DNA of 50,245 nucleotides, taken from assembly GCF_947494055.1 (NCBI RefSeq), contig NZ_CANLTR010000025.1, forward strand, positions 1-50,245, in the 5' to 3' direction. The notes under the pieces were generated by a model. It ran no database searches. It was not told the origin of the DNA and saw nothing but the letters and a program-made list of their open reading frames with translations. Positions 1 through 50,245 of the stretch are shown here, piece by piece; position 1 is the first letter of the stretch, and every line of letters begins with the position of its first letter. A program made the position numbers and the translations under genes. The stretch is from an uncultured Jannaschia sp. (GTDB lineage Bacteria > Pseudomonadota > Alphaproteobacteria > Rhodobacterales > Rhodobacteraceae).

Positions 1-90
1 GCGCGCCGCAACGCTCATCAGGTGGCCGGGCGTCGAGAGCACCTTTCTGTTCGTCATAGCTACTGCCTTGCAAACCACTTCTGCGACTTG

Positions 91-104
91 CATACGTTCG
101 TATG
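91..104. promoter_or_regulatory. Palindromic operator candidate upstream of the dienelactone hydrolase
   Basis: CATACGTTCGTATG is a perfect inverted repeat with 6-base arms around TT, and is followed by a second small palindrome (GTATATAC). It lies 63 bases upstream of the hydrolase start. The form resembles TetR-family operators; no regulator gene is visible beside it. Confidence 0.4.
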
Positions 105-167
105 TATATACGGGTCAATGCCGGGCATCGAGGCCGCCCCTCAACCGGACCCTCCGGAGGCCAAACG

Positions 168-908
168 ATGGCGCACGAGCAGATCACGGTCCACGCACGC
201 GACGGCAACTGCACGACGCACGTCCTTACCGCCAAGGACGGCAAAGGCGGGCCCGCTATCCTGTTCTACTTCGACGCAGGCGGCATTCGTCCGGTTGTCA
301 TCGACATGGCCCAACGGCTCGCAGACGCGGGCTACGTCGTTTTCGTCCCGGATCTATTCTATCGCCATGGTGCCTATGGTCCATTGGTTCCGGCGGAGGT
401 CTTGGCCGGCGATGTCGCCGCGATCCTCGGCCCACTCATGGCATCGACCGGCAACGCCATCGCGGCTGAGGATACCGCACCTATCCTGTCCTGCGCCGAC
501 GCGCGATCCGACGTGCGTGGGACGAAGATCGGCACGATCGGTTTCTGCATGGGAGGCGGGATGGCCATTGCAACGGCAGGAACCTACCCTGACAGGGTCG
601 CCGCGGCTGCGAGCTTCCACGGGGGCGGCCTGGCATCCGACGCACCAGATAGCCCGCACCTCTGCGCCTCGAAACTGCATGCAGAACTCTATATCGCGGC
701 AGCCGAGGCCGACGAGTTCTATCCGCCCGCCATGGCTGACAACTTCCAGTCCGCCTTGCACGCGGCGGGCGTGACCTACACGCACGAAACCTATTCGGCC
801 GGCCACGGATGGATGAAGCCGGACTTCCCCAGCTACGACGAAGCGGCGGCCGAGCGGGGTTGGAGAGAGATGATTTCGTTCTTCGACCGCTTGCTGAAAG
901 CCCGATAG
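168..908 (+). CDS. Dienelactone hydrolase family protein
   Basis: This 246-residue cytoplasmic alpha/beta hydrolase belongs to the dienelactone hydrolase family, whose members hydrolyse cyclic enol-lactones or related esters with a Cys-Asp-His triad. The nucleophile elbow GFCMGGG carries the family cysteine, an Asp follows in AEADEFYPP, and the His is in SAGHGWMKPD near the end. The ATG at 168 is chosen over the upstream in-frame ATG at 102 because a ccggagg ribosome-binding site lies 9 bases before it and homology starts there. The gene stands alone, with a palindrome at 91-104 upstream and a decayed insertion sequence downstream. The substrate is unknown; the family assignment is firm. Confidence 0.88.
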   Translation: MAHEQITVHARDGNCTTHVLTAKDGKGGPAILFYFDAGGIRPVVIDMAQRLADAGYVVFVPDLFYRHGAYGPLVPAEVLAGDVAAILGPLMASTGNAIAAEDTAPILSCADARSDVRGTKIGTIGFCMGGGMAIATAGTYPDRVAAAASFHGGGLASDAPDSPHLCASKLHAELYIAAAEADEFYPPAMADNFQSALHAAGVTYTHETYSAGHGWMKPDFPSYDEAAAERGWREMISFFDRLLKAR

Positions 909-1205
909 TTCAGGTCCAGAGACATGCAGGCACCACAGCCGCCATTCGTCCGTTGCGCTTCATCGATCAATAAGGGCTGAAATCGGACCTCCACGCGATG
1001 CAAGGTTCATGATGGCTCTGTTGCGCAAATCTCCTGACGGGCGGACTTCCCCTTCCCCCGTTTAACGTCAGCCGACAGGCTGCGTGGCGGGGATGCCGAG
1101 TGAGGTGAAGCGGTTGAGGCTGGCGATGCGGACTTGGAGCTCGGCGGTCTGGCGGTCGAAGTCTCGGGCGGCGAGCCTTTGGCCGAGAAGCTTCATGCAG
1201 TTCAT

Positions 1206-1246
1206 CCATTGGCCGGCAGGGCATTGCGAAGCAATGTCCCGAAAGG
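1206..1246 (-). repeat. 41-nt hairpin insertion 1 in the transposase
   Basis: This block interrupts the frame between the codons for IETK and MNCMKLL. It is centred on a perfect hairpin CATTGC-N3-GCAATG (1222-1236). Read on the minus strand it matches the block at 2075-2115 read on the plus strand at 33 of 40 positions. Confidence 0.75.
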
Positions 1247-1260
1247 CTTGGTCTCGATGC

Positions 1261-1296
1261 GGATGCGGATGCGGATGCGGATGCGGATGCGGATGC
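1261..1296 (+). repeat. (GGATGC)6 hexanucleotide tandem repeat
   Basis: Six perfect GGATGC units are flanked by degenerate units (cgatgc before, ggctgc after). They sit inside the dead transposase, at the codons for HRRSR, where they would encode (Ile-Arg)n in the transposase frame. This looks like slippage expansion of a single ATCCGC motif. Confidence 0.9.
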
Positions 1297-1674
1297 GGCT
1301 GCGGCGGTGGTAGCCACTCCATCGGCGCCAAGCGTCCTGCCGAAGCGCTTGATGGCGCGCAGGGCCTCGTTCCTCGGTGCAGCTCCGGGGCTGTCTTTCT
1401 TCCAGGGCTTCGCGTCGCGACGCGGCGGGATGATCGCCTCGGCGGCCTGGGACGCGATGGCGTCGCGGCAGGCGCGGCCATCATAGGCGCCGTCGGCGGT
1501 CACCGACGCGATCGGCTCGCCCGTGGGGATCTGCGACAGCAGACCGGGCAGCATCGGCGCGTCGCCGACGCCGTTCCCGGTGATCTCGACGGCTCGGACT
1601 TCCAGCGTCGCCTCGTCCACCGCCAAGTGCACCTTGCGCCACACGCGGCGCTTGGCCCCGCCATGCTTGCGTGC

Positions 1675-1726
1675 ATGCCGTGCTGCGGGCTTACGCGGCC
1701 CCGTATGGGGCCACGGTCCCTGCGCA
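1675..1726 (-). repeat. Hairpin insertion 4 in the transposase
   Basis: A 52-nt stretch replaces about 9 expected nucleotides between GIKVRGEG and ARKHGGAKRR, a net gain of about 43 nt. It contains the perfect hairpin GGCCCC-GTAT-GGGGCC at 1697-1712. Exact ends are uncertain. Confidence 0.6.
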
Positions 1727-1840
1727 CCCTTCGCCCCGGACCTTGATACCGGTGCTGTCGATCAGGAGATGCAGCGGCCCACCCGATCCCCGGTAGGGCA
1801 GTTGCACGGCCAGGGTCTTCTAGCGCCGGCACAGCGTCGA

Positions 1841-1888
1841 GACTGAGGAGGATCAGCGAGCCTTCCAGTGGAAGGATCGCCCGACGAA
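1841..1888 (-). repeat. Hairpin insertion 3 in the transposase
   Basis: A 48-nt stretch replaces about 6 expected nucleotides between DWPVP and STLCRR, a net gain of about 42 nt. It holds the perfect hairpin CCTTCC-AGT-GGAAGG at 1861-1875 and brings an in-frame stop. Confidence 0.6.
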
Positions 1889-2074
1889 GGGCACCGGCCA
1901 ATCGAGGCCCGCAAGCCGCAGCAGGCTCGCCACGAAGCCCGTCGTCTGGCGCAGCGGGAGCCCAAATAGGACCTTGATCGTCAGGCACGCCTGGATCGCC
2001 GCGTCCGAGAAAGTCTGCTGACGGCCGCGCTTGCCCGACGGTGCCGCATGCCAGTCCATGTCCGGGTCGAACCA

Positions 2075-2115
2075 ACCTTTCGTGACATTGCTGCGCAATG
2101 CACTGTCGGTCAGCG
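2075..2115 (+). repeat. 41-nt hairpin insertion 2 in the transposase
   Basis: This block splits GSLTV from WFDPDM. It is centred on CATTGC-TGC-GCAATG (2086-2100), is homologous to the block at 1206-1246, and lies in the opposite orientation. Confidence 0.75.
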
Positions 2116-2265
2116 GACGGTCAGCGACCCCCGCGCTCGTAGCGATGCGTCGTAGCTGGACCAGTTCAGGGTGCGATAGCGGGTGGGCGCAGGTTTGGAC
2201 ATGCCGCTCAGCTATGTCGCCGGACTCGCGATGTGAATCCCAGGCAGGCTTTGCGCAACAAGGCC

Positions 2266-2521
2266 CATCGGAATCCCTTGTCCTGGCGGATATCCGCGTG
2301 AGCGACCTCGCCGAGAACAACTTCGTCCTGAACGAGACCCTTCTCACCTGACCGTTCCCGTTCGAGGGGGTCAGCGCGCGGAGGCGTTCGCTTCAAGCAC
2401 ATCGAGTGCAATGGTCGCTGGCGCGATGTTCTGGCGGGCAATTGAGTGCGACAGGCCCGATGCCTCTCCTGAGGTATCGGGCCAGGTTACCAGACTTGCA
2501 TATGCTGCCTGCCTGGCGAGG
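2266..2521. other. Region between the decayed IS and the hydrolase
   Basis: A 24-codon plus-strand tail (LADIRVSDLAENNFVLNETL, stop at 2351) directly abuts the IS end and may be the 3' end of a gene cut by it; the family cannot be told. The rest holds no supported feature. Confidence 0.3.
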
Positions 2522-3511
2522 CTATGCGCCATCCCTTACGAAGGCCAGCAGGTCGGGGTTGATGACCTCGGCATGGGTCGTGAGCATTCCGTGTGGATAG
2601 CCCTCGTAGACCTTCAGCGTGCCGTTCGGCAGCAATTCCGAGGACAACATCGCCGAGTTGCCGATCGGAACGATCTGGTCGTCGTCGCCGTGCATCACGA
2701 GCGTCGGGACCGAGATCGCTTTCAGATCCTCGGTCTGATCGGTTTCGGAGAAGGCCTCGATGCCGTCGTAATGGGCTTTCGCGCTGCCCACCATGCCCTG
2801 GCGCCACCAGTTCTGGATCACGCCGGGATAGATGGTCGCGCCGTCCCGGTTGAAGCCGTAGAATGGGCCCGAAGCGACATCGAGGTACAGTTGCGCGCGG
2901 TTTCCGGCGACACCCTCGCGGAACCCGTCGAAGGTCTCGATCGGCAACCCGCCGGGATAGGCTTCGGTCTTCAGCATGATGGGCGGGACGGCGCTGACGA
3001 GGATCGCCTTGGCGACCCGTCCGGCCGGCTCGCCGTGACGGGCGACGTAGCGCGCGACTTCGCCGCCCCCGGTCGAATGGCCAATATGCACCGCGTCGCG
3101 AAGGTCCAGATGCTCGACGACCGCGAAGGCATCGGACGCGTAATGGTCCATGTCGTGCCCCTCGCTCACCTGGGCGGACCGGCCGTGGCCGCGCCGGTCG
3201 TGAGCGATAACGCGGAAGCCGTTATGCAGGAAGAACAGCATTTGCGCGTCCCAGTCGTCGCTGGAAAGCGGCCAGCCGTGATGGAACATGATCGGCTGGG
3301 CTTCCTTCGGACCCCAATCCTTGTAGAAGATTTCGGTGCCGTCTTCGGTCGTGACATAGGCCATGGTGAAAGGTCCTTCCGTTTCCAGGTGTGTGGCGGC
3401 TCCCGCCAGTCCGGGCATCGCGGCGAACGTGCCCATGGCGAGCCCGAGTTCGATGAAATCGCGGCGGTTCGGCAGGAAGCTGGTGTTGCGCGGGACTTCG
3501 TTCGCGGACAT
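2522..3511 (-). CDS. Tat-exported alpha/beta hydrolase, non-heme chloroperoxidase-like
   Basis: The 329-residue protein has a twin-arginine signal ([13 protein letters not shown] at about residues 16-28, then a hydrophobic stretch ending near AGAATHLE), so it is probably exported folded. The mature part is an alpha/beta hydrolase of the chloroperoxidase/arylesterase type: [10 protein letters not shown] oxyanion region, nucleophile elbow GHSTGGG, acid in HGDDDQIVP, His in GYPHGML. The ATG at 3511 is preferred over 3541 because cgatggaggg lies just upstream and the signal peptide starts there. A response-regulator-like box (3665-3678) and a CATAC...ATATG box (3753-3766) lie upstream. The natural substrate is unknown; halogenation is often a side activity in this family. 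Confidence 0.85.
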
Positions 3512-3664
3512 GGGCGAACCCTCCATCGAATGTGTGGGCATCGGAGCCGGGCTTGGGTGCGGCCCGTTGCGGTTACGGCGTGCGGGCGCAGCGTCTGGAC
3601 CGTTCCGCCCTGTGGGCTCGACGGTCGGTCAAAGAGGTAACGGCAAACTCCGGCGCGCCCCAGC

Positions 3665-3678
3665 GAACCAAGGTATAC
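3665..3678 (-). promoter_or_regulatory. Putative FixJ/TodT-type box 1
   Basis: On the minus strand this reads GTATACCTTGGTTC and matches the ATACC-WW-GGTTY pattern found at 7014, 12165 and 12639. It lies 154 bases upstream of the hydrolase start at 3511. Confidence 0.45.
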
Positions 3679-3752
3679 GGCTTCGGCGCCGGCGGGGCCG
3701 GACCTCGGCGTCTTTCCACGGATCTCCTGCAGGACACGGACCGAAACGTCGG

Positions 3753-3766
3753 CATACTTTGATATG
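3753..3766. promoter_or_regulatory. CATACTTTGATATG box, copy A
   Basis: Near-palindrome CATACTTTGATATG in the divergent region between the hydrolase (3511) and pirin (4085). It differs by one base from the copy at 3949-3962. Function unknown. Confidence 0.35.
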
Positions 3767-3948
3767 GCGGGCCAGTCGCGGCACGGCTTTCGACACTCGG
3801 CCGACGGCGCCCCGAGACGTGGCCTCGGCCCGGGGTTTCCGAACCCGACCCGTGGGTCGGGGCCCCGCGGGGTCGAGCCTTCGCCGCCCGCGACGGCGAA
3901 TCGTGCGCGACAGACGTTTCGGAAGGGAACCTCAGCCGACCCGCCGAT

Positions 3949-3962
3949 CATACTTCGATATG
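3949..3962. promoter_or_regulatory. CATACTTCGATATG box, copy B
   Basis: It lies within the larger inverted repeat ATCATA-N6-TATGAT (3947-3964), 123 bases upstream of the pirin start. It shares 13 of 14 bases with copy A. Confidence 0.4.
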
Positions 3963-4084
3963 ATGGCTTGCCGCCCACGAATGGTTCTAGGCTTGCCGCG
4001 AACGATGTGAAGCCAACGCCCCGAGACGCCCTCGACGGCACAGAGGGGCGGTCGGTTCGGACGCGATGCGAAAGAGGAGCGAGA

Positions 4085-5047
4085 ATGAGCTGGAGCCCAT
4101 GCCCCGACCCCAAGCTCGGGAGCCGCGCGGATGTCGATGCGGTGGACATCCTGATCGTCCCGCGCGCCGTCGATCTGGGAGAGATGACGGTGCGCCGTGC
4201 CCTGCCCTCGACGAAGCGGCAGATGGTCGGTCCCTTCATCTTCTTCGACCAGATGGGGCCGGCGGAGTTCCTGACGGATCAGGGGATCGACGTGCGGCCG
4301 CACCCGCATATCAACCTCGCGACGCTGACCTATCTGTTCGAAGGCGAGATCCTGCATCGCGACAGTCTCGGCACCGAACAGGCGATCCAGCCGGGCGCCG
4401 TCAACTGGATGCGGGCGGGCCGCGGGATCGTCCATTCCGAACGGACGAGCGCGACGCGAAGGCGCGACGGCCAGCGGCTCTTCGGGATACAGACCTGGAT
4501 GGCGCTGCCGGAGGATCAGGAGGAGGACGACCCGGCCTTCCTGCATCACGGTGCCGAGGCCTTGCCGAACGTGGATGTCGACGGAGTGACCGCACGGCTG
4601 ATCGCCGGGCGCGCCTTCGGGGAGACGTCGCCACTGGTGACGGCGTCGGAGACCCTTTACGCCGATGTCGGGCTCGCCGCCGGCCGGACGATGCCGATCG
4701 ACCCGGATTACGAGGAGCGCGCCCTCTACACGATCTCGGGCGAAATCGAGATCGGCGGCGACCGCTTCGGTCCGGCGCAACTTCTGGTGCTGCGCCCCGG
4801 CGACCCGATCACGGTCCGGGCGACGAACAATGCCCGCTTCATGCTCTTCGGCGGCGCGCCGATGGGGGGGCCGCGTTACATCTGGTGGAACTTCGTCTCG
4901 TCCCGCCGCGAGCGGATCGAGGCGGCGAAGGAAGAATGGGCCCGCGGGCGCTTCGACACGGTGCCGGGCGACGAGGCCGACTTCATTCCGCTGCCGCAAA
5001 GCATCGGCAAGCCGAAACGCGCGACGGGCGGCGTCTTCTACCCTTGA
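4085..5047 (+). CDS. Pirin family protein
   Basis: A 320-residue bicupin of the pirin family. The N-terminal cupin carries the metal-site region RPHPHINLATLTYLFEGE and the later GRGIVHSERTS, with His/Glu ligands as in iron-binding pirins that show quercetinase activity. The C-terminal cupin region holds the family signature GGAPMGGPRYIWWNFVSS. The ATG at 4085 follows aaagaggagcgag and begins MSWSPCPDP, typical of pirins; the longer upstream frame is not supported. It is followed by the cNMP/flavoprotein gene 75 bases downstream on the same strand. Context with MhqO/MhqD-like genes fits quinone or flavonoid handling, but that is inference. Confidence 0.9.
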   Translation: MSWSPCPDPKLGSRADVDAVDILIVPRAVDLGEMTVRRALPSTKRQMVGPFIFFDQMGPAEFLTDQGIDVRPHPHINLATLTYLFEGEILHRDSLGTEQAIQPGAVNWMRAGRGIVHSERTSATRRRDGQRLFGIQTWMALPEDQEEDDPAFLHHGAEALPNVDVDGVTARLIAGRAFGETSPLVTASETLYADVGLAAGRTMPIDPDYEERALYTISGEIEIGGDRFGPAQLLVLRPGDPITVRATNNARFMLFGGAPMGGPRYIWWNFVSSRRERIEAAKEEWARGRFDTVPGDEADFIPLPQSIGKPKRATGGVFYP

Positions 5048-5122
5048 GCCTGGAAGCGCGGCAGGGTCCGAACCCGCGCCGATCTGCCGGCCCTCGCCAA
5101 AGCGCAAACCAGGGAACGGATC

Positions 5123-6856
5123 GTGGTGACGATGGACGAGATGCAGCACGAGGCCGGTTCCGACGCGGCGGACGCATTCGGGGGCCGGCAGGCCCAGGCC
5201 TTCCCGACCCTCACCGCCGATGAGATCATGCGCCTGGCCCGGTTCGGCGCGACGCAGACGTTCGGCGCCGGGGAAGCCCTGTACCGGGCCGGCGAGACCG
5301 GGCATGGCCTGGTGATCCTCCAGCGGGGCAGCGTGACCATTTCCCACGCCGATCCGTCCGGCGTCAGGACACAGATCGCCAGCCAGACGGTCGGCACCTT
5401 CCTCGGCGAGATCGCGCAGATTTCGGGGCGGCCATCGCTGGTGGATGCCACCGCCGATGACGACGTGCAGGCCCTCGTCATCGCGCCCGATCGCCTCAGG
5501 GCCCTGCTGATCGCGGAGGCGGAGATCGGCGAGCGCATCATGCGCGCCCTGATCCTGCGACGGGTGAACCTCCTGCGGTCCAGCATCGGCGGTCCGATCA
5601 TCCTCGGAACCGCCGGGGATGGCCGCATATTGCGGCTCGAGGGGTTTCTCGCGCGCAACGGGCATCCGCATCAGCGCCTCGATCCCGCGGACGACTCGGG
5701 CGCGGCTGCGCTGATCGAACGGTTCGAGCTCTGCGAGGGGGAACTCCCCATCGTCATCTGTCCGGGCGGACAGATCCTGCGCAACCCGACCGAGACGGAA
5801 CTGGCCCGCTGCCTCGGGATCGGCGGGACGATCGACGAGACCCGGACCTACGACGTCGTGATCGTCGGGGCCGGACCGGCCGGACTGGCCGCCTCGGTCT
5901 ATGCCGCCTCCGAGGGATTGTCGGTGCTGATGCTGGATTGCCGGTCCTTCGGTGGCCAGGCCGGTGCCTCCGCGCGGATCGAGAACTATCTCGGCTTCCC
6001 CACGGGGATCAGCGGCATGGCGTTGATGGCCCGGGCCAAGAACCAGTCCGAGAAGTTCGGCGTGGAGTCCGCGATTCCGGAAGAGGCGGTCGTGCTGGCG
6101 TCCGGGGCCGATCCGGCCGAGGAGTTGAGCCTTCTCCTCGCGGGCGGCCACCGGGTCCGGTCCCGGGCCGTGATCGTCGCGACGGGGGCCCGGTACAGGC
6201 GCCTCGATCTGCCGGAGATGGACCGTTTCGAGGAGACCAGCATCCATTACTGGGCGTCGCCCCTGGAAGCGACGTTGTGCAAGGACGAGAATGTCGTGCT
6301 GGTCGGCGGCGGCAATTCCGCGGGCCAGGCGATCGTCTATCTCGCCGCCCATGCGGCGCGGGTCGTGGTCCTCGTTCGCGGAAGGGATCTCTCGGCCGGC
6401 ATGTCGAGCTATCTCGTCGAGCGCATCGCGGCCCTGCCGAATGTCGAAGTGCGGCCCGGGTCCCGGCTCACCGCGCTCGAAGGGACAGGCGACGCGCTGG
6501 ACGCCGTTCGCTGGCACGAGACCGATATGGACGCGGAGACGCGGTATTCCACGCGGCACGTCTTTCTCTTCATCGGGGCGGAGCCGCGAACCGAATGGCT
6601 CGCGACGTCCGGCATCCGCATGGACGCGAAGGGCTTCGTGATGACTGGCGGCGATCTCCGACCGGCCATGCCCCCCCTGCAAACCAGCCGCGGCGGCGTC
6701 TTCGCGATCGGCGACGTCCGCTCGGGTTCCACCAAGCGCGTCGCCGCGGCCGTGGGGGAGGGGGCGCAAGCCGTGGCGGCGCTCCATACCTTCCTGAAAG
6801 ACCAATCAGCCGGTCCGTCCGTCATCGCGGCATCCAATCAGGTCCGGCAGGGATGA
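5123..6856 (+). CDS. Cyclic nucleotide-binding domain fused to thioredoxin-reductase-like flavoprotein
   Basis: A 577-residue cytoplasmic protein. Residues about 30-150 form a Crp-like cyclic nucleotide-binding domain (GETGHGLVILQRGSV, GTFLGEIAQISGRPSLVDA). After a glutaredoxin-like linker (PIVICPGGQILRNPTE) comes a class II pyridine nucleotide-disulfide oxidoreductase fold: FAD motif VIVGAGPAGLAAS, GGQAG...IENYLGFPTGISG, NAD(P)H motif VGGGNSAGQA, and FAIGDVRSGSTKRVAAA. The CxxC redox pair of true thioredoxin reductases is absent, so the electron acceptor is unknown. GTG at 5123 is chosen for its spacing to agggaacgg; ATG at 5132 is possible. It probably forms an operon with pirin. Confidence 0.88.
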   Translation: MVTMDEMQHEAGSDAADAFGGRQAQAFPTLTADEIMRLARFGATQTFGAGEALYRAGETGHGLVILQRGSVTISHADPSGVRTQIASQTVGTFLGEIAQISGRPSLVDATADDDVQALVIAPDRLRALLIAEAEIGERIMRALILRRVNLLRSSIGGPIILGTAGDGRILRLEGFLARNGHPHQRLDPADDSGAAALIERFELCEGELPIVICPGGQILRNPTETELARCLGIGGTIDETRTYDVVIVGAGPAGLAASVYAASEGLSVLMLDCRSFGGQAGASARIENYLGFPTGISGMALMARAKNQSEKFGVESAIPEEAVVLASGADPAEELSLLLAGGHRVRSRAVIVATGARYRRLDLPEMDRFEETSIHYWASPLEATLCKDENVVLVGGGNSAGQAIVYLAAHAARVVVLVRGRDLSAGMSSYLVERIAALPNVEVRPGSRLTALEGTGDALDAVRWHETDMDAETRYSTRHVFLFIGAEPRTEWLATSGIRMDAKGFVMTGGDLRPAMPPLQTSRGGVFAIGDVRSGSTKRVAAAVGEGAQAVAALHTFLKDQSAGPSVIAASNQVRQG

Positions 6857-7013
6857 CCTGGCGGAGCGGCACCACGATTTCGGAGCTTGACCGGGTGGCC
6901 GCGCGTGACGGCGATCCACCCGATCGTCTCCGAGTTGATGCCGACCCGGACGACGAATATCCTTTCGGACATCCGGGCCACCTCGCGGCGGCATTCGAAG
7001 TCCGGGCCCCGAT

Positions 7014-7027
7014 CATACCAAGGTTTG
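7014..7027 (+). promoter_or_regulatory. Putative FixJ/TodT-type box 2
   Basis: CATACCAAGGTTTG lies 60 bases before the glyoxalase-family start at 7087, the same distance as the box before the receiver gene at 12579. It resembles the AAACC-AT-GGTTT boxes known for TodT and StyR regulators. Confidence 0.5.
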
Positions 7028-7086
7028 CTGGGTTCGGCACCGTTCCCCGAATACACTGACCCGAACACCAATCCCGGAGACCGCAC

Positions 7087-8022
7087 ATGCCCATCGGCGC
7101 CATTCCAGGCCTGCACCACGTTACCGCCATCTGCGGAGCGCCGCAGGCGAACCTTGATTTCTACAGCGGCTGCCTCGGTCAGCGGCTGGTCAAGAAGACG
7201 GTCAACTTCGACGCACCGGACACCTACCACCTCTATTACGGCGACGAGGCGGGTGCGCCCGGGACGATCATGACCTTCTTCCCCTTCGTCGATGCCGGGC
7301 CGGGTCGCGCCGGGCCCGGCATGGCGAGCGCCGTGGCCTACGCGGTGCCGGAGGTCGCGTTCGAAGGGTGGATGGAGAAGCTCGCCCTCGATGCGGTGGA
7401 CTTCGACGGTCCGGTCGAGCGGTTCGGCCAGCGCGTGCTCGTCCTGAGCGACCCCGACCGTGCGCCGGTGGAACTCGTCGAGAGCGATGCGGCGACGGGC
7501 GACGGGCTCGACGGCTTCCATTCCGTCACGCTCTGGGAGCGTGATCCCGACCGGACGGCCCGCCTCCTCGTCGATCATTTCGGCTATGCCGAGACGGGCC
7601 GCGAGACAGACGGCGGCGTGGAACGCCTGCGCTTCGCGACGCCCGGCGGCGGACGGGGTTCGACGCTGGACATCATCCGCTCCGACGCGCCCACGATCGC
7701 GCGCAGCGGCGCCGGCACGATCCACCACGTCGCCTTCCGGGCCGAGAACGACGAGGTCCAGCGCGCGTGGCACGAGCGGCTCGCCACGGCGGGGTTCGAC
7801 GTCACGCCGGTGATCGACCGGCAGTACTTCAACGCGATCTACTTCCGCGAGCCGGGCGGCGTCCTCTTCGAGATCGCCACCGATCCGCCCGGCTTCGCCA
7901 CTGACGAGACGCAGGACGAGATGGGGTCCGCGCTGATGCTGCCGCCGAAATACGAGGCGGCCCGTGCGAGGATCGAAAGGATGCTGCCGCCTCTGGATCC
8001 CCGGTTGCGGCGAGCCTCGTGA
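7087..8022 (+). CDS. Ring-cleaving dioxygenase of the VOC superfamily, MhqO-like
   Basis: A 311-residue protein with two vicinal-oxygen-chelate modules. The first begins with GLHHVTAI and the second with GFHSVTLW; GTIHHVAFR and GVLFEIATDPPGFA supply the expected His and Glu metal ligands. This arrangement matches MhqO/MhqE/LinE-type extradiol dioxygenases that open hydroquinone rings. The last residues overlap the start of the next gene (ATG at 8019), so the two are co-translated with an MhqD-like esterase, as in mhq operons of Bacillus. A regulatory box lies 60 bases upstream. The substrate here is inferred, not shown. Confidence 0.87.
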   Translation: MPIGAIPGLHHVTAICGAPQANLDFYSGCLGQRLVKKTVNFDAPDTYHLYYGDEAGAPGTIMTFFPFVDAGPGRAGPGMASAVAYAVPEVAFEGWMEKLALDAVDFDGPVERFGQRVLVLSDPDRAPVELVESDAATGDGLDGFHSVTLWERDPDRTARLLVDHFGYAETGRETDGGVERLRFATPGGGRGSTLDIIRSDAPTIARSGAGTIHHVAFRAENDEVQRAWHERLATAGFDVTPVIDRQYFNAIYFREPGGVLFEIATDPPGFATDETQDEMGSALMLPPKYEAARARIERMLPPLDPRLRRAS

Positions 8023-8837
8023 TCCGGGGCGGGGCATCTGCCACGCGGGCCCATGCCGGCGTGATCCTGCTTCACGGCCGCGGCGCCGCGGCGGAGGAGA
8101 TGATCGGACTGGCGGACGCGCTGGCCTTGCCCGATATCGCCGCGATCGCGCCCGAAGCGCCGGGACGTTCCTGGTGGCCGACGAGCTTCCTCGCGCCGAT
8201 GTCCGGTCTCGCGCCTTGGCTCGACAGGGGGCTGGACGCGGTCGGCGCGGCCATCGCGGCACTGGAGGCCGAGGGCCTGCCGCGTGCCGCGATCAGCCTT
8301 TGCGGCTTCAGCCAGGGGGCCTGCCTCGCGCTCGAATACGCGGCGCGGGAGGGCGCGGGGCTCGCGGGCGTTTTCGGGTTCTCCGGTGCGCTGGTCGGGA
8401 CCAGCGACGCGCCGGGCGGACCGCGCGACGATCTCTTCGGCCATGCGCCCAAGCGCTTCGACTACGCGCCACGGCTCGAAGGCCTCGCGGTGGACATGAG
8501 CTGCCACGAGCGCGATCCACACATTCCCCTGACGCGGTTCGACGAGAGCGCGGTGCTGCTGCGTCGCCTCGGCGCCGAGGTCACGCGGCGCGTCTATCCC
8601 GGTCCGGGACATCGCCACGTCGCGCATGAAGGAGCCGACATTGCCGACGACGGTGGCGATCCAGAGCACCCGGAAGAGGGTCTGGCCGAGCGGCGCGAAG
8701 GCACCGGGGGTCTGGACGGGCGTGGGGGCGGCGGTGGCTTCGGCCGTGCTCATCGGCGTGCCCTGCGCTCGACTAGGAGGGTCGCGGCCGCCAATCCGCC
8801 GATGATCGCGACATGCTCGAAGAAGGTCGCCGCCTGA
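8019..8837 (+). CDS. MhqD-like carboxylesterase with aberrant C-terminus
   Basis: Residues 1 to about 197 are a phospholipase/carboxylesterase-family alpha/beta hydrolase: VILLHGRGAAAEEM at the start, nucleophile elbow GFSQGACL, acid region CHERDPHIPL and catalytic His in YPGPGH. Relatives end shortly after this His. Here the frame continues for about 75 residues of Gly/Arg-rich sequence that is antisense to an MFS N-terminus and overlaps the DoxX gene. The tail is therefore probably not native, and the gene seems to have been cut at about 8610 by a rearrangement. It overlaps the MhqO-like gene by 4 bases and probably acts with it. The triad is complete, so activity is possible. Confidence 0.7.
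   Translation: MIRGGASATRAHAGVILLHGRGAAAEEMIGLADALALPDIAAIAPEAPGRSWWPTSFLAPMSGLAPWLDRGLDAVGAAIAALEAEGLPRAAISLCGFSQGACLALEYAAREGAGLAGVFGFSGALVGTSDAPGGPRDDLFGHAPKRFDYAPRLEGLAVDMSCHERDPHIPLTRFDESAVLLRRLGAEVTRRVYPGPGHRHVAHEGADIADDGGDPEHPEEGLAERREGTGGLDGRGGGGGFGRAHRRALRSTRRVAAANPPMIATCSKKVAA
8611..8753 (-). pseudogene. Truncated MFS transporter, N-terminal remnant
   Basis: The ATG at 8753 overlaps the DoxX stop (ATGA), as expected for the next gene of the operon. It encodes about 47 residues ending LFRVLWIATVVGNVGSFM then RDVA, the first transmembrane segment typical of MFS_3-type exporters. After that the frame runs into the antisense strand of the mhqD-like gene, and no further transmembrane segments follow. 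Nearly all of the transporter is missing. The junction falls near 8610. Confidence 0.7.
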
Positions 8838-9181
8838 CGGGCGCGTTCCATGCCGTCGTATTGCCAGAAGCCGTGGGCGAGAAGCGTCGCCAGCACGGTA
8901 AAGACGGCGAGCATTCCTGCGCCCAGCCAGCACCAGCGCCGGGTCATCAGAAGGATCGAGCCGACAAGCTGCGTCGCGATCACCGCACACGCGACGAGCG
9001 CCGGCGCGGGGAGGCCGAAACCCGAAACCTCGGCTGTGGCGCCGGGGAAGTCGAGGCTCTTGGCAATCCCACTCTGCAGGAACGGCGCAGCGAGCGCGAT
9101 GCGGATTGCCGGCTCGATCCAGTCGGTGCCGAGGATGGTGCGGATCGGGCCGGGCGCGGGGGGGCAGGAATCGAATGCCAC
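8750..9181 (-). CDS. DoxX family membrane protein
   Basis: A 143-residue inner-membrane protein with four predicted hydrophobic segments (APFLQSGIAKSLDFPG; LVACAVIATQLVGSILLM; WLGAGMLAVFTVLATLLAHG; ATFFEHVAIIGGLAAATLLV). The F-x-x-G-x-x-K pattern near the first helix and the later FFEH region are typical of DoxX/DoxD-like proteins. GTG at 9181 is the likely start, one base after the amidohydrolase stop, so translation is coupled. Members of this family occur in thiol and oxidative stress operons; the exact role is unclear. Confidence 0.75.
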   Translation of the reverse strand: MAFDSCPPAPGPIRTILGTDWIEPAIRIALAAPFLQSGIAKSLDFPGATAEVSGFGLPAPALVACAVIATQLVGSILLMTRRWCWLGAGMLAVFTVLATLLAHGFWQYDGMERARQAATFFEHVAIIGGLAAATLLVERRARR

Positions 9182-9182
9182 G

Positions 9183-11030
9183 TCAGAACGCCCAGCAGGA
9201 GCAGCCGAGTGCGCCCCAGAAGGCGCCCCGGTCGGTGGTGGGAACGCCTGCCGTCCAGGCACCGGCATGTGCGTGACCATGCACATTGCAGGCGCTGCCG
9301 CAGCCGCACCCTTTCGCGATCCGAGCGGTCTCGAGTGGCGCCGGGGCAGGGGCGGCGTAGTGCCGGACGGGCGACCAGTCCGGCATCGCGGGCGGCAGGG
9401 GCGGTGCCATGCCGTCGAAGTCCTGGGTCGCGTGGACGGCCGCGCCGCCGAGAAAGGTGAGAACCGAGGTGATCCCGGCGATCTCCGCATCCGGCACCGT
9501 GAAGTAGTCGTCGGAAAGAAGGACGAGGTCGGCGAGTTGTCCGGCCTTGATCTGACCCTTCTTGCCGGTCTCGGTCGAGAACCAGGTATTGGCCTCGGTC
9601 CAGAGCCGGAGCGCCTCGGTCCGGTCGAGCCGGTTGCGCGCAGGATAGAGGGATGTGCCGCCTATCGTGCGCCCGGTCACCAGCCAGGCCAAGGCGACCC
9701 AGGGATTGTAAGAGGCCACGCGGGTCGCGTCCGTCCCCGCCCCGACCGGGACGCCCGCCTCCAGCATGCGGCGGATCGGCGGGGTCGCCTCGGCCGCCGC
9801 GGCGCCGTATCGCTCGACGAAATCCTCACCCTGGAAGGCCATGCGGTGCTGCACCGCGATTCCGCCCCCGAGCGCCGCGATGCGGTCGATGTTACGGTCG
9901 GAAATTGTCTCGGCGTGATCGATGATCCAGTGGAGTCCGTCGAACGGCACGTCCCGCGCGACGGACTCGAAGACGTCGAGCGCGCGGGTGATCGTCTCGT
10001 CGTAGGTGGCGTGCAGGCGCCACGGCCACCTGGCCTCGGCGAGGTGGCGGACCACCGGCTCCAGATCCGCCTCCATCGTGTCGGCCATGTCGGGGCGCGG
10101 GAAGCGGAAATCCTCGAAATCCGCGGCGCTGTAGACCAGCATCTCGCCCGCGCCGTTCACCTGGTAGCTGTCGTCGCCCCGCCCCGGCTCCGTCGCGGCC
10201 GTCCAGCGCCGGAAGTCGGCCAGTTCCTCCTTCGGCGTCTGGGTGAAGAGATTGTAGGCGATGCGAACCGTCAGCAGCCCATCCGCGTGCAGGTCGTCGA
10301 CCACCTTGTAATCGTCGGGATAGCTTTGCGCTCCGCCACCTGCGTCGATCACGCTGGTGACGCCGAGGCGATTCAGTTCCCGCATGAAATGGCGGGTGGA
10401 CGTCTTCTGGTAGTCCTGCGGCAGTTTCGGACCCTTGGCCAGCGTCGCGTAGAGGATCGATGCGTTCGGCCGGGCGAGCAGCAGGCCGGTCGGGTTGCCG
10501 CGCGCGTCGCGCTGGATCTCGCCCCCCGGCGGGTTCGGCGTATCCTTGTCGTAGCCCACGGCCCGCAGGGCGGCGGCGTTCAGCAGCGCCCGGTCGTAGA
10601 GGTGCAGGATGAAGACCGGCGTGTCCGGCGCGGCGGCGTTGATTTCCTCGAGCGTCGGCAGGCGCTTCTCGGCGAACTGGGCCCAGGTGAACCCGCCGAC
10701 GACCCGCACCCATTGCGGTGGGGGCGTGCGCTCCGCCTGGGCCTTGAGACGGCGCATCGCCTCCGCGAGCGAGGTCAGGCCGTCCCATCGAAGTTCCATC
10801 GTGTAGCTGAGACCGCCTCGAATGAGATGCGTATGGCTGTCGATCAGGCCGGGGATCGCGCGACGCCCGCCGGCGTCGATCACCCGAGCATCCGGTCGGG
10901 CGGCCGCGCGGACCTCCCGCTCGGAACCGGTCGCGAGGAACCGGCCGTCCCGGATGGCCACGGACTCGGCTTCGGGCTGCTCGCGGTCGAGCGTCGTGAT
11001 CCTGGCATTGACGAGGACGAGGTCGGTCAT
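9183..11030 (-). CDS. YtcJ-like amidohydrolase with Cys/His-rich tail
   Basis: A 615-residue metal-dependent amidohydrolase. The metal-site motif GLIDSHTHLIRGG lies near residue 65; the barrel continues with WIIDHAETIS (His ligand) and GVPVGAGTDATRVASYNP (Asp ligand), and the closing beta segment has AGQLADLVLLSDDYFTVPDAEI. The C-terminus carries KGCGCGSACNVHGHAHAG and ends GCSCWAF, a cluster of Cys and His that could bind metal. Family members hydrolyse amides or related bonds; the substrate is unknown. It is third in an operon after the isochorismatase-fold hydrolase and XapX, and one base before DoxX. Confidence 0.88.
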   Translation of the reverse strand: MTDLVLVNARITTLDREQPEAESVAIRDGRFLATGSEREVRAAARPDARVIDAGGRRAIPGLIDSHTHLIRGGLSYTMELRWDGLTSLAEAMRRLKAQAERTPPPQWVRVVGGFTWAQFAEKRLPTLEEINAAAPDTPVFILHLYDRALLNAAALRAVGYDKDTPNPPGGEIQRDARGNPTGLLLARPNASILYATLAKGPKLPQDYQKTSTRHFMRELNRLGVTSVIDAGGGAQSYPDDYKVVDDLHADGLLTVRIAYNLFTQTPKEELADFRRWTAATEPGRGDDSYQVNGAGEMLVYSAADFEDFRFPRPDMADTMEADLEPVVRHLAEARWPWRLHATYDETITRALDVFESVARDVPFDGLHWIIDHAETISDRNIDRIAALGGGIAVQHRMAFQGEDFVERYGAAAAEATPPIRRMLEAGVPVGAGTDATRVASYNPWVALAWLVTGRTIGGTSLYPARNRLDRTEALRLWTEANTWFSTETGKKGQIKAGQLADLVLLSDDYFTVPDAEIAGITSVLTFLGGAAVHATQDFDGMAPPLPPAMPDWSPVRHYAAPAPAPLETARIAKGCGCGSACNVHGHAHAGAWTAGVPTTDRGAFWGALGCSCWAF

Positions 11031-11057
11031 GGCGGCGGCTCCGGTTGCGGGAACAGG

Positions 11058-11324
11058 CTAGGAGGGTTTGGTGTCGCTCTGCGTCGTGTGGTCCCGGTCG
11101 CCGGGGAGGCGGCCGAAGACATGCTCCCTGCAGGCGGTCCTGAGGTAGTGGACCGCCGTGCTCTGGGTCACGTGACGGGCCAGCGGCGCGATCTGCTCCC
11201 CGAGCAGGATGCCGAGAAGCCCGATCAGAGCGATGGCGGGCGGCGCCGGAGAGCGCACGCCCATCAGGCTGTAGACCACGCCGACGATGAGGCCGGCGCC
11301 GAGCGAATAGAGATACGGTTTCAT
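11058..11324 (-). CDS. XapX domain protein (DUF1427)
   Basis: An 88-residue small membrane protein. Residues 1-50 hold two hydrophobic segments with the XapX pattern (YSLGAGLIVGVVYSLMGVRSP, shown in part; then PAIALIGLLGILLGEQI). The C-terminal 35 residues are polar. It lies 22 bases downstream of the isochorismatase-fold hydrolase and 27 upstream of the amidohydrolase. XapX proteins recur beside such hydrolase and amidohydrolase genes; their biochemical role is not known. Confidence 0.78.
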   Translation of the reverse strand: MKPYLYSLGAGLIVGVVYSLMGVRSPAPPAIALIGLLGILLGEQIAPLARHVTQSTAVHYLRTACREHVFGRLPGDRDHTTQSDTKPS

Positions 11325-11346
11325 GGCGGCTCCGGGGGATCAGACC

Positions 11347-12021
11347 CTATTCGGCCGCTTCGCCGACGGTCTGCCCTTCGGAGGCGTCGAACATCTGCCG
11401 GGCGTAGGTGATGCCGAGCCCGTAGCCGCCGGCGAATTTCCGTGCGAGATCCGTGGTCATCGCGTAGGTCTCGCCGCGCGCCCAGTCGCGCTGCAGCTCC
11501 AGCAGGTACTGGACCGAGGTCATCGGGCGGACACCTGCCTGCACCATCCGGTCCATCGCCCGGTCGTGCGCCTCGTCCGAGACGTCGCCGCAGGCATCGG
11601 CGATGACCAGAACCTCGAAGCCCTGGTCGAGCGCCGAGAGCGCCGGCCCGACGATGCAGACCGACGTCCAGAGGCCGCAGAGCACCACGCGCTCGTTCAC
11701 GGCCGCGTTCACGGCCTCGATGACGGCCTCGTCCTCCCAGCAGTTCATCGACGTCCGATCGAGGAGGGACTGGCCGGGAAAGGGTTCGGTCACCTCGTCG
11801 AACATCGGGCCGGAGAACGCGGCGGCCGCGACCGTGGTCAGGATCGTCGGCACCTCGAATCCGGCGGCCGCGCCGGCCACCAGTGCGGCGTTCGTGCGCA
11901 ACGTGATCGCGTCGATCGACCGCGTGGCGAAAGCCATCTGCGACTGGAAGTCGATCATCAGGATCGTGTGGTCCTGCGGGGTCAACAGGCCGCGGCCGGG
12001 AATCGGGGAAGCTTGGGACAT
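11347..12021 (-). CDS. Isochorismatase-fold cysteine hydrolase (YcaC-like)
   Basis: A 224-residue cytosolic hydrolase. The catalytic Asp is in ILMIDFQSQMAF, the Lys position of the classical triad is not obvious, and the nucleophilic Cys is in LWTSVCIVGPA. The sequence resembles YcaC-type hydrolases of unknown substrate. ATG at 12021 is preferred over GTG at 12030 because agaagg sits 8 bases upstream of it. It is the first gene of the operon with XapX, amidohydrolase, DoxX and the MFS remnant, and a putative FixJ/TodT-type box (12165-12178) lies 144 bases upstream. Confidence 0.87.
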   Translation of the reverse strand: MSQASPIPGRGLLTPQDHTILMIDFQSQMAFATRSIDAITLRTNAALVAGAAAGFEVPTILTTVAAAAFSGPMFDEVTEPFPGQSLLDRTSMNCWEDEAVIEAVNAAVNERVVLCGLWTSVCIVGPALSALDQGFEVLVIADACGDVSDEAHDRAMDRMVQAGVRPMTSVQYLLELQRDWARGETYAMTTDLARKFAGGYGLGITYARQMFDASEGQTVGEAAE

Positions 12022-12164
12022 TGGTCGCACCTTCTGATAGCGTCCGGAGGTTGCCGGACGGCGCGGTAGGGCTGCATCTGATCTTGCGGAAGAAAGCTGT
12101 CGTCGGGCGGCTGAACCCTGCTTTTCTCGTCGGAGATTTGCGCCGTCGCGGCTGACAGGCTAGT

Positions 12165-12178
12165 CATACCTAGGTTTG
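12165..12178 (-). promoter_or_regulatory. Putative FixJ/TodT-type box 3
   Basis: CATACCTAGGTTTG on the plus strand (AAACC-TA-GGTATG on the minus strand). It sits between the receiver gene and the isochorismatase-fold operon that reads away from it on the minus strand. Confidence 0.5.
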
Positions 12179-12198
12179 GGCCCGATGCAGGGCGAAGG

Positions 12199-12579
12199 TC
12201 AGGCCGGTGGGACGACTGTCCTTGCGAGCGCAAGCGCAAGCGTCTCGGAGATGAAGGGTTTGATGAGGACGGGGATGCCCAAGCGCGCAAGCCGCTCCGT
12301 GGAGGCATCTGGAAAGGCCGTGATCAGGATCACAGGAACGATGTCCGCTTCGCTCGACATCCGCGCCAGAAGGTCGATGCCACTGATCCCCGGCAGCTGC
12401 ACGTCGCAGATGAGACAGGCGAGGCCGGTGATCCGGGCGAGCAGGAATGCCTCGGCGGACCCGAAGGTCAGCGCGTTGTATCCAAGCGCGCGCACGAGGC
12501 TGTCGATTGCCTGCCGGACGGCCGCATCGTCATCCACCACGGCGATCGTGGCCGGATTGCGCAGGACAGGGGCAGGCAT
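12199..12579 (-). CDS. Stand-alone response-regulator receiver
   Basis: A 126-residue single receiver domain without an output domain. The acidic pocket is VVDDDAAV, the phosphoacceptor Asp is in LICDVQLPG, the Thr switch residue in LITAFPD and the conserved Lys in LIKPF. ATG at 12579 is used because homology begins there (MPAPVLRNPATIAVVDDD). It lies downstream of the FixJ-like regulator on the same strand, with a regulator-like box (12639-12652) 60 bases before its start. It may act as a phosphate sink or inhibitor for the neighbouring kinase; this is inference. Confidence 0.87.
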   Translation of the reverse strand: MPAPVLRNPATIAVVDDDAAVRQAIDSLVRALGYNALTFGSAEAFLLARITGLACLICDVQLPGISGIDLLARMSSEADIVPVILITAFPDASTERLARLGIPVLIKPFISETLALALARTVVPPA

Positions 12580-12638
12580 GGCGCGAACTCGCTCACCGGT
12601 GTCGGAAACGTCTAGACCGCCCCGCGGTGCCGTATAAC

Positions 12639-12652
12639 CATACCAAGGTTTA
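12639..12652 (-). promoter_or_regulatory. Putative FixJ/TodT-type box 4
   Basis: CATACCAAGGTTTA on the plus strand (AAACC-TT-GGTATG on the minus strand). It overlaps the stop codon of the FixJ-like regulator and lies 60 bases upstream of the receiver start. Confidence 0.5.
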
Positions 12653-13300
12653 AGGGCGTAAATTGCCCAGCTTGAGGTCCGACGCGAGGCGGACGAGGTC
12701 GGCGAATGTCTTCGCTCCCATCTTGCGCATGACCTTGCCACGATGGATTTTCACCGTGATCTCGCTCAGGCCCAGTTCATAGGCGATCTGCTTGTTCATC
12801 ATGCCTTCCGTGGCCAGGGCCATGACCTCGCGCTCCCTCTGCGTCAGGGATGCGAACAGGGCAGCATGGTCCGAGAGCATCCGGGAGGCTTCGCGCCGGT
12901 CCCGATCGCCGCGGATGGCGCTGGCGACGGCGTCGAGCATGTCCTGATCGCGGAACGGCTTCTGCAGGAAATCGACGGCACCGGCCTTCATCGCCCGGAC
13001 GCTCATCGGAACGTCGCCGTATCCGGTCATGAAGATGATCGGGACCCGGACCTCGGCGCGCGCAAGCTCCGCTTGCAGGTCGAACCCGCTGCTCATGGGC
13101 ATCCGAACGTCGAGGATCAGGCAATCGACGAGCTTCAGGTGCGGGTCGGCGAGGATTTCCCGGGGGGCGCCGTAGGTCCGAACGTCGTATCCGACCGATC
13201 GCAGGAGGCTGTCCAGGGCCTGCGAGACCGCGGCGTCGTCCTCGACCACGGCGACGGTGAATTTTTCCGTTTCAGGCAATCCCACTTTCTCCGCCGCCAT
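12650..13300 (-). CDS. FixJ/StyR/TodT-type response regulator
   Basis: A 216-residue two-domain regulator. The receiver (residues about 13-125) has VVEDDAAVS, phosphoacceptor Asp in LILDVRMPMS, MTGYGDVPMSVRAMKAGAVD and Lys in FLQKPF. A LuxR-type helix-turn-helix follows: LTQREREVMALATEGMMNKQ, then IAYELGLSEITVKIHRGKVM. The ATG at 13300 removes an unsupported N-terminal extension. It is divergent from the MASE4 histidine kinase at 13485, its likely partner. Regulators of this group bind AAACC-AT-GGTTT-like palindromes, and four similar boxes occur in this window. Confidence 0.92.
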   Translation of the reverse strand: MAAEKVGLPETEKFTVAVVEDDAAVSQALDSLLRSVGYDVRTYGAPREILADPHLKLVDCLILDVRMPMSSGFDLQAELARAEVRVPIIFMTGYGDVPMSVRAMKAGAVDFLQKPFRDQDMLDAVASAIRGDRDRREASRMLSDHAALFASLTQREREVMALATEGMMNKQIAYELGLSEITVKIHRGKVMRKMGAKTFADLVRLASDLKLGNLRP

Positions 13301-13484
13301 TCCCCGTGCCCGGACCGGACCATCGCCCCGCAACCTGTGGGCGCGCGAAACCTGCGGCATGGCCGCGATTTTGGGGACACGTATGTTGGCGACAGGTTAC
13401 GGTAAGTCGGGCAGACTGGCAAAGGTCATCCCCAGCCGGCGCATCGACGCGCGGGCATCGCACGTGACCGAGAGGTCGGCGGAC

Positions 13485-15062
13485 ATGAAACGGCAAATCG
13501 AGACATCGCCTGGCGTCTTCCTGCTGACGGCCCGCCCCGGTTCGGCCCAGGTACGAACGGCCGTCGGGGTCGTCGTCGTACTGCTTCTCGTTCTGATGAC
13601 CGTCCTGCCGTTCGCAAATACGATGACGTCGAACACGGCCTTCATCCTGCCCGCCTACGCGATGGCGGTCCTGGTGGTCGAATTGATCACCGCCGTCATG
13701 CTGCTTGCGCAGTTCGCGGTCCAGCCGTCGCCCTCCCTGCTTCTCCCGGGCGCGGCCTACACGTTCTCCGGCCTGATGATCTTCGTCTGGATGATGAGCT
13801 TTCCGGATTTCGCCACCCCCCTGGGTCTCGATCCAGGGCCACAGGGGACGGCCTTCCTTGCCGCGCTACGCCGGCTCGTCTTCCCGCTCCTTCTGCTGGC
13901 CTACGCCCTGTCGAAGGATCGCGGCCGGGGCGCGGATCGATCCGGCCGCGTCTGGATCCGCATCGCCGCGACCCTCGTCGGCTCCACGATCGCCGTGGCC
14001 CTGTCCGCCTGGATCACCTTCGAACACAACTCCGCCCTTCCGCAACTCATGATGAGCGAGACGGAGGTCAACGCTCTGTGGCGCTACGTCCCGGCCTCGG
14101 CGCTGGTGATCTACGCTCTTCTGATCGCTTCGCTCCTGCGTCGAAGGCGATCCGTCCTCGATCTCTGGTTGGTCGTCGTCACGTGTTCCCTGACGCTGGA
14201 AGTCATCCTGTTGTTCTACGCGACAGGCGGGACGCGGTTCAGCCTCGGGTGGTGGATCGGCCGGTCCTGCGGTCTGGTCTCGTCCAGCGTGGTGCTGGTT
14301 GCCCTCCTGGCGGAGACGACGACCCTCTACGCGAGGCTCGCCCGTTCGGCCGCGGAGGAGCGGCGCGTGCGCGAGTCACGGCTGCGTGCGATGGAAGCCA
14401 TGTCGGCCACGCTCGCCCACGAGATCAATCAACCTCTGACCAGCATTTCGACGAATGCCGCGGCGGGGTTGCGCTGGCTCGACCGAAGCGAACCCGACCT
14501 CACGGAAGCCCGGGATGCCCTGTCGCACATCATCGCCGAAGGCAAACGGGCGGGCGACGTGGTGACTGGAATCCGGACGATGTTCAAGAAAAGCGCGCGG
14601 GAGCATGTCGCGTTCGATCTGGGGTCGGTGCTCTCCGATTCCGTGACACAATCTCAGGATGCCGCATGTCGGTCGGCGATCGCCATCGAATGCCGGGCCT
14701 CCGAAGAGGCACGTTTCGCGAGGGGCAATCGGATCCAGATATCGCAGGTGATCTGCAACCTTGTCGCAAACGCCATCGACGCGATCACGCTCGGCCCTCC
14801 CGATTCACTGCGAACCATTCGGATCAGGGCCGAGCCGGAAGGCCGGGACTTCGTCGTGATCTCCGTGTCGGATACCGGGATCGGCATGGACCCGGAAACG
14901 AGACAAAGTATCTTCGAGCCATTCTACACGACGAAGCCCAACGGCATGGGCATGGGACTGATGTTCAGCCAGTCGATCGTCGAAGCGCATGGTGGCCAGA
15001 TCTGGGCAGATGCGAACCGACCCCGCGGCTCCATCGTCAGCTTCACACTGCCGATCAGATAA
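13485..15062 (+). CDS. MASE4-domain sensor histidine kinase
   Basis: A 525-residue inner-membrane kinase. Residues about 20-270 are a multi-helix membrane sensor matching MASE4 (LLVLMTVLPFANTM, LITAVMLLAQFAVQPSPSL, LVFPLLLLAYALSKDRG). The cytoplasmic part has the H box SATLAHEINQPLTSISTNA, N box ICNLVANAIDAI, G1 VSDTGIGMDPETR and G2 GMGMGLMFSQSIVEAHGG, typical of FixL-like kinases. ATG at 13485 follows gagaggtcggcgg. It is divergent from the FixJ-like regulator with 184 bases between the starts, so the two probably form one two-component system. The signal is unknown. Confidence 0.9.
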   Translation: MKRQIETSPGVFLLTARPGSAQVRTAVGVVVVLLLVLMTVLPFANTMTSNTAFILPAYAMAVLVVELITAVMLLAQFAVQPSPSLLLPGAAYTFSGLMIFVWMMSFPDFATPLGLDPGPQGTAFLAALRRLVFPLLLLAYALSKDRGRGADRSGRVWIRIAATLVGSTIAVALSAWITFEHNSALPQLMMSETEVNALWRYVPASALVIYALLIASLLRRRRSVLDLWLVVVTCSLTLEVILLFYATGGTRFSLGWWIGRSCGLVSSSVVLVALLAETTTLYARLARSAAEERRVRESRLRAMEAMSATLAHEINQPLTSISTNAAAGLRWLDRSEPDLTEARDALSHIIAEGKRAGDVVTGIRTMFKKSAREHVAFDLGSVLSDSVTQSQDAACRSAIAIECRASEEARFARGNRIQISQVICNLVANAIDAITLGPPDSLRTIRIRAEPEGRDFVVISVSDTGIGMDPETRQSIFEPFYTTKPNGMGMGLMFSQSIVEAHGGQIWADANRPRGSIVSFTLPIR

Positions 15063-15384
15063 GATCAGTACGGACCTGTTCGATCGCCGAGATGCGTCTT
15101 GTGTGCAGGAATTCAGCAATCGGCTCTTAAAGCCATACGCTCTATCGGGCAAACTGACTGGCGGTGAAAATCAACTTTCTCCGTCTGACGCTGTCGTTTG
15201 CCCTCTGAAGGTTGGTTCTCTCAGAGGACGATGAATGCCTGAGAGCGCCTGACAGAATCGTCTGATCCGGTTCATGCAGACGATGGCTGGGCCAGCCTTG
15301 TAAAAGCTATATGGATGTCGGCGCGTCTCATCTGTGGATCAGATCGAGACGATTTCCTGGGGCGGTCGCACGAACAGGACTCAC
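15063..15384. other. Intergenic gap after the kinase
   Basis: No gene is supported. A hairpin CCTCTGA...TCAGAGG (15202-15227, 7-bp stem, 12-nt loop) could weakly terminate the kinase transcript but lacks a T tract. Confidence 0.4.
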
Positions 15385-16152
15385 TTATTGCGCGAGTCCC
15401 GGTCCGGTCAGCGCCAGCAGGAGTCCTTGCAGCAGGTAGACAGCTCCGATGGTCAGCACAATCCGCTTGGTCCAGGTGCGGAACTGCCTGTCCGTGATCC
15501 TGTCGAGGACCTGCCGCGCCAGTGTCGTTCCGGCAACTGCAAGGCAGGCACACGCGGCCAGAAGCCATACCGGCGCGGTGCTCTGTCCAGCCATGACGAT
15601 GCCGCCGAAATAGACCAGCTTCATGCTGTGCGCGACGACCTGGCACGCGGACTTGCTCGCGACGATGACCCTGCGGTCGACGGGCATCCGGATCAGGATC
15701 ACGTCGAGAAGCGGCCCCGACACGCCCGAGACGAACTGCAGGCCGGTCCCGACGAAGCCCGCGATCTCGGCCGCGCCGGGCTGCAGCGCGTGAGGCGCGT
15801 ACCGCTCGGGCAGGGCGAATGCCAGGAACGGCACCAGACCGAGACAGATCAGCACCGTGGCCCGGTTCGGCACGAAGAGAAGTAGCGAGAACAACAGGAG
15901 CGAAGCGGCCGAACCGGCGGCGAAGCGCAGCACGACGCCCAGATTGACGTAGCGCCACCAGAGCACGGCCCGCCAGCCATTGGCCGCGAGCTGCGTCACG
16001 CCGTGGACGATCATCGCGGACGGGACGGGCATCAGAAAGATGAGCCCGCCCATCAGGATCATGCCGCCGGCGATCCCGAAGACCCCGCTGAGGAACGAGG
16101 TCCCGACGATGAGGACCCCGAGAACGGCAAGCGTGACGGGCCCTGCGAACAC
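15385..16152 (-). CDS. TSUP family (TauE/SafE-like) membrane permease
   Basis: A 255-residue polytopic inner-membrane protein with about eight hydrophobic helices in two similar halves, as in TauE/SafE/YfcA permeases that move sulfonates or other organic anions. The N-terminal motif SFLSGVFGIAGGMILMGGLI is the family signature, and the second half opens with EIAGFVGTGLQFVSGVSGP. It is the last gene of the minus-strand Tct/FAH cluster, three bases after the FAH gene's stop, so it is co-transcribed. The substrate is unknown. Confidence 0.85.
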   Translation of the reverse strand: MFAGPVTLAVLGVLIVGTSFLSGVFGIAGGMILMGGLIFLMPVPSAMIVHGVTQLAANGWRAVLWWRYVNLGVVLRFAAGSAASLLLFSLLLFVPNRATVLICLGLVPFLAFALPERYAPHALQPGAAEIAGFVGTGLQFVSGVSGPLLDVILIRMPVDRRVIVASKSACQVVAHSMKLVYFGGIVMAGQSTAPVWLLAACACLAVAGTTLARQVLDRITDRQFRTWTKRIVLTIGAVYLLQGLLLALTGPGLAQ

Positions 16153-16155
16153 TGT

Positions 16156-17016
16156 TCAGCGGAACGTGTTTTCGAGCGTGCCGAGGCCGGTGATGGTCAT
16201 GCTGACGACATCACCCTGCTTGAGGAACCGTGGCGGATCGAACCCGATGCCGACGCCGGCCGGCGTTCCGGTGACGATGACGTCGCCCGGAACCAGCGTC
16301 AGCCCCGACGAGATCGTCTCCACGAGGCTCGGGATGTCGAAGATCAGGTCGCGCGTGTTCGAACGCTGCCGGACTTCCCCGTTGACCCGTGTCTCGAGGT
16401 CGAGGTTCTCGGGGTCGATCTCGTCGGCGGTCGCGATCCAGGGACCCATCGGGCAGAACGTGTCGAGCGCCTTGCCCATGAACCATTGCTTGTGACGCTT
16501 CTGGCGATCACGGGCCGTCACGTCGTTGACGATCGTGTAGCCCCAGATGTGCTCGTAGGCGCGCTCCCGCGGGATGTTGCGGCCGGGCTTGCCGATGATC
16601 AGCGCAAGCTCGATCTCGTAATCCACCTCGCTCGTGATTTCGGGGTGGAGGAGCACGTCCGCGCCCGGGCCGACGATGGATGTCGCGGGCTTGGTGAAGA
16701 CGGCGGGATACTCGTCGACCTCCGCGCCCTTCACCGCGCCCGCTTCGTAGCCGCTGCCGGAGAACTCGCGCGCATGTTCGCGATAGTTCTTTCCCACGCA
16801 GAAGAGGTTGCGGGGCGGATTGGGCAGCGGCGCCTCGATGGTGACGTTCTCGAGCGGTATCGGGTCGCCTGCGGGACGAAGACGGTCGCGGAGATTGTCG
16901 AAATCCTCGATCAGACGCACCATGTCCGTCTGCGCCGGATCGAGCGCACGCACCGCGCCGTCCTCGACGCGGCCGATCCGGGTCTCACCGTTCTTGCTGT
17001 AGCGAACCAGTTTCAT
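16156..17016 (-). CDS. Fumarylacetoacetate hydrolase family protein
   Basis: A 286-residue FAH-fold enzyme. NLFCVGKNYREHAREF opens the catalytic domain; metal ligands lie in TSEVDYEIELALIIGK (Glu-x-Asp) and in the following NDVTARDRQ region. The segment VTGTPAGVGIGFDPPRFLKQ, then GDVVSMTITGLGTLENTF, completes the signature. Members hydrolyse or decarboxylate acylpyruvates and 2-hydroxy-dienoic acids in aromatic degradation. The ATG at 17016 gives the usual MKLVRYS start. It is preceded by the alpha/beta hydrolase gene with a 25-base gap. The substrate is inferred only as an oxo-acid. Confidence 0.9.
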   Translation of the reverse strand: MKLVRYSKNGETRIGRVEDGAVRALDPAQTDMVRLIEDFDNLRDRLRPAGDPIPLENVTIEAPLPNPPRNLFCVGKNYREHAREFSGSGYEAGAVKGAEVDEYPAVFTKPATSIVGPGADVLLHPEITSEVDYEIELALIIGKPGRNIPRERAYEHIWGYTIVNDVTARDRQKRHKQWFMGKALDTFCPMGPWIATADEIDPENLDLETRVNGEVRQRSNTRDLIFDIPSLVETISSGLTLVPGDVIVTGTPAGVGIGFDPPRFLKQGDVVSMTITGLGTLENTFR

Positions 17017-17041
17017 CGGAAATCCCTTCCTGTCCTTCGGA

Positions 17042-17974
17042 TCAGCTTGCCTCACCGCGGTATTCCGGCGCGGGCCGGCTGTAGAACGAATGGAGAATCT
17101 GATAGACCAGAAGGAAGTTCTTCTGGGCGAAGGAGGCATGGGCGATGCCGGGCATCACCGTGAACTCCTTGTCGGCGTTCGGCAGTAGCTTGAAGAACGC
17201 GAGCAGGTCGTCCATCCCGGCGATGCCGTCGTATTCGCCCCGCAGGATCGCGGTCGCCATCGGCAGCTTTTCGGGATCGACCAGCGGCAGGTTCGCGCAC
17301 ATGTCGATGTAGGTGCCGTTCGGCATGGAATCGTCCAGTGCCAGCACCTGGTCGATGAAGGGCTGGGCGAAGCGCTCGTGGACGGTTCCGGGATGGTCGC
17401 GTTCGAAGATCGACCACATGAACGTCTCGTTCGTCGGCCGCCGGGTGGTGCCGCGCCACTGGTCGAGCTTCTTGCGGCGCTCCGTGAGCGTCGGGCTGCC
17501 GTCTCCGGTCCAGACCATGGCGTCGAGCGCGAGGCGCGAGACGCGGTCGGGATGGTTCTGGGCGAAGGCCGCGGCGCGGAGCGCGCCCGAGGAGATCCCG
17601 TAGACGAGCAGCGGTCCGGGGGTGTGTTCGCGGATATGGTCGGACGCGGCGGCGGCGTCGGCGGCGCCGTCTGCGATGGTCGCCCACACGTCATCACCCT
17701 TGTAGGAACGGCCGTAGCCCCGGCAGTCGAAGCACCAGGTATGGAAGCCGCGCGTGGCGAACCAGTCCATGGCCGAGGCTTCGGGCATCCCCTCGACTTG
17801 GAGGTCGAAGGTAGGCTGGCTCGCCATGGACGAGCCATGGATGAACAGGATCGTGCCGCGGGTCGGGCCATCGGCGGAGCTCGGCTTTTCCCAGAGGAAG
17901 ATCTCCTCGCCCTGGGAGGTGGTGCGATGCGCGCGCCCCTCGGTCCTGATCGTGTGGCGCATGTCGTCCGTCAT
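17042..17974 (-). CDS. Alpha/beta hydrolase
   Basis: A 310-residue cytoplasmic alpha/beta hydrolase. HGSSMASQPTFD forms the oxyanion region, GISSGA the nucleophile elbow, the acid is likely in LRGEYDGIAGMDD and the His in PGIAHASFAQKN. No signal peptide is present. In the cluster with FAH, aldo/keto reductase and a Tct importer it is likely an ester or C-C bond hydrolase in the same pathway. The substrate cannot be named. Confidence 0.85.
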   Translation of the reverse strand: MTDDMRHTIRTEGRAHRTTSQGEEIFLWEKPSSADGPTRGTILFIHGSSMASQPTFDLQVEGMPEASAMDWFATRGFHTWCFDCRGYGRSYKGDDVWATIADGAADAAAASDHIREHTPGPLLVYGISSGALRAAAFAQNHPDRVSRLALDAMVWTGDGSPTLTERRKKLDQWRGTTRRPTNETFMWSIFERDHPGTVHERFAQPFIDQVLALDDSMPNGTYIDMCANLPLVDPEKLPMATAILRGEYDGIAGMDDLLAFFKLLPNADKEFTVMPGIAHASFAQKNFLLVYQILHSFYSRPAPEYRGEAS

Positions 17975-18017
17975 ATGATGTCCTATCGTTCGTCGCGGAT
18001 GGATCGTGTGTCGCGGT

Positions 18018-19001
<984 letters not shown>

Positions 19002-19095
19002 CTTTGACTCTCCTGGGGATGTCATTGGCTGGGCCCTGAGCCGAGGGGCTCGGCTCGGTGGGACGCAAAGCGGAACGCGCGTTCTCGAAGCGACG

Positions 19096-20376
19096 TCATG
19101 CGCGGTCGAATTCGAGGATGTGCAGCCCGCGATTGCGGTCGAGCAGGTAGATGAGGCCGTCGTCGCCCACGGCGACGTCGTTCGATTGCGGGCTCGGCTC
19201 GCCGCCCATGGGCTCCGGGATGAAAAAGCCGACTTCTTCGGGAAGCTCCGGGTCCCTGGCATCGACGATCCGCAGGCCCCCGGAGAACCAGGCCGCGTAG
19301 ATCAGTGTCGTATCGAGGCGCTCGTGAAACTGGTGGGCGCCGAAGCGACCGGGGGCGCGGCTGAATGGCGAGTCGGACTCGCTGAGATTGAAGATGGAGA
19401 GCGGCTTGAGATTGCTCCGATCCGTGACGTCGAAGAACCAGAGAAAGCCGTGCAGGCGGCCGTGCAGATGGTCGTGCTCCTCGTCGATTGCGGCGGCGAT
19501 CCGGCGGCCGCCGATCGGCGCCTCGAAGGGCATCACCGTATGGGTCGGCTCCGGGATCGCGGGATGGTAGTCGTAGCTGCCGACGGTCCGCAGCTTCGTC
19601 AGGTCGCTGGCATCGATCACCCGGATGCCCGCGTGCCAGACGGAGGCCCAGAGTTCGTCCCCGCAGCGCATCGCGTGATGGAGCCGGTGACGGACGCCGG
19701 GCCAGTTGGGACGCTCGCCGCCCGCGACGTGCTGGCCGGGCATCCACCAACGCGAGACTTCCTCGGGACGCGAAGGATCGGCAAGGTCGTAGACGACGAG
19801 AATGTTGCCGACATACCCTTCCATCTCGGTCGAGATGTAGGCGTGGCGCGCATCGGCGTCGAAGCGGTGCACGCCGACGCCGCCGGTCCTGTGATGCGTC
19901 AGAAGACGGGGGCGGGAACGGTCCGCGATGTCCCAGACCCTGAATCCGCCCTCGCCATAGGCCTCGTTCGCCATCTGCCTGAGGCGGGGCAGGTCGCCCT
20001 CCTCCACGCCGATGCGTGACGCGAGCTCAGCGGCGCTCGGCGGACGGCCCAGCTCGGTGGCGAGCGCCGCCTCCGCGCTCGGAAGGGACTTGGCGCGGCG
20101 CTTGGCGTGCCGGTCGTTCTGCTCGACGTTGGTGATCATCAGGTCGCCCGTGACGCGGACCTTGTGCGTATGCGATGCATCGCCGTCGAGCCGGATCTCC
20201 GCGGCGATCTTCGGGCGGCTTCGATCCGTGACGTCGACGATGGTGGTGCCGAAGGGCGGCTTCATGTGACCGATGAAGACGTGATCGCCGTCCACGACGA
20301 CCTGCCCGCCGCCGGCGATGTCGAGCACGCCCACCTGGCGCACCCCTCGGGCGAGACGAGGTTCAGCGTGGCTCAT
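19096..20376 (-). CDS. LVIVD-repeat beta-propeller-like protein
   Basis: A 426-residue protein built from LVIVD-type repeats ([79 protein letters not shown]), which form a probable beta propeller. No signal peptide is seen. Residues about 92-137 are an alpha-helical insert ([20 protein letters not shown]) that resembles sigma-70 region 3. It overlaps tctA by 14 bases and so is translationally coupled to the transporter. The molecular function is unknown. Confidence 0.82.
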
Positions 20377-21904
20377 CGCCGAACCCCTTCTGGATCTCGT
20401 TGGTCCGCTCGCCGCGCCTGCGCCACCAGCTCGTGGCCGGGGGCAACGCGAGGCTGAGCACCAGCAGCACCCAGAGCAGGTTGCCGATGTTCGAGGAGAA
20501 CAACACCATCGGGTCGTTGTTCGAGATCCGCATCGCGAGCAGGAACGACCGCTCGATCAGCGGACCGAGGATGACGCCGATCAGAATGGCCGCGACGTGG
20601 TAGCCGGTTTTGCGCGCGACGTAGCCGATGATCCCGAACGCGACAGCGACGCTCATGTCGAAGAGGAACCCCCGCGGAACGAAGGCGCCCACGAGCGTGA
20701 AGGCCACGATGAACGGGGCGAGGTAGACCGTCGAGATGACGGTGACGCGCGACATGTACCGGACCATCGGGAACATGAACGGGATCATCAGGATGTACGA
20801 GACCGCCATCGCCGCGATCACGCCGTAGGCAAGCTCCGGCTGCTCGACGAAGAGCCGCGGTCCGAAGGGCACGCCGTGGAACTGCAGAACGATCATCATG
20901 ACGGCGGCCGTGCTGCCGCCGGGCACCCCGATGGCGAGCAAGGGCACCAGCGTTCCCGTCGTGACTCCGTTATTGGCGGATTCCGGCGCGATGACGCCTT
21001 GAGGATGTCCGGTTCCGAAGAGCTCGGGCGTCTTGGAGAAGAACTGGCTCTGTTGGTAGGCAACGAAGGACGCGATGCTTGCACCGGCTCCGGGCAGTAC
21101 GCCGATGACCAGACCCAGGATCGCAGTCCAAGTGATCTGCCACCAATGACGGAAGGCGTTGAAGATCTCCCGGCTGCTCTCGCCCCAAGACGGCGGAGCG
21201 GTGGGCCGGTCGCTGTCGCTGACGACCGTTTTCTGCTCCAGCATGACGAACGCCTCGGAGATGGCGAAGAGACCGATGAGCGCCGGCACCAGCGGGACGC
21301 CGTCGAAAAGCTCCAGGAACCCGAACGTCCCGCGCGGTGTGGCGTAGATGTGGTCCGCGCCCATGGCGCCGAGCATCAGGCCGAAGGCTCCCGCGATCAG
21401 ACCCTTCAGCATGTCCTTGGCGGCAATAGACGCGATCAGAGCCAGGCCGAACAGCATCACCACGACCAGTTCGACGCTGTGGATGTAGTAGCCGACCTGC
21501 GACAGCACCGGCAGGGCGAAGAGCGTCACGATGGCGCTGATCAGGCCGCCGAGGACCGATGCGACGAAGCACAGGGCGAGCGCACGCACCGCTTGCCCCT
21601 TCTTCGTCATCGGATAGCCGTCGAGGGTCGTCGCGGCGGCCCCCCCGGTGCCCGGAATGTTGACGAGAATGGCGGGAACGCCCCCGCCGAGATGCGATGC
21701 GCAGTAGAGCGCAACCATGAAGACGAGCGCCACTTCGACGTCGAGGGCGAGCGTCAGCGGCAGCAGGATGATGATGGTGTTGTGCGCGGCGAAGCCCGGA
21801 ACGGCGCCGGCGACGAGGCCGACCGCGATGGCCGGGATCATGATCCACCAGAGGCTGAAGGCGTGGCCGATGAGACCGGCGAGGGTGTCGAGTTCGTAGA
21901 GCAT
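20363..21904 (-). CDS. tctA: Tripartite tricarboxylate transporter, large membrane subunit TctA
   Basis: A 513-residue polytopic protein with about 12 helices. Signature segments: GLVAGAVPGFAAHNTIIILL, ALYCASHLGGGVPAILVNIP and GTGGAAATTLDGYPMTKKGQ in the N-half, and GVLPGAGASIASFVAYQQSQ and ESANNGVTTGTLVPLLAIGV in the second half. It forms the main channel of a Tct secondary importer with TctB and the binding protein TctC. ATG at 21904 shares one base with the TctB stop (TGATG). Confidence 0.94.
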   Translation of the reverse strand: MLYELDTLAGLIGHAFSLWWIMIPAIAVGLVAGAVPGFAAHNTIIILLPLTLALDVEVALVFMVALYCASHLGGGVPAILVNIPGTGGAAATTLDGYPMTKKGQAVRALALCFVASVLGGLISAIVTLFALPVLSQVGYYIHSVELVVVMLFGLALIASIAAKDMLKGLIAGAFGLMLGAMGADHIYATPRGTFGFLELFDGVPLVPALIGLFAISEAFVMLEQKTVVSDSDRPTAPPSWGESSREIFNAFRHWWQITWTAILGLVIGVLPGAGASIASFVAYQQSQFFSKTPELFGTGHPQGVIAPESANNGVTTGTLVPLLAIGVPGGSTAAVMMIVLQFHGVPFGPRLFVEQPELAYGVIAAMAVSYILMIPFMFPMVRYMSRVTVISTVYLAPFIVAFTLVGAFVPRGFLFDMSVAVAFGIIGYVARKTGYHVAAILIGVILGPLIERSFLLAMRISNNDPMVLFSSNIGNLLWVLLVLSLALPPATSWWRRRGERTNEIQKGFGDEPR

Positions 21905-22401
21905 CAGAACACCGCCTGCACGAGCCGCTCGAAGGGGCCTTCGGGGAAGTTCGTGTCGAGAAGGACGATGAAGAAGAGCCAGCCGGTGAGCGCCCCTGTT
22001 CCCGCGACGGCCAGTGCTCGCGAGACAGGACGCACCCCGAGCACGAGAAACGAGACCGAGAGGAAAGCGAAGGTCGTCAGTGTGAACCCGAGCCAGGGCA
22101 CCACGGCGAGGGTGCCGAGCATGAGCAGGAAGAAGATGCCGCGTCCTATGAGCGAAGCGGGTGGACCGACGAAGTCCCCCAGGCCGAGACTGTATCTGCC
22201 GGCAAGAAATCCCAGAGCGACGCGGACGAAATAGATCGCCACGAGCAGGAGGAGCATGCCGGCGAGGATGGCCCCGCTCAGCTGCGCTTCCAGCGGGAAT
22301 TCGTGAACCGACCACACGTAGTAGAGGGCGTAGGCTGCCGCGCAGGCCGGAAGGATGAGATCCGCACCGACAGGCTTCTTAGGACGATCTTTCTCTGACA
22401 T
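21904..22401 (-). CDS. tctB: Tripartite tricarboxylate transporter, small subunit TctB
   Basis: A 165-residue membrane protein with four hydrophobic segments (ILPACAAAYALYYVW, GAILAGMLLLLVAIYFVRVA, IFFLLMLGTLAVVPWLGFT, ALAVAGTGALTGWLFFIVLL), as in TctB. Sequence conservation in this family is low, so the call rests on topology and on its position between tctC and tctA. Confidence 0.88.
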   Translation of the reverse strand: MSEKDRPKKPVGADLILPACAAAYALYYVWSVHEFPLEAQLSGAILAGMLLLLVAIYFVRVALGFLAGRYSLGLGDFVGPPASLIGRGIFFLLMLGTLAVVPWLGFTLTTFAFLSVSFLVLGVRPVSRALAVAGTGALTGWLFFIVLLDTNFPEGPFERLVQAVF

Positions 22402-22498
22402 GACACTCCCGCCGCTTGGTATCAGCGCGCCCCGCCCGTGCGGGGTTGGCCGGTCTGCGGCCCGCGCGACGCATCGGCGCGCGAGCCAGGGGAATGGA

Positions 22499-23518
22499 CT
22501 ATTCGCCGGTCAGAAGGTCGCGATACTGGATCGCGAGTTCGCGCGTCTCGGCGGCTTCCTGCATGGCCTCTTCCTGGTTGCCCGGGTCGATGAACTCGGC
22601 GGGGACGCCGGATGCCCGGACCGCCTCGATGTATTCCGGATCCTCCAGCGTCTGGCGCATGGTCTGCTTGAGGATCTCGATAAGCTCCGGGTTCTCCGCG
22701 ATCGCGTCGGCCTGGACCGCCCAGGCGCGCGAACTGGTCAGCGGAGGCAGGTCCGTGCCTGCCACTTCGTTGACCGTCGGCGCGTCGTTCGTCTGGTCCG
22801 GCACGGGGTTCTCGTCGGCGAAGATCCCGAGAACGCGAGCCTCCTCGCCGAACGTGATGGGATTTGCGAGCGGTAACGCGGAGGCGTCAACCTCACCCGT
22901 GATCGCCGCCATCGCCGTGGGATTTCCACCGCCGAACGGGATCAGGTTGAACTCTGCGCCCGTCGCCTCGCCAAGCGCCAGCATCCCGATCGTGGCAGGA
23001 TGCGGAAGCCGGCTCACCGATATGGTGACCGGACGCGTCTTGGCCTCCTCGATCAGCTGTTCCAATGTCTCGAAGGGAGAATTGGCGCCAACCCAGATCG
23101 CCATTGGTTCGGTACTGGTCTTCTGAATGTAGACAATGTCCTCACCAATCTCGACCGGTACGTCCTGCAGTTCGAGCATGATGACTTCCGGACCGATGTT
23201 CGAGAACAGAAGGTTGCTCGGCGACGCATCGCCCCGCATGTAGAATTCGTAACCGACCTGGCCCGCGGCGCCCGGGTAATAGCTGAACTCGACATTGCGT
23301 GGCAGGTACTTGTTCCAGACCTGCGCGAAGCTCCGTGCATCACGATCGGCGCCGCCGCCTTCGCCAGTCGGGATCGTCACGCTGATATTGCCCTCGGGGA
23401 AGTCCTGCGCGAAGGAGGGACTGATCCCGAGGGACAGGGCGCCCAGCAACATGGCCGCCGCGCACGACGTCTTGGCAACGAGCTTCTTCCGGTATGGCAT
23501 CTTTGTGCAGACTGACAT
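22499..23518 (-). CDS. tctC: Tripartite tricarboxylate transporter substrate-binding protein TctC
   Basis: A 339-residue periplasmic binding protein of the TctC/Bug family. A Sec signal peptide (residues about 1-31, cut near PSFAQ-DFPEG) precedes the mature domain: VTIPTGEGGGADRDARSFAQ (ligand loop), YYPGAAGQVGYEFY, LPLANPITFGEEARVLGIFA. ATG at 23518 is supported by aagggagaagaa just upstream. It is the first gene of the minus-strand cluster and divergent from the GntR regulator, and it fixes the specificity of uptake. The ligand is probably an organic acid. Confidence 0.93.
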   Translation of the reverse strand: MSVCTKMPYRKKLVAKTSCAAAMLLGALSLGISPSFAQDFPEGNISVTIPTGEGGGADRDARSFAQVWNKYLPRNVEFSYYPGAAGQVGYEFYMRGDASPSNLLFSNIGPEVIMLELQDVPVEIGEDIVYIQKTSTEPMAIWVGANSPFETLEQLIEEAKTRPVTISVSRLPHPATIGMLALGEATGAEFNLIPFGGGNPTAMAAITGEVDASALPLANPITFGEEARVLGIFADENPVPDQTNDAPTVNEVAGTDLPPLTSSRAWAVQADAIAENPELIEILKQTMRQTLEDPEYIEAVRASGVPAEFIDPGNQEEAMQEAAETRELAIQYRDLLTGE

Positions 23519-23551
23519 TTTCTTCTCCCTTGGGTGGCAAAAGCCTTTTTC

Positions 23552-23571
23552 GGTCACCGTAAAGGTTGACC
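23552..23571. promoter_or_regulatory. GGTCA-N10-TGACC inverted repeat between tctC and gntR
   Basis: The inverted repeat lies in the 85-base divergent promoter region between tctC (23518) and the GntR regulator (23604). It is a candidate operator for that regulator; the half-site is plausible for a FadR-type protein but unproven. Confidence 0.35.
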
Positions 23572-23603
23572 ATTTTGAAACCAAAGGTATGATCTGATCT
23601 GCA

Positions 23604-24341
23604 ATGCGTCAACCAATTAATCCTCCCGGGAATCCTATATCGCCGTCCGATCGCGCCTTGGCGGAGTTGCGCCGGATGCTCGAAGAGGAGGTGTTCACGC
23701 CGGGAACCCGGTTGCCGACGGAGCGCGTCCTGTCCGAACGGCTGGCCGTGAGCCGTGCCACATTGCGCAAGGCGCTCGACCGGCTCGAGCTTGAGGGCGC
23801 GATCGTCCGCAAGGTCGGAAGTGGCACGTTCGTCGGCATCTCCAGTGACGCGAAGGCGCCTCTGGCGGGGGCGTCTCCGCTCGAACTCATGGATGCCCGG
23901 CAACTTCTGGAACCTGTTCTGACGCGCGAGGCGGCCTTGAGGGCGCGGGAGGACGATCTCCGGAAGCTCCGGACCTGTATCGAGCGCGCCGAAGCGGCGG
24001 ACGCCTTCGCGGAGTTCGAGGAATGGGACATGGCCTTTCACGACGCGGTCGCCCACGCGACGCAGAATGCGGTGTTCGTCGCGTTGATGGCGAACATGCG
24101 CGGGATGCGGAGCACGCCGGAATGGGATCGGCTCAAGCGCGCTTCGTTCGGTCCGGACCTCCACAGGCAGTACCAGGGCGAGCATCTCGCCATCCTTCAG
24201 GCGCTGGTGGCACGGGATCCCGCAGCCGCGGCAGGAGCGATGTTCAAGCACCTGCAAAGCGTTCGCCACACGATGGCCGGCTACACACTGTACAATCCGG
24301 CGCCGCCAGAGCTTCCAACCCGCGAAAGTACATTCGAATGA
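23604..24341 (+). CDS. GntR/FadR-family transcriptional regulator
   Basis: A 245-residue regulator. An N-terminal winged helix (RLPTERVLSERLAVSRATLR, ALDRLELEGAIVRK, GSGTFVG) is followed by an FCD ligand domain with His/Asp metal-binding residues (EEWDMAFHDAVAHATQNAVF, GEHLAILQALVARDPAAAA). FCD-type regulators usually sense organic acids of the pathway they control. It is divergent from tctC, and its stop overlaps the CitE-like start (ATGA). It most likely controls the Tct/FAH cluster. Confidence 0.92.
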   Translation: MRQPINPPGNPISPSDRALAELRRMLEEEVFTPGTRLPTERVLSERLAVSRATLRKALDRLELEGAIVRKVGSGTFVGISSDAKAPLAGASPLELMDARQLLEPVLTREAALRAREDDLRKLRTCIERAEAADAFAEFEEWDMAFHDAVAHATQNAVFVALMANMRGMRSTPEWDRLKRASFGPDLHRQYQGEHLAILQALVARDPAAAAGAMFKHLQSVRHTMAGYTLYNPAPPELPTRESTFE

Positions 24342-25195
24342 CCCATGCCGCCCCCTCATCCTGGCGAAGCCTGCTCTTCGTTCCTGCGACGCGGCCGGAC
24401 AGGTTCTCCAAAGCGCTTGCGAGCGGCGCGGATGCGGTCTGTGTCGATCTGGAGGATGCGGTCGCGCCCGGCGAGAAGGACGCAGCCCGTGCGGCGGCAA
24501 TTTCGTTTCTGGCCGCAAAAGAAAGGGGGCCTGACCGCGTCGTTCGGATCAATTCCCTCCGCACACTGGACGGGTTGAGGGACATCCTCGCACTGAACGA
24601 GGCCGGCCTGCGCTCGGGCCTCGTCGCCGTGCCGAAGGTCGGCTCGGCGGAAGAGGTCGACCTACTACTGGACCATGTTCCGGAAGACCTGGATATCGTC
24701 GCGCAAATCGAGACCTTGCAGGGCGTCCGCAATGCCGCGGCGATTGCCGCCGCATGCCCGCGCGTCTGCGCCATCATGTTCGGCGGGCTCGATCTCGCGG
24801 GTGAACTGGGGGTTCCGCCCGGGTGGGAAGCGCTGCTTCAGGCCCGGCTCGCAGTGGCCTATGCCGCGGCGGAAGCCAAGCTGCCTGCGCTCGACATGCC
24901 GTTCCCGGACGTGTCGAACCTGGAGGAATGCGGGGCGGAGGCGGCGCGGGCGCAGGCCCTTGGGTTCACCGCCAAGATGGCGATCCATCCCACCCAGCTT
25001 CCGGCCATCCACGATGCGTTCACCCCCAGTGCCGCCGATGTCGCGTGGGCCGAACGGCTGCTCGAGAGTTTCGAGCGGGCAGGCGGGGGCGTTGCCTTGC
25101 TCGACGGCAAGATGATCGAGCGCCCTGTCGTGCGAAACGCCGAGAGGCTTCTCACCAGGGCGCGGCGCAATCCGTCCCCGGCGGGTGGCGACTGA
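24338..25195 (+). CDS. CitE/HpcH-family CoA-ester lyase or aldolase
   Basis: A 285-residue (beta/alpha)8 barrel enzyme of the HpcH/HpaI/CitE family. SLLFVPATRPDRFSKA, AVCVDLEDAVAPGEKD, Arg in VRINSL, Glu in IETLQGVRNAAAIA and FGGLDLAGELG supply the Mg-binding acids and substrate residues; the C-terminal segment GFTAKMAIHPTQLPAIHDAF is typical of CitE-like lyases. It cleaves or forms a C-C bond in a malyl- or citramalyl-type substrate in characterised relatives. It is co-translated with the GntR regulator and probably serves the same pathway as the Tct cluster. Confidence 0.88.
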   Translation: MTHAAPSSWRSLLFVPATRPDRFSKALASGADAVCVDLEDAVAPGEKDAARAAAISFLAAKERGPDRVVRINSLRTLDGLRDILALNEAGLRSGLVAVPKVGSAEEVDLLLDHVPEDLDIVAQIETLQGVRNAAAIAAACPRVCAIMFGGLDLAGELGVPPGWEALLQARLAVAYAAAEAKLPALDMPFPDVSNLEECGAEAARAQALGFTAKMAIHPTQLPAIHDAFTPSAADVAWAERLLESFERAGGGVALLDGKMIERPVVRNAERLLTRARRNPSPAGGD

Positions 25196-25490
25196 ACGCC
25201 GAACGCCTCATTCAATGACGCTATGGTACACAGACGGACGCTTTGAGAGCATCGATCCGACGAAGAGCATCTTGCAAATTCTAGCAAGTCCTCAGCATCC
25301 GCGGCATTCACGACGATAACTACTTCGCTGTCAAAGTTGGATCGTATTGGTGGTTCGAATCCAGGACTCAAACAGGGTGCAGTGTGTCCGCGATGAAAAC
25401 GACCGCGACTGGCATCCGTTCGTTCGGTGAAGCAAGCTGAAGTGGGGGAGGGCTCCCGACCATGACGAGGCAGCTGCGCAATCAAAGGAC
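25196..25490. other. Gap between the CitE-like and HWE kinase genes
   Basis: Both genes end here, tail to tail. A short CTTGC...GCAAG stem (25271-25288) is present but weak. No gene or convincing terminator is seen. Confidence 0.4.
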
Positions 25491-26555
25491 CTAGCTTTGC
25501 GCGACTGGCGCCTTGAGGACCCAACGAAGTCCCTCGGCGCGGAACTCCAGCTCCGCGGCCCCTCCGATCTCCATCGAGGTGTAGGAGCGCAGGAGTCGCG
25601 TCCCGAAGCTGTTTCGCGTCGGCGTCCCCACGGGCGGCCCGCCCCGTTCCTCCCATTCGAACGTCAGCGTTCCGTCCGCGAGATGCCACCGGATCGTGAC
25701 GACGCCCTCGTCGCGGGACAGCGCGCCGTATTTGGAGGCGTTCGTCGCGAGTTCGTGCAACGCCATGGCCAGGGCCAACCCGGCCTTCGACCACAGGTGC
25801 AGCTCGGGCCCGTCAATCCGCAGGTTCGAGCCGGCGAGGGTCCGGTAGGGCGCCATCACGTTCTCGACCAGAGCCCGCAGGGTCCCAGGATGCTCGGCAT
25901 GCCCGTTAAGCATCTGATGCGCCTCGGCCAGAGCACGGGTCCGCGCCTCGAACGCGTTCGCGAACGTCTCCAGATCGTTCGCCTCGCGCCGGGTCAGGCT
26001 CAGGATGCTCAGGATTTTCGCAAGCAGATTCTTTACCCGGTGGTCGAGCTCGGAGAGCAGAAAGCTCTGGTGCCGCTCCTTATGGCCCAGATCTTCGATC
26101 TGGTCGCGAACCTTGAGTTGCCGCCTCCGTGACCCGATCAGCGTGACGAGCGCGGTCCGGAGGGTCTGGGTTCGGGTGGGCCGCTGCAGGACGATGAGCT
26201 CAGTGCGTTCCAGCGCCCGTTCCGGAAGCCGCAGCCCCGGCGGCGTTCGCCCCGCATTGGCGACGAGCGCCAGGATCGGCAGCGCCGACCACGAGGGCTG
26301 GCCTTCGAGATGCCGCAACAGGGCCTCGCCCATGGCCCGATCGAGCGCTTCTTCCGTTACGATCAGCGAGACGCAATCCTTCGATATCTCCGCGGCAAGC
26401 CCGTCGACCCCGGCGACTACGACGGGATTGGCCCCTGCCTCCCGCGCGATTCCGGCCAGAATATCGGCGTCCCGACCGAGCGGCGCATAGATAAGGACGT
26501 TCGACCCTTCGGCACGGGGCGCCGTCGCCGACGGTCGCTCCTCGACGGCGATCAT
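25491..26555 (-). CDS. HWE-type histidine kinase with receiver-like N-terminal domain
   Basis: A 354-residue soluble kinase. Residues about 15-140 look like a degenerate receiver (NVLIYAPLGRDADILAGIAR, LIVTEEALDRAMGEAL, VLQRPTRTQTLRTAL). The phosphoacceptor His is in LSELDHRVKNLLAKILSILS, the N box is ALHELATNASKYGAL, and WEERGGPPV with SFGTRLLRSY matches the HWE/HisKA_2 kinases of alphaproteobacteria. No transmembrane segments are present. It lies 3 bases downstream of the KaiC-like gene and is surely in the same transcript. Confidence 0.9.
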   Translation of the reverse strand: MIAVEERPSATAPRAEGSNVLIYAPLGRDADILAGIAREAGANPVVVAGVDGLAAEISKDCVSLIVTEEALDRAMGEALLRHLEGQPSWSALPILALVANAGRTPPGLRLPERALERTELIVLQRPTRTQTLRTALVTLIGSRRRQLKVRDQIEDLGHKERHQSFLLSELDHRVKNLLAKILSILSLTRREANDLETFANAFEARTRALAEAHQMLNGHAEHPGTLRALVENVMAPYRTLAGSNLRIDGPELHLWSKAGLALAMALHELATNASKYGALSRDEGVVTIRWHLADGTLTFEWEERGGPPVGTPTRNSFGTRLLRSYTSMEIGGAAELEFRAEGLRWVLKAPVAQS

Positions 26556-26558
26556 GCC

Positions 26559-28004
26559 CTACACCACGGCGAGGTAGGGGCGCGAAGCCTTCCGCGAAGG
26601 CACGACATCGACGCTCCGATCCCCTATGATCAGTTCCCGGACCCGCTTCTCATGGTCCCCCTGCCGTTTCTTCAGGCAGGTGACCGTCCGCCGCAGGTCG
26701 TCACCGGCCTCGTCGTTCCGCAGCAACAGGGCGACGTCCGCAAAATAGCTGATGTCGAGGTCGCTGTGGTTGTTCCCTTTCAGGAGGCCATGCTGTGTTA
26801 CCGTAAGAAAGGTCAACACGTTGCGACGCGAGAGGTAAGTCAGGAGCGTATGCAATTGCGCGATGAGGTCGGCCCCGTTCGGATGGGCGCCGAGGAACCC
26901 GCTCAGGGAGTCGATGACGACGATCTCCGCCCCCTTCTCCTCGACCGTGTCGACGACCGTCTGGATGAACTCGCCCGGCGACATCTCAGCCGGCCCGAAA
27001 TGGCGGAGGATCAGCTTGCCGTCGGCCTGCTGCTGCTCCAGCTGGAACCCGAGATCCTCGGACCTGCGACGGAAGATCGCCGGCCGTTCCTCGAACAGGA
27101 ACATCGCCGCGACGCGGTCGTCCTGGGCCGCGGCGTTGGTATAGGCCGTGCACAGGGTCGACTTTCCCGTCCCGGAATGACCAGCGATCAGGCATGTCGT
27201 TCCAAGAAGCAGACCGCCGCCCAGCATCTCGTCGATCCCGTCGATTCCGCAGAGGATCTCCTCGTCCGACAGGATGTCCTCGGCGTCCCGCGGGATGACG
27301 CGCGGAAACACGGACAACCCGCCCGTCCGGATCGTGAGGCTGTGATTCCCCTCGGTGAAGACCTGACCGCGCATCTTTCCCACGTGGACCTGCCGCATGG
27401 TCGCCCCGTAGGCGGGGTTCTCCAACTCGAGGAAGATCGTGCCATTCACGATCCCTTCGAGCTGGCGGTCCCCCAGCGTCTCGTCGGAATAGTCCAGGGC
27501 GAGCGCCGTGGCGCCGAGACGCGCGACCGTATCGCGCAACAGCAGCAGTTCCCGGCGATAGCTCAACGGATCCTGCGCCAACAGGCGCATCTCGAAGAGC
27601 GAGTCGATGACGACCCGTTCGGCACCCGATTTCGAGAGCAGCGTCTCGAGCTTGTGCCCGGCCTCGGAGAGTTCCGCATCGGACGTGTCGATAACCGTCT
27701 GCCGGTCCCCGAGGCCGGGCGCGAGGTTCACGGCCGAGATCTCCTCGATCGCGATCCCGTCCAGATCGAAACCATGCGACGCGGCAATTCGCTCGAGATC
27801 GGACCGATTCTCCAACATCGTGACGAACAGCGTCCGCTCGCCACGGCGCTGTCCTTCCAACAGGAATTGCAGTCCGAGGGTCGTCTTCCCGGTGCCCGGC
27901 GCCCCACCGACGAAGTAAAGCCCACGGGGCGGAAGCCCGCCACGAAGGACGTCGTCCAGCCCAGGCACGCCCACGGGGACGAGAGCATCCCGATCTTGAT
28001 CCAT
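26559..28004 (-). CDS. KaiC-like two-domain RecA-fold ATPase
   Basis: A 481-residue protein with two tandem KaiC domains. Walker A motifs are GAPGTGKTT (about residue 35) and GHSGTGKST (about residue 275), and Walker B appears twice as VVIDSL. The catalytic Glu pair is kept in the second domain (FLFEERPAIF), whereas the first domain reads VTMLENRSDL and has lost one of the pair, so the two halves probably differ in activity. No kaiA or kaiB is present. The gene is followed by an HWE kinase and divergent from the Phd-PAS protein, so a signalling role is more likely than a clock. Confidence 0.92.
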   Translation of the reverse strand: MDQDRDALVPVGVPGLDDVLRGGLPPRGLYFVGGAPGTGKTTLGLQFLLEGQRRGERTLFVTMLENRSDLERIAASHGFDLDGIAIEEISAVNLAPGLGDRQTVIDTSDAELSEAGHKLETLLSKSGAERVVIDSLFEMRLLAQDPLSYRRELLLLRDTVARLGATALALDYSDETLGDRQLEGIVNGTIFLELENPAYGATMRQVHVGKMRGQVFTEGNHSLTIRTGGLSVFPRVIPRDAEDILSDEEILCGIDGIDEMLGGGLLLGTTCLIAGHSGTGKSTLCTAYTNAAAQDDRVAAMFLFEERPAIFRRRSEDLGFQLEQQQADGKLILRHFGPAEMSPGEFIQTVVDTVEEKGAEIVVIDSLSGFLGAHPNGADLIAQLHTLLTYLSRRNVLTFLTVTQHGLLKGNNHSDLDISYFADVALLLRNDEAGDDLRRTVTCLKKRQGDHEKRVRELIIGDRSVDVVPSRKASRPYLAVV

Positions 28005-28115
28005 CGAACCTTCCCTCTAGAAACCCGAGCATCGCATCTCGTGCCGGACGGGATTTTATGTATAATTCGCAAAACGAACCCTCGCACCGGAACATTTTAC
28101 ACGGATTTTTTCTTC

Positions 28116-28130
28116 GTACAATTCCGTACA
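28116..28130. promoter_or_regulatory. Direct GTACA repeats upstream of the Phd-PAS gene
   Basis: GTACA at 28116-28120 and 28126-28130, one helical turn apart, in the divergent KaiC/Phd-PAS promoter region. YefM-type antitoxins recognise TGTACA cores, so these may be autoregulatory sites. This is inference. Confidence 0.3.
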
Positions 28131-28160
28131 TATTCGCGATCGGAAACTGGACAGGCAGGT

Positions 28161-29063
28161 ATGGATGACCATCCCAAGCAGCGTCTGACGGCGGCAGAAG
28201 CCACCCGCAACTTCGGCCGCCTCCGCGAGCTTGCCGCGCAATCACCGGTCATCGTCACGCATCACGGGCGCGACAAGCTGACGATCCTGAGCATGGAGGA
28301 CTACGCAAAGCTCTGCGGACAGCCGCAGCATCAGGACGATTCCGCTCAACGCCGCAAACTGCTTCTGATCCTCGACAGCATTTCGGAAGGCTACATCTCG
28401 CTCGATCCGGAATGGCGGTATGTCACGATAAACCGGGTCGCAGAGTTGTTCCTTGGCCAATCGCGGGAAGAGCTCATCGGTCGCGTCTGGTCGGACGCCT
28501 TTCCGTCGATCAAGGGGACCCACGCCGAAACGCAGCTTCGCCGCGCCATGCATCACGGCGAGGAGGTGTCCTTCGAATGGGCCTCGGTCGTTCACAAGGG
28601 CCGGCGCATCCATGCCCGGGCCTTTCCGCTTCCCGTCCCGACCGGCGGCATCGGCGTCCTGTTCAGCAACCTCGGCGAGATGGAGCGGCTGGAGACACAG
28701 GGACGCCTCCAGCGGGCGGGCCTTCGACACCTGCTTGGCGAACTGCCCGGCTGGGCGACCTTCGCCTATGACGGTGATGGTATCGTGCTTCAGTGGCCGG
28801 AGAGCGCGGCTTCCGTACTGGGCTGGGCCGAACACGAGATCATGGGCCAGTCGATCGAGCGTTTGTTCACGCCAGCCGATCTGGCGGCAGGCCGTCCGTG
28901 GAGCGAGATGTCGGCAGCCCGCCGCGACGGCAGGTGCGAGGCCGACGCGTCGTTCCAGCATCGCAGCGGCGCGGCAGTAACCCTACGCAGCATCCTCATC
29001 GCCCCACCGGACTGCCCCGGACAGTTCCTGCGGATCGTCAGACGTCGATCAGATATTGCTTAG
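28161..29063 (+). CDS. Phd/YefM-type DNA-binding domain fused to PAS domains
   Basis: A 300-residue protein. Residues 1-52 (RLTAAEATRNFGRLRELAAQ, PVIVTHHGRDKLTILSMEDY) match the Phd/YefM antitoxin DNA-binding fold. Residues about 62-175 form a PAS domain (ILDSISEGYISLDPEWRYVT, REELIGRVWSDAFP), and residues about 190-298 form a second PAS-like domain (WATFAYDGDGIVLQWPESAA, LGWAEHEIMGQSIERLFTP). No toxin gene follows it, so the antitoxin fold is probably reused as a transcription factor under PAS control. ATG at 28161 follows aggcaggt. It is divergent from the KaiC-HWE operon. Confidence 0.85.
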   Translation: MDDHPKQRLTAAEATRNFGRLRELAAQSPVIVTHHGRDKLTILSMEDYAKLCGQPQHQDDSAQRRKLLLILDSISEGYISLDPEWRYVTINRVAELFLGQSREELIGRVWSDAFPSIKGTHAETQLRRAMHHGEEVSFEWASVVHKGRRIHARAFPLPVPTGGIGVLFSNLGEMERLETQGRLQRAGLRHLLGELPGWATFAYDGDGIVLQWPESAASVLGWAEHEIMGQSIERLFTPADLAAGRPWSEMSAARRDGRCEADASFQHRSGAAVTLRSILIAPPDCPGQFLRIVRRRSDIA

Positions 29064-29610
29064 ACGCCAGAACCCGGATTACTTTGGCTTGGCTTCGACC
29101 GATGAACCGCACCAAACGGTTTCGCTATCGTTTCCTCGCAGTGTCCCGGCAGGTAAAGACATGCACGTTCATGATCGCGTCGAGCCGATAATCGCGGCGC
29201 ACGCTGATCCTATCCAAGAGCGCGACCTGACCGGACGATTGGTGCCGCAGCTGCAGGGCATTGAGTAAGATGCATAGGCTCGGCATCGTGCGTTGCGTTC
29301 GGCAGCGTCTTAGGGGGCTCGTCCGGGCGCCGGAACCATCGTGACGCGCCGCCCCGATCCCAAGCTCTACCGCGAGTTCGTGCGTCAGTCGCCGTAGGGA
29401 CGGAGCGCGGCACGATCCCGAATGCGGCGCGACGCAGGCGTTGGCGCGGCCAAGCAAATGCGAGAACGGGCGATGAGAACCCGCAAGGCTCAGAGTTCAT
29501 AGGAGCCGCGTACCCGACCTGCGGAGGCAAATTACACTACTCGGAAAAGTCGTCGATCTCGGTCGGGCCTGCCCGCATCTGCGGCCGGTCGGACAAATGG
29601 CACCGATCGC
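29064..29610. other. Gene-free gap between the Phd-PAS gene and pcaB
   Basis: No frame with homology or a good ribosome-binding site is seen on either strand; the open frames are short and rich in Arg/Pro/Ser, as expected by chance at this GC content. No clear terminator for the pob-pca operon is visible here. Confidence 0.45.
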
Positions 29611-30678
29611 TCAGGCAGGGCTGGGCGCGGAACGTCCGATACGGTCGATCCGCCGGCACAAGGCATCGGCAGCCGTCAGGGAGCGGCCCGTCGTGCGTGC
29701 CATCTGCGGCAGGACCATCCATTCCAGCGCCCAAGCCGCGCCCGACCGCTCCTGTTCGTGGATCAGAGCCTGATGCATGGCCGAGACTTGCACGGCATTG
29801 AACCGCGCCAGCGTCACGAGCAGTTCGGCCAGTATGGGGTTCTGCTTGTGCTTCATTGCCGAGGAGCCGCCCCCGCCGGTCAGGACGATCTCGTCGACAC
29901 CCTGCTGGGCCATGAGGCAGATGTCCTGCCCCATCTTGCCCAGCGTGCCCGAGATCAGCGACAGGCAACCGGCATACTCGGCGATGCCGTCCCGCATGGC
30001 ATGCCAGGAGACCGGCACAGCCGCGAGATGCAGCTCTGCCGCGACAGAGGCCACGATGGCCTCCGCGTCGGTGCCGAGTTCGGATCGGTCGCCGACCGCT
30101 CCGCCGATCTGGGCCCGCTCGACGATCGGCCGAAGCCTCGAAATCCGGGCGCGATGGTCTTCGAGAGGCAGCATCCAGCTCCGAATCCTGTCGGCCACGG
30201 TGATCGGTAGCGCGGCCTGCATCCGCGTACGTCCCATGAGCCGGTCCTCGCCGAATGTCTCCACCAACCGGGACAAGGTCGCCGACAGGGCATGGAGGCG
30301 TGTATCGAGCAGGTTCGAGGTCGCCCGCAGGGTCAGGACGAGCGCCGTATCTAGGACGTCCTGCGACGTCGATCCGGTGTGGATCATTACGGGATCGAAC
30401 GCGCCCTGCCGCAACCGCTCGACGAGGGCAGGGACGGGCAGCCCGTCGCGCGCGGTTCCCTCCCGCAGCGACGCGATGTCCGGCGACGTGGCGAGGATGG
30501 CGCGGGCTGTCGTATCTGCCACGTCCGGATCGATCCGGCCGACCCGGCCCAACGCGCGGGTCCAGGCGGCCTCGAAGGCCAGCATGTGCCGCATCTGCGC
30601 GTCGGGGGACCAGAGATCCGCCATCTCGTCGTCGCCGAACAGGCCGCCGAGCCAGGGATGGTCGAAGATTCCGGTCAC
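29611..30678 (-). CDS. pcaB: 3-carboxy-cis,cis-muconate cycloisomerase
   Basis: A 355-residue enzyme of the aspartase/fumarase superfamily that converts 3-carboxy-cis,cis-muconate to 4-carboxymuconolactone. The superfamily signature GGGGSSAMKHKQNP is intact; MIHTGSTSQDVLDTALVL and EIVLTGG support PcaB. GTG at 30678 is taken as the start because GTGA overlaps the pcaD stop by 4 bases and the protein then begins with TGIFDHPWLGGLFGD. It is the last gene of the pob-pca operon. Its length is shorter than the roughly 450 residues of pseudomonad PcaB but as often seen in alphaproteobacteria. Confidence 0.92.
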   Translation of the reverse strand: MTGIFDHPWLGGLFGDDEMADLWSPDAQMRHMLAFEAAWTRALGRVGRIDPDVADTTARAILATSPDIASLREGTARDGLPVPALVERLRQGAFDPVMIHTGSTSQDVLDTALVLTLRATSNLLDTRLHALSATLSRLVETFGEDRLMGRTRMQAALPITVADRIRSWMLPLEDHRARISRLRPIVERAQIGGAVGDRSELGTDAEAIVASVAAELHLAAVPVSWHAMRDGIAEYAGCLSLISGTLGKMGQDICLMAQQGVDEIVLTGGGGSSAMKHKQNPILAELLVTLARFNAVQVSAMHQALIHEQERSGAAWALEWMVLPQMARTTGRSLTAADALCRRIDRIGRSAPSPA

Positions 30679-31463
30679 GACAGTGATCCGTGAAATTCCG
30701 TCAGCAGCGCCGTCAGGTGCCCCGGCGCCTCGATGCAGGGCAGATGTCCCACGTCCGTGAGGCAGACGAACCTCGACCCGGCGATCATTCGCGCCAGCCC
30801 TTCGACGACTGCCGGCGGCGTCGCCTCGTCCGCGGACCCGGCAACGCACAGCGTCGGCACGTGCAACATGGATGTCGTCCTTGACAGATCGGCGACGCAG
30901 ATCGCCTCGCACGTGCGGGCATAGCCCTCGGCGGGCGTTCGCGCGAGCATCTGGCGCCAGCCCGCGCGTTCGACCGGATGGGCGGCCGCCCATGACGGCG
31001 AAAACCAGCGCGCCACGACGGCATCCGCAATCGCCTCGATCCCGTCCGCCCGAACGGCCGTGATACGGGGAGCCCACGTCTCTTCACTGCCGATCCTCGC
31101 GCCGGTGTTGCACAGCATGAGCCCCGCGACGAGATCGGGCCGTATCGCCGCCAAAGCCTGCGCAATCATGCCGCCGACCGAGACACCGCAGATCAACGCC
31201 GCCTCCAGACCGAGATGGTCCATGAGGTCGGCCAGGTCGGATGCGAGGGTCGCGATGTCGATCGGCCCTGTCTGCGAGAGGCCGTGGCCGCGTTTATCCA
31301 TCGCGAGGGTCGGAACGCTCGGGTCCAGTTTGCGACGGACGTCATCCCATATGCGCAGGTCGGTGCCGAGCGAGTTGGCGAAGACGATCGGTCGATTCCC
31401 GGCCACGCCCATGGCGTGATCGTAGTGCAAGACGACGTCGCGGGGTCTGGCGAACTGCACCAT
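30675..31463 (-). CDS. pcaD: 3-oxoadipate enol-lactonase
   Basis: A 262-residue alpha/beta hydrolase that turns 3-oxoadipate enol-lactone into 3-oxoadipate. FANSLGTDLRIWDDV is characteristic of PcaD; GVSVGGM is the nucleophile elbow, the acid lies in GSADEATPP and the His in DVGHLPCIEAP. The start overlaps nothing but lies one base after the stop of the pcaI remnant, and the 3' end overlaps pcaB by 4 bases. Confidence 0.93.
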   Translation of the reverse strand: MVQFARPRDVVLHYDHAMGVAGNRPIVFANSLGTDLRIWDDVRRKLDPSVPTLAMDKRGHGLSQTGPIDIATLASDLADLMDHLGLEAALICGVSVGGMIAQALAAIRPDLVAGLMLCNTGARIGSEETWAPRITAVRADGIEAIADAVVARWFSPSWAAAHPVERAGWRQMLARTPAEGYARTCEAICVADLSRTTSMLHVPTLCVAGSADEATPPAVVEGLARMIAGSRFVCLTDVGHLPCIEAPGHLTALLTEFHGSLS

Positions 31464-31464
31464 C

Positions 31465-31619
31465 TCAGACCTCGCGGAACACGAGATTACCCGTATCGTC
31501 TGCCTTCGAGGCCTTCACGACGCAGCGATCGGCGACGAGACCGCGCTCGAGAATGCAGGTCTTCCCGTCGAACCGCGATGACTGGCGCCCCGGACGAGGC
31601 ACCCGTATCCCCGGCGGGC
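31465..31619 (-). pseudogene. pcaI remnant (3-oxoadipate CoA-transferase subunit A, internal fragment)
   Basis: The stretch encodes RFDGKTCILERGLVADRC followed by VVKASKADDTGNLVFREV and a stop. It lines up in register with the internal segment of PcaI/ScoA CoA-transferase A subunits (family pattern: FDGK-x-x-x-LE, then ADVALIKA-x-KAD-x-x-GNL-x-R). The N-terminal roughly 110 residues, including the glycine-rich CoA loop, and the C-terminal part are missing, and no pcaJ follows. It is squeezed between the BKACE gene and pcaD, with a 16-bp tandem duplication at its upstream edge. About 50 codons survive. Confidence 0.78.
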
Positions 31620-31624
31620 GCAAC

Positions 31625-31656
31625 CCATCGCGAACATCACCCATCGCGAACATCAC
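31625..31656. repeat. 16-bp tandem duplication at the BKACE/pcaI-remnant junction
   Basis: Two perfect copies of CCATCGCGAACATCAC (31625-31640 and 31641-31656) followed by a partial third copy that reaches into the BKACE stop codon. This looks like a scar of the event that removed the rest of pcaI. Confidence 0.8.
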
Positions 31657-32526
31657 TCATCGCGACCGCAATCCCAGGATCGCGCGGGCTTCGGCCGGGT
31701 CGGCAGGACGGCGATCGTGACGGGCGGCGATCTCCACGGCCCGTTCCACGAGGGCGGCGTTGGAGGCCGCCAGCGTCGTGCGGTCCATCCGCACATTGTC
31801 CTCCAGCCCGGTTCGGAGGTGGCCGCCGGCCTCGGCCGCCCAGTCGTTGAGCTTCGCCTGTCCGGCGCCGATCCCGGCCGCGCACCATGGCGCTTCGCCG
31901 AAGAGGTATCGCTTGGTCGCGAGCATGGCCTCGAAGGCGTGGCGGTCCACGGGCATCGCGTTCCGGACGCCCATGACGAACTGGACGTAGGGGCGGCGCT
32001 CGGGATCGCGACCGTCCGGCGCGGTCGGCAGACGCCCGTCCGTCCACATCGCATGGGCCTGGTAGAGATGGCTCAGGTCGAAGCACTCGACCTCGGGCAC
32101 GACGTTGTGGGCCGCCATCTGGGAGGCCAGCCAGTCCACGAGGTCCGGCGGGTTCTCGTAGACCCGCGTCGGGAAGTTGTTCGAGCCCACCGAGAGGCTG
32201 CACATGTCGGGCCGCAGCGGGATGCAGCCGCCCCGGGCCTGCCCCGCGCCGGACCGGCCCCCGGTCGAGAGCTGGACGATCATGCCGGGGCAATGCCGCT
32301 CGATCCCCTCCTTAAGGGCCGCGAACCGGTCGGGGTCCGAAGAGGGCGTCTCGTCGTCGTTGCGTACATGGCAGTGGGCGATCGCGGCGCCCGCCTCGAA
32401 GGCGGCCTGCGTGCTTTCGACCTGCTCGGCCACGGTGATCGGAACGGCCGGATTGTCGGATTTGCGCGGCACGGAGCCGGTGATGGCGACGCAGATGATT
32501 GCGGGCGTCGATACGGTGTCAGACAT
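31657..32526 (-). CDS. Beta-keto acid cleavage enzyme (BKACE, DUF849)
   Basis: A 289-residue TIM-barrel enzyme of the BKACE/Kce family. It opens with IICVAITGSVPRKSDNP; the zinc-binding His-x-His is in AIAHCHVRNDD, and the conserved GLEDN is in TGLEDNVRMD. Family members use acetyl-CoA to cleave a beta-keto acid to acetoacetate and a shortened acyl-CoA. Inside a protocatechuate operon the obvious substrate is 3-oxoadipate, giving succinyl-CoA plus acetoacetate; this is inference. It overlaps pcaG by 8 bases, so it is co-translated, and sits directly upstream of the pcaI remnant. Confidence 0.9.
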   Translation of the reverse strand: MSDTVSTPAIICVAITGSVPRKSDNPAVPITVAEQVESTQAAFEAGAAIAHCHVRNDDETPSSDPDRFAALKEGIERHCPGMIVQLSTGGRSGAGQARGGCIPLRPDMCSLSVGSNNFPTRVYENPPDLVDWLASQMAAHNVVPEVECFDLSHLYQAHAMWTDGRLPTAPDGRDPERRPYVQFVMGVRNAMPVDRHAFEAMLATKRYLFGEAPWCAAGIGAGQAKLNDWAAEAGGHLRTGLEDNVRMDRTTLAASNAALVERAVEIAARHDRRPADPAEARAILGLRSR

Positions 32527-33145
32527 CGAAGAAAACCGTTTCCTTCGGACCCTGCAGGTGGATGTCGAAGCGCCAGACGTCGTCCTCCCCCCCCCGCGCC
32601 ATCAGGGTGGCGCGGCGCTCCCCGTGCTCGACCCGTGCCAACAGCGGATCCTCCTCGTTGGCCGGATCACCCTCGAAATAGACGCGGGTATAGAGTCCCA
32701 CGTTGATGCCGCGCGCGACGATCCAGAGGCCGATATGCGGCGCCTGCATCCGCCCGTCCGGCCAGACCACGCGCCCGGGCCTCACGGTCTCGAAGCGGTA
32801 GAGCCCGGTCTCGCCGTCGGTCGGCTGCCGGCTCCAGCCGTCGAACGCGGGATCCGACCCGTCCTCCCCGGCGAACCGTCCGTTCGCATCCGCCTGCCAC
32901 AGCTCGAGGAGCGCGTCGCGCAGCGGGGCACCGGTGCCATCGAAGACGCGCCCCTCGACGGTGATGGCTTCCCCGACATGACCGTCCCGCCGGCACGAAG
33001 CGCCGAGGTCGCGGCCGCCATACATGCCTTCGAGGCCGGCGAAGCTCGGCACGCAGCCGATATGGACATAAGGGCCACCGGTCTGGCTGGCGGTCTCGGG
33101 CAGCCAGCCAAGCGCATTGGCCCAGGGATGGGATCTTCCTTGCAT
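32519..33145 (-). CDS. pcaG: Protocatechuate 3,4-dioxygenase alpha subunit
   Basis: A 208-residue alpha subunit of the iron(III) intradiol dioxygenase that opens protocatechuate to 3-carboxy-cis,cis-muconate. LLELWQADANGRFAG and YRFETVRPGRVVWPDGRMQA, then PHIGLWIVARGINVGLYTRV, match PcaG; the Fe ligands of the beta subunit are absent, as expected. It starts directly after the pcaH stop and overlaps the BKACE gene. Confidence 0.95.
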   Translation of the reverse strand: MQGRSHPWANALGWLPETASQTGGPYVHIGCVPSFAGLEGMYGGRDLGASCRRDGHVGEAITVEGRVFDGTGAPLRDALLELWQADANGRFAGEDGSDPAFDGWSRQPTDGETGLYRFETVRPGRVVWPDGRMQAPHIGLWIVARGINVGLYTRVYFEGDPANEEDPLLARVEHGERRATLMARGGEDDVWRFDIHLQGPKETVFFDV

Positions 33146-33895
33146 CTAGAGGCCCTCCATCCGGTTCTCGAACGGCGTCTGGCGCCGTCCCCGCAGCACG
33201 ATGTCGAAGCGCCATGTGCAGGCGTCCATCGGGATCGTGGCGCTCTTGTCGAAGCGCGCCACCAGACGGTCGACCGCGGCGGCATCGGGAACCGTGTGCA
33301 GGATCGGGCAATGCGGGATCAGGGGATCGCCCTCGAAATACATCTGCGTGATCAGGCGCTGTGCGAAAGCCTCGCCGAAGACGCTGATGTGGATATGCGC
33401 GGGCCGCCAGTCATTGGCCCGGTTGGGCCAGGGATAGGCGCCCGGCTGCACCGTGCGGAAGCTGTACCAGCCGTCGTCGTCGGTCATGCACCGCCCGCAC
33501 CCGCCGAAATTGGGGTCGAGCGGGGCGAGGTAGCCGTCGCGCTTGTGACGGTAGCGACCGCCCGCATTGGCCTGCCACACCTCGATCAGCGCCCGCGGCA
33601 CCGGCCGTCCCGACCCGTCGAGCAGACGGCCCATGACGACGATGCGCGGGCCGATCGCGCTCTCCCCCGGCGCGGCGTAATTGGTCAGCAGGTCGTCGTC
33701 GCCCGGTCCCACGACGTCCGGCCCGAAGATCGGTCCCGTCGCCTCGGTGGGCGAGGCATCGAAGGAGATCGGAGCCAGCCGCGGGCTGCGCAGGACGGAG
33801 GTCTTGTAGCCGGGCGCATGGGCCGGCGGGTGGATCGAGAGGTCCCGCTGCACCAGGGCGCCCTGCGCCCCCGGCCGCTTGATCATCGTGCGCAT
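33146..33895 (-). CDS. pcaH: Protocatechuate 3,4-dioxygenase beta subunit
   Basis: A 249-residue catalytic subunit that binds the non-heme Fe(III). The ligand residues are visible: Tyr in DDGWYSFRTVQPG, Tyr in GAYPWPNRAND, and His-x-His in WRPAHIHISVFG. The intradiol signature LIEVWQANAGGRYRHKRDG is present. ATG at 33895 has a very good aaggagg 7 bases upstream and overlaps the end of pcaC by 13 bases. It works as a complex with PcaG. Confidence 0.96.
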   Translation of the reverse strand: MRTMIKRPGAQGALVQRDLSIHPPAHAPGYKTSVLRSPRLAPISFDASPTEATGPIFGPDVVGPGDDDLLTNYAAPGESAIGPRIVVMGRLLDGSGRPVPRALIEVWQANAGGRYRHKRDGYLAPLDPNFGGCGRCMTDDDGWYSFRTVQPGAYPWPNRANDWRPAHIHISVFGEAFAQRLITQMYFEGDPLIPHCPILHTVPDAAAVDRLVARFDKSATIPMDACTWRFDIVLRGRRQTPFENRMEGL

Positions 33896-34269
33896 GCGGC
33901 ATCCTCCTTCGCAAACACCTCGCGGGCCGCCTTCAGCGCAGCGTTCGCGCGGGGCACGCCGGCATAGATCGCGACATGCTGCAGCACCTCGGCGATGTCC
34001 TCGCGGCTCGCGCCGGTGCGCCGGGTCGCCTCGGCATGCATGGCGAACTCCTCGATATTGCCGAGCCCTGCCAGAAGCGCCAGCGTCAGCATCGAGCGTT
34101 CGCGGCGGGTCAGGCGGTCCGACGCCCAGACGGTGCCCCACGCGGCCTCGGTGATGAGCTCGCGGAACGGGGCGTCGAACCCGTCGCCCTCGGCGGTCGA
34201 GCGGTCCACATGCGCGTCGCCCAGCACGGCGCGCCGCACCGCCTCGCCCGTGCTTCGCCTGTCGGTCAT
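33883..34269 (-). CDS. pcaC: 4-carboxymuconolactone decarboxylase
   Basis: A 128-residue alpha-helical protein of the carboxymuconolactone decarboxylase family, converting 4-carboxymuconolactone to 3-oxoadipate enol-lactone. WGTVWASDRLTRRERSMLTL, EFAMHAEATRRTGASREDIA and VLQHVAIYAGVPRANAAL match PcaC. ATG at 34269 follows gaggagac. It lies between dctM and pcaH. Confidence 0.93.
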   Translation of the reverse strand: MTDRRSTGEAVRRAVLGDAHVDRSTAEGDGFDAPFRELITEAAWGTVWASDRLTRRERSMLTLALLAGLGNIEEFAMHAEATRRTGASREDIAEVLQHVAIYAGVPRANAALKAAREVFAKEDAACAR

Positions 34270-34322
34270 AGATGTCTCCTCCGGTGGTCTGGCAGCGATT
34301 GCTTCGCCATTGTGCACGGCCG

Positions 34323-35636
34323 TCACGCGATCAGGAACAGGGAGATGGCCGGGAACGCCGCGATTAGGATCACCCTCAGGATATCGCTCACGACGAACCA
34401 CGTCACGGCCCGATAGGTCTGACCGATGGGCGTTTCCGGGTCCATCGCGTTGATGATGAACAAGTTCAGGCCGACGGGCGGCGTAATCAGTCCGACCTCC
34501 ACGATGATGAGGACCAGGATGCCGAACCAGATCGCCATCTCCTCGGTGGTCAAACCGAAATCGAGGGTGGTCATCACCGGGTAGAAGATCGGGACCGTCA
34601 GCAGGATCATCGACAGGCTGTCCATCACGCAGCCGAGCACGAGGTAGACCAGCAGGATGATCGCCAGCACGAGCCACGGTCCGAAGCCCTGCTCCACCAC
34701 GAAGGCGGACAAGGTCTGCGGCACGCGTGCAAGGGCTAAAAAGCCGTTGAAGAAGCCCGCGCCCAGCACGATGAAGAAGATCATCGCGGTGCTGGCGGCC
34801 GTGGCGACGACGGCCTCCCGCGCCGCGCCCCAGCCGAGCTTGCCCGAACCGAGCGCCACCAGCCCCGTGCCAAGCGCGCCGACCGCCGCGCCCTCCGTGG
34901 GGGTGAAGACGCCCACGTAGATGCTGCCCACCACGGCGAGGAAGATCAGCGCCGTGGGCCAGACCTCGGCCAGCGCGCGCATCCGGGCGCTCCACGGCAG
35001 GCGCGGCGCGGTGCCCGCGGAGCCGGGATGGACGCGGACGTAGAACGCGATGACGAGCCCGTAGGTGATGGCCGCCAGCACGCCCGGCACGAAGGCCGCG
35101 AGAAACAGCTTGGCGATGTTCTGCTCGGTCAGCGAGGCATAGATCACCAGTACGATGGAGGGTGGGATCAGGACGCCGAGCGTGCCGCCGGCCGCGAGCG
35201 TCGCGGTGGACAGACCGCCCGAATAGCCCGCCCGCCGAAGCTCGGGCAAGGCGACCTGACCCATGGTCGCCGCCGTCGCGAGGGAGGAGCCGCAGATCGC
35301 CCCGAAGCCCGCGCAGGCGCCGATGGCGGCCATCGCCGTGCCGCCCTTGCGGTGCCCGAGGAACGCCTCGGCCGCCTTGAAGAGCGACCGGCTCATGCCC
35401 CCGATCCCCGCGAGGTAGCCCATCAGGAGGAACATCGGCACGATCGACAGGAAATAGTTCGAGTAAGCCCCGAACACCTCGGTCTTGAGGCGTGACAGGG
35501 CCATGCCGGGCGATCCGGTGACCAGCCAGCTTCCGCCCAGACCGCAGATCAGCATGGCGAGCCCGATCGGCGCCCGCAGGAAGATCATCAGAAGAAGGAC
35601 GGGGATCGACCAGAGGCCGATCTCGACGGTGCTCAT
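34323..35636 (-). CDS. dctM: TRAP transporter large permease, DctM subunit
   Basis: A 437-residue polytopic membrane protein with about 12 helices. FLRAPIGLAMLICGLGG at the start, YFLSIVPMFLLMGYLAGIGG and AAGGTLGVLIPPSIVLVIYA are typical DctM segments, and PTEGAAVGALGTG fits the second half. ATG at 35636 overlaps the dctQ stop (ATGA). With DctP and DctQ it forms a Na+-driven importer, here probably for 4-hydroxybenzoate or a related aromatic acid because of its place inside the pob-pca operon. Confidence 0.94.
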   Translation of the reverse strand: MSTVEIGLWSIPVLLLMIFLRAPIGLAMLICGLGGSWLVTGSPGMALSRLKTEVFGAYSNYFLSIVPMFLLMGYLAGIGGMSRSLFKAAEAFLGHRKGGTAMAAIGACAGFGAICGSSLATAATMGQVALPELRRAGYSGGLSTATLAAGGTLGVLIPPSIVLVIYASLTEQNIAKLFLAAFVPGVLAAITYGLVIAFYVRVHPGSAGTAPRLPWSARMRALAEVWPTALIFLAVVGSIYVGVFTPTEGAAVGALGTGLVALGSGKLGWGAAREAVVATAASTAMIFFIVLGAGFFNGFLALARVPQTLSAFVVEQGFGPWLVLAIILLVYLVLGCVMDSLSMILLTVPIFYPVMTTLDFGLTTEEMAIWFGILVLIIVEVGLITPPVGLNLFIINAMDPETPIGQTYRAVTWFVVSDILRVILIAAFPAISLFLIA

Positions 35637-36151
35637 GTTCCTGCCTCCGGCGCATCGGATGTCCGCCGTGTGCCGCGCAGGCCCCGCCAGGTGACGAGCG
35701 CACCCGTCAGCACCGCGATCGCGGCGGGCGGAACGCAGGCCGCGTAGGCCCACCAAAGCGGAATGCGCAGCATGTAGGACTGGTCGTTGTAGTCGAGGCG
35801 TTCCTCCAGCCCGAGCACGAGCCGCCAGAGGATGAGCGCGAGGGCGAGGGTCAGCGCGGCGTCCCAGAACGCCGCGAGCCCCGTGCGGAGGCGGTCCGGA
35901 AGGTGCGACGTGGCGAGGTCGACCACGGCATGCGCGCCACGCAGATGCGCCAGCGGCAGGAATGCGAAGACCACGAAGGCCGTGCCGAGCTCGATCAGCT
36001 CGAAATCCCCCGGCACGGGGCCGGTTCCGACGAACGGGCCCGACGCGCGTCCCGCGATGCTGATGCAGGTCATCGCGATCAGCGCCGCCAGTACCGCGCC
36101 GCCGATCAGCGCGGTGAGCACCGCCAGTCGCTCGATGAACGTTCCGATCAT
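35633..36151 (-). CDS. dctQ: TRAP transporter small permease, DctQ subunit
   Basis: A 172-residue membrane protein with four helices (LAVLTALIGGAVLAALIAMT, GTAFVVFAFLPLAHLRGAH, LTLALALILWRLVLG, YAACVPPAAIAVLTGALV). The segment LRGAHAVVDLATSHLPDRLR is the family's conserved loop. ATG at 36151 is chosen over 36178 because ggaggtgag immediately precedes it. It overlaps dctM by 4 bases. Confidence 0.9.
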   Translation of the reverse strand: MIGTFIERLAVLTALIGGAVLAALIAMTCISIAGRASGPFVGTGPVPGDFELIELGTAFVVFAFLPLAHLRGAHAVVDLATSHLPDRLRTGLAAFWDAALTLALALILWRLVLGLEERLDYNDQSYMLRIPLWWAYAACVPPAAIAVLTGALVTWRGLRGTRRTSDAPEAGT

Positions 36152-36202
36152 CTCACCTCCCAGAGCGAGGGCCCGCACCCTTCGATGCGGGACCCGCGCG
36201 TG

Positions 36203-37231
36203 TCAGTCCGAAGCGGCATCGACGGCGGATCGGGCTCCGTCCACCAGGGCCTGTCCGTCGAGCCCGGCCGTGTCGGCCTCCGCGATCCAGGCGTCGATGA
36301 CCGGCTGCGCTGCATCCTTCCATTCCTGTGCCTGCGCGGTCGTCAGGGTGACGATGTTGTTGCCCATTTCCACGGCCGCCTGCCGCGGACCCGCATCCGC
36401 CTCCTGCGTCGCGGCCCCGGCCTGCGCCGAGAAGGCCGCGCCGGTCTGCTCGTCGAGGACCGCCTTCAGGTCATCGGGCAGCCCGTCATAGACCGACTGG
36501 TTCATCGCCAGGAGGAACGTCGCGACATAGAGCGCCTCCTCTGGGAACTCCGTGTGGTTCGAGACCAGCTCCGAGGAGCGGATCGCGCCCGTCACCTCCC
36601 AGGGGATGATGGCGCCGTCGATCACGCCGCGGGTGAGGGACTCGGCCACCTGCGGTACCGGCATCCCGACCGCGTTTCCGCCCAGCTCGGTGATGAGCTG
36701 GCCGGTCACGCGCGTCGGCGTCCGCAGGTCGAGGCCCTGCATGTCGGTCACCTCGACCACCGGCTCGGACGTATGGATCACGCCCGGCCCGTGGACCCAG
36801 AGGCCGAGCACCTTCACGCGGTCGAACTCGTCGCCGAACGCACCGTCCTCGTACATCCCCCACAGCGCGGCGGAGGCGGCTTCGGCATCGCTCACCATGA
36901 ACGGCAGCTCGAACACCTCGGAGCGCGGGAAGCGGCCGGGCGTGTAGCCGGGCAGGGTCCACACCACGTCGGCCACGCCGTCGGCCGCCTGGTCGAACAG
37001 CTCGGGCGGGCGGCCGCCGAGTTGCATGGCGGGATAGTGCTCGAAGGCGATCCGCCCGTCCGAGGCCTCGGTGACCCGCTCCATCCAGGGGATCAGCACG
37101 TCGCGCGGAACGGCGGCCTGTTCCGGCAGGAACTGGTGCAGCCGCAAGGTCACGTCCTGGGCCCAGGCCCCGGCGGCGGTGCAAAGGCCGATCGCAGTGC
37201 CGAGCAATCCGGCTCGAAGGGTGATGGTCAT
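36203..37231 (-). CDS. dctP: TRAP transporter substrate-binding protein, DctP subunit
   Basis: A 342-residue periplasmic binding protein with a Sec signal peptide (residues 1-24, cut at AGAWAQ-DVTLR). LRLHQFLPEQAAVPRDVLIP and FEHYPAMQLGGRPPELFDQA, GVADVVWTLPGYTPGRFPRS, LDLRTPTRVTGQLITELG (substrate-Arg region) and GVIDGAIIPWEV fit the DctP family, nearer to the aromatic-acid and other-carboxylate TRAP groups than to C4-dicarboxylate DctP. It stands between pobA and dctQ. Confidence 0.93.
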   Translation of the reverse strand: MTITLRAGLLGTAIGLCTAAGAWAQDVTLRLHQFLPEQAAVPRDVLIPWMERVTEASDGRIAFEHYPAMQLGGRPPELFDQAADGVADVVWTLPGYTPGRFPRSEVFELPFMVSDAEAASAALWGMYEDGAFGDEFDRVKVLGLWVHGPGVIHTSEPVVEVTDMQGLDLRTPTRVTGQLITELGGNAVGMPVPQVAESLTRGVIDGAIIPWEVTGAIRSSELVSNHTEFPEEALYVATFLLAMNQSVYDGLPDDLKAVLDEQTGAAFSAQAGAATQEADAGPRQAAVEMGNNIVTLTTAQAQEWKDAAQPVIDAWIAEADTAGLDGQALVDGARSAVDAASD

Positions 37232-37269
37232 GCGCGTCCTCCCATATTGGCGCGTTTGTCCGGCGGGCG

Positions 37270-38520
<1,251 letters not shown>

Positions 38521-38540
38521 TGCTGCGAGAGTTGGCGCTT

Positions 38541-39590
38541 TCAGGTGAGACGCGGAGTCGATGCTTTCCGCCGACAACCGAATGCGGTCAGCATACCCAG
38601 ACCAGCAAGCATCATGGGTAAGGCAGCCGGCACCGGAACCGGCGCGGGTTGAACGGCGAACGCGGCGTCCATGAAATCGACGACGTAGGGAACCTGCTCC
38701 TCCCAACCGGGACCACCGTGTCCGAGACCTTCGACGATCCGAAGCTGCAGGTCAGGCGATCCGCCCTGCGCGTCGATCGCATCGAAGAGGCGAACCGACT
38801 GCAGGTAGGAGACCAGAGGGTCTCCGTCGCCATGCATGATCAGGAAGGCGGGAAGAACGGTATCTTCCGGCAAGAAGGACGCGAAAACCGCCGGGCTGGC
38901 GGCGTCAGCGAGGCCCCGGTTGACGAGATCGCCCATGCCGTCCGTTTCGCCGAGGCAAGCACCGACGAGCAGCGATTCCGGCGAGTCGCAGGCCAGATGC
39001 TCGATGAAGTCCAAATCAGGCGAGGACGCGTCGTCGTCCGCGTCCATCTCGATCAGATCGGCCGGCGGATACCACGTAACCGTGGCTGCAAGACGCGTGT
39101 CCGGATCGTCGGCCAGCGCCAAGCCGGCCCAGGCAGACAGGTGCGCTCCGGCCGACGCGCCGAACGATGCGACCCGGCTGCCGTCGTAGCCGTACGTCGC
39201 GCCACTATCACGCACGAAGGCGAACGCCTTGGTGATGTCTTCGAGCTGTCCGGGCCACGTCGTGCCGTTCGCCGTATCAGCCGATGGCGGCCCGTCGTAC
39301 GTGGTCAGGCGATAGTTCATCGACGCCACCGCAATGCCGGCGTCGAGGAACTCCTGAACGCCGGTCGGGCTCGACTTGTCGCCGGCGTACCAGGCCCCGC
39401 CATGGATCCACATCACGATCGGGGGCGCGTCGACCCCGTCCGGAACGTAGAAGTCGAGCGTCTGACGTTCAGCCGGTTCGTAAGGACCATAGCTCACATC
39501 CGCCACGGTCGGCACCGTCGCCGCATGCGCCATCCCCGCCGTCGCGCAAACCGCGGCAGAACATACCAGTTTCCGCATATCCATTCTCAT
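38541..39590 (-). CDS. Secreted alpha/beta hydrolase with VPxPA-type C-terminal sorting signal
   Basis: A 349-residue esterase of the BD-FAE/carboxylesterase type. A signal peptide (MRKLVCSAAVCATAGMAHA) is followed by HGGAWYAGDKSSP (oxyanion His-Gly-Gly), nucleophile elbow GASAGAH, acid in MHGDGDPLVS and His in GLGHGG. The C-terminus has VPVPAALPMMLAGLGMLTAF then CRRKA: the proline motif, hydrophobic helix and basic end of PEP-CTERM-like (VPLPA/VPxPA) sorting signals handled by an exosortase/rhombosortase-like system. It intervenes between pobA and pcaQ and is not an evident part of the pathway; feruloyl-type ester hydrolysis feeding pobA is possible but unproven. Confidence 0.83.
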   Translation of the reverse strand: MRMDMRKLVCSAAVCATAGMAHAATVPTVADVSYGPYEPAERQTLDFYVPDGVDAPPIVMWIHGGAWYAGDKSSPTGVQEFLDAGIAVASMNYRLTTYDGPPSADTANGTTWPGQLEDITKAFAFVRDSGATYGYDGSRVASFGASAGAHLSAWAGLALADDPDTRLAATVTWYPPADLIEMDADDDASSPDLDFIEHLACDSPESLLVGACLGETDGMGDLVNRGLADAASPAVFASFLPEDTVLPAFLIMHGDGDPLVSYLQSVRLFDAIDAQGGSPDLQLRIVEGLGHGGPGWEEQVPYVVDFMDAAFAVQPAPVPVPAALPMMLAGLGMLTAFGCRRKASTPRLT

Positions 39591-39694
39591 CGACTACGCG
39601 ATGCCGACGTCCTTATCCCCCGAAAGACCGGCCGACATATCACGAGCATGCCGCAGGGAACCGTTGACAGGAATGCCGAAACGCGCCGATCCAT

Positions 39695-39710
39695 ATAACC
39701 CTATGGTTAT
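39695..39710. promoter_or_regulatory. PcaQ-type operator ATAACC-N4-GGTTAT
   Basis: ATAACCCTATGGTTAT matches the PcaQ motif ATAACC-N4-GGTTAA described in Sinorhizobium and Agrobacterium at 11 of 12 defined bases. It overlaps both candidate starts of the LysR gene (39703, 39709) and lies 105 bases from the esterase start. No second copy was seen before pobA. Confidence 0.65.
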
Positions 39711-40626
39711 GCATCACGGGATCAAGCTGCGCCATCTGCGAGCCTTTCTCACAGTGGCCGATACCGGCTCCGTCACCGCGGCGGCGGACAGGATCGGTGT
39801 GTCGCAGCCTGCCTTGTCCAAGACCTTGAGCGAGCTTCAGACGATGCTGGACGGCACGCTGCTCGAACGGTCCGGTCGAAGGACCACCCTGTCACCGATA
39901 GGGGAGCGCTTTCGAAGACACGCTCTGCAGGCGCTGCAACACCTCGACGCCGGGGCCGACGCGATCTCCCTTCCACGGAGGACGGAGCGGGTCTCGGTCG
40001 GGGTGCTGCCGACCGTGGCAGGGCGGTTCTTTCCCGAGGCTGCGCTCGACTATTCGAAGCTGCGACCGAACATCGTCATCCGCACCGAGACCGGACCCCA
40101 TGCCTACCTGCTCGACCGCCTGCGCGCCGGCGCAATCGATCTGATGGTCGGTCGAATGCCCGCGAGTTCCGAAATGCCGGGCCTGAGCTTCGACTGGCTC
40201 TACGACGAGGACATCGTGCTCGCCGCTCGAGCCAACCACCCCCTTCTGGAGATCTCGCCACGCGACGCCATCGCCCGTTCGAGTCTCGTGATCCCGCCGA
40301 AGGGCGCGATCATTCGACGTGCGGTGGACGAGTATCTCCTGTCCCTCGGGATCACCGAGCCCGACATCCGAATCGAGACCGTTTCGCTCGCGATGGCCTC
40401 CCAGATCCTCGCCGCATCGGACATGCTCTGGTTCATCTCGCGTGGCGTGATCGACCGTGAGTTGAAGCGCGGCACGCTGTCGACGTTCCACATCGACGTT
40501 CCCTATCTCTCCGGCGCCGTCGGCACGACGCGCCGGAACGAAGGCCAGCAGGAACCGAACCTGGCTGAACTATTGGACGTCCTTCACAAACTCGCGCGCA
40601 ATCGAGTACAGACAAATGGTTCTTGA
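39703..40626 (+). CDS. pcaQ: LysR-type transcriptional regulator, PcaQ
   Basis: A 307-residue LysR regulator. The winged helix (IKLRHLRAFLTVADTGSVTA, AADRIGVSQPALSKTLSELQ) is followed by the effector domain starting VSVGVLPTVAGRFFPEAAL; the segment DLMVGRMPASSEMPGLSF is very like PcaQ. PcaQ activates pca genes in response to carboxy-muconate/oxoadipate intermediates. The start is uncertain: ATG at 39703 or 39709 fits homology but has no ribosome-binding site and overlaps the PcaQ box; ATG at 39673 is also in frame. Unlike usual arrangements it is not directly divergent from the pca operon. Confidence 0.88.
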   Translation: MVMHHGIKLRHLRAFLTVADTGSVTAAADRIGVSQPALSKTLSELQTMLDGTLLERSGRRTTLSPIGERFRRHALQALQHLDAGADAISLPRRTERVSVGVLPTVAGRFFPEAALDYSKLRPNIVIRTETGPHAYLLDRLRAGAIDLMVGRMPASSEMPGLSFDWLYDEDIVLAARANHPLLEISPRDAIARSSLVIPPKGAIIRRAVDEYLLSLGITEPDIRIETVSLAMASQILAASDMLWFISRGVIDRELKRGTLSTFHIDVPYLSGAVGTTRRNEGQQEPNLAELLDVLHKLARNRVQTNGS

Positions 40627-40689
40627 ATTTCTCCCGATTGGGCAGGCGGGTTCAAGCCACACTTCTTTCCAAGTAAGCCGGGCCTTTTC

Positions 40690-40812
40690 CTAGAGGTCAC
40701 GCACCATCTCGGCTCGGTGCAGCCCGCGGTTGAGCCGCGCCTGTTCGACCGTCAGATCAGCCGAGGTTGGCGCCAAGGGAACAGTCGCGGACGGATGCCT
40801 CAACGGAGCCAT
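40690..40812 (-). CDS. Small hypothetical ORF (40 aa)
   Basis: The ORF reads MAPLRHPSATVPLAPTSADL then TVEQARLNRGLHRAEMVRDL and has a strong ggagg 6 bases before its ATG. Its tail resembles the end of the small DUF1127-like proteins common in Rhodobacterales, but it stops directly after VRDL. It may be a small protein or a truncated remnant; function unknown. Confidence 0.35.
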   Translation of the reverse strand: MAPLRHPSATVPLAPTSADLTVEQARLNRGLHRAEMVRDL

Positions 40813-41131
40813 CATTGTCCTCCCCCGGACGGCGCGATGCACCGCCCCTCTGTACCGACCTCGCTTGAACGTGCAGGCTGTCCAACAGGTGTTCAGAGGC
40901 ATCGCTCTAATCAAACAGAAAGTCACCGGGCGGACAGATCGACTGCTCGCAGTCGATCGCGAGGTCCGTAGCCACGGCGGAAGACGGGTGGGACCGGTTC
41001 TTGAACCGTTCTATCGAAGAGAAACGAACCGCGGACCCTTGAATACTCTGCTTCCGAGGACGCTTCGTCACTTGTCCGCAGACTTGATGTGCAGTGGCTC
41101 GGCTTTGCCGGCGACCTTCATCTGCAGGGCT

Positions 41132-43150
41132 TCAGGCCGCATCCTTCCGGACGAGCGCCAGGACGGCCCGATCGGCCGCGGCGTCGTCCTCGATCTGCTG
41201 GCCCGTCACCAGGTTGTTGGCTGCGTCCTGTACCAGGGGTCGCCCCAGAAGGAAGCCCTGTGCGACGTCGCAGCCGAGCTCGGTCAGGCGCGCGAGCTGT
41301 TCCGGCGTCTCGACACCCTCGCCGATCGTCAGGATCGAGAGGTCGTGCGCCATGCTGGTGACGGCGCGAATGACGGCCCGCGCGCCGATGTCGTCGTCGC
41401 TGGTATCGATGAAGCTGCGGTCGATCTTGATGCGGTCGAGCTCGAAGTTGCGCATATGCGCGAGCGAGGAGTACCCCGTCCCGAAATCGTCCATCGCGAT
41501 GCGGACCCCGAGCTTGCGCAGCCTGCGGAGCGTCTCCGCGATCGCATCGCCATCCTCGACCATGGCCGTCTCCGTCAGTTCGATCTCGAGCCGCTCCGCC
41601 GCTACGTCATGCCGCTTTAGCGCTGCGACCACCTCGTCCACGAGGTCGGGCGACCGCATCTGGACGGCGGAGACGTTGATCGCGACATGGATATTGGCTG
41701 GCCAGCGGCGGAGCTGATGACACGCGCGGTCGAGAACCCAGGCGCCGATCCCGAGGATCATGCCCGTCTCCTCCGCGAGCGGAATGAACTCGGCCGGAGA
41801 GACCAGCCCGAGTTGCGGGTGCTTCCACCGGATCAGCGCCTCGAACCCGAGAAGACGCTGGTCCGACAGCTGGAAGAGCGGCTGGTAGTGCAGCTCGAAG
41901 CCCTCGGACTCGAGCGCATGCTTCAGGTCGAGCTCCATCTGCCGGCGCTCCTGTGCCTGTTCGAGCATACCGGTCTCGTAGACCTCGACCCGGCCCCGGC
42001 CGCGCTCCTTCGCGCGGTAAAGTGCCAGTTCCGCCCGCTGCAAGCCCTCGGTCGGACGCTCGCCGGCGTCGAGCCAGGTCATGCCGATGCTGCATCCGAT
42101 CGAGATCGTGTGGCCTTCGACATCGAAGGTCTCGCCGATCGAGGAAACGAGGGACGCGGCGATCGCCAGGGCGCCGGGCTCGTCGACGTCGCCCAGGACG
42201 ACGGCCAGTTCGTCGCCGCCGAGACGGTACACCGATCCGTTCTCCCCGACGGCCCGGGTCAGGCGCTCGCCCACGGCGACGAGCAACGCATCCCCGACGG
42301 GATGGCCCAGGGTGTCGTTGACGGGCTTGAACCGGTCGAGGTCGACCACGAGCAGGGCGGTGTGGCGACCATGCCCGACGACGGCCTGCATGTGTTCGCG
42401 GAAGCCGCGACGGTTCGCGAGGCCGGTCAGGGGGTCATGGAAGGCGAGATGCGCGATCTCCGCCTCGGCGGTGCGATATTCGGTCAGGTCGTCGAAGGTC
42501 AGGATGAAACCGCCGTCCGGCGTCCGCTGGCAGGTCACGGCGACGATCCGTCCGTCTTCGAGCTCCTCCTCGGTCCGGGAGTTTCCCTCCGCCGCAAGCC
42601 GGTCCAGATGCCCGCGGGCCAGTCTCTGCAGGCGATCCGCGCCCCAGCCTTGACGCGCACCGATGCCGCCGAGGAAATCTCGCAGGGACGCGCCTTCCGG
42701 CGCGGTCGCCTTGTCCAGCCCCAGTATGGTCCGCGCGCGTTCGTTGATCGCGCTGATCCGGCTCTCCGCATCCACCATGACAAGACCGTTCGACATGTGC
42801 CGCAGCGCGGTAGCGAAGGCCGCGTTCCGGCGTGCCTCGTCGGTCGCCGCCCGTTGCCGCTCCAGTTGCAGCCGACGGGCGCTGACGGCGGTGGCGAGAC
42901 CGGCGCAGGACAGTCCGAGGGAGGTCACTGCGATCAGGGCCGACAGCATGGTCCCGTCGATGGCCTCGAGATCGGGTCGAAGAACCTCGAGCGTCACACC
43001 GGCCAGGGCCATGAAATGCAGTGTGCAGACGCCCAACACGATGGCGGCCGCGCGCAGCGGCGCCGTGAACCTTGCAGCGCGGTTTCCCATCGCGACGGCA
43101 AAGAGCGCCGTCCCGGAGGCGAGGCCGAAGGCAGAGGAGACAGGGTCTAG
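41132..43150 (-). CDS. PAS-GGDEF-EAL part of a frameshifted diguanylate cyclase/phosphodiesterase
   Basis: This frame encodes the rest of an MHYT-type membrane domain (VCTLHFMALAGVTLE), a PAS domain (HMSNGLVMVDAESRISAINE), a GGDEF domain (FHDPLTGLANRRGF; GG(D/E)EF site reading GGDEL) and an EAL domain (GFEALIRWKHPQLGLVSP, INVSAVQM, ELTETA, MDDFGTGYSSL, IKIDRSF, EGVET). The EAL phosphodiesterase residues look intact. The frame has no good start of its own and continues the MHYT frame from 43147 if one base is added in the TAG at 43147-43149. Probably one protein of about 810 residues, now broken or frameshifted. Confidence 0.8.
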   Translation of the reverse strand, partial: LDPVSSAFGLASGTALFAVAMGNRAARFTAPLRAAAIVLGVCTLHFMALAGVTLEVLRPDLEAIDGTMLSALIAVTSLGLSCAGLATAVSARRLQLERQRAATDEARRNAAFATALRHMSNGLVMVDAESRISAINERARTILGLDKATAPEGASLRDFLGGIGARQGWGADRLQRLARGHLDRLAAEGNSRTEEELEDGRIVAVTCQRTPDGGFILTFDDLTEYRTAEAEIAHLAFHDPLTGLANRRGFREHMQAVVGHGRHTALLVVDLDRFKPVNDTLGHPVGDALLVAVGERLTRAVGENGSVYRLGGDELAVVLGDVDEPGALAIAASLVSSIGETFDVEGHTISIGCSIGMTWLDAGERPTEGLQRAELALYRAKERGRGRVEVYETGMLEQAQERRQMELDLKHALESEGFELHYQPLFQLSDQRLLGFEALIRWKHPQLGLVSPAEFIPLAEETGMILGIGAWVLDRACHQLRRWPANIHVAINVSAVQMRSPDLVDEVVAALKRHDVAAERLEIELTETAMVEDGDAIAETLRRLRKLGVRIAMDDFGTGYSSLAHMRNFELDRIKIDRSFIDTSDDDIGARAVIRAVTSMAHDLSILTIGEGVETPEQLARLTELGCDVAQGFLLGRPLVQDAANNLVTGQQIEDDAAADRAVLALVRKDAA

Positions 43151-43566
43151 GCCACGAGGCAACCCTGGAGCGCCGACATGCCGGTGAAGTGCATGGCGCC
43201 CACGCCGAGCCCCGCGATCCCGCCCATGAAGCCGCGCCATCGAACGTCGACGAAGAAGCTCCCCGCGATGGGCCCGCCGACGAATGCCACGCCCGCCACG
43301 GCCGACAGAAAGGTCGTCGGCTCGTCGTAGACGAGGGCCAGATCGGGCCGGTAGCCGAGCATCGCCACGAAATGCGTCGTCCAGACACCGACGCCCGCGA
43401 CGAGCGCCGTCAACGCCGTCCAGCCGATCCGGGCCGGGCCCGCCGCGGTCTCGACATGCCGGAACAGCATGACAAGCGTCCCGGCCATCACCATGCAGAC
43501 CAGCAATGCCGTCAGAACGAACGGGGGGGCGGTGCCGAGAAGGTTCACAAACAGCTGATCGCGCAT
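43147..43566 (-). CDS. MHYT membrane domain, N-terminal part of the frameshifted c-di-GMP enzyme
   Basis: From ATG 43566 (MRDQLFVNLLGTAPPFVLTA) this encodes 139 residues with hydrophobic helices and the MHYT signatures VWTTHFVAMLGY and GVGAMHFTGMSAL, which in the family may bind copper and sense O2, CO or NO. The stop TAG directly follows GCLVA. In the next frame DPVSS continues the expected sequence, as if VAYDPV had lost one base. The two pieces otherwise join without loss. Confidence 0.72.
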   Translation of the reverse strand: MRDQLFVNLLGTAPPFVLTALLVCMVMAGTLVMLFRHVETAAGPARIGWTALTALVAGVGVWTTHFVAMLGYRPDLALVYDEPTTFLSAVAGVAFVGGPIAGSFFVDVRWRGFMGGIAGLGVGAMHFTGMSALQGCLVA

Positions 43567-44269
43567 GACGGTTGCCTCGGTAATGTCGCGGCAGGCTTCG
43601 GTCATGCGGATGAACGGGACATGAATTTCGTCGTCCAGGAGAATGACGCTTTTAGCAAATATTAACAGAGGTCTTACGCTTACGGTGAGACGCCGGCCAA
43701 GATTCTCCGTATTCGGCGGTTCCGACGACGTGACCATCTCTGAGAAAGCATCATCGACCCATTCAGCGAGGCGGGAGGCCCGGCAAACCAGACCTTCAGG
43801 CTCTCGACGCCGCAAGCATGGCTGCCCCCGCCGGGATTGAAAGCCGCGGCTTCGCCGTCGGAACCTTCTAAATCCATGACTCGGCCGCTCGCATTATGAG
43901 CATCGGCGGAGGTCTTCACTCTGTCGGTCTGGAGCATGGAGGTTTCGACCGGATCGGGCGCGATTACGCCGACTCATTTCCGGTGATCGAACGCATGGCC
44001 CACGCGAACCGGGGCGGCCACCGTGCGCAAGCAGCGATTGGAGCCGAGCAGACTTCGACCGCCTCAAGCGAGCTCCAGCGGGGCGTCGACCAGGACGACC
44101 ACCCGACGGCGCATGCCGTCACGGCGACGCCTCGGAGGAGCCACGCGCCGTCCGGACCCGACGATTCCTCTAAAATCGCAGAGAAAAGCCCGGTCGCGCG
44201 ATGTCCGTCATTCACCGGCCGTTGAGCCGCAAGCATTAACCGGTCGCCCAGCGTTGAACGGAGTTTGCC
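43567..44269. other. Upstream regions of the MHYT and RTX genes, no gene supported
   Basis: An AT-rich stretch (ttttagcaaatattaacaga, 43650-43669) may carry the MHYT gene promoter. The longest frames (43896-44225 plus, 43964-44278 minus) lack ribosome-binding sites and recognisable homology. Confidence 0.4.
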
Positions 44270-47200
44270 GTGCCACATACCTTCTACGGTGCCGACAAGG
44301 ACCAGTACACGTTCTCACCGGACGGCAAGGTTCAACTGACGCCCGACTATTCCGTCGATCGCAACGGCTACAGATACGTCTTCGAGGATGACGACCTCGC
44401 TTTCGACGGGGATAACGGCGTCACCGGTGCCAACGAGGTCGGCATCGACGGCACGCAGCATCTCGATGTCTACGCGGCCGACGGAACCCTGAAGTACAGC
44501 GGGAAGGCCTATATCGAGGTCGCCTACACGCTGAAGGACGGGGCGGGGCAGACGATCACCGTCTGGGACATCGAGATCGGCGGCGTCCGCATCGGCTATC
44601 TCGCCAGCGATTACGTGCAGCCCGGCAAGAGCTACCTGTGGAGCGCCACGACGGAAGTCACCGCGGCCAACGCACCGCAATATTCCGACATCCACAGCAA
44701 TCTCTACGATCAGGACGACAGCGGCACCTGGCACGGCGGCGGATACGGCGACGACCTGCGGCTTGGCGCCGGCGACGACAGCGTGCTGGCCGGAAACGGA
44801 AACGACACGATCGACGGCGGGTCCGGTCAGGATACCCTGCACGGCGAGGCAGGCGCAGACCGCATCACCGGCGGCACCGGTGACGATCTCCTCGACGGGG
44901 GAACAGGCGACGACCGGTTCCTGTTCAGGTCGGGCGACGGAAACGACACCGTCATCGGTGGCGGCGGCACTGATACGCTCGATTTTTCCGCGTTATCCGC
45001 CCCGGTGACGGTGGATTACGACGGCAGCGGTCAGGGCCATGCGATGACCGGCGCCGACACGATCACCTTCTCGGGCATCGAGCGGGTGATCCTGAGCGAA
45101 CACGCCGATTTCCTTACCGCGGGCGACGATTCCATCGGCGTCCATGCCGAGGGGCGGGGCGGTAACGACACGCTCTGGGGCGGGACGGGGGGCGATACGC
45201 TTCTCGGCGGCACGGGTGACGACAACGTCTTCGGCGATGCGGGCAACGACAGCATCGACGGCGGCGCCGGCAACGACGACATCGGTGGCGATGCGGGTAA
45301 CGATACGGTGTCGGGCGGGGCCGGTAACGACTACGTTCAGGGTGGCGACGGCGACGATCGGCTTTCGGGCGGAACGGGGGCCGACACGGTGCTGGGCGGG
45401 GCCGGCTCGGACACGATCGTCTTCGAGAACGCCTTCGGCACCAACATGGTGACTGGCGGCGAAACCGGCACCGACGACGATCTTCTCGATTTCTCGGCGC
45501 TCACCACCGCCGTGACGGTGACCTATTCCGGCTTCGAAGCGGGAACCGTCACCTCGGGGTTCGACAGCGTCAGCTTCTCGGAGTTCGAGCGCCTCCTGCT
45601 GACGGCGCAGGCCGACACGTTCGATGGCTCGGCCTCGACCGGTCCGATCTTCGTCGACACGGGATCCGGCACCGATCTGGTCACTGGCGGGTCCGGAAAC
45701 GATACGCTTGTCTATGGTCCGGGCGATGACACCGTCTATGGCGGCGACGGGGACGACTTCATCGACGATCACATCGGCGAGCGCCGGATCGGCGATACCC
45801 GCCTTTACGGGGAGGCCGGCAACGACCGCATCTACGGCGGCGACGGTGCGAGCTTCATCGACGGGGGTACCGGCCGCGACTCGATCCGGGCCGAGGGCGG
45901 GGACGATACCGTCTTCGGAGGGAGCGGCAACGACTCGATCTGGGCCGATGGTGGCGCAGACTGGGTCGATGCCGGCGACGGAGACGATTCCGTCGATGGC
46001 GGGGACGGCGCGGACACGCTCATCGGCGGCACCGGCAACGACACGATCCTGGGCGGCGCGGGCGACGACCGGATCGAGGGCGGCGCTGGTAACGACCGTC
46101 TCGACGGCGATGTCGGAAACGACGCCATCACGGGCGGCGAGGGCGACGATACGCTCATCGGATGGACCGGCGACGACAGCCTCGACGGCGGCATCGGCCA
46201 TGACCGCCTCGACGGGGGGACCGGCAACGACACCATCCGCGGCGGCGACGGCAACGACACGATCAAGGGCTGGCTCGGCAGCGACAGCATCCATGCCGGG
46301 GCGGGCAACGATTACGTAAACGCCGGCGCCTCGGGGTCCTTCGAGACCGATGACGGTGCCGACACCATTCACGGCGATGCGGGTCACGACACGATCCTCG
46401 GCGGATGGGGCGACGACGTCATCGACGGGGGCGCCGACGACGACAGCCTCGACGGCGGCGCGGGTGCGGATATGATCGTCGGCGGTAGCGGACGGGACAC
46501 GATAACAGGGGGCACCGGAGACGACACGATCGACGCCGGCACGGACGACGACAGCATTTCGGGCGGCGACGGGAACGACAGCATCCAGGCCGGTGCGGGC
46601 GTCGACACGGTCGATGCCGGGGCCGGGAATGACGTTGTCGAGAACTCCTCGGGCTACGCCTATGTCGATCTGGGCGACGGCGACGACGTCTTCCGCAGCG
46701 ACGCCTTGGACGGTTGGATCGGCGACGGCGCCGGCGGCGACGTCTCCGGCGGCGCCGGGCACGACCTGATCGATTTCACGGCGAGCACGTCGGACTGGAA
46801 CATCGCGGATGGCGGGACCGGCGGCGACACGATCATCGGAAGCGATCACAGCGACGATTATGTCTGGCTGAGCGTTGGCGCCGATACGGCCAGCGGAGGC
46901 GCGAGCACGCGCGACGGCAGCTACGGCGACATCCTCGATGCCGGCCGGCTGACCTCCGGCGTCGACATGGATCTGGCGCGGGGGACGGCCGTCCATTCCG
47001 ACGGAAGCACCACGTTCGAAGGGTTCGAGCACGCCTACGGAAGCGCGTTTGCCGACACGATCTCCGGTGACGGGGGCAACAACGACCTCCTAGGCTACGG
47101 TGGGGACGACCGCATCGACGGCCGCGGCGGCGACGACAATCTCTGGGGCGGCGGCGGAAACGACACCCTGCTTGGGGGCGCTGGTCAGGATACTCTCGAC

Positions 47201-48205
47201 GGCGGCACCGGCAACGACGCGCTGGAGGGCGGGGCAGGCGACGACACGCTTCGGGGCGGAACCGGCGACGATCTCCTGACCGGGGGCGAGGGCGACGACC
47301 TCTTCGTCCACCGCCCCGGCGACGGGCACGATACGATCACCGACTTCAATTTCGGCAATTCCGGCACGCTCCGGGACGGCGACGCGACCAACAACGACCG
47401 CATCGACCTGTCCGGCTATTACGACAACATCTGGGAATTGCAGGCCGACCATGCCGACGACGGCGTCCTCAACCAGTCGAACGCCACCGGCCGGACCGGG
47501 CGTAGCGTCGACTATTCCGATAATACCCGGTTCCAGCCCGACGACAGCCTGACGTTCCACGGGGCGAATGCCGACGGACGGTCGTTCAGCGCCGAGAACA
47601 CCGGCGTCGTCTGCTTCGGCGAAGGCACCGCGATCCTGACCCCAGCGGGCGAGGTGGCGATTGAGCGGCTTCGGCCGGGGGATCTGGTCGTTACCCGCGA
47701 CAACGGACCGCAACCGCTTCTATGGTCCGCCATGCGGCGCCTCGGCCCGGTCGAACTCGCCGCTGCCCCCCGGCTCCGGCCGATCGAGATCGCCGCAGGC
47801 GCATTCGGTAACGACCGGCGCCTCGTCGTCTCGCCGCAGCACGGCCTGCTCCTCGCGCTCGACGGGGAAGAGCTCTTCGTGCGCGCCACCCATCTCGCGG
47901 AACTTCGGGGCGGCAAAGCCCGACGCCGTATGGGCTGTCGGCAGGTGACTTATTGGCACCTGCTCTTCGAGCACCACCAGGTCATCTTCTCGAACGGCCT
48001 TGCATCCGAAAGCTTCTTTCCGGGACCCGTGGCCCTCGGAAGCCTCGACGCTACGGCGCTCGATGACCTGCTCATCCGCGCGCCGTCGCTTGGCGCGATC
48101 ACCACGCACGACGATACCGTCCGAGCCTACGGTGCCGCCGCCCGGCCCTATTCGCGGATGCGCCTTCTTCCGGACACGAACCGAGCGTTTCGCCGCGTCG
48201 CCTGA
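44270..48205 (+). CDS. RTX-repeat Ca2+-binding protein with C-terminal Hint domain
   Basis: A 1311-residue secreted protein. Residues 1-150 are a unique N-terminal domain without a Sec signal, then come dozens of RTX nonapeptides of the GGxGxDxUx type ([17 protein letters not shown] and similar) to about residue 1035, split by non-repetitive DFSAL... and DFTAS... spacers. From about residue 1113 a Hint (Hedgehog/intein-like) domain follows: [40 protein letters not shown]. Start is GTG at 44270 with acggag 6 bases upstream. Export by a type I system is expected, but no such genes lie nearby. Such proteins are frequent in Rhodobacterales; role unknown. Confidence 0.92.
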
Positions 48206-48383
48206 GGAACCGCCGCATCAGACAATGCGCCGGGTCTCCGAGCATACGGCAGTGCCCCGCTTTCCAACGAAAACTGGACACAGTACATAATTGTTCTTCT
48301 AGACATTTATAGTGTAGCCGGGCCTATTCTATCTTGGCTTGCGACATGTCTCCCATTCTTTTGATGGACTGGGGGGAAACAGG

Positions 48384-49025
48384 ATGGCGCATCCGGAGTT
48401 CGGGATCGAGGAACGACGGCGGATCGAGCGGCTGAGAAACGCACGGGTGCCGGTGATGGAAATTGCGGATGAGCTCGGACGCCATCGTTCGACGATCTTC
48501 CGCGAGCTCAAGCGGAACAGGTTCGCCGACGCAGAGAACCCGTATCTGGACGGCTACTACAGTTCGGTGGCGCAGACGATGGCGGCGCGGCGCAGATACC
48601 GGCGGCGGAAGCTCGCAAGGGAGCTGCTGCTTCTCGCTTCGATCACCGACCGGCTGCGCGCGGGCTGGAGTCCGGAGCAGATCGCCGGGCGGCTCCGACG
48701 CGACGGCAGCGGCGCGTATGTCTGCCACGAGACGATCTACGCTTGGGTATATTCCGAAGGACGGGAACGAGGGCTCGCGCGCTTTCTGCCGTACCGGCGC
48801 AGGAAGCGGCGCGTCCGCCTGGGCCGCAAGCCACGTGCGGCGGTGTTCCTGGAGCACCGCTCGATCCACCGGCGGCCTGAGGAAGCCGCAAACCGGGAGC
48901 AGTTCGGAAACTGGGAGGCCGATCTCATGATCTTCCAACGCAGCCACGGCGGCGCGAATGTCGCGACGCTGGTCGAGAGAAAGACGCGCTACGTCGCCCT
49001 GTACCGCAACGAGGATCGCCGGTCG
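48384..49025 (+). mobile_element. Truncated IS30-family transposase fragment
   Basis: The N-terminal 214 residues of an IS30 transposase: helix-turn-helix IADELGRHRSTIFRELKRN, the segment AGWSPEQIAGRLRRDGSGAY and the first catalytic Asp in FGNWEADLMIFQRSHGGANV. The last two catalytic acids and the 3' end of the element are missing; sequence leaves the transposase after YRNEDRRS at about 49025. The left terminal repeat is not clear. Confidence 0.85.
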
Positions 49026-50240
49026 CGCCGTGTTCTGGGCCGGCTGGTCGGACTGCTCTTCTTCTGCGCCCTCGCCGGGCTGCGCAGCGTGGCCGAACGC
49101 GCCCCTGCGATCCGACGGGCCGGTCGCTTTCTGGCGGGGCAACCGCCGGGGCGGCGTTACATCGCCCTCACCTTCGGCGGACAGGTCTTCGCGCTCGTCC
49201 TGAACTACGGGGCGATCGCGTTGCTCGGCGCACTTGCCACGCACAGCACCGACACCGAGCCCGACCCCGTCCTCCGTCGCCACCGGTCCCGCCGCATGCT
49301 GCTGGCCATCCAGCGCGGCTTCACCTCGGTGCTGCCATGGTCGCCGATGTCCTTCGCGGTCGCGATCACGACAGCCCTGATCCCGGGCACGAGCTGGGGG
49401 GCGATCTCGGTTCCCGGGCTGGTGACGGGCCTTCTGATGGCGGGGACGGGCTGGGCGCTCGACACGGCGTTCAGGCCCAAGCTCCCCGGACCGCGCCCCG
49501 TTTCGGCGCCGCCGGAGGGCAGCTGGCGGTCGATGTCGCCCCTGCTGACGCTGCTTGCCGTCCTCGTCGCGAGCGTCGCGACGCTGCATCTGGCGACGGG
49601 CATCCGCGTCGTCGGCATCGTCCTGCTCGTCGTTCCGGCCATCGCGGTCCTCTGGGCGTGGCTGCAGGCTCGCGGCGGGGCGAGCGCGGACGACGAAGGT
49701 ACGCGCGCGGTCGGCGCCTGGGCGCGTGACCACGTCTTCGCCGAACTCCCCGCCGCGGCGGGCGAGATCGTGCTGTTGATGATGGCCGGCTATATCGGCA
49801 CCGTCGGCGCCGCGCTCATGATCCCGATCCTTGAAACGGGTCGGATCGATCTTTCGGGGGTGCCCACGCCGCTTCTGCTGCTGGCGCTGGTCTGGGTCCT
49901 GCCAGCCGCAGGCCAGATCGGAATGAACCCGATCCTGGCGGCGACGCTTCTCGTGCCGCTGATCCCGCCCGCAGACCATCTGGGCGTCGCGCCCGCGACG
50001 GTGGTCGTGGCGATCACGGCGGGCTGGGCACTGGCCGGCGTGACCTCGCCCTTCACCGCGACGACTGTCCTGACCGCAAGCTTCGGCCGCGTCTCCGCGC
50101 TTCATGTCGGCCTAGTCTGGAACCGAGGCTACTTTTTTGCGGCCGCGTTTATCGTCTCGGTCTGGGTGCCCCCTCTGTCAGGAGAGTTGTCGCCCGCTCT
50201 TGCACTGAAAGTGTACACTGAGGCGGGCGGGACAGGATGA
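48384..50240 (+). CDS. Chimeric ORF: IS30 transposase N-terminus fused in frame to a membrane permease C-terminus
   Basis: One open frame of 618 residues runs from the IS30 ATG (ggggggaaacagg just upstream) to a stop at 50238. Residues 1-214 are transposase. Residues 215-618 are a polytopic membrane protein with about ten hydrophobic segments, including SVLPWSPMSFAVAITTALIP, EIVLLMMAGYIGTVGAAL, PAAGQIGMNPILAATLLVPL and VVVAITAGWALAGVTSPFTA, which looks like the C-terminal half of a carboxylate- or ion-transporter-superfamily permease. The fusion is probably a deletion product and the chimera non-functional. A next gene starts at 50237 (ATGA overlap) and leaves the window. Confidence 0.7.
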   Translation: MAHPEFGIEERRRIERLRNARVPVMEIADELGRHRSTIFRELKRNRFADAENPYLDGYYSSVAQTMAARRRYRRRKLARELLLLASITDRLRAGWSPEQIAGRLRRDGSGAYVCHETIYAWVYSEGRERGLARFLPYRRRKRRVRLGRKPRAAVFLEHRSIHRRPEEAANREQFGNWEADLMIFQRSHGGANVATLVERKTRYVALYRNEDRRSRRVLGRLVGLLFFCALAGLRSVAERAPAIRRAGRFLAGQPPGRRYIALTFGGQVFALVLNYGAIALLGALATHSTDTEPDPVLRRHRSRRMLLAIQRGFTSVLPWSPMSFAVAITTALIPGTSWGAISVPGLVTGLLMAGTGWALDTAFRPKLPGPRPVSAPPEGSWRSMSPLLTLLAVLVASVATLHLATGIRVVGIVLLVVPAIAVLWAWLQARGGASADDEGTRAVGAWARDHVFAELPAAAGEIVLLMMAGYIGTVGAALMIPILETGRIDLSGVPTPLLLLALVWVLPAAGQIGMNPILAATLLVPLIPPADHLGVAPATVVVAITAGWALAGVTSPFTATTVLTASFGRVSALHVGLVWNRGYFFAAAFIVSVWVPPLSGELSPALALKVYTEAGGTG

Positions 50241-50245
50241 CGATT

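Follow-up and report, generated by a model that had tools for sequence, protein, structure and literature searches.

A decayed scoA beside the BKACE gene of a protocatechuate operon suggests a BKACE, SCOT and thiolase ending of the 3-oxoadipate pathway

The window, meaning the whole stretch of 50,245 nucleotides analysed here, corresponds to C25, one of the 276 contigs that make up a genome of 4.75 Mb. Its minus strand carries, in this order, pobA, dctP, dctQ, dctM, pcaC, pcaH, pcaG, BKACE, a 63-codon open reading frame (ORF), pcaD and pcaB, with a PcaQ-like regulator oriented divergently. The features are listed by increasing position.

29611-30678, minus strand: pcaB (PRK05975 451.7 bits, cut-off 371; TIGR02426 334.9, below its 355.75)
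30675-31463, minus strand: pcaD (TIGR02427 292.6 bits, cut-off 255.85)
31465-31656, minus strand: 63-codon ORF with the scoA relic (core 31471-31590, corresponding to TIGR02429 positions 133-172; ScoA-type by residues and DNA)
31624-31655, minus strand: tandem 16-bp direct repeat, two identical copies (31624-31639 and 31640-31655) that separate the BKACE stop from the relic
31657-32526, minus strand: BKACE, 3-oxoadipate:acetyl-CoA acetyltransferase family (NF053568 453.6 bits, cut-off 350; PF05853 297.2, cut-off 24.8)
32519-33145, minus strand: pcaG (TIGR02423 213.4 bits, cut-off 126.25)
33146-33910 (extent of the scanned frame, within which the gene starts some codons further in), minus strand: pcaH (TIGR02422 348.3 bits, cut-off 296.4)
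33883-34269 (start by eye from the frame), minus strand: pcaC (TIGR02425 168.5 bits, cut-off 155.7)
34323-35639, minus strand: TRAP large permease dctM (TIGR00786 281.7 bits, cut-off 268.45)
35633-36178, minus strand: TRAP small permease dctQ (PF04290 55.6 bits, cut-off 28.3)
36203-37249, minus strand: TRAP substrate-binding protein dctP (NF037995 87.2 bits, cut-off 50)
37270-38439, minus strand: pobA (TIGR02360 635.9 bits, cut-off 538.7)
39709-40626, plus strand: pcaQ-like LysR regulator, divergent (TIGR02424 277.7 bits, slightly below the cut-off of 303.8)

The operon with pobA, pcaHG, pcaC, pcaB and pcaD described in an earlier note on this DNA is borne out by a model match for every gene, that of pcaB being to PRK05975. 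The intact BKACE (DUF849) gene reported there is likewise present, with a full-length match to PF05853 and 8 bp shared with pcaG, whose end lies at 32519. The 63-codon ORF is an open frame whose stop is placed 1 base ahead of the pcaD start, and the 16-bp tandem repeat is possibly, at a guess, the scar of a deletion. A BD-FAE-type esterase gene (38541-39590) lies between pobA and pcaQ; its product, whose C-terminal tail resembles by eye a PEP-CTERM sorting signal, might supply phenolic acids to the pca operon. Elsewhere in the window, a KaiC-like two-domain ATPase gene adjoins a histidine kinase gene, presumably related to HWE-type kinases (25491-28004), with a PAS-like ORF upstream, and the contig end (48384-50240) holds an ORF with an HTH_38 domain that is IS30-family transposase-like by eye.

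The window BKACE scores far above the cut-off of NF053568, the curated NCBI equivalog model for 3-oxoadipate:acetyl-CoA acetyltransferase. The protein is full length, aligns with 2y7d and displays the motifs HCHVR at 51 and RTGLEDN at 238, and its gene has a pca context; no protein feature sets the window copy apart from the modelled family, whose activity is predicted for it. Among 82 BKACE compared, the HxH-type motif is found in all 82 and the RTGLEDN-type motif in 74, the HxH and the Glu of RxGxEDN being the residues of the metal site in this family. Solved homologues match at E 1e-103 to 1e-125, and the closest chains among them (3fa5, 3chv and 3no5) entered the structure database under the labels uncharacterised or DUF849. 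From the NF053568 model and the gene context, the window BKACE probably converts 3-oxoadipate and acetyl-CoA to succinyl-CoA and acetoacetate, which agrees with the reaction proposed in the earlier note as the most likely one. This cleavage is an already catalogued activity, not a new one, and pca operons with BKACE are in print. The assignment of 3-oxoadipate:acetyl-CoA acetyltransferase activity to BKACE reportedly originates from Bastard et al. 2014, and Buchan et al. 2004 are said to have pointed out that roseobacters conserve an ORF after pcaG. COG3246 genes are described as often lying near protocatechuate dioxygenase genes, with the suggestion that one COG3246 protein might cleave beta-ketoadipate (PMC6449761), and BKACE groups are tabulated by substrate (PMC4922564).

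A second BKACE, 66% identical to that of the window and scoring 484.5 bits on NF053568, is encoded on contig C31. Its operon (L013, 7877-12064) comprises a maleylacetate reductase-like gene, belonging to the family of solved maleylacetate reductases, a hydroxyquinol dioxygenase-like gene, nearest to hydroxyquinol-type 1,2-dioxygenases, BKACE, intact scoA and intact scoB. Hydroxyquinol dioxygenase and maleylacetate reductase also lead to 3-oxoadipate. In 80 named loci, the best of 471, the BKACE neighbourhood is of pca type in 43, hydroxyquinol-type in 9 and neither in 28. On a Sulfitobacter indolifex plasmid (L203, 1701-6597) BKACE is followed by pcaD, and catC, a gene of the catechol branch, is nearby; the BKACE ending may serve that branch as well. 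In the tree of the 82 BKACE the window copy joins that of Palleronia rufa (pca) at 100/97, and both join Oceaniovalibus (hydroxyquinol) at 99/89; supported branches require the hydroxyquinol label to change at least 7 times over 10 rows, and the label clusters about as it does when shuffled (26 of 500 as low). BKACE thus accompanies routes whose common product is 3-oxoadipate, a context that supports 3-oxoadipate as its substrate. Close BKACE relatives are also found outside the family, at L066, L071 (Granulosicoccaceae) and L072 (under an Oceanobacillus record title), in some cases followed by scoA and scoB, through possible horizontal transfer or mislabelling of records.

Over 40 residues the core of the 63-codon ORF matches subunit A of CoA-transferases (E 2.4e-6). 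The earlier note had recognised this remnant, which stands, and had called it pcaI, which does not. The name of the matching family, TIGR02429, spans pcaI and scoA, and its scores separate the two. Of 36 residues compared, the fragment shares 17-26 with 23 ScoA proteins as against 14-17 with 12 PcaI proteins (a seventh PcaI-like protein matched it at 13 residues in the first comparison) and 11-14 with five transferases of a third group, while the group profiles give it 42.1 bits for ScoA, a group then still including 5 distant members, versus 27.8 bits for PcaI. An identity as pcaI is rejected on these residue and profile comparisons. The fragment DNA aligns with the scoA on contig C24 of the same genome at a score of 121, compared with at most 24 in 50 shuffles, and 85 of 102 bases are identical. 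The fragment is altered at 4 of the 17 positions that are invariant in the 23 ScoA. Its differences from the C24 scoA fall as 4/4/9 over the codon positions, with twelve intact comparisons with C24 ranging from 4/2/6 to 8/2/17, all on few sites. In the 900 bp that follow BKACE in the window, a search gave no scoA or scoB pieces beyond this one core. The residue and DNA comparisons and the altered invariant positions thus identify the fragment, as far as sequence can, as a decayed piece of scoA, the gene for subunit A of succinyl-CoA:acetoacetate CoA-transferase (SCOT).

A Roseobacter MAG (L047) displays the same order, pcaC-H-G-BKACE-[slot]-pcaD-pcaB, and its slot is occupied by scoA and scoB, both complete; the slot is empty in Palleronia rufa (L018, 8 bases from BKACE to pcaD) and Palleronia sp. 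LCG004 (L202, 3 bases). With gaps this short, the two Palleronia operons can do without the ORF. This, with the alteration of residues invariant in ScoA, makes retention of the ORF as a small translated gene very improbable; one such use would be translational coupling to pcaD, which its open frame and the closeness of its stop to the pcaD start would suit. Another MAG (L022, 7834-8040, with an N run inside the gene) has two scoA pieces between BKACE and pcaB, which could be either another scoA relic or an error of assembly and are given little weight. The BKACE-scoA order recurs in C31, L023, L042, L047 and L071, and as far as the contig limit in L025 and the locus limit in L115; in genome G323 the matches are separated by 11 bases, and in G039 pcaB comes in between. 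Where a transferase gene adjoins BKACE it is best read as the partner of BKACE, and the scoA relic of the window is likely the remnant of such a partner, not of the classical gene thought to have been replaced. A scoA directly behind BKACE is uncommon, occurring in 5 of 80 loci (the best of 471), plus the pieces in L022, and this counts against the route proposed below.

The remainder of the genome contains two intact scoA genes, on C24 (235.2 bits on TIGR02429) and C31 (232.0 bits). With intact copies remaining, a co-operonic scoA would be dispensable, and the relic is probably its leftover, lost through redundancy. The nearest solved chains to the C31 ScoA (3cdk, 3rrl and 3dlx) are named SCOT or succinyl-CoA:3-ketoacid CoA-transferase. 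The C31 transferase is over the cut-offs of TIGR02429 and TIGR02428, models that both also cover PcaIJ; it resembles SCOT and is predicted to be one. The search for pcaI and pcaF elsewhere, which the earlier note had called for, found no PcaI-type gene (TIGR02429 E <= 1e-80) in the contigs of the genome and no pcaF over the TIGR02430 cut-off, the best match (365.8 versus 597 bits) fitting acetyl-CoA C-acetyltransferase models best. C1 and C6 carry thiolase candidates, of which that of C6 passes an acetyl-CoA C-acetyltransferase model at 672.3 (cut-off 514). No acetoacetyl-CoA synthetase in the genome exceeds the cut-off (255.8 versus 520.9) of a model that was passed in 0 of 14 control genomes and so has no positive control.

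From these genes the following ending can be proposed for the breakdown of lignin-like aromatics. PobA, PcaHG, PcaB, PcaC and PcaD would convert 4-hydroxybenzoate through protocatechuate to 3-oxoadipate, which BKACE would cleave with acetyl-CoA to succinyl-CoA and acetoacetate. SCOT (ScoA/ScoB of C24 and C31) would then turn succinyl-CoA and acetoacetate into succinate and acetoacetyl-CoA, and an acetoacetyl-CoA thiolase, such as that of C1 or C6, would split acetoacetyl-CoA with CoA to two acetyl-CoA. The net reaction, 3-oxoadipate and CoA to succinate and acetyl-CoA, would equal that of PcaIJ and PcaF, with cleavage and CoA transfer swapped in order. The products of BKACE are the two substrates of SCOT, and a transferase is thus still needed unless a synthetase activates the acetoacetate; according to PMC6365646, acetoacetate released by a BKACE has to undergo activation first, through either a CoA-transferase or a synthetase. 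The earlier view that BKACE makes the transferase unnecessary is corrected here on stoichiometry and on the synthetase search: the transfer step would instead have moved to acetoacetate. The substrates in this strain and the path of flux are what we infer from the gene content, and the whole route, BKACE, then SCOT, then thiolase, with the relic as a dispensable co-operonic scoA, is considered probable.

The ending was followed across 295 genomes, one per genus label, whose family is inferred to be Rhodobacteraceae/Roseobacteraceae from identical matches (G066 with Palleronia rufa, L018; G217 with Silicimonas algicola, L021). Per-genome calls over cut-off were taken from best E-values, with totals that agree with the tallies: BKACE in 203, a pcaF-model thiolase in 185, pcaG in 172 and a PcaI-type gene, defined as TIGR02429 E <= 1e-80 (at least 309.9 bits), in 48. 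The 50 PcaI-type genes of these 48 genomes score 309.9-375.1 bits, compared with about 199-246 bits for intact ScoA-type and related genes, and at least 30 of them, at 326.7-375.1 bits, have a pcaF match no more than 2.5 kb away. Three of 15 PcaI-type genes compared (L164, L189 and L190) are 56-58% like the PcaI reference, and the class is thus counted generously. BKACE is found in 157 of the 172 pcaG genomes; 27 of these also have a PcaI-type gene and the other 130 do not. Among the 15 pcaG genomes without BKACE, 7 have a PcaI-type gene (Fisher p 0.013 versus BKACE carriers) and 8 have none, so that other endings exist; 7 of these 8 carry the thiolase. A pcaF-model thiolase is missing from 43 of the 157 genomes with pcaG and BKACE. 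Over all 295 genomes the thiolase accompanies BKACE above expectation, with no exclusion (137 of 203 versus 48 of 92 others, p 0.014), and among pcaG genomes the link is not significant (114 of 157 versus 13 of 15, p 0.36); the thiolase model also catches genes far from CoA-transferases, with 1 of the 30 top-scoring loci having one within about 1.5 kb.

With 130 of 172 pcaG genomes carrying BKACE and no PcaI-type gene, the BKACE ending is widespread and not a local event, and a recent local replacement is rejected. The earlier note had seen such a replacement in place, with BKACE newly substituted for pcaIJ and the fragment as the dead pcaI. The fragment does adjoin BKACE and does match a family named for pcaI as well as scoA, but the residues and DNA favour ScoA, the slot of L047 holds an intact scoAB and the distribution is broad, and this explanation now has hardly any probability left. 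The earlier note is thus corrected on what the relic is, on what the transferase does and on how far the replacement reaches.

The gene order has known parallels. Methylobacterium pca clusters hold a DUF849/kce gene between pcaG and pcaB (PMC8963497, PMC12379598), and pcaHGBL with kce enabled growth of M. extorquens on protocatechuate (PMC12379598). The window operon is similarly of the pcaHG-BKACE-pcaB type without pcaIJ or pcaF and, in contrast to those clusters, has pobA and a TRAP transporter in line, separate pcaC and pcaD and the scoA relic behind BKACE. Ruegeria pomeroyi DSS-3 (L201) shares the series pcaQ, pobA, pcaC, pcaH, pcaG and a gene annotated '3-keto-5-aminohexanoate cleavage protein', although the stretch shown, unlike the window, is without pcaD and pcaB behind BKACE and without TRAP genes. 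Compared with the canonical PcaIJ-PcaF ending the net reaction would be unchanged, in a genome that yielded neither a PcaI-type gene nor a pcaF over cut-off. The deoxyribonate route of Pseudomonas simiae also proceeds from a BKACE through acetoacetate activation to a thiolase, with a different BKACE substrate, a keto-deoxyribonate (PMC6365646).

The 2025 genetics of Roseovarius nubinhibens bear on the family at large. According to PMC12442348, the aromatic pathway of marine roseobacters has been called incomplete for more than 20 years, and similarity was the means by which pcaIJ was looked for. Candidate pcaB or pcaI mutants did not grow on 4-hydroxybenzoate, consumption by the pcaI strain being severely repressed, and for the leftover consumption Bastard et al. 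are cited. Single mutants in pcaF or ISM_RS10035 grew unchanged and the double mutant reached a lower final density (PMC12442348). The authors assign a CoA-transferase found by PcaIJ similarity as pcaIJ and have other thiolases stand in for pcaF. This mutant pattern is predicted by the order BKACE, SCOT, thiolase and also by ScoA/ScoB pairs acting as PcaIJ on 3-oxoadipate, with general thiolases replacing PcaF and BKACE left as a side route or with another substrate. The need for a PcaIJ-like transferase on 4-hydroxybenzoate and the thiolase cover for pcaF (PMC12442348), as well as the two intact scoA genes of the present genome, would suit such a use of ScoAB. However, it leaves without a role a BKACE that matches the curated 3-oxoadipate model behind pcaG and occurs in 157 of 172 pcaG genomes, the C31 ScoA resembles solved SCOT and the R. 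nubinhibens genetics fit BKACE, SCOT and thiolase too, and ScoAB acting as PcaIJ is accordingly considered unlikely.

In the database genus to which L048, a MAG of Roseovarius, belongs, BKACE is present in 43 of 60 genomes and a PcaI-type gene in 2, and the R. nubinhibens 'pcaIJ' is therefore probably ScoAB, judged from these relatives. The literature search, in which most subscription papers lay outside, found, in the passages covered, nothing that ties SCOT to a pca-linked BKACE. That BKACE, SCOT and acetoacetyl-CoA thiolase form the default ending in the family, with PcaIJ-PcaF as the exception, and that roseobacter 'pcaIJ' genes (e.g. ISM_RS03130/03135 of Roseovarius nubinhibens) encode a SCOT acting on acetoacetate, is slightly favoured over its negation. 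The new and testable point is that roseobacter pcaIJ may be SCOT.

A CoA-transferase relic adjoining BKACE need not be the gene that BKACE displaced. If roseobacter 'pcaIJ' is indeed SCOT, its identity would explain why 'pcaIJ' is needed while pcaF is dispensable. If BKACE, SCOT and thiolase are the usual ending, pcaIJ labels in roseobacters would need correction and genomes without pcaF would be explained.
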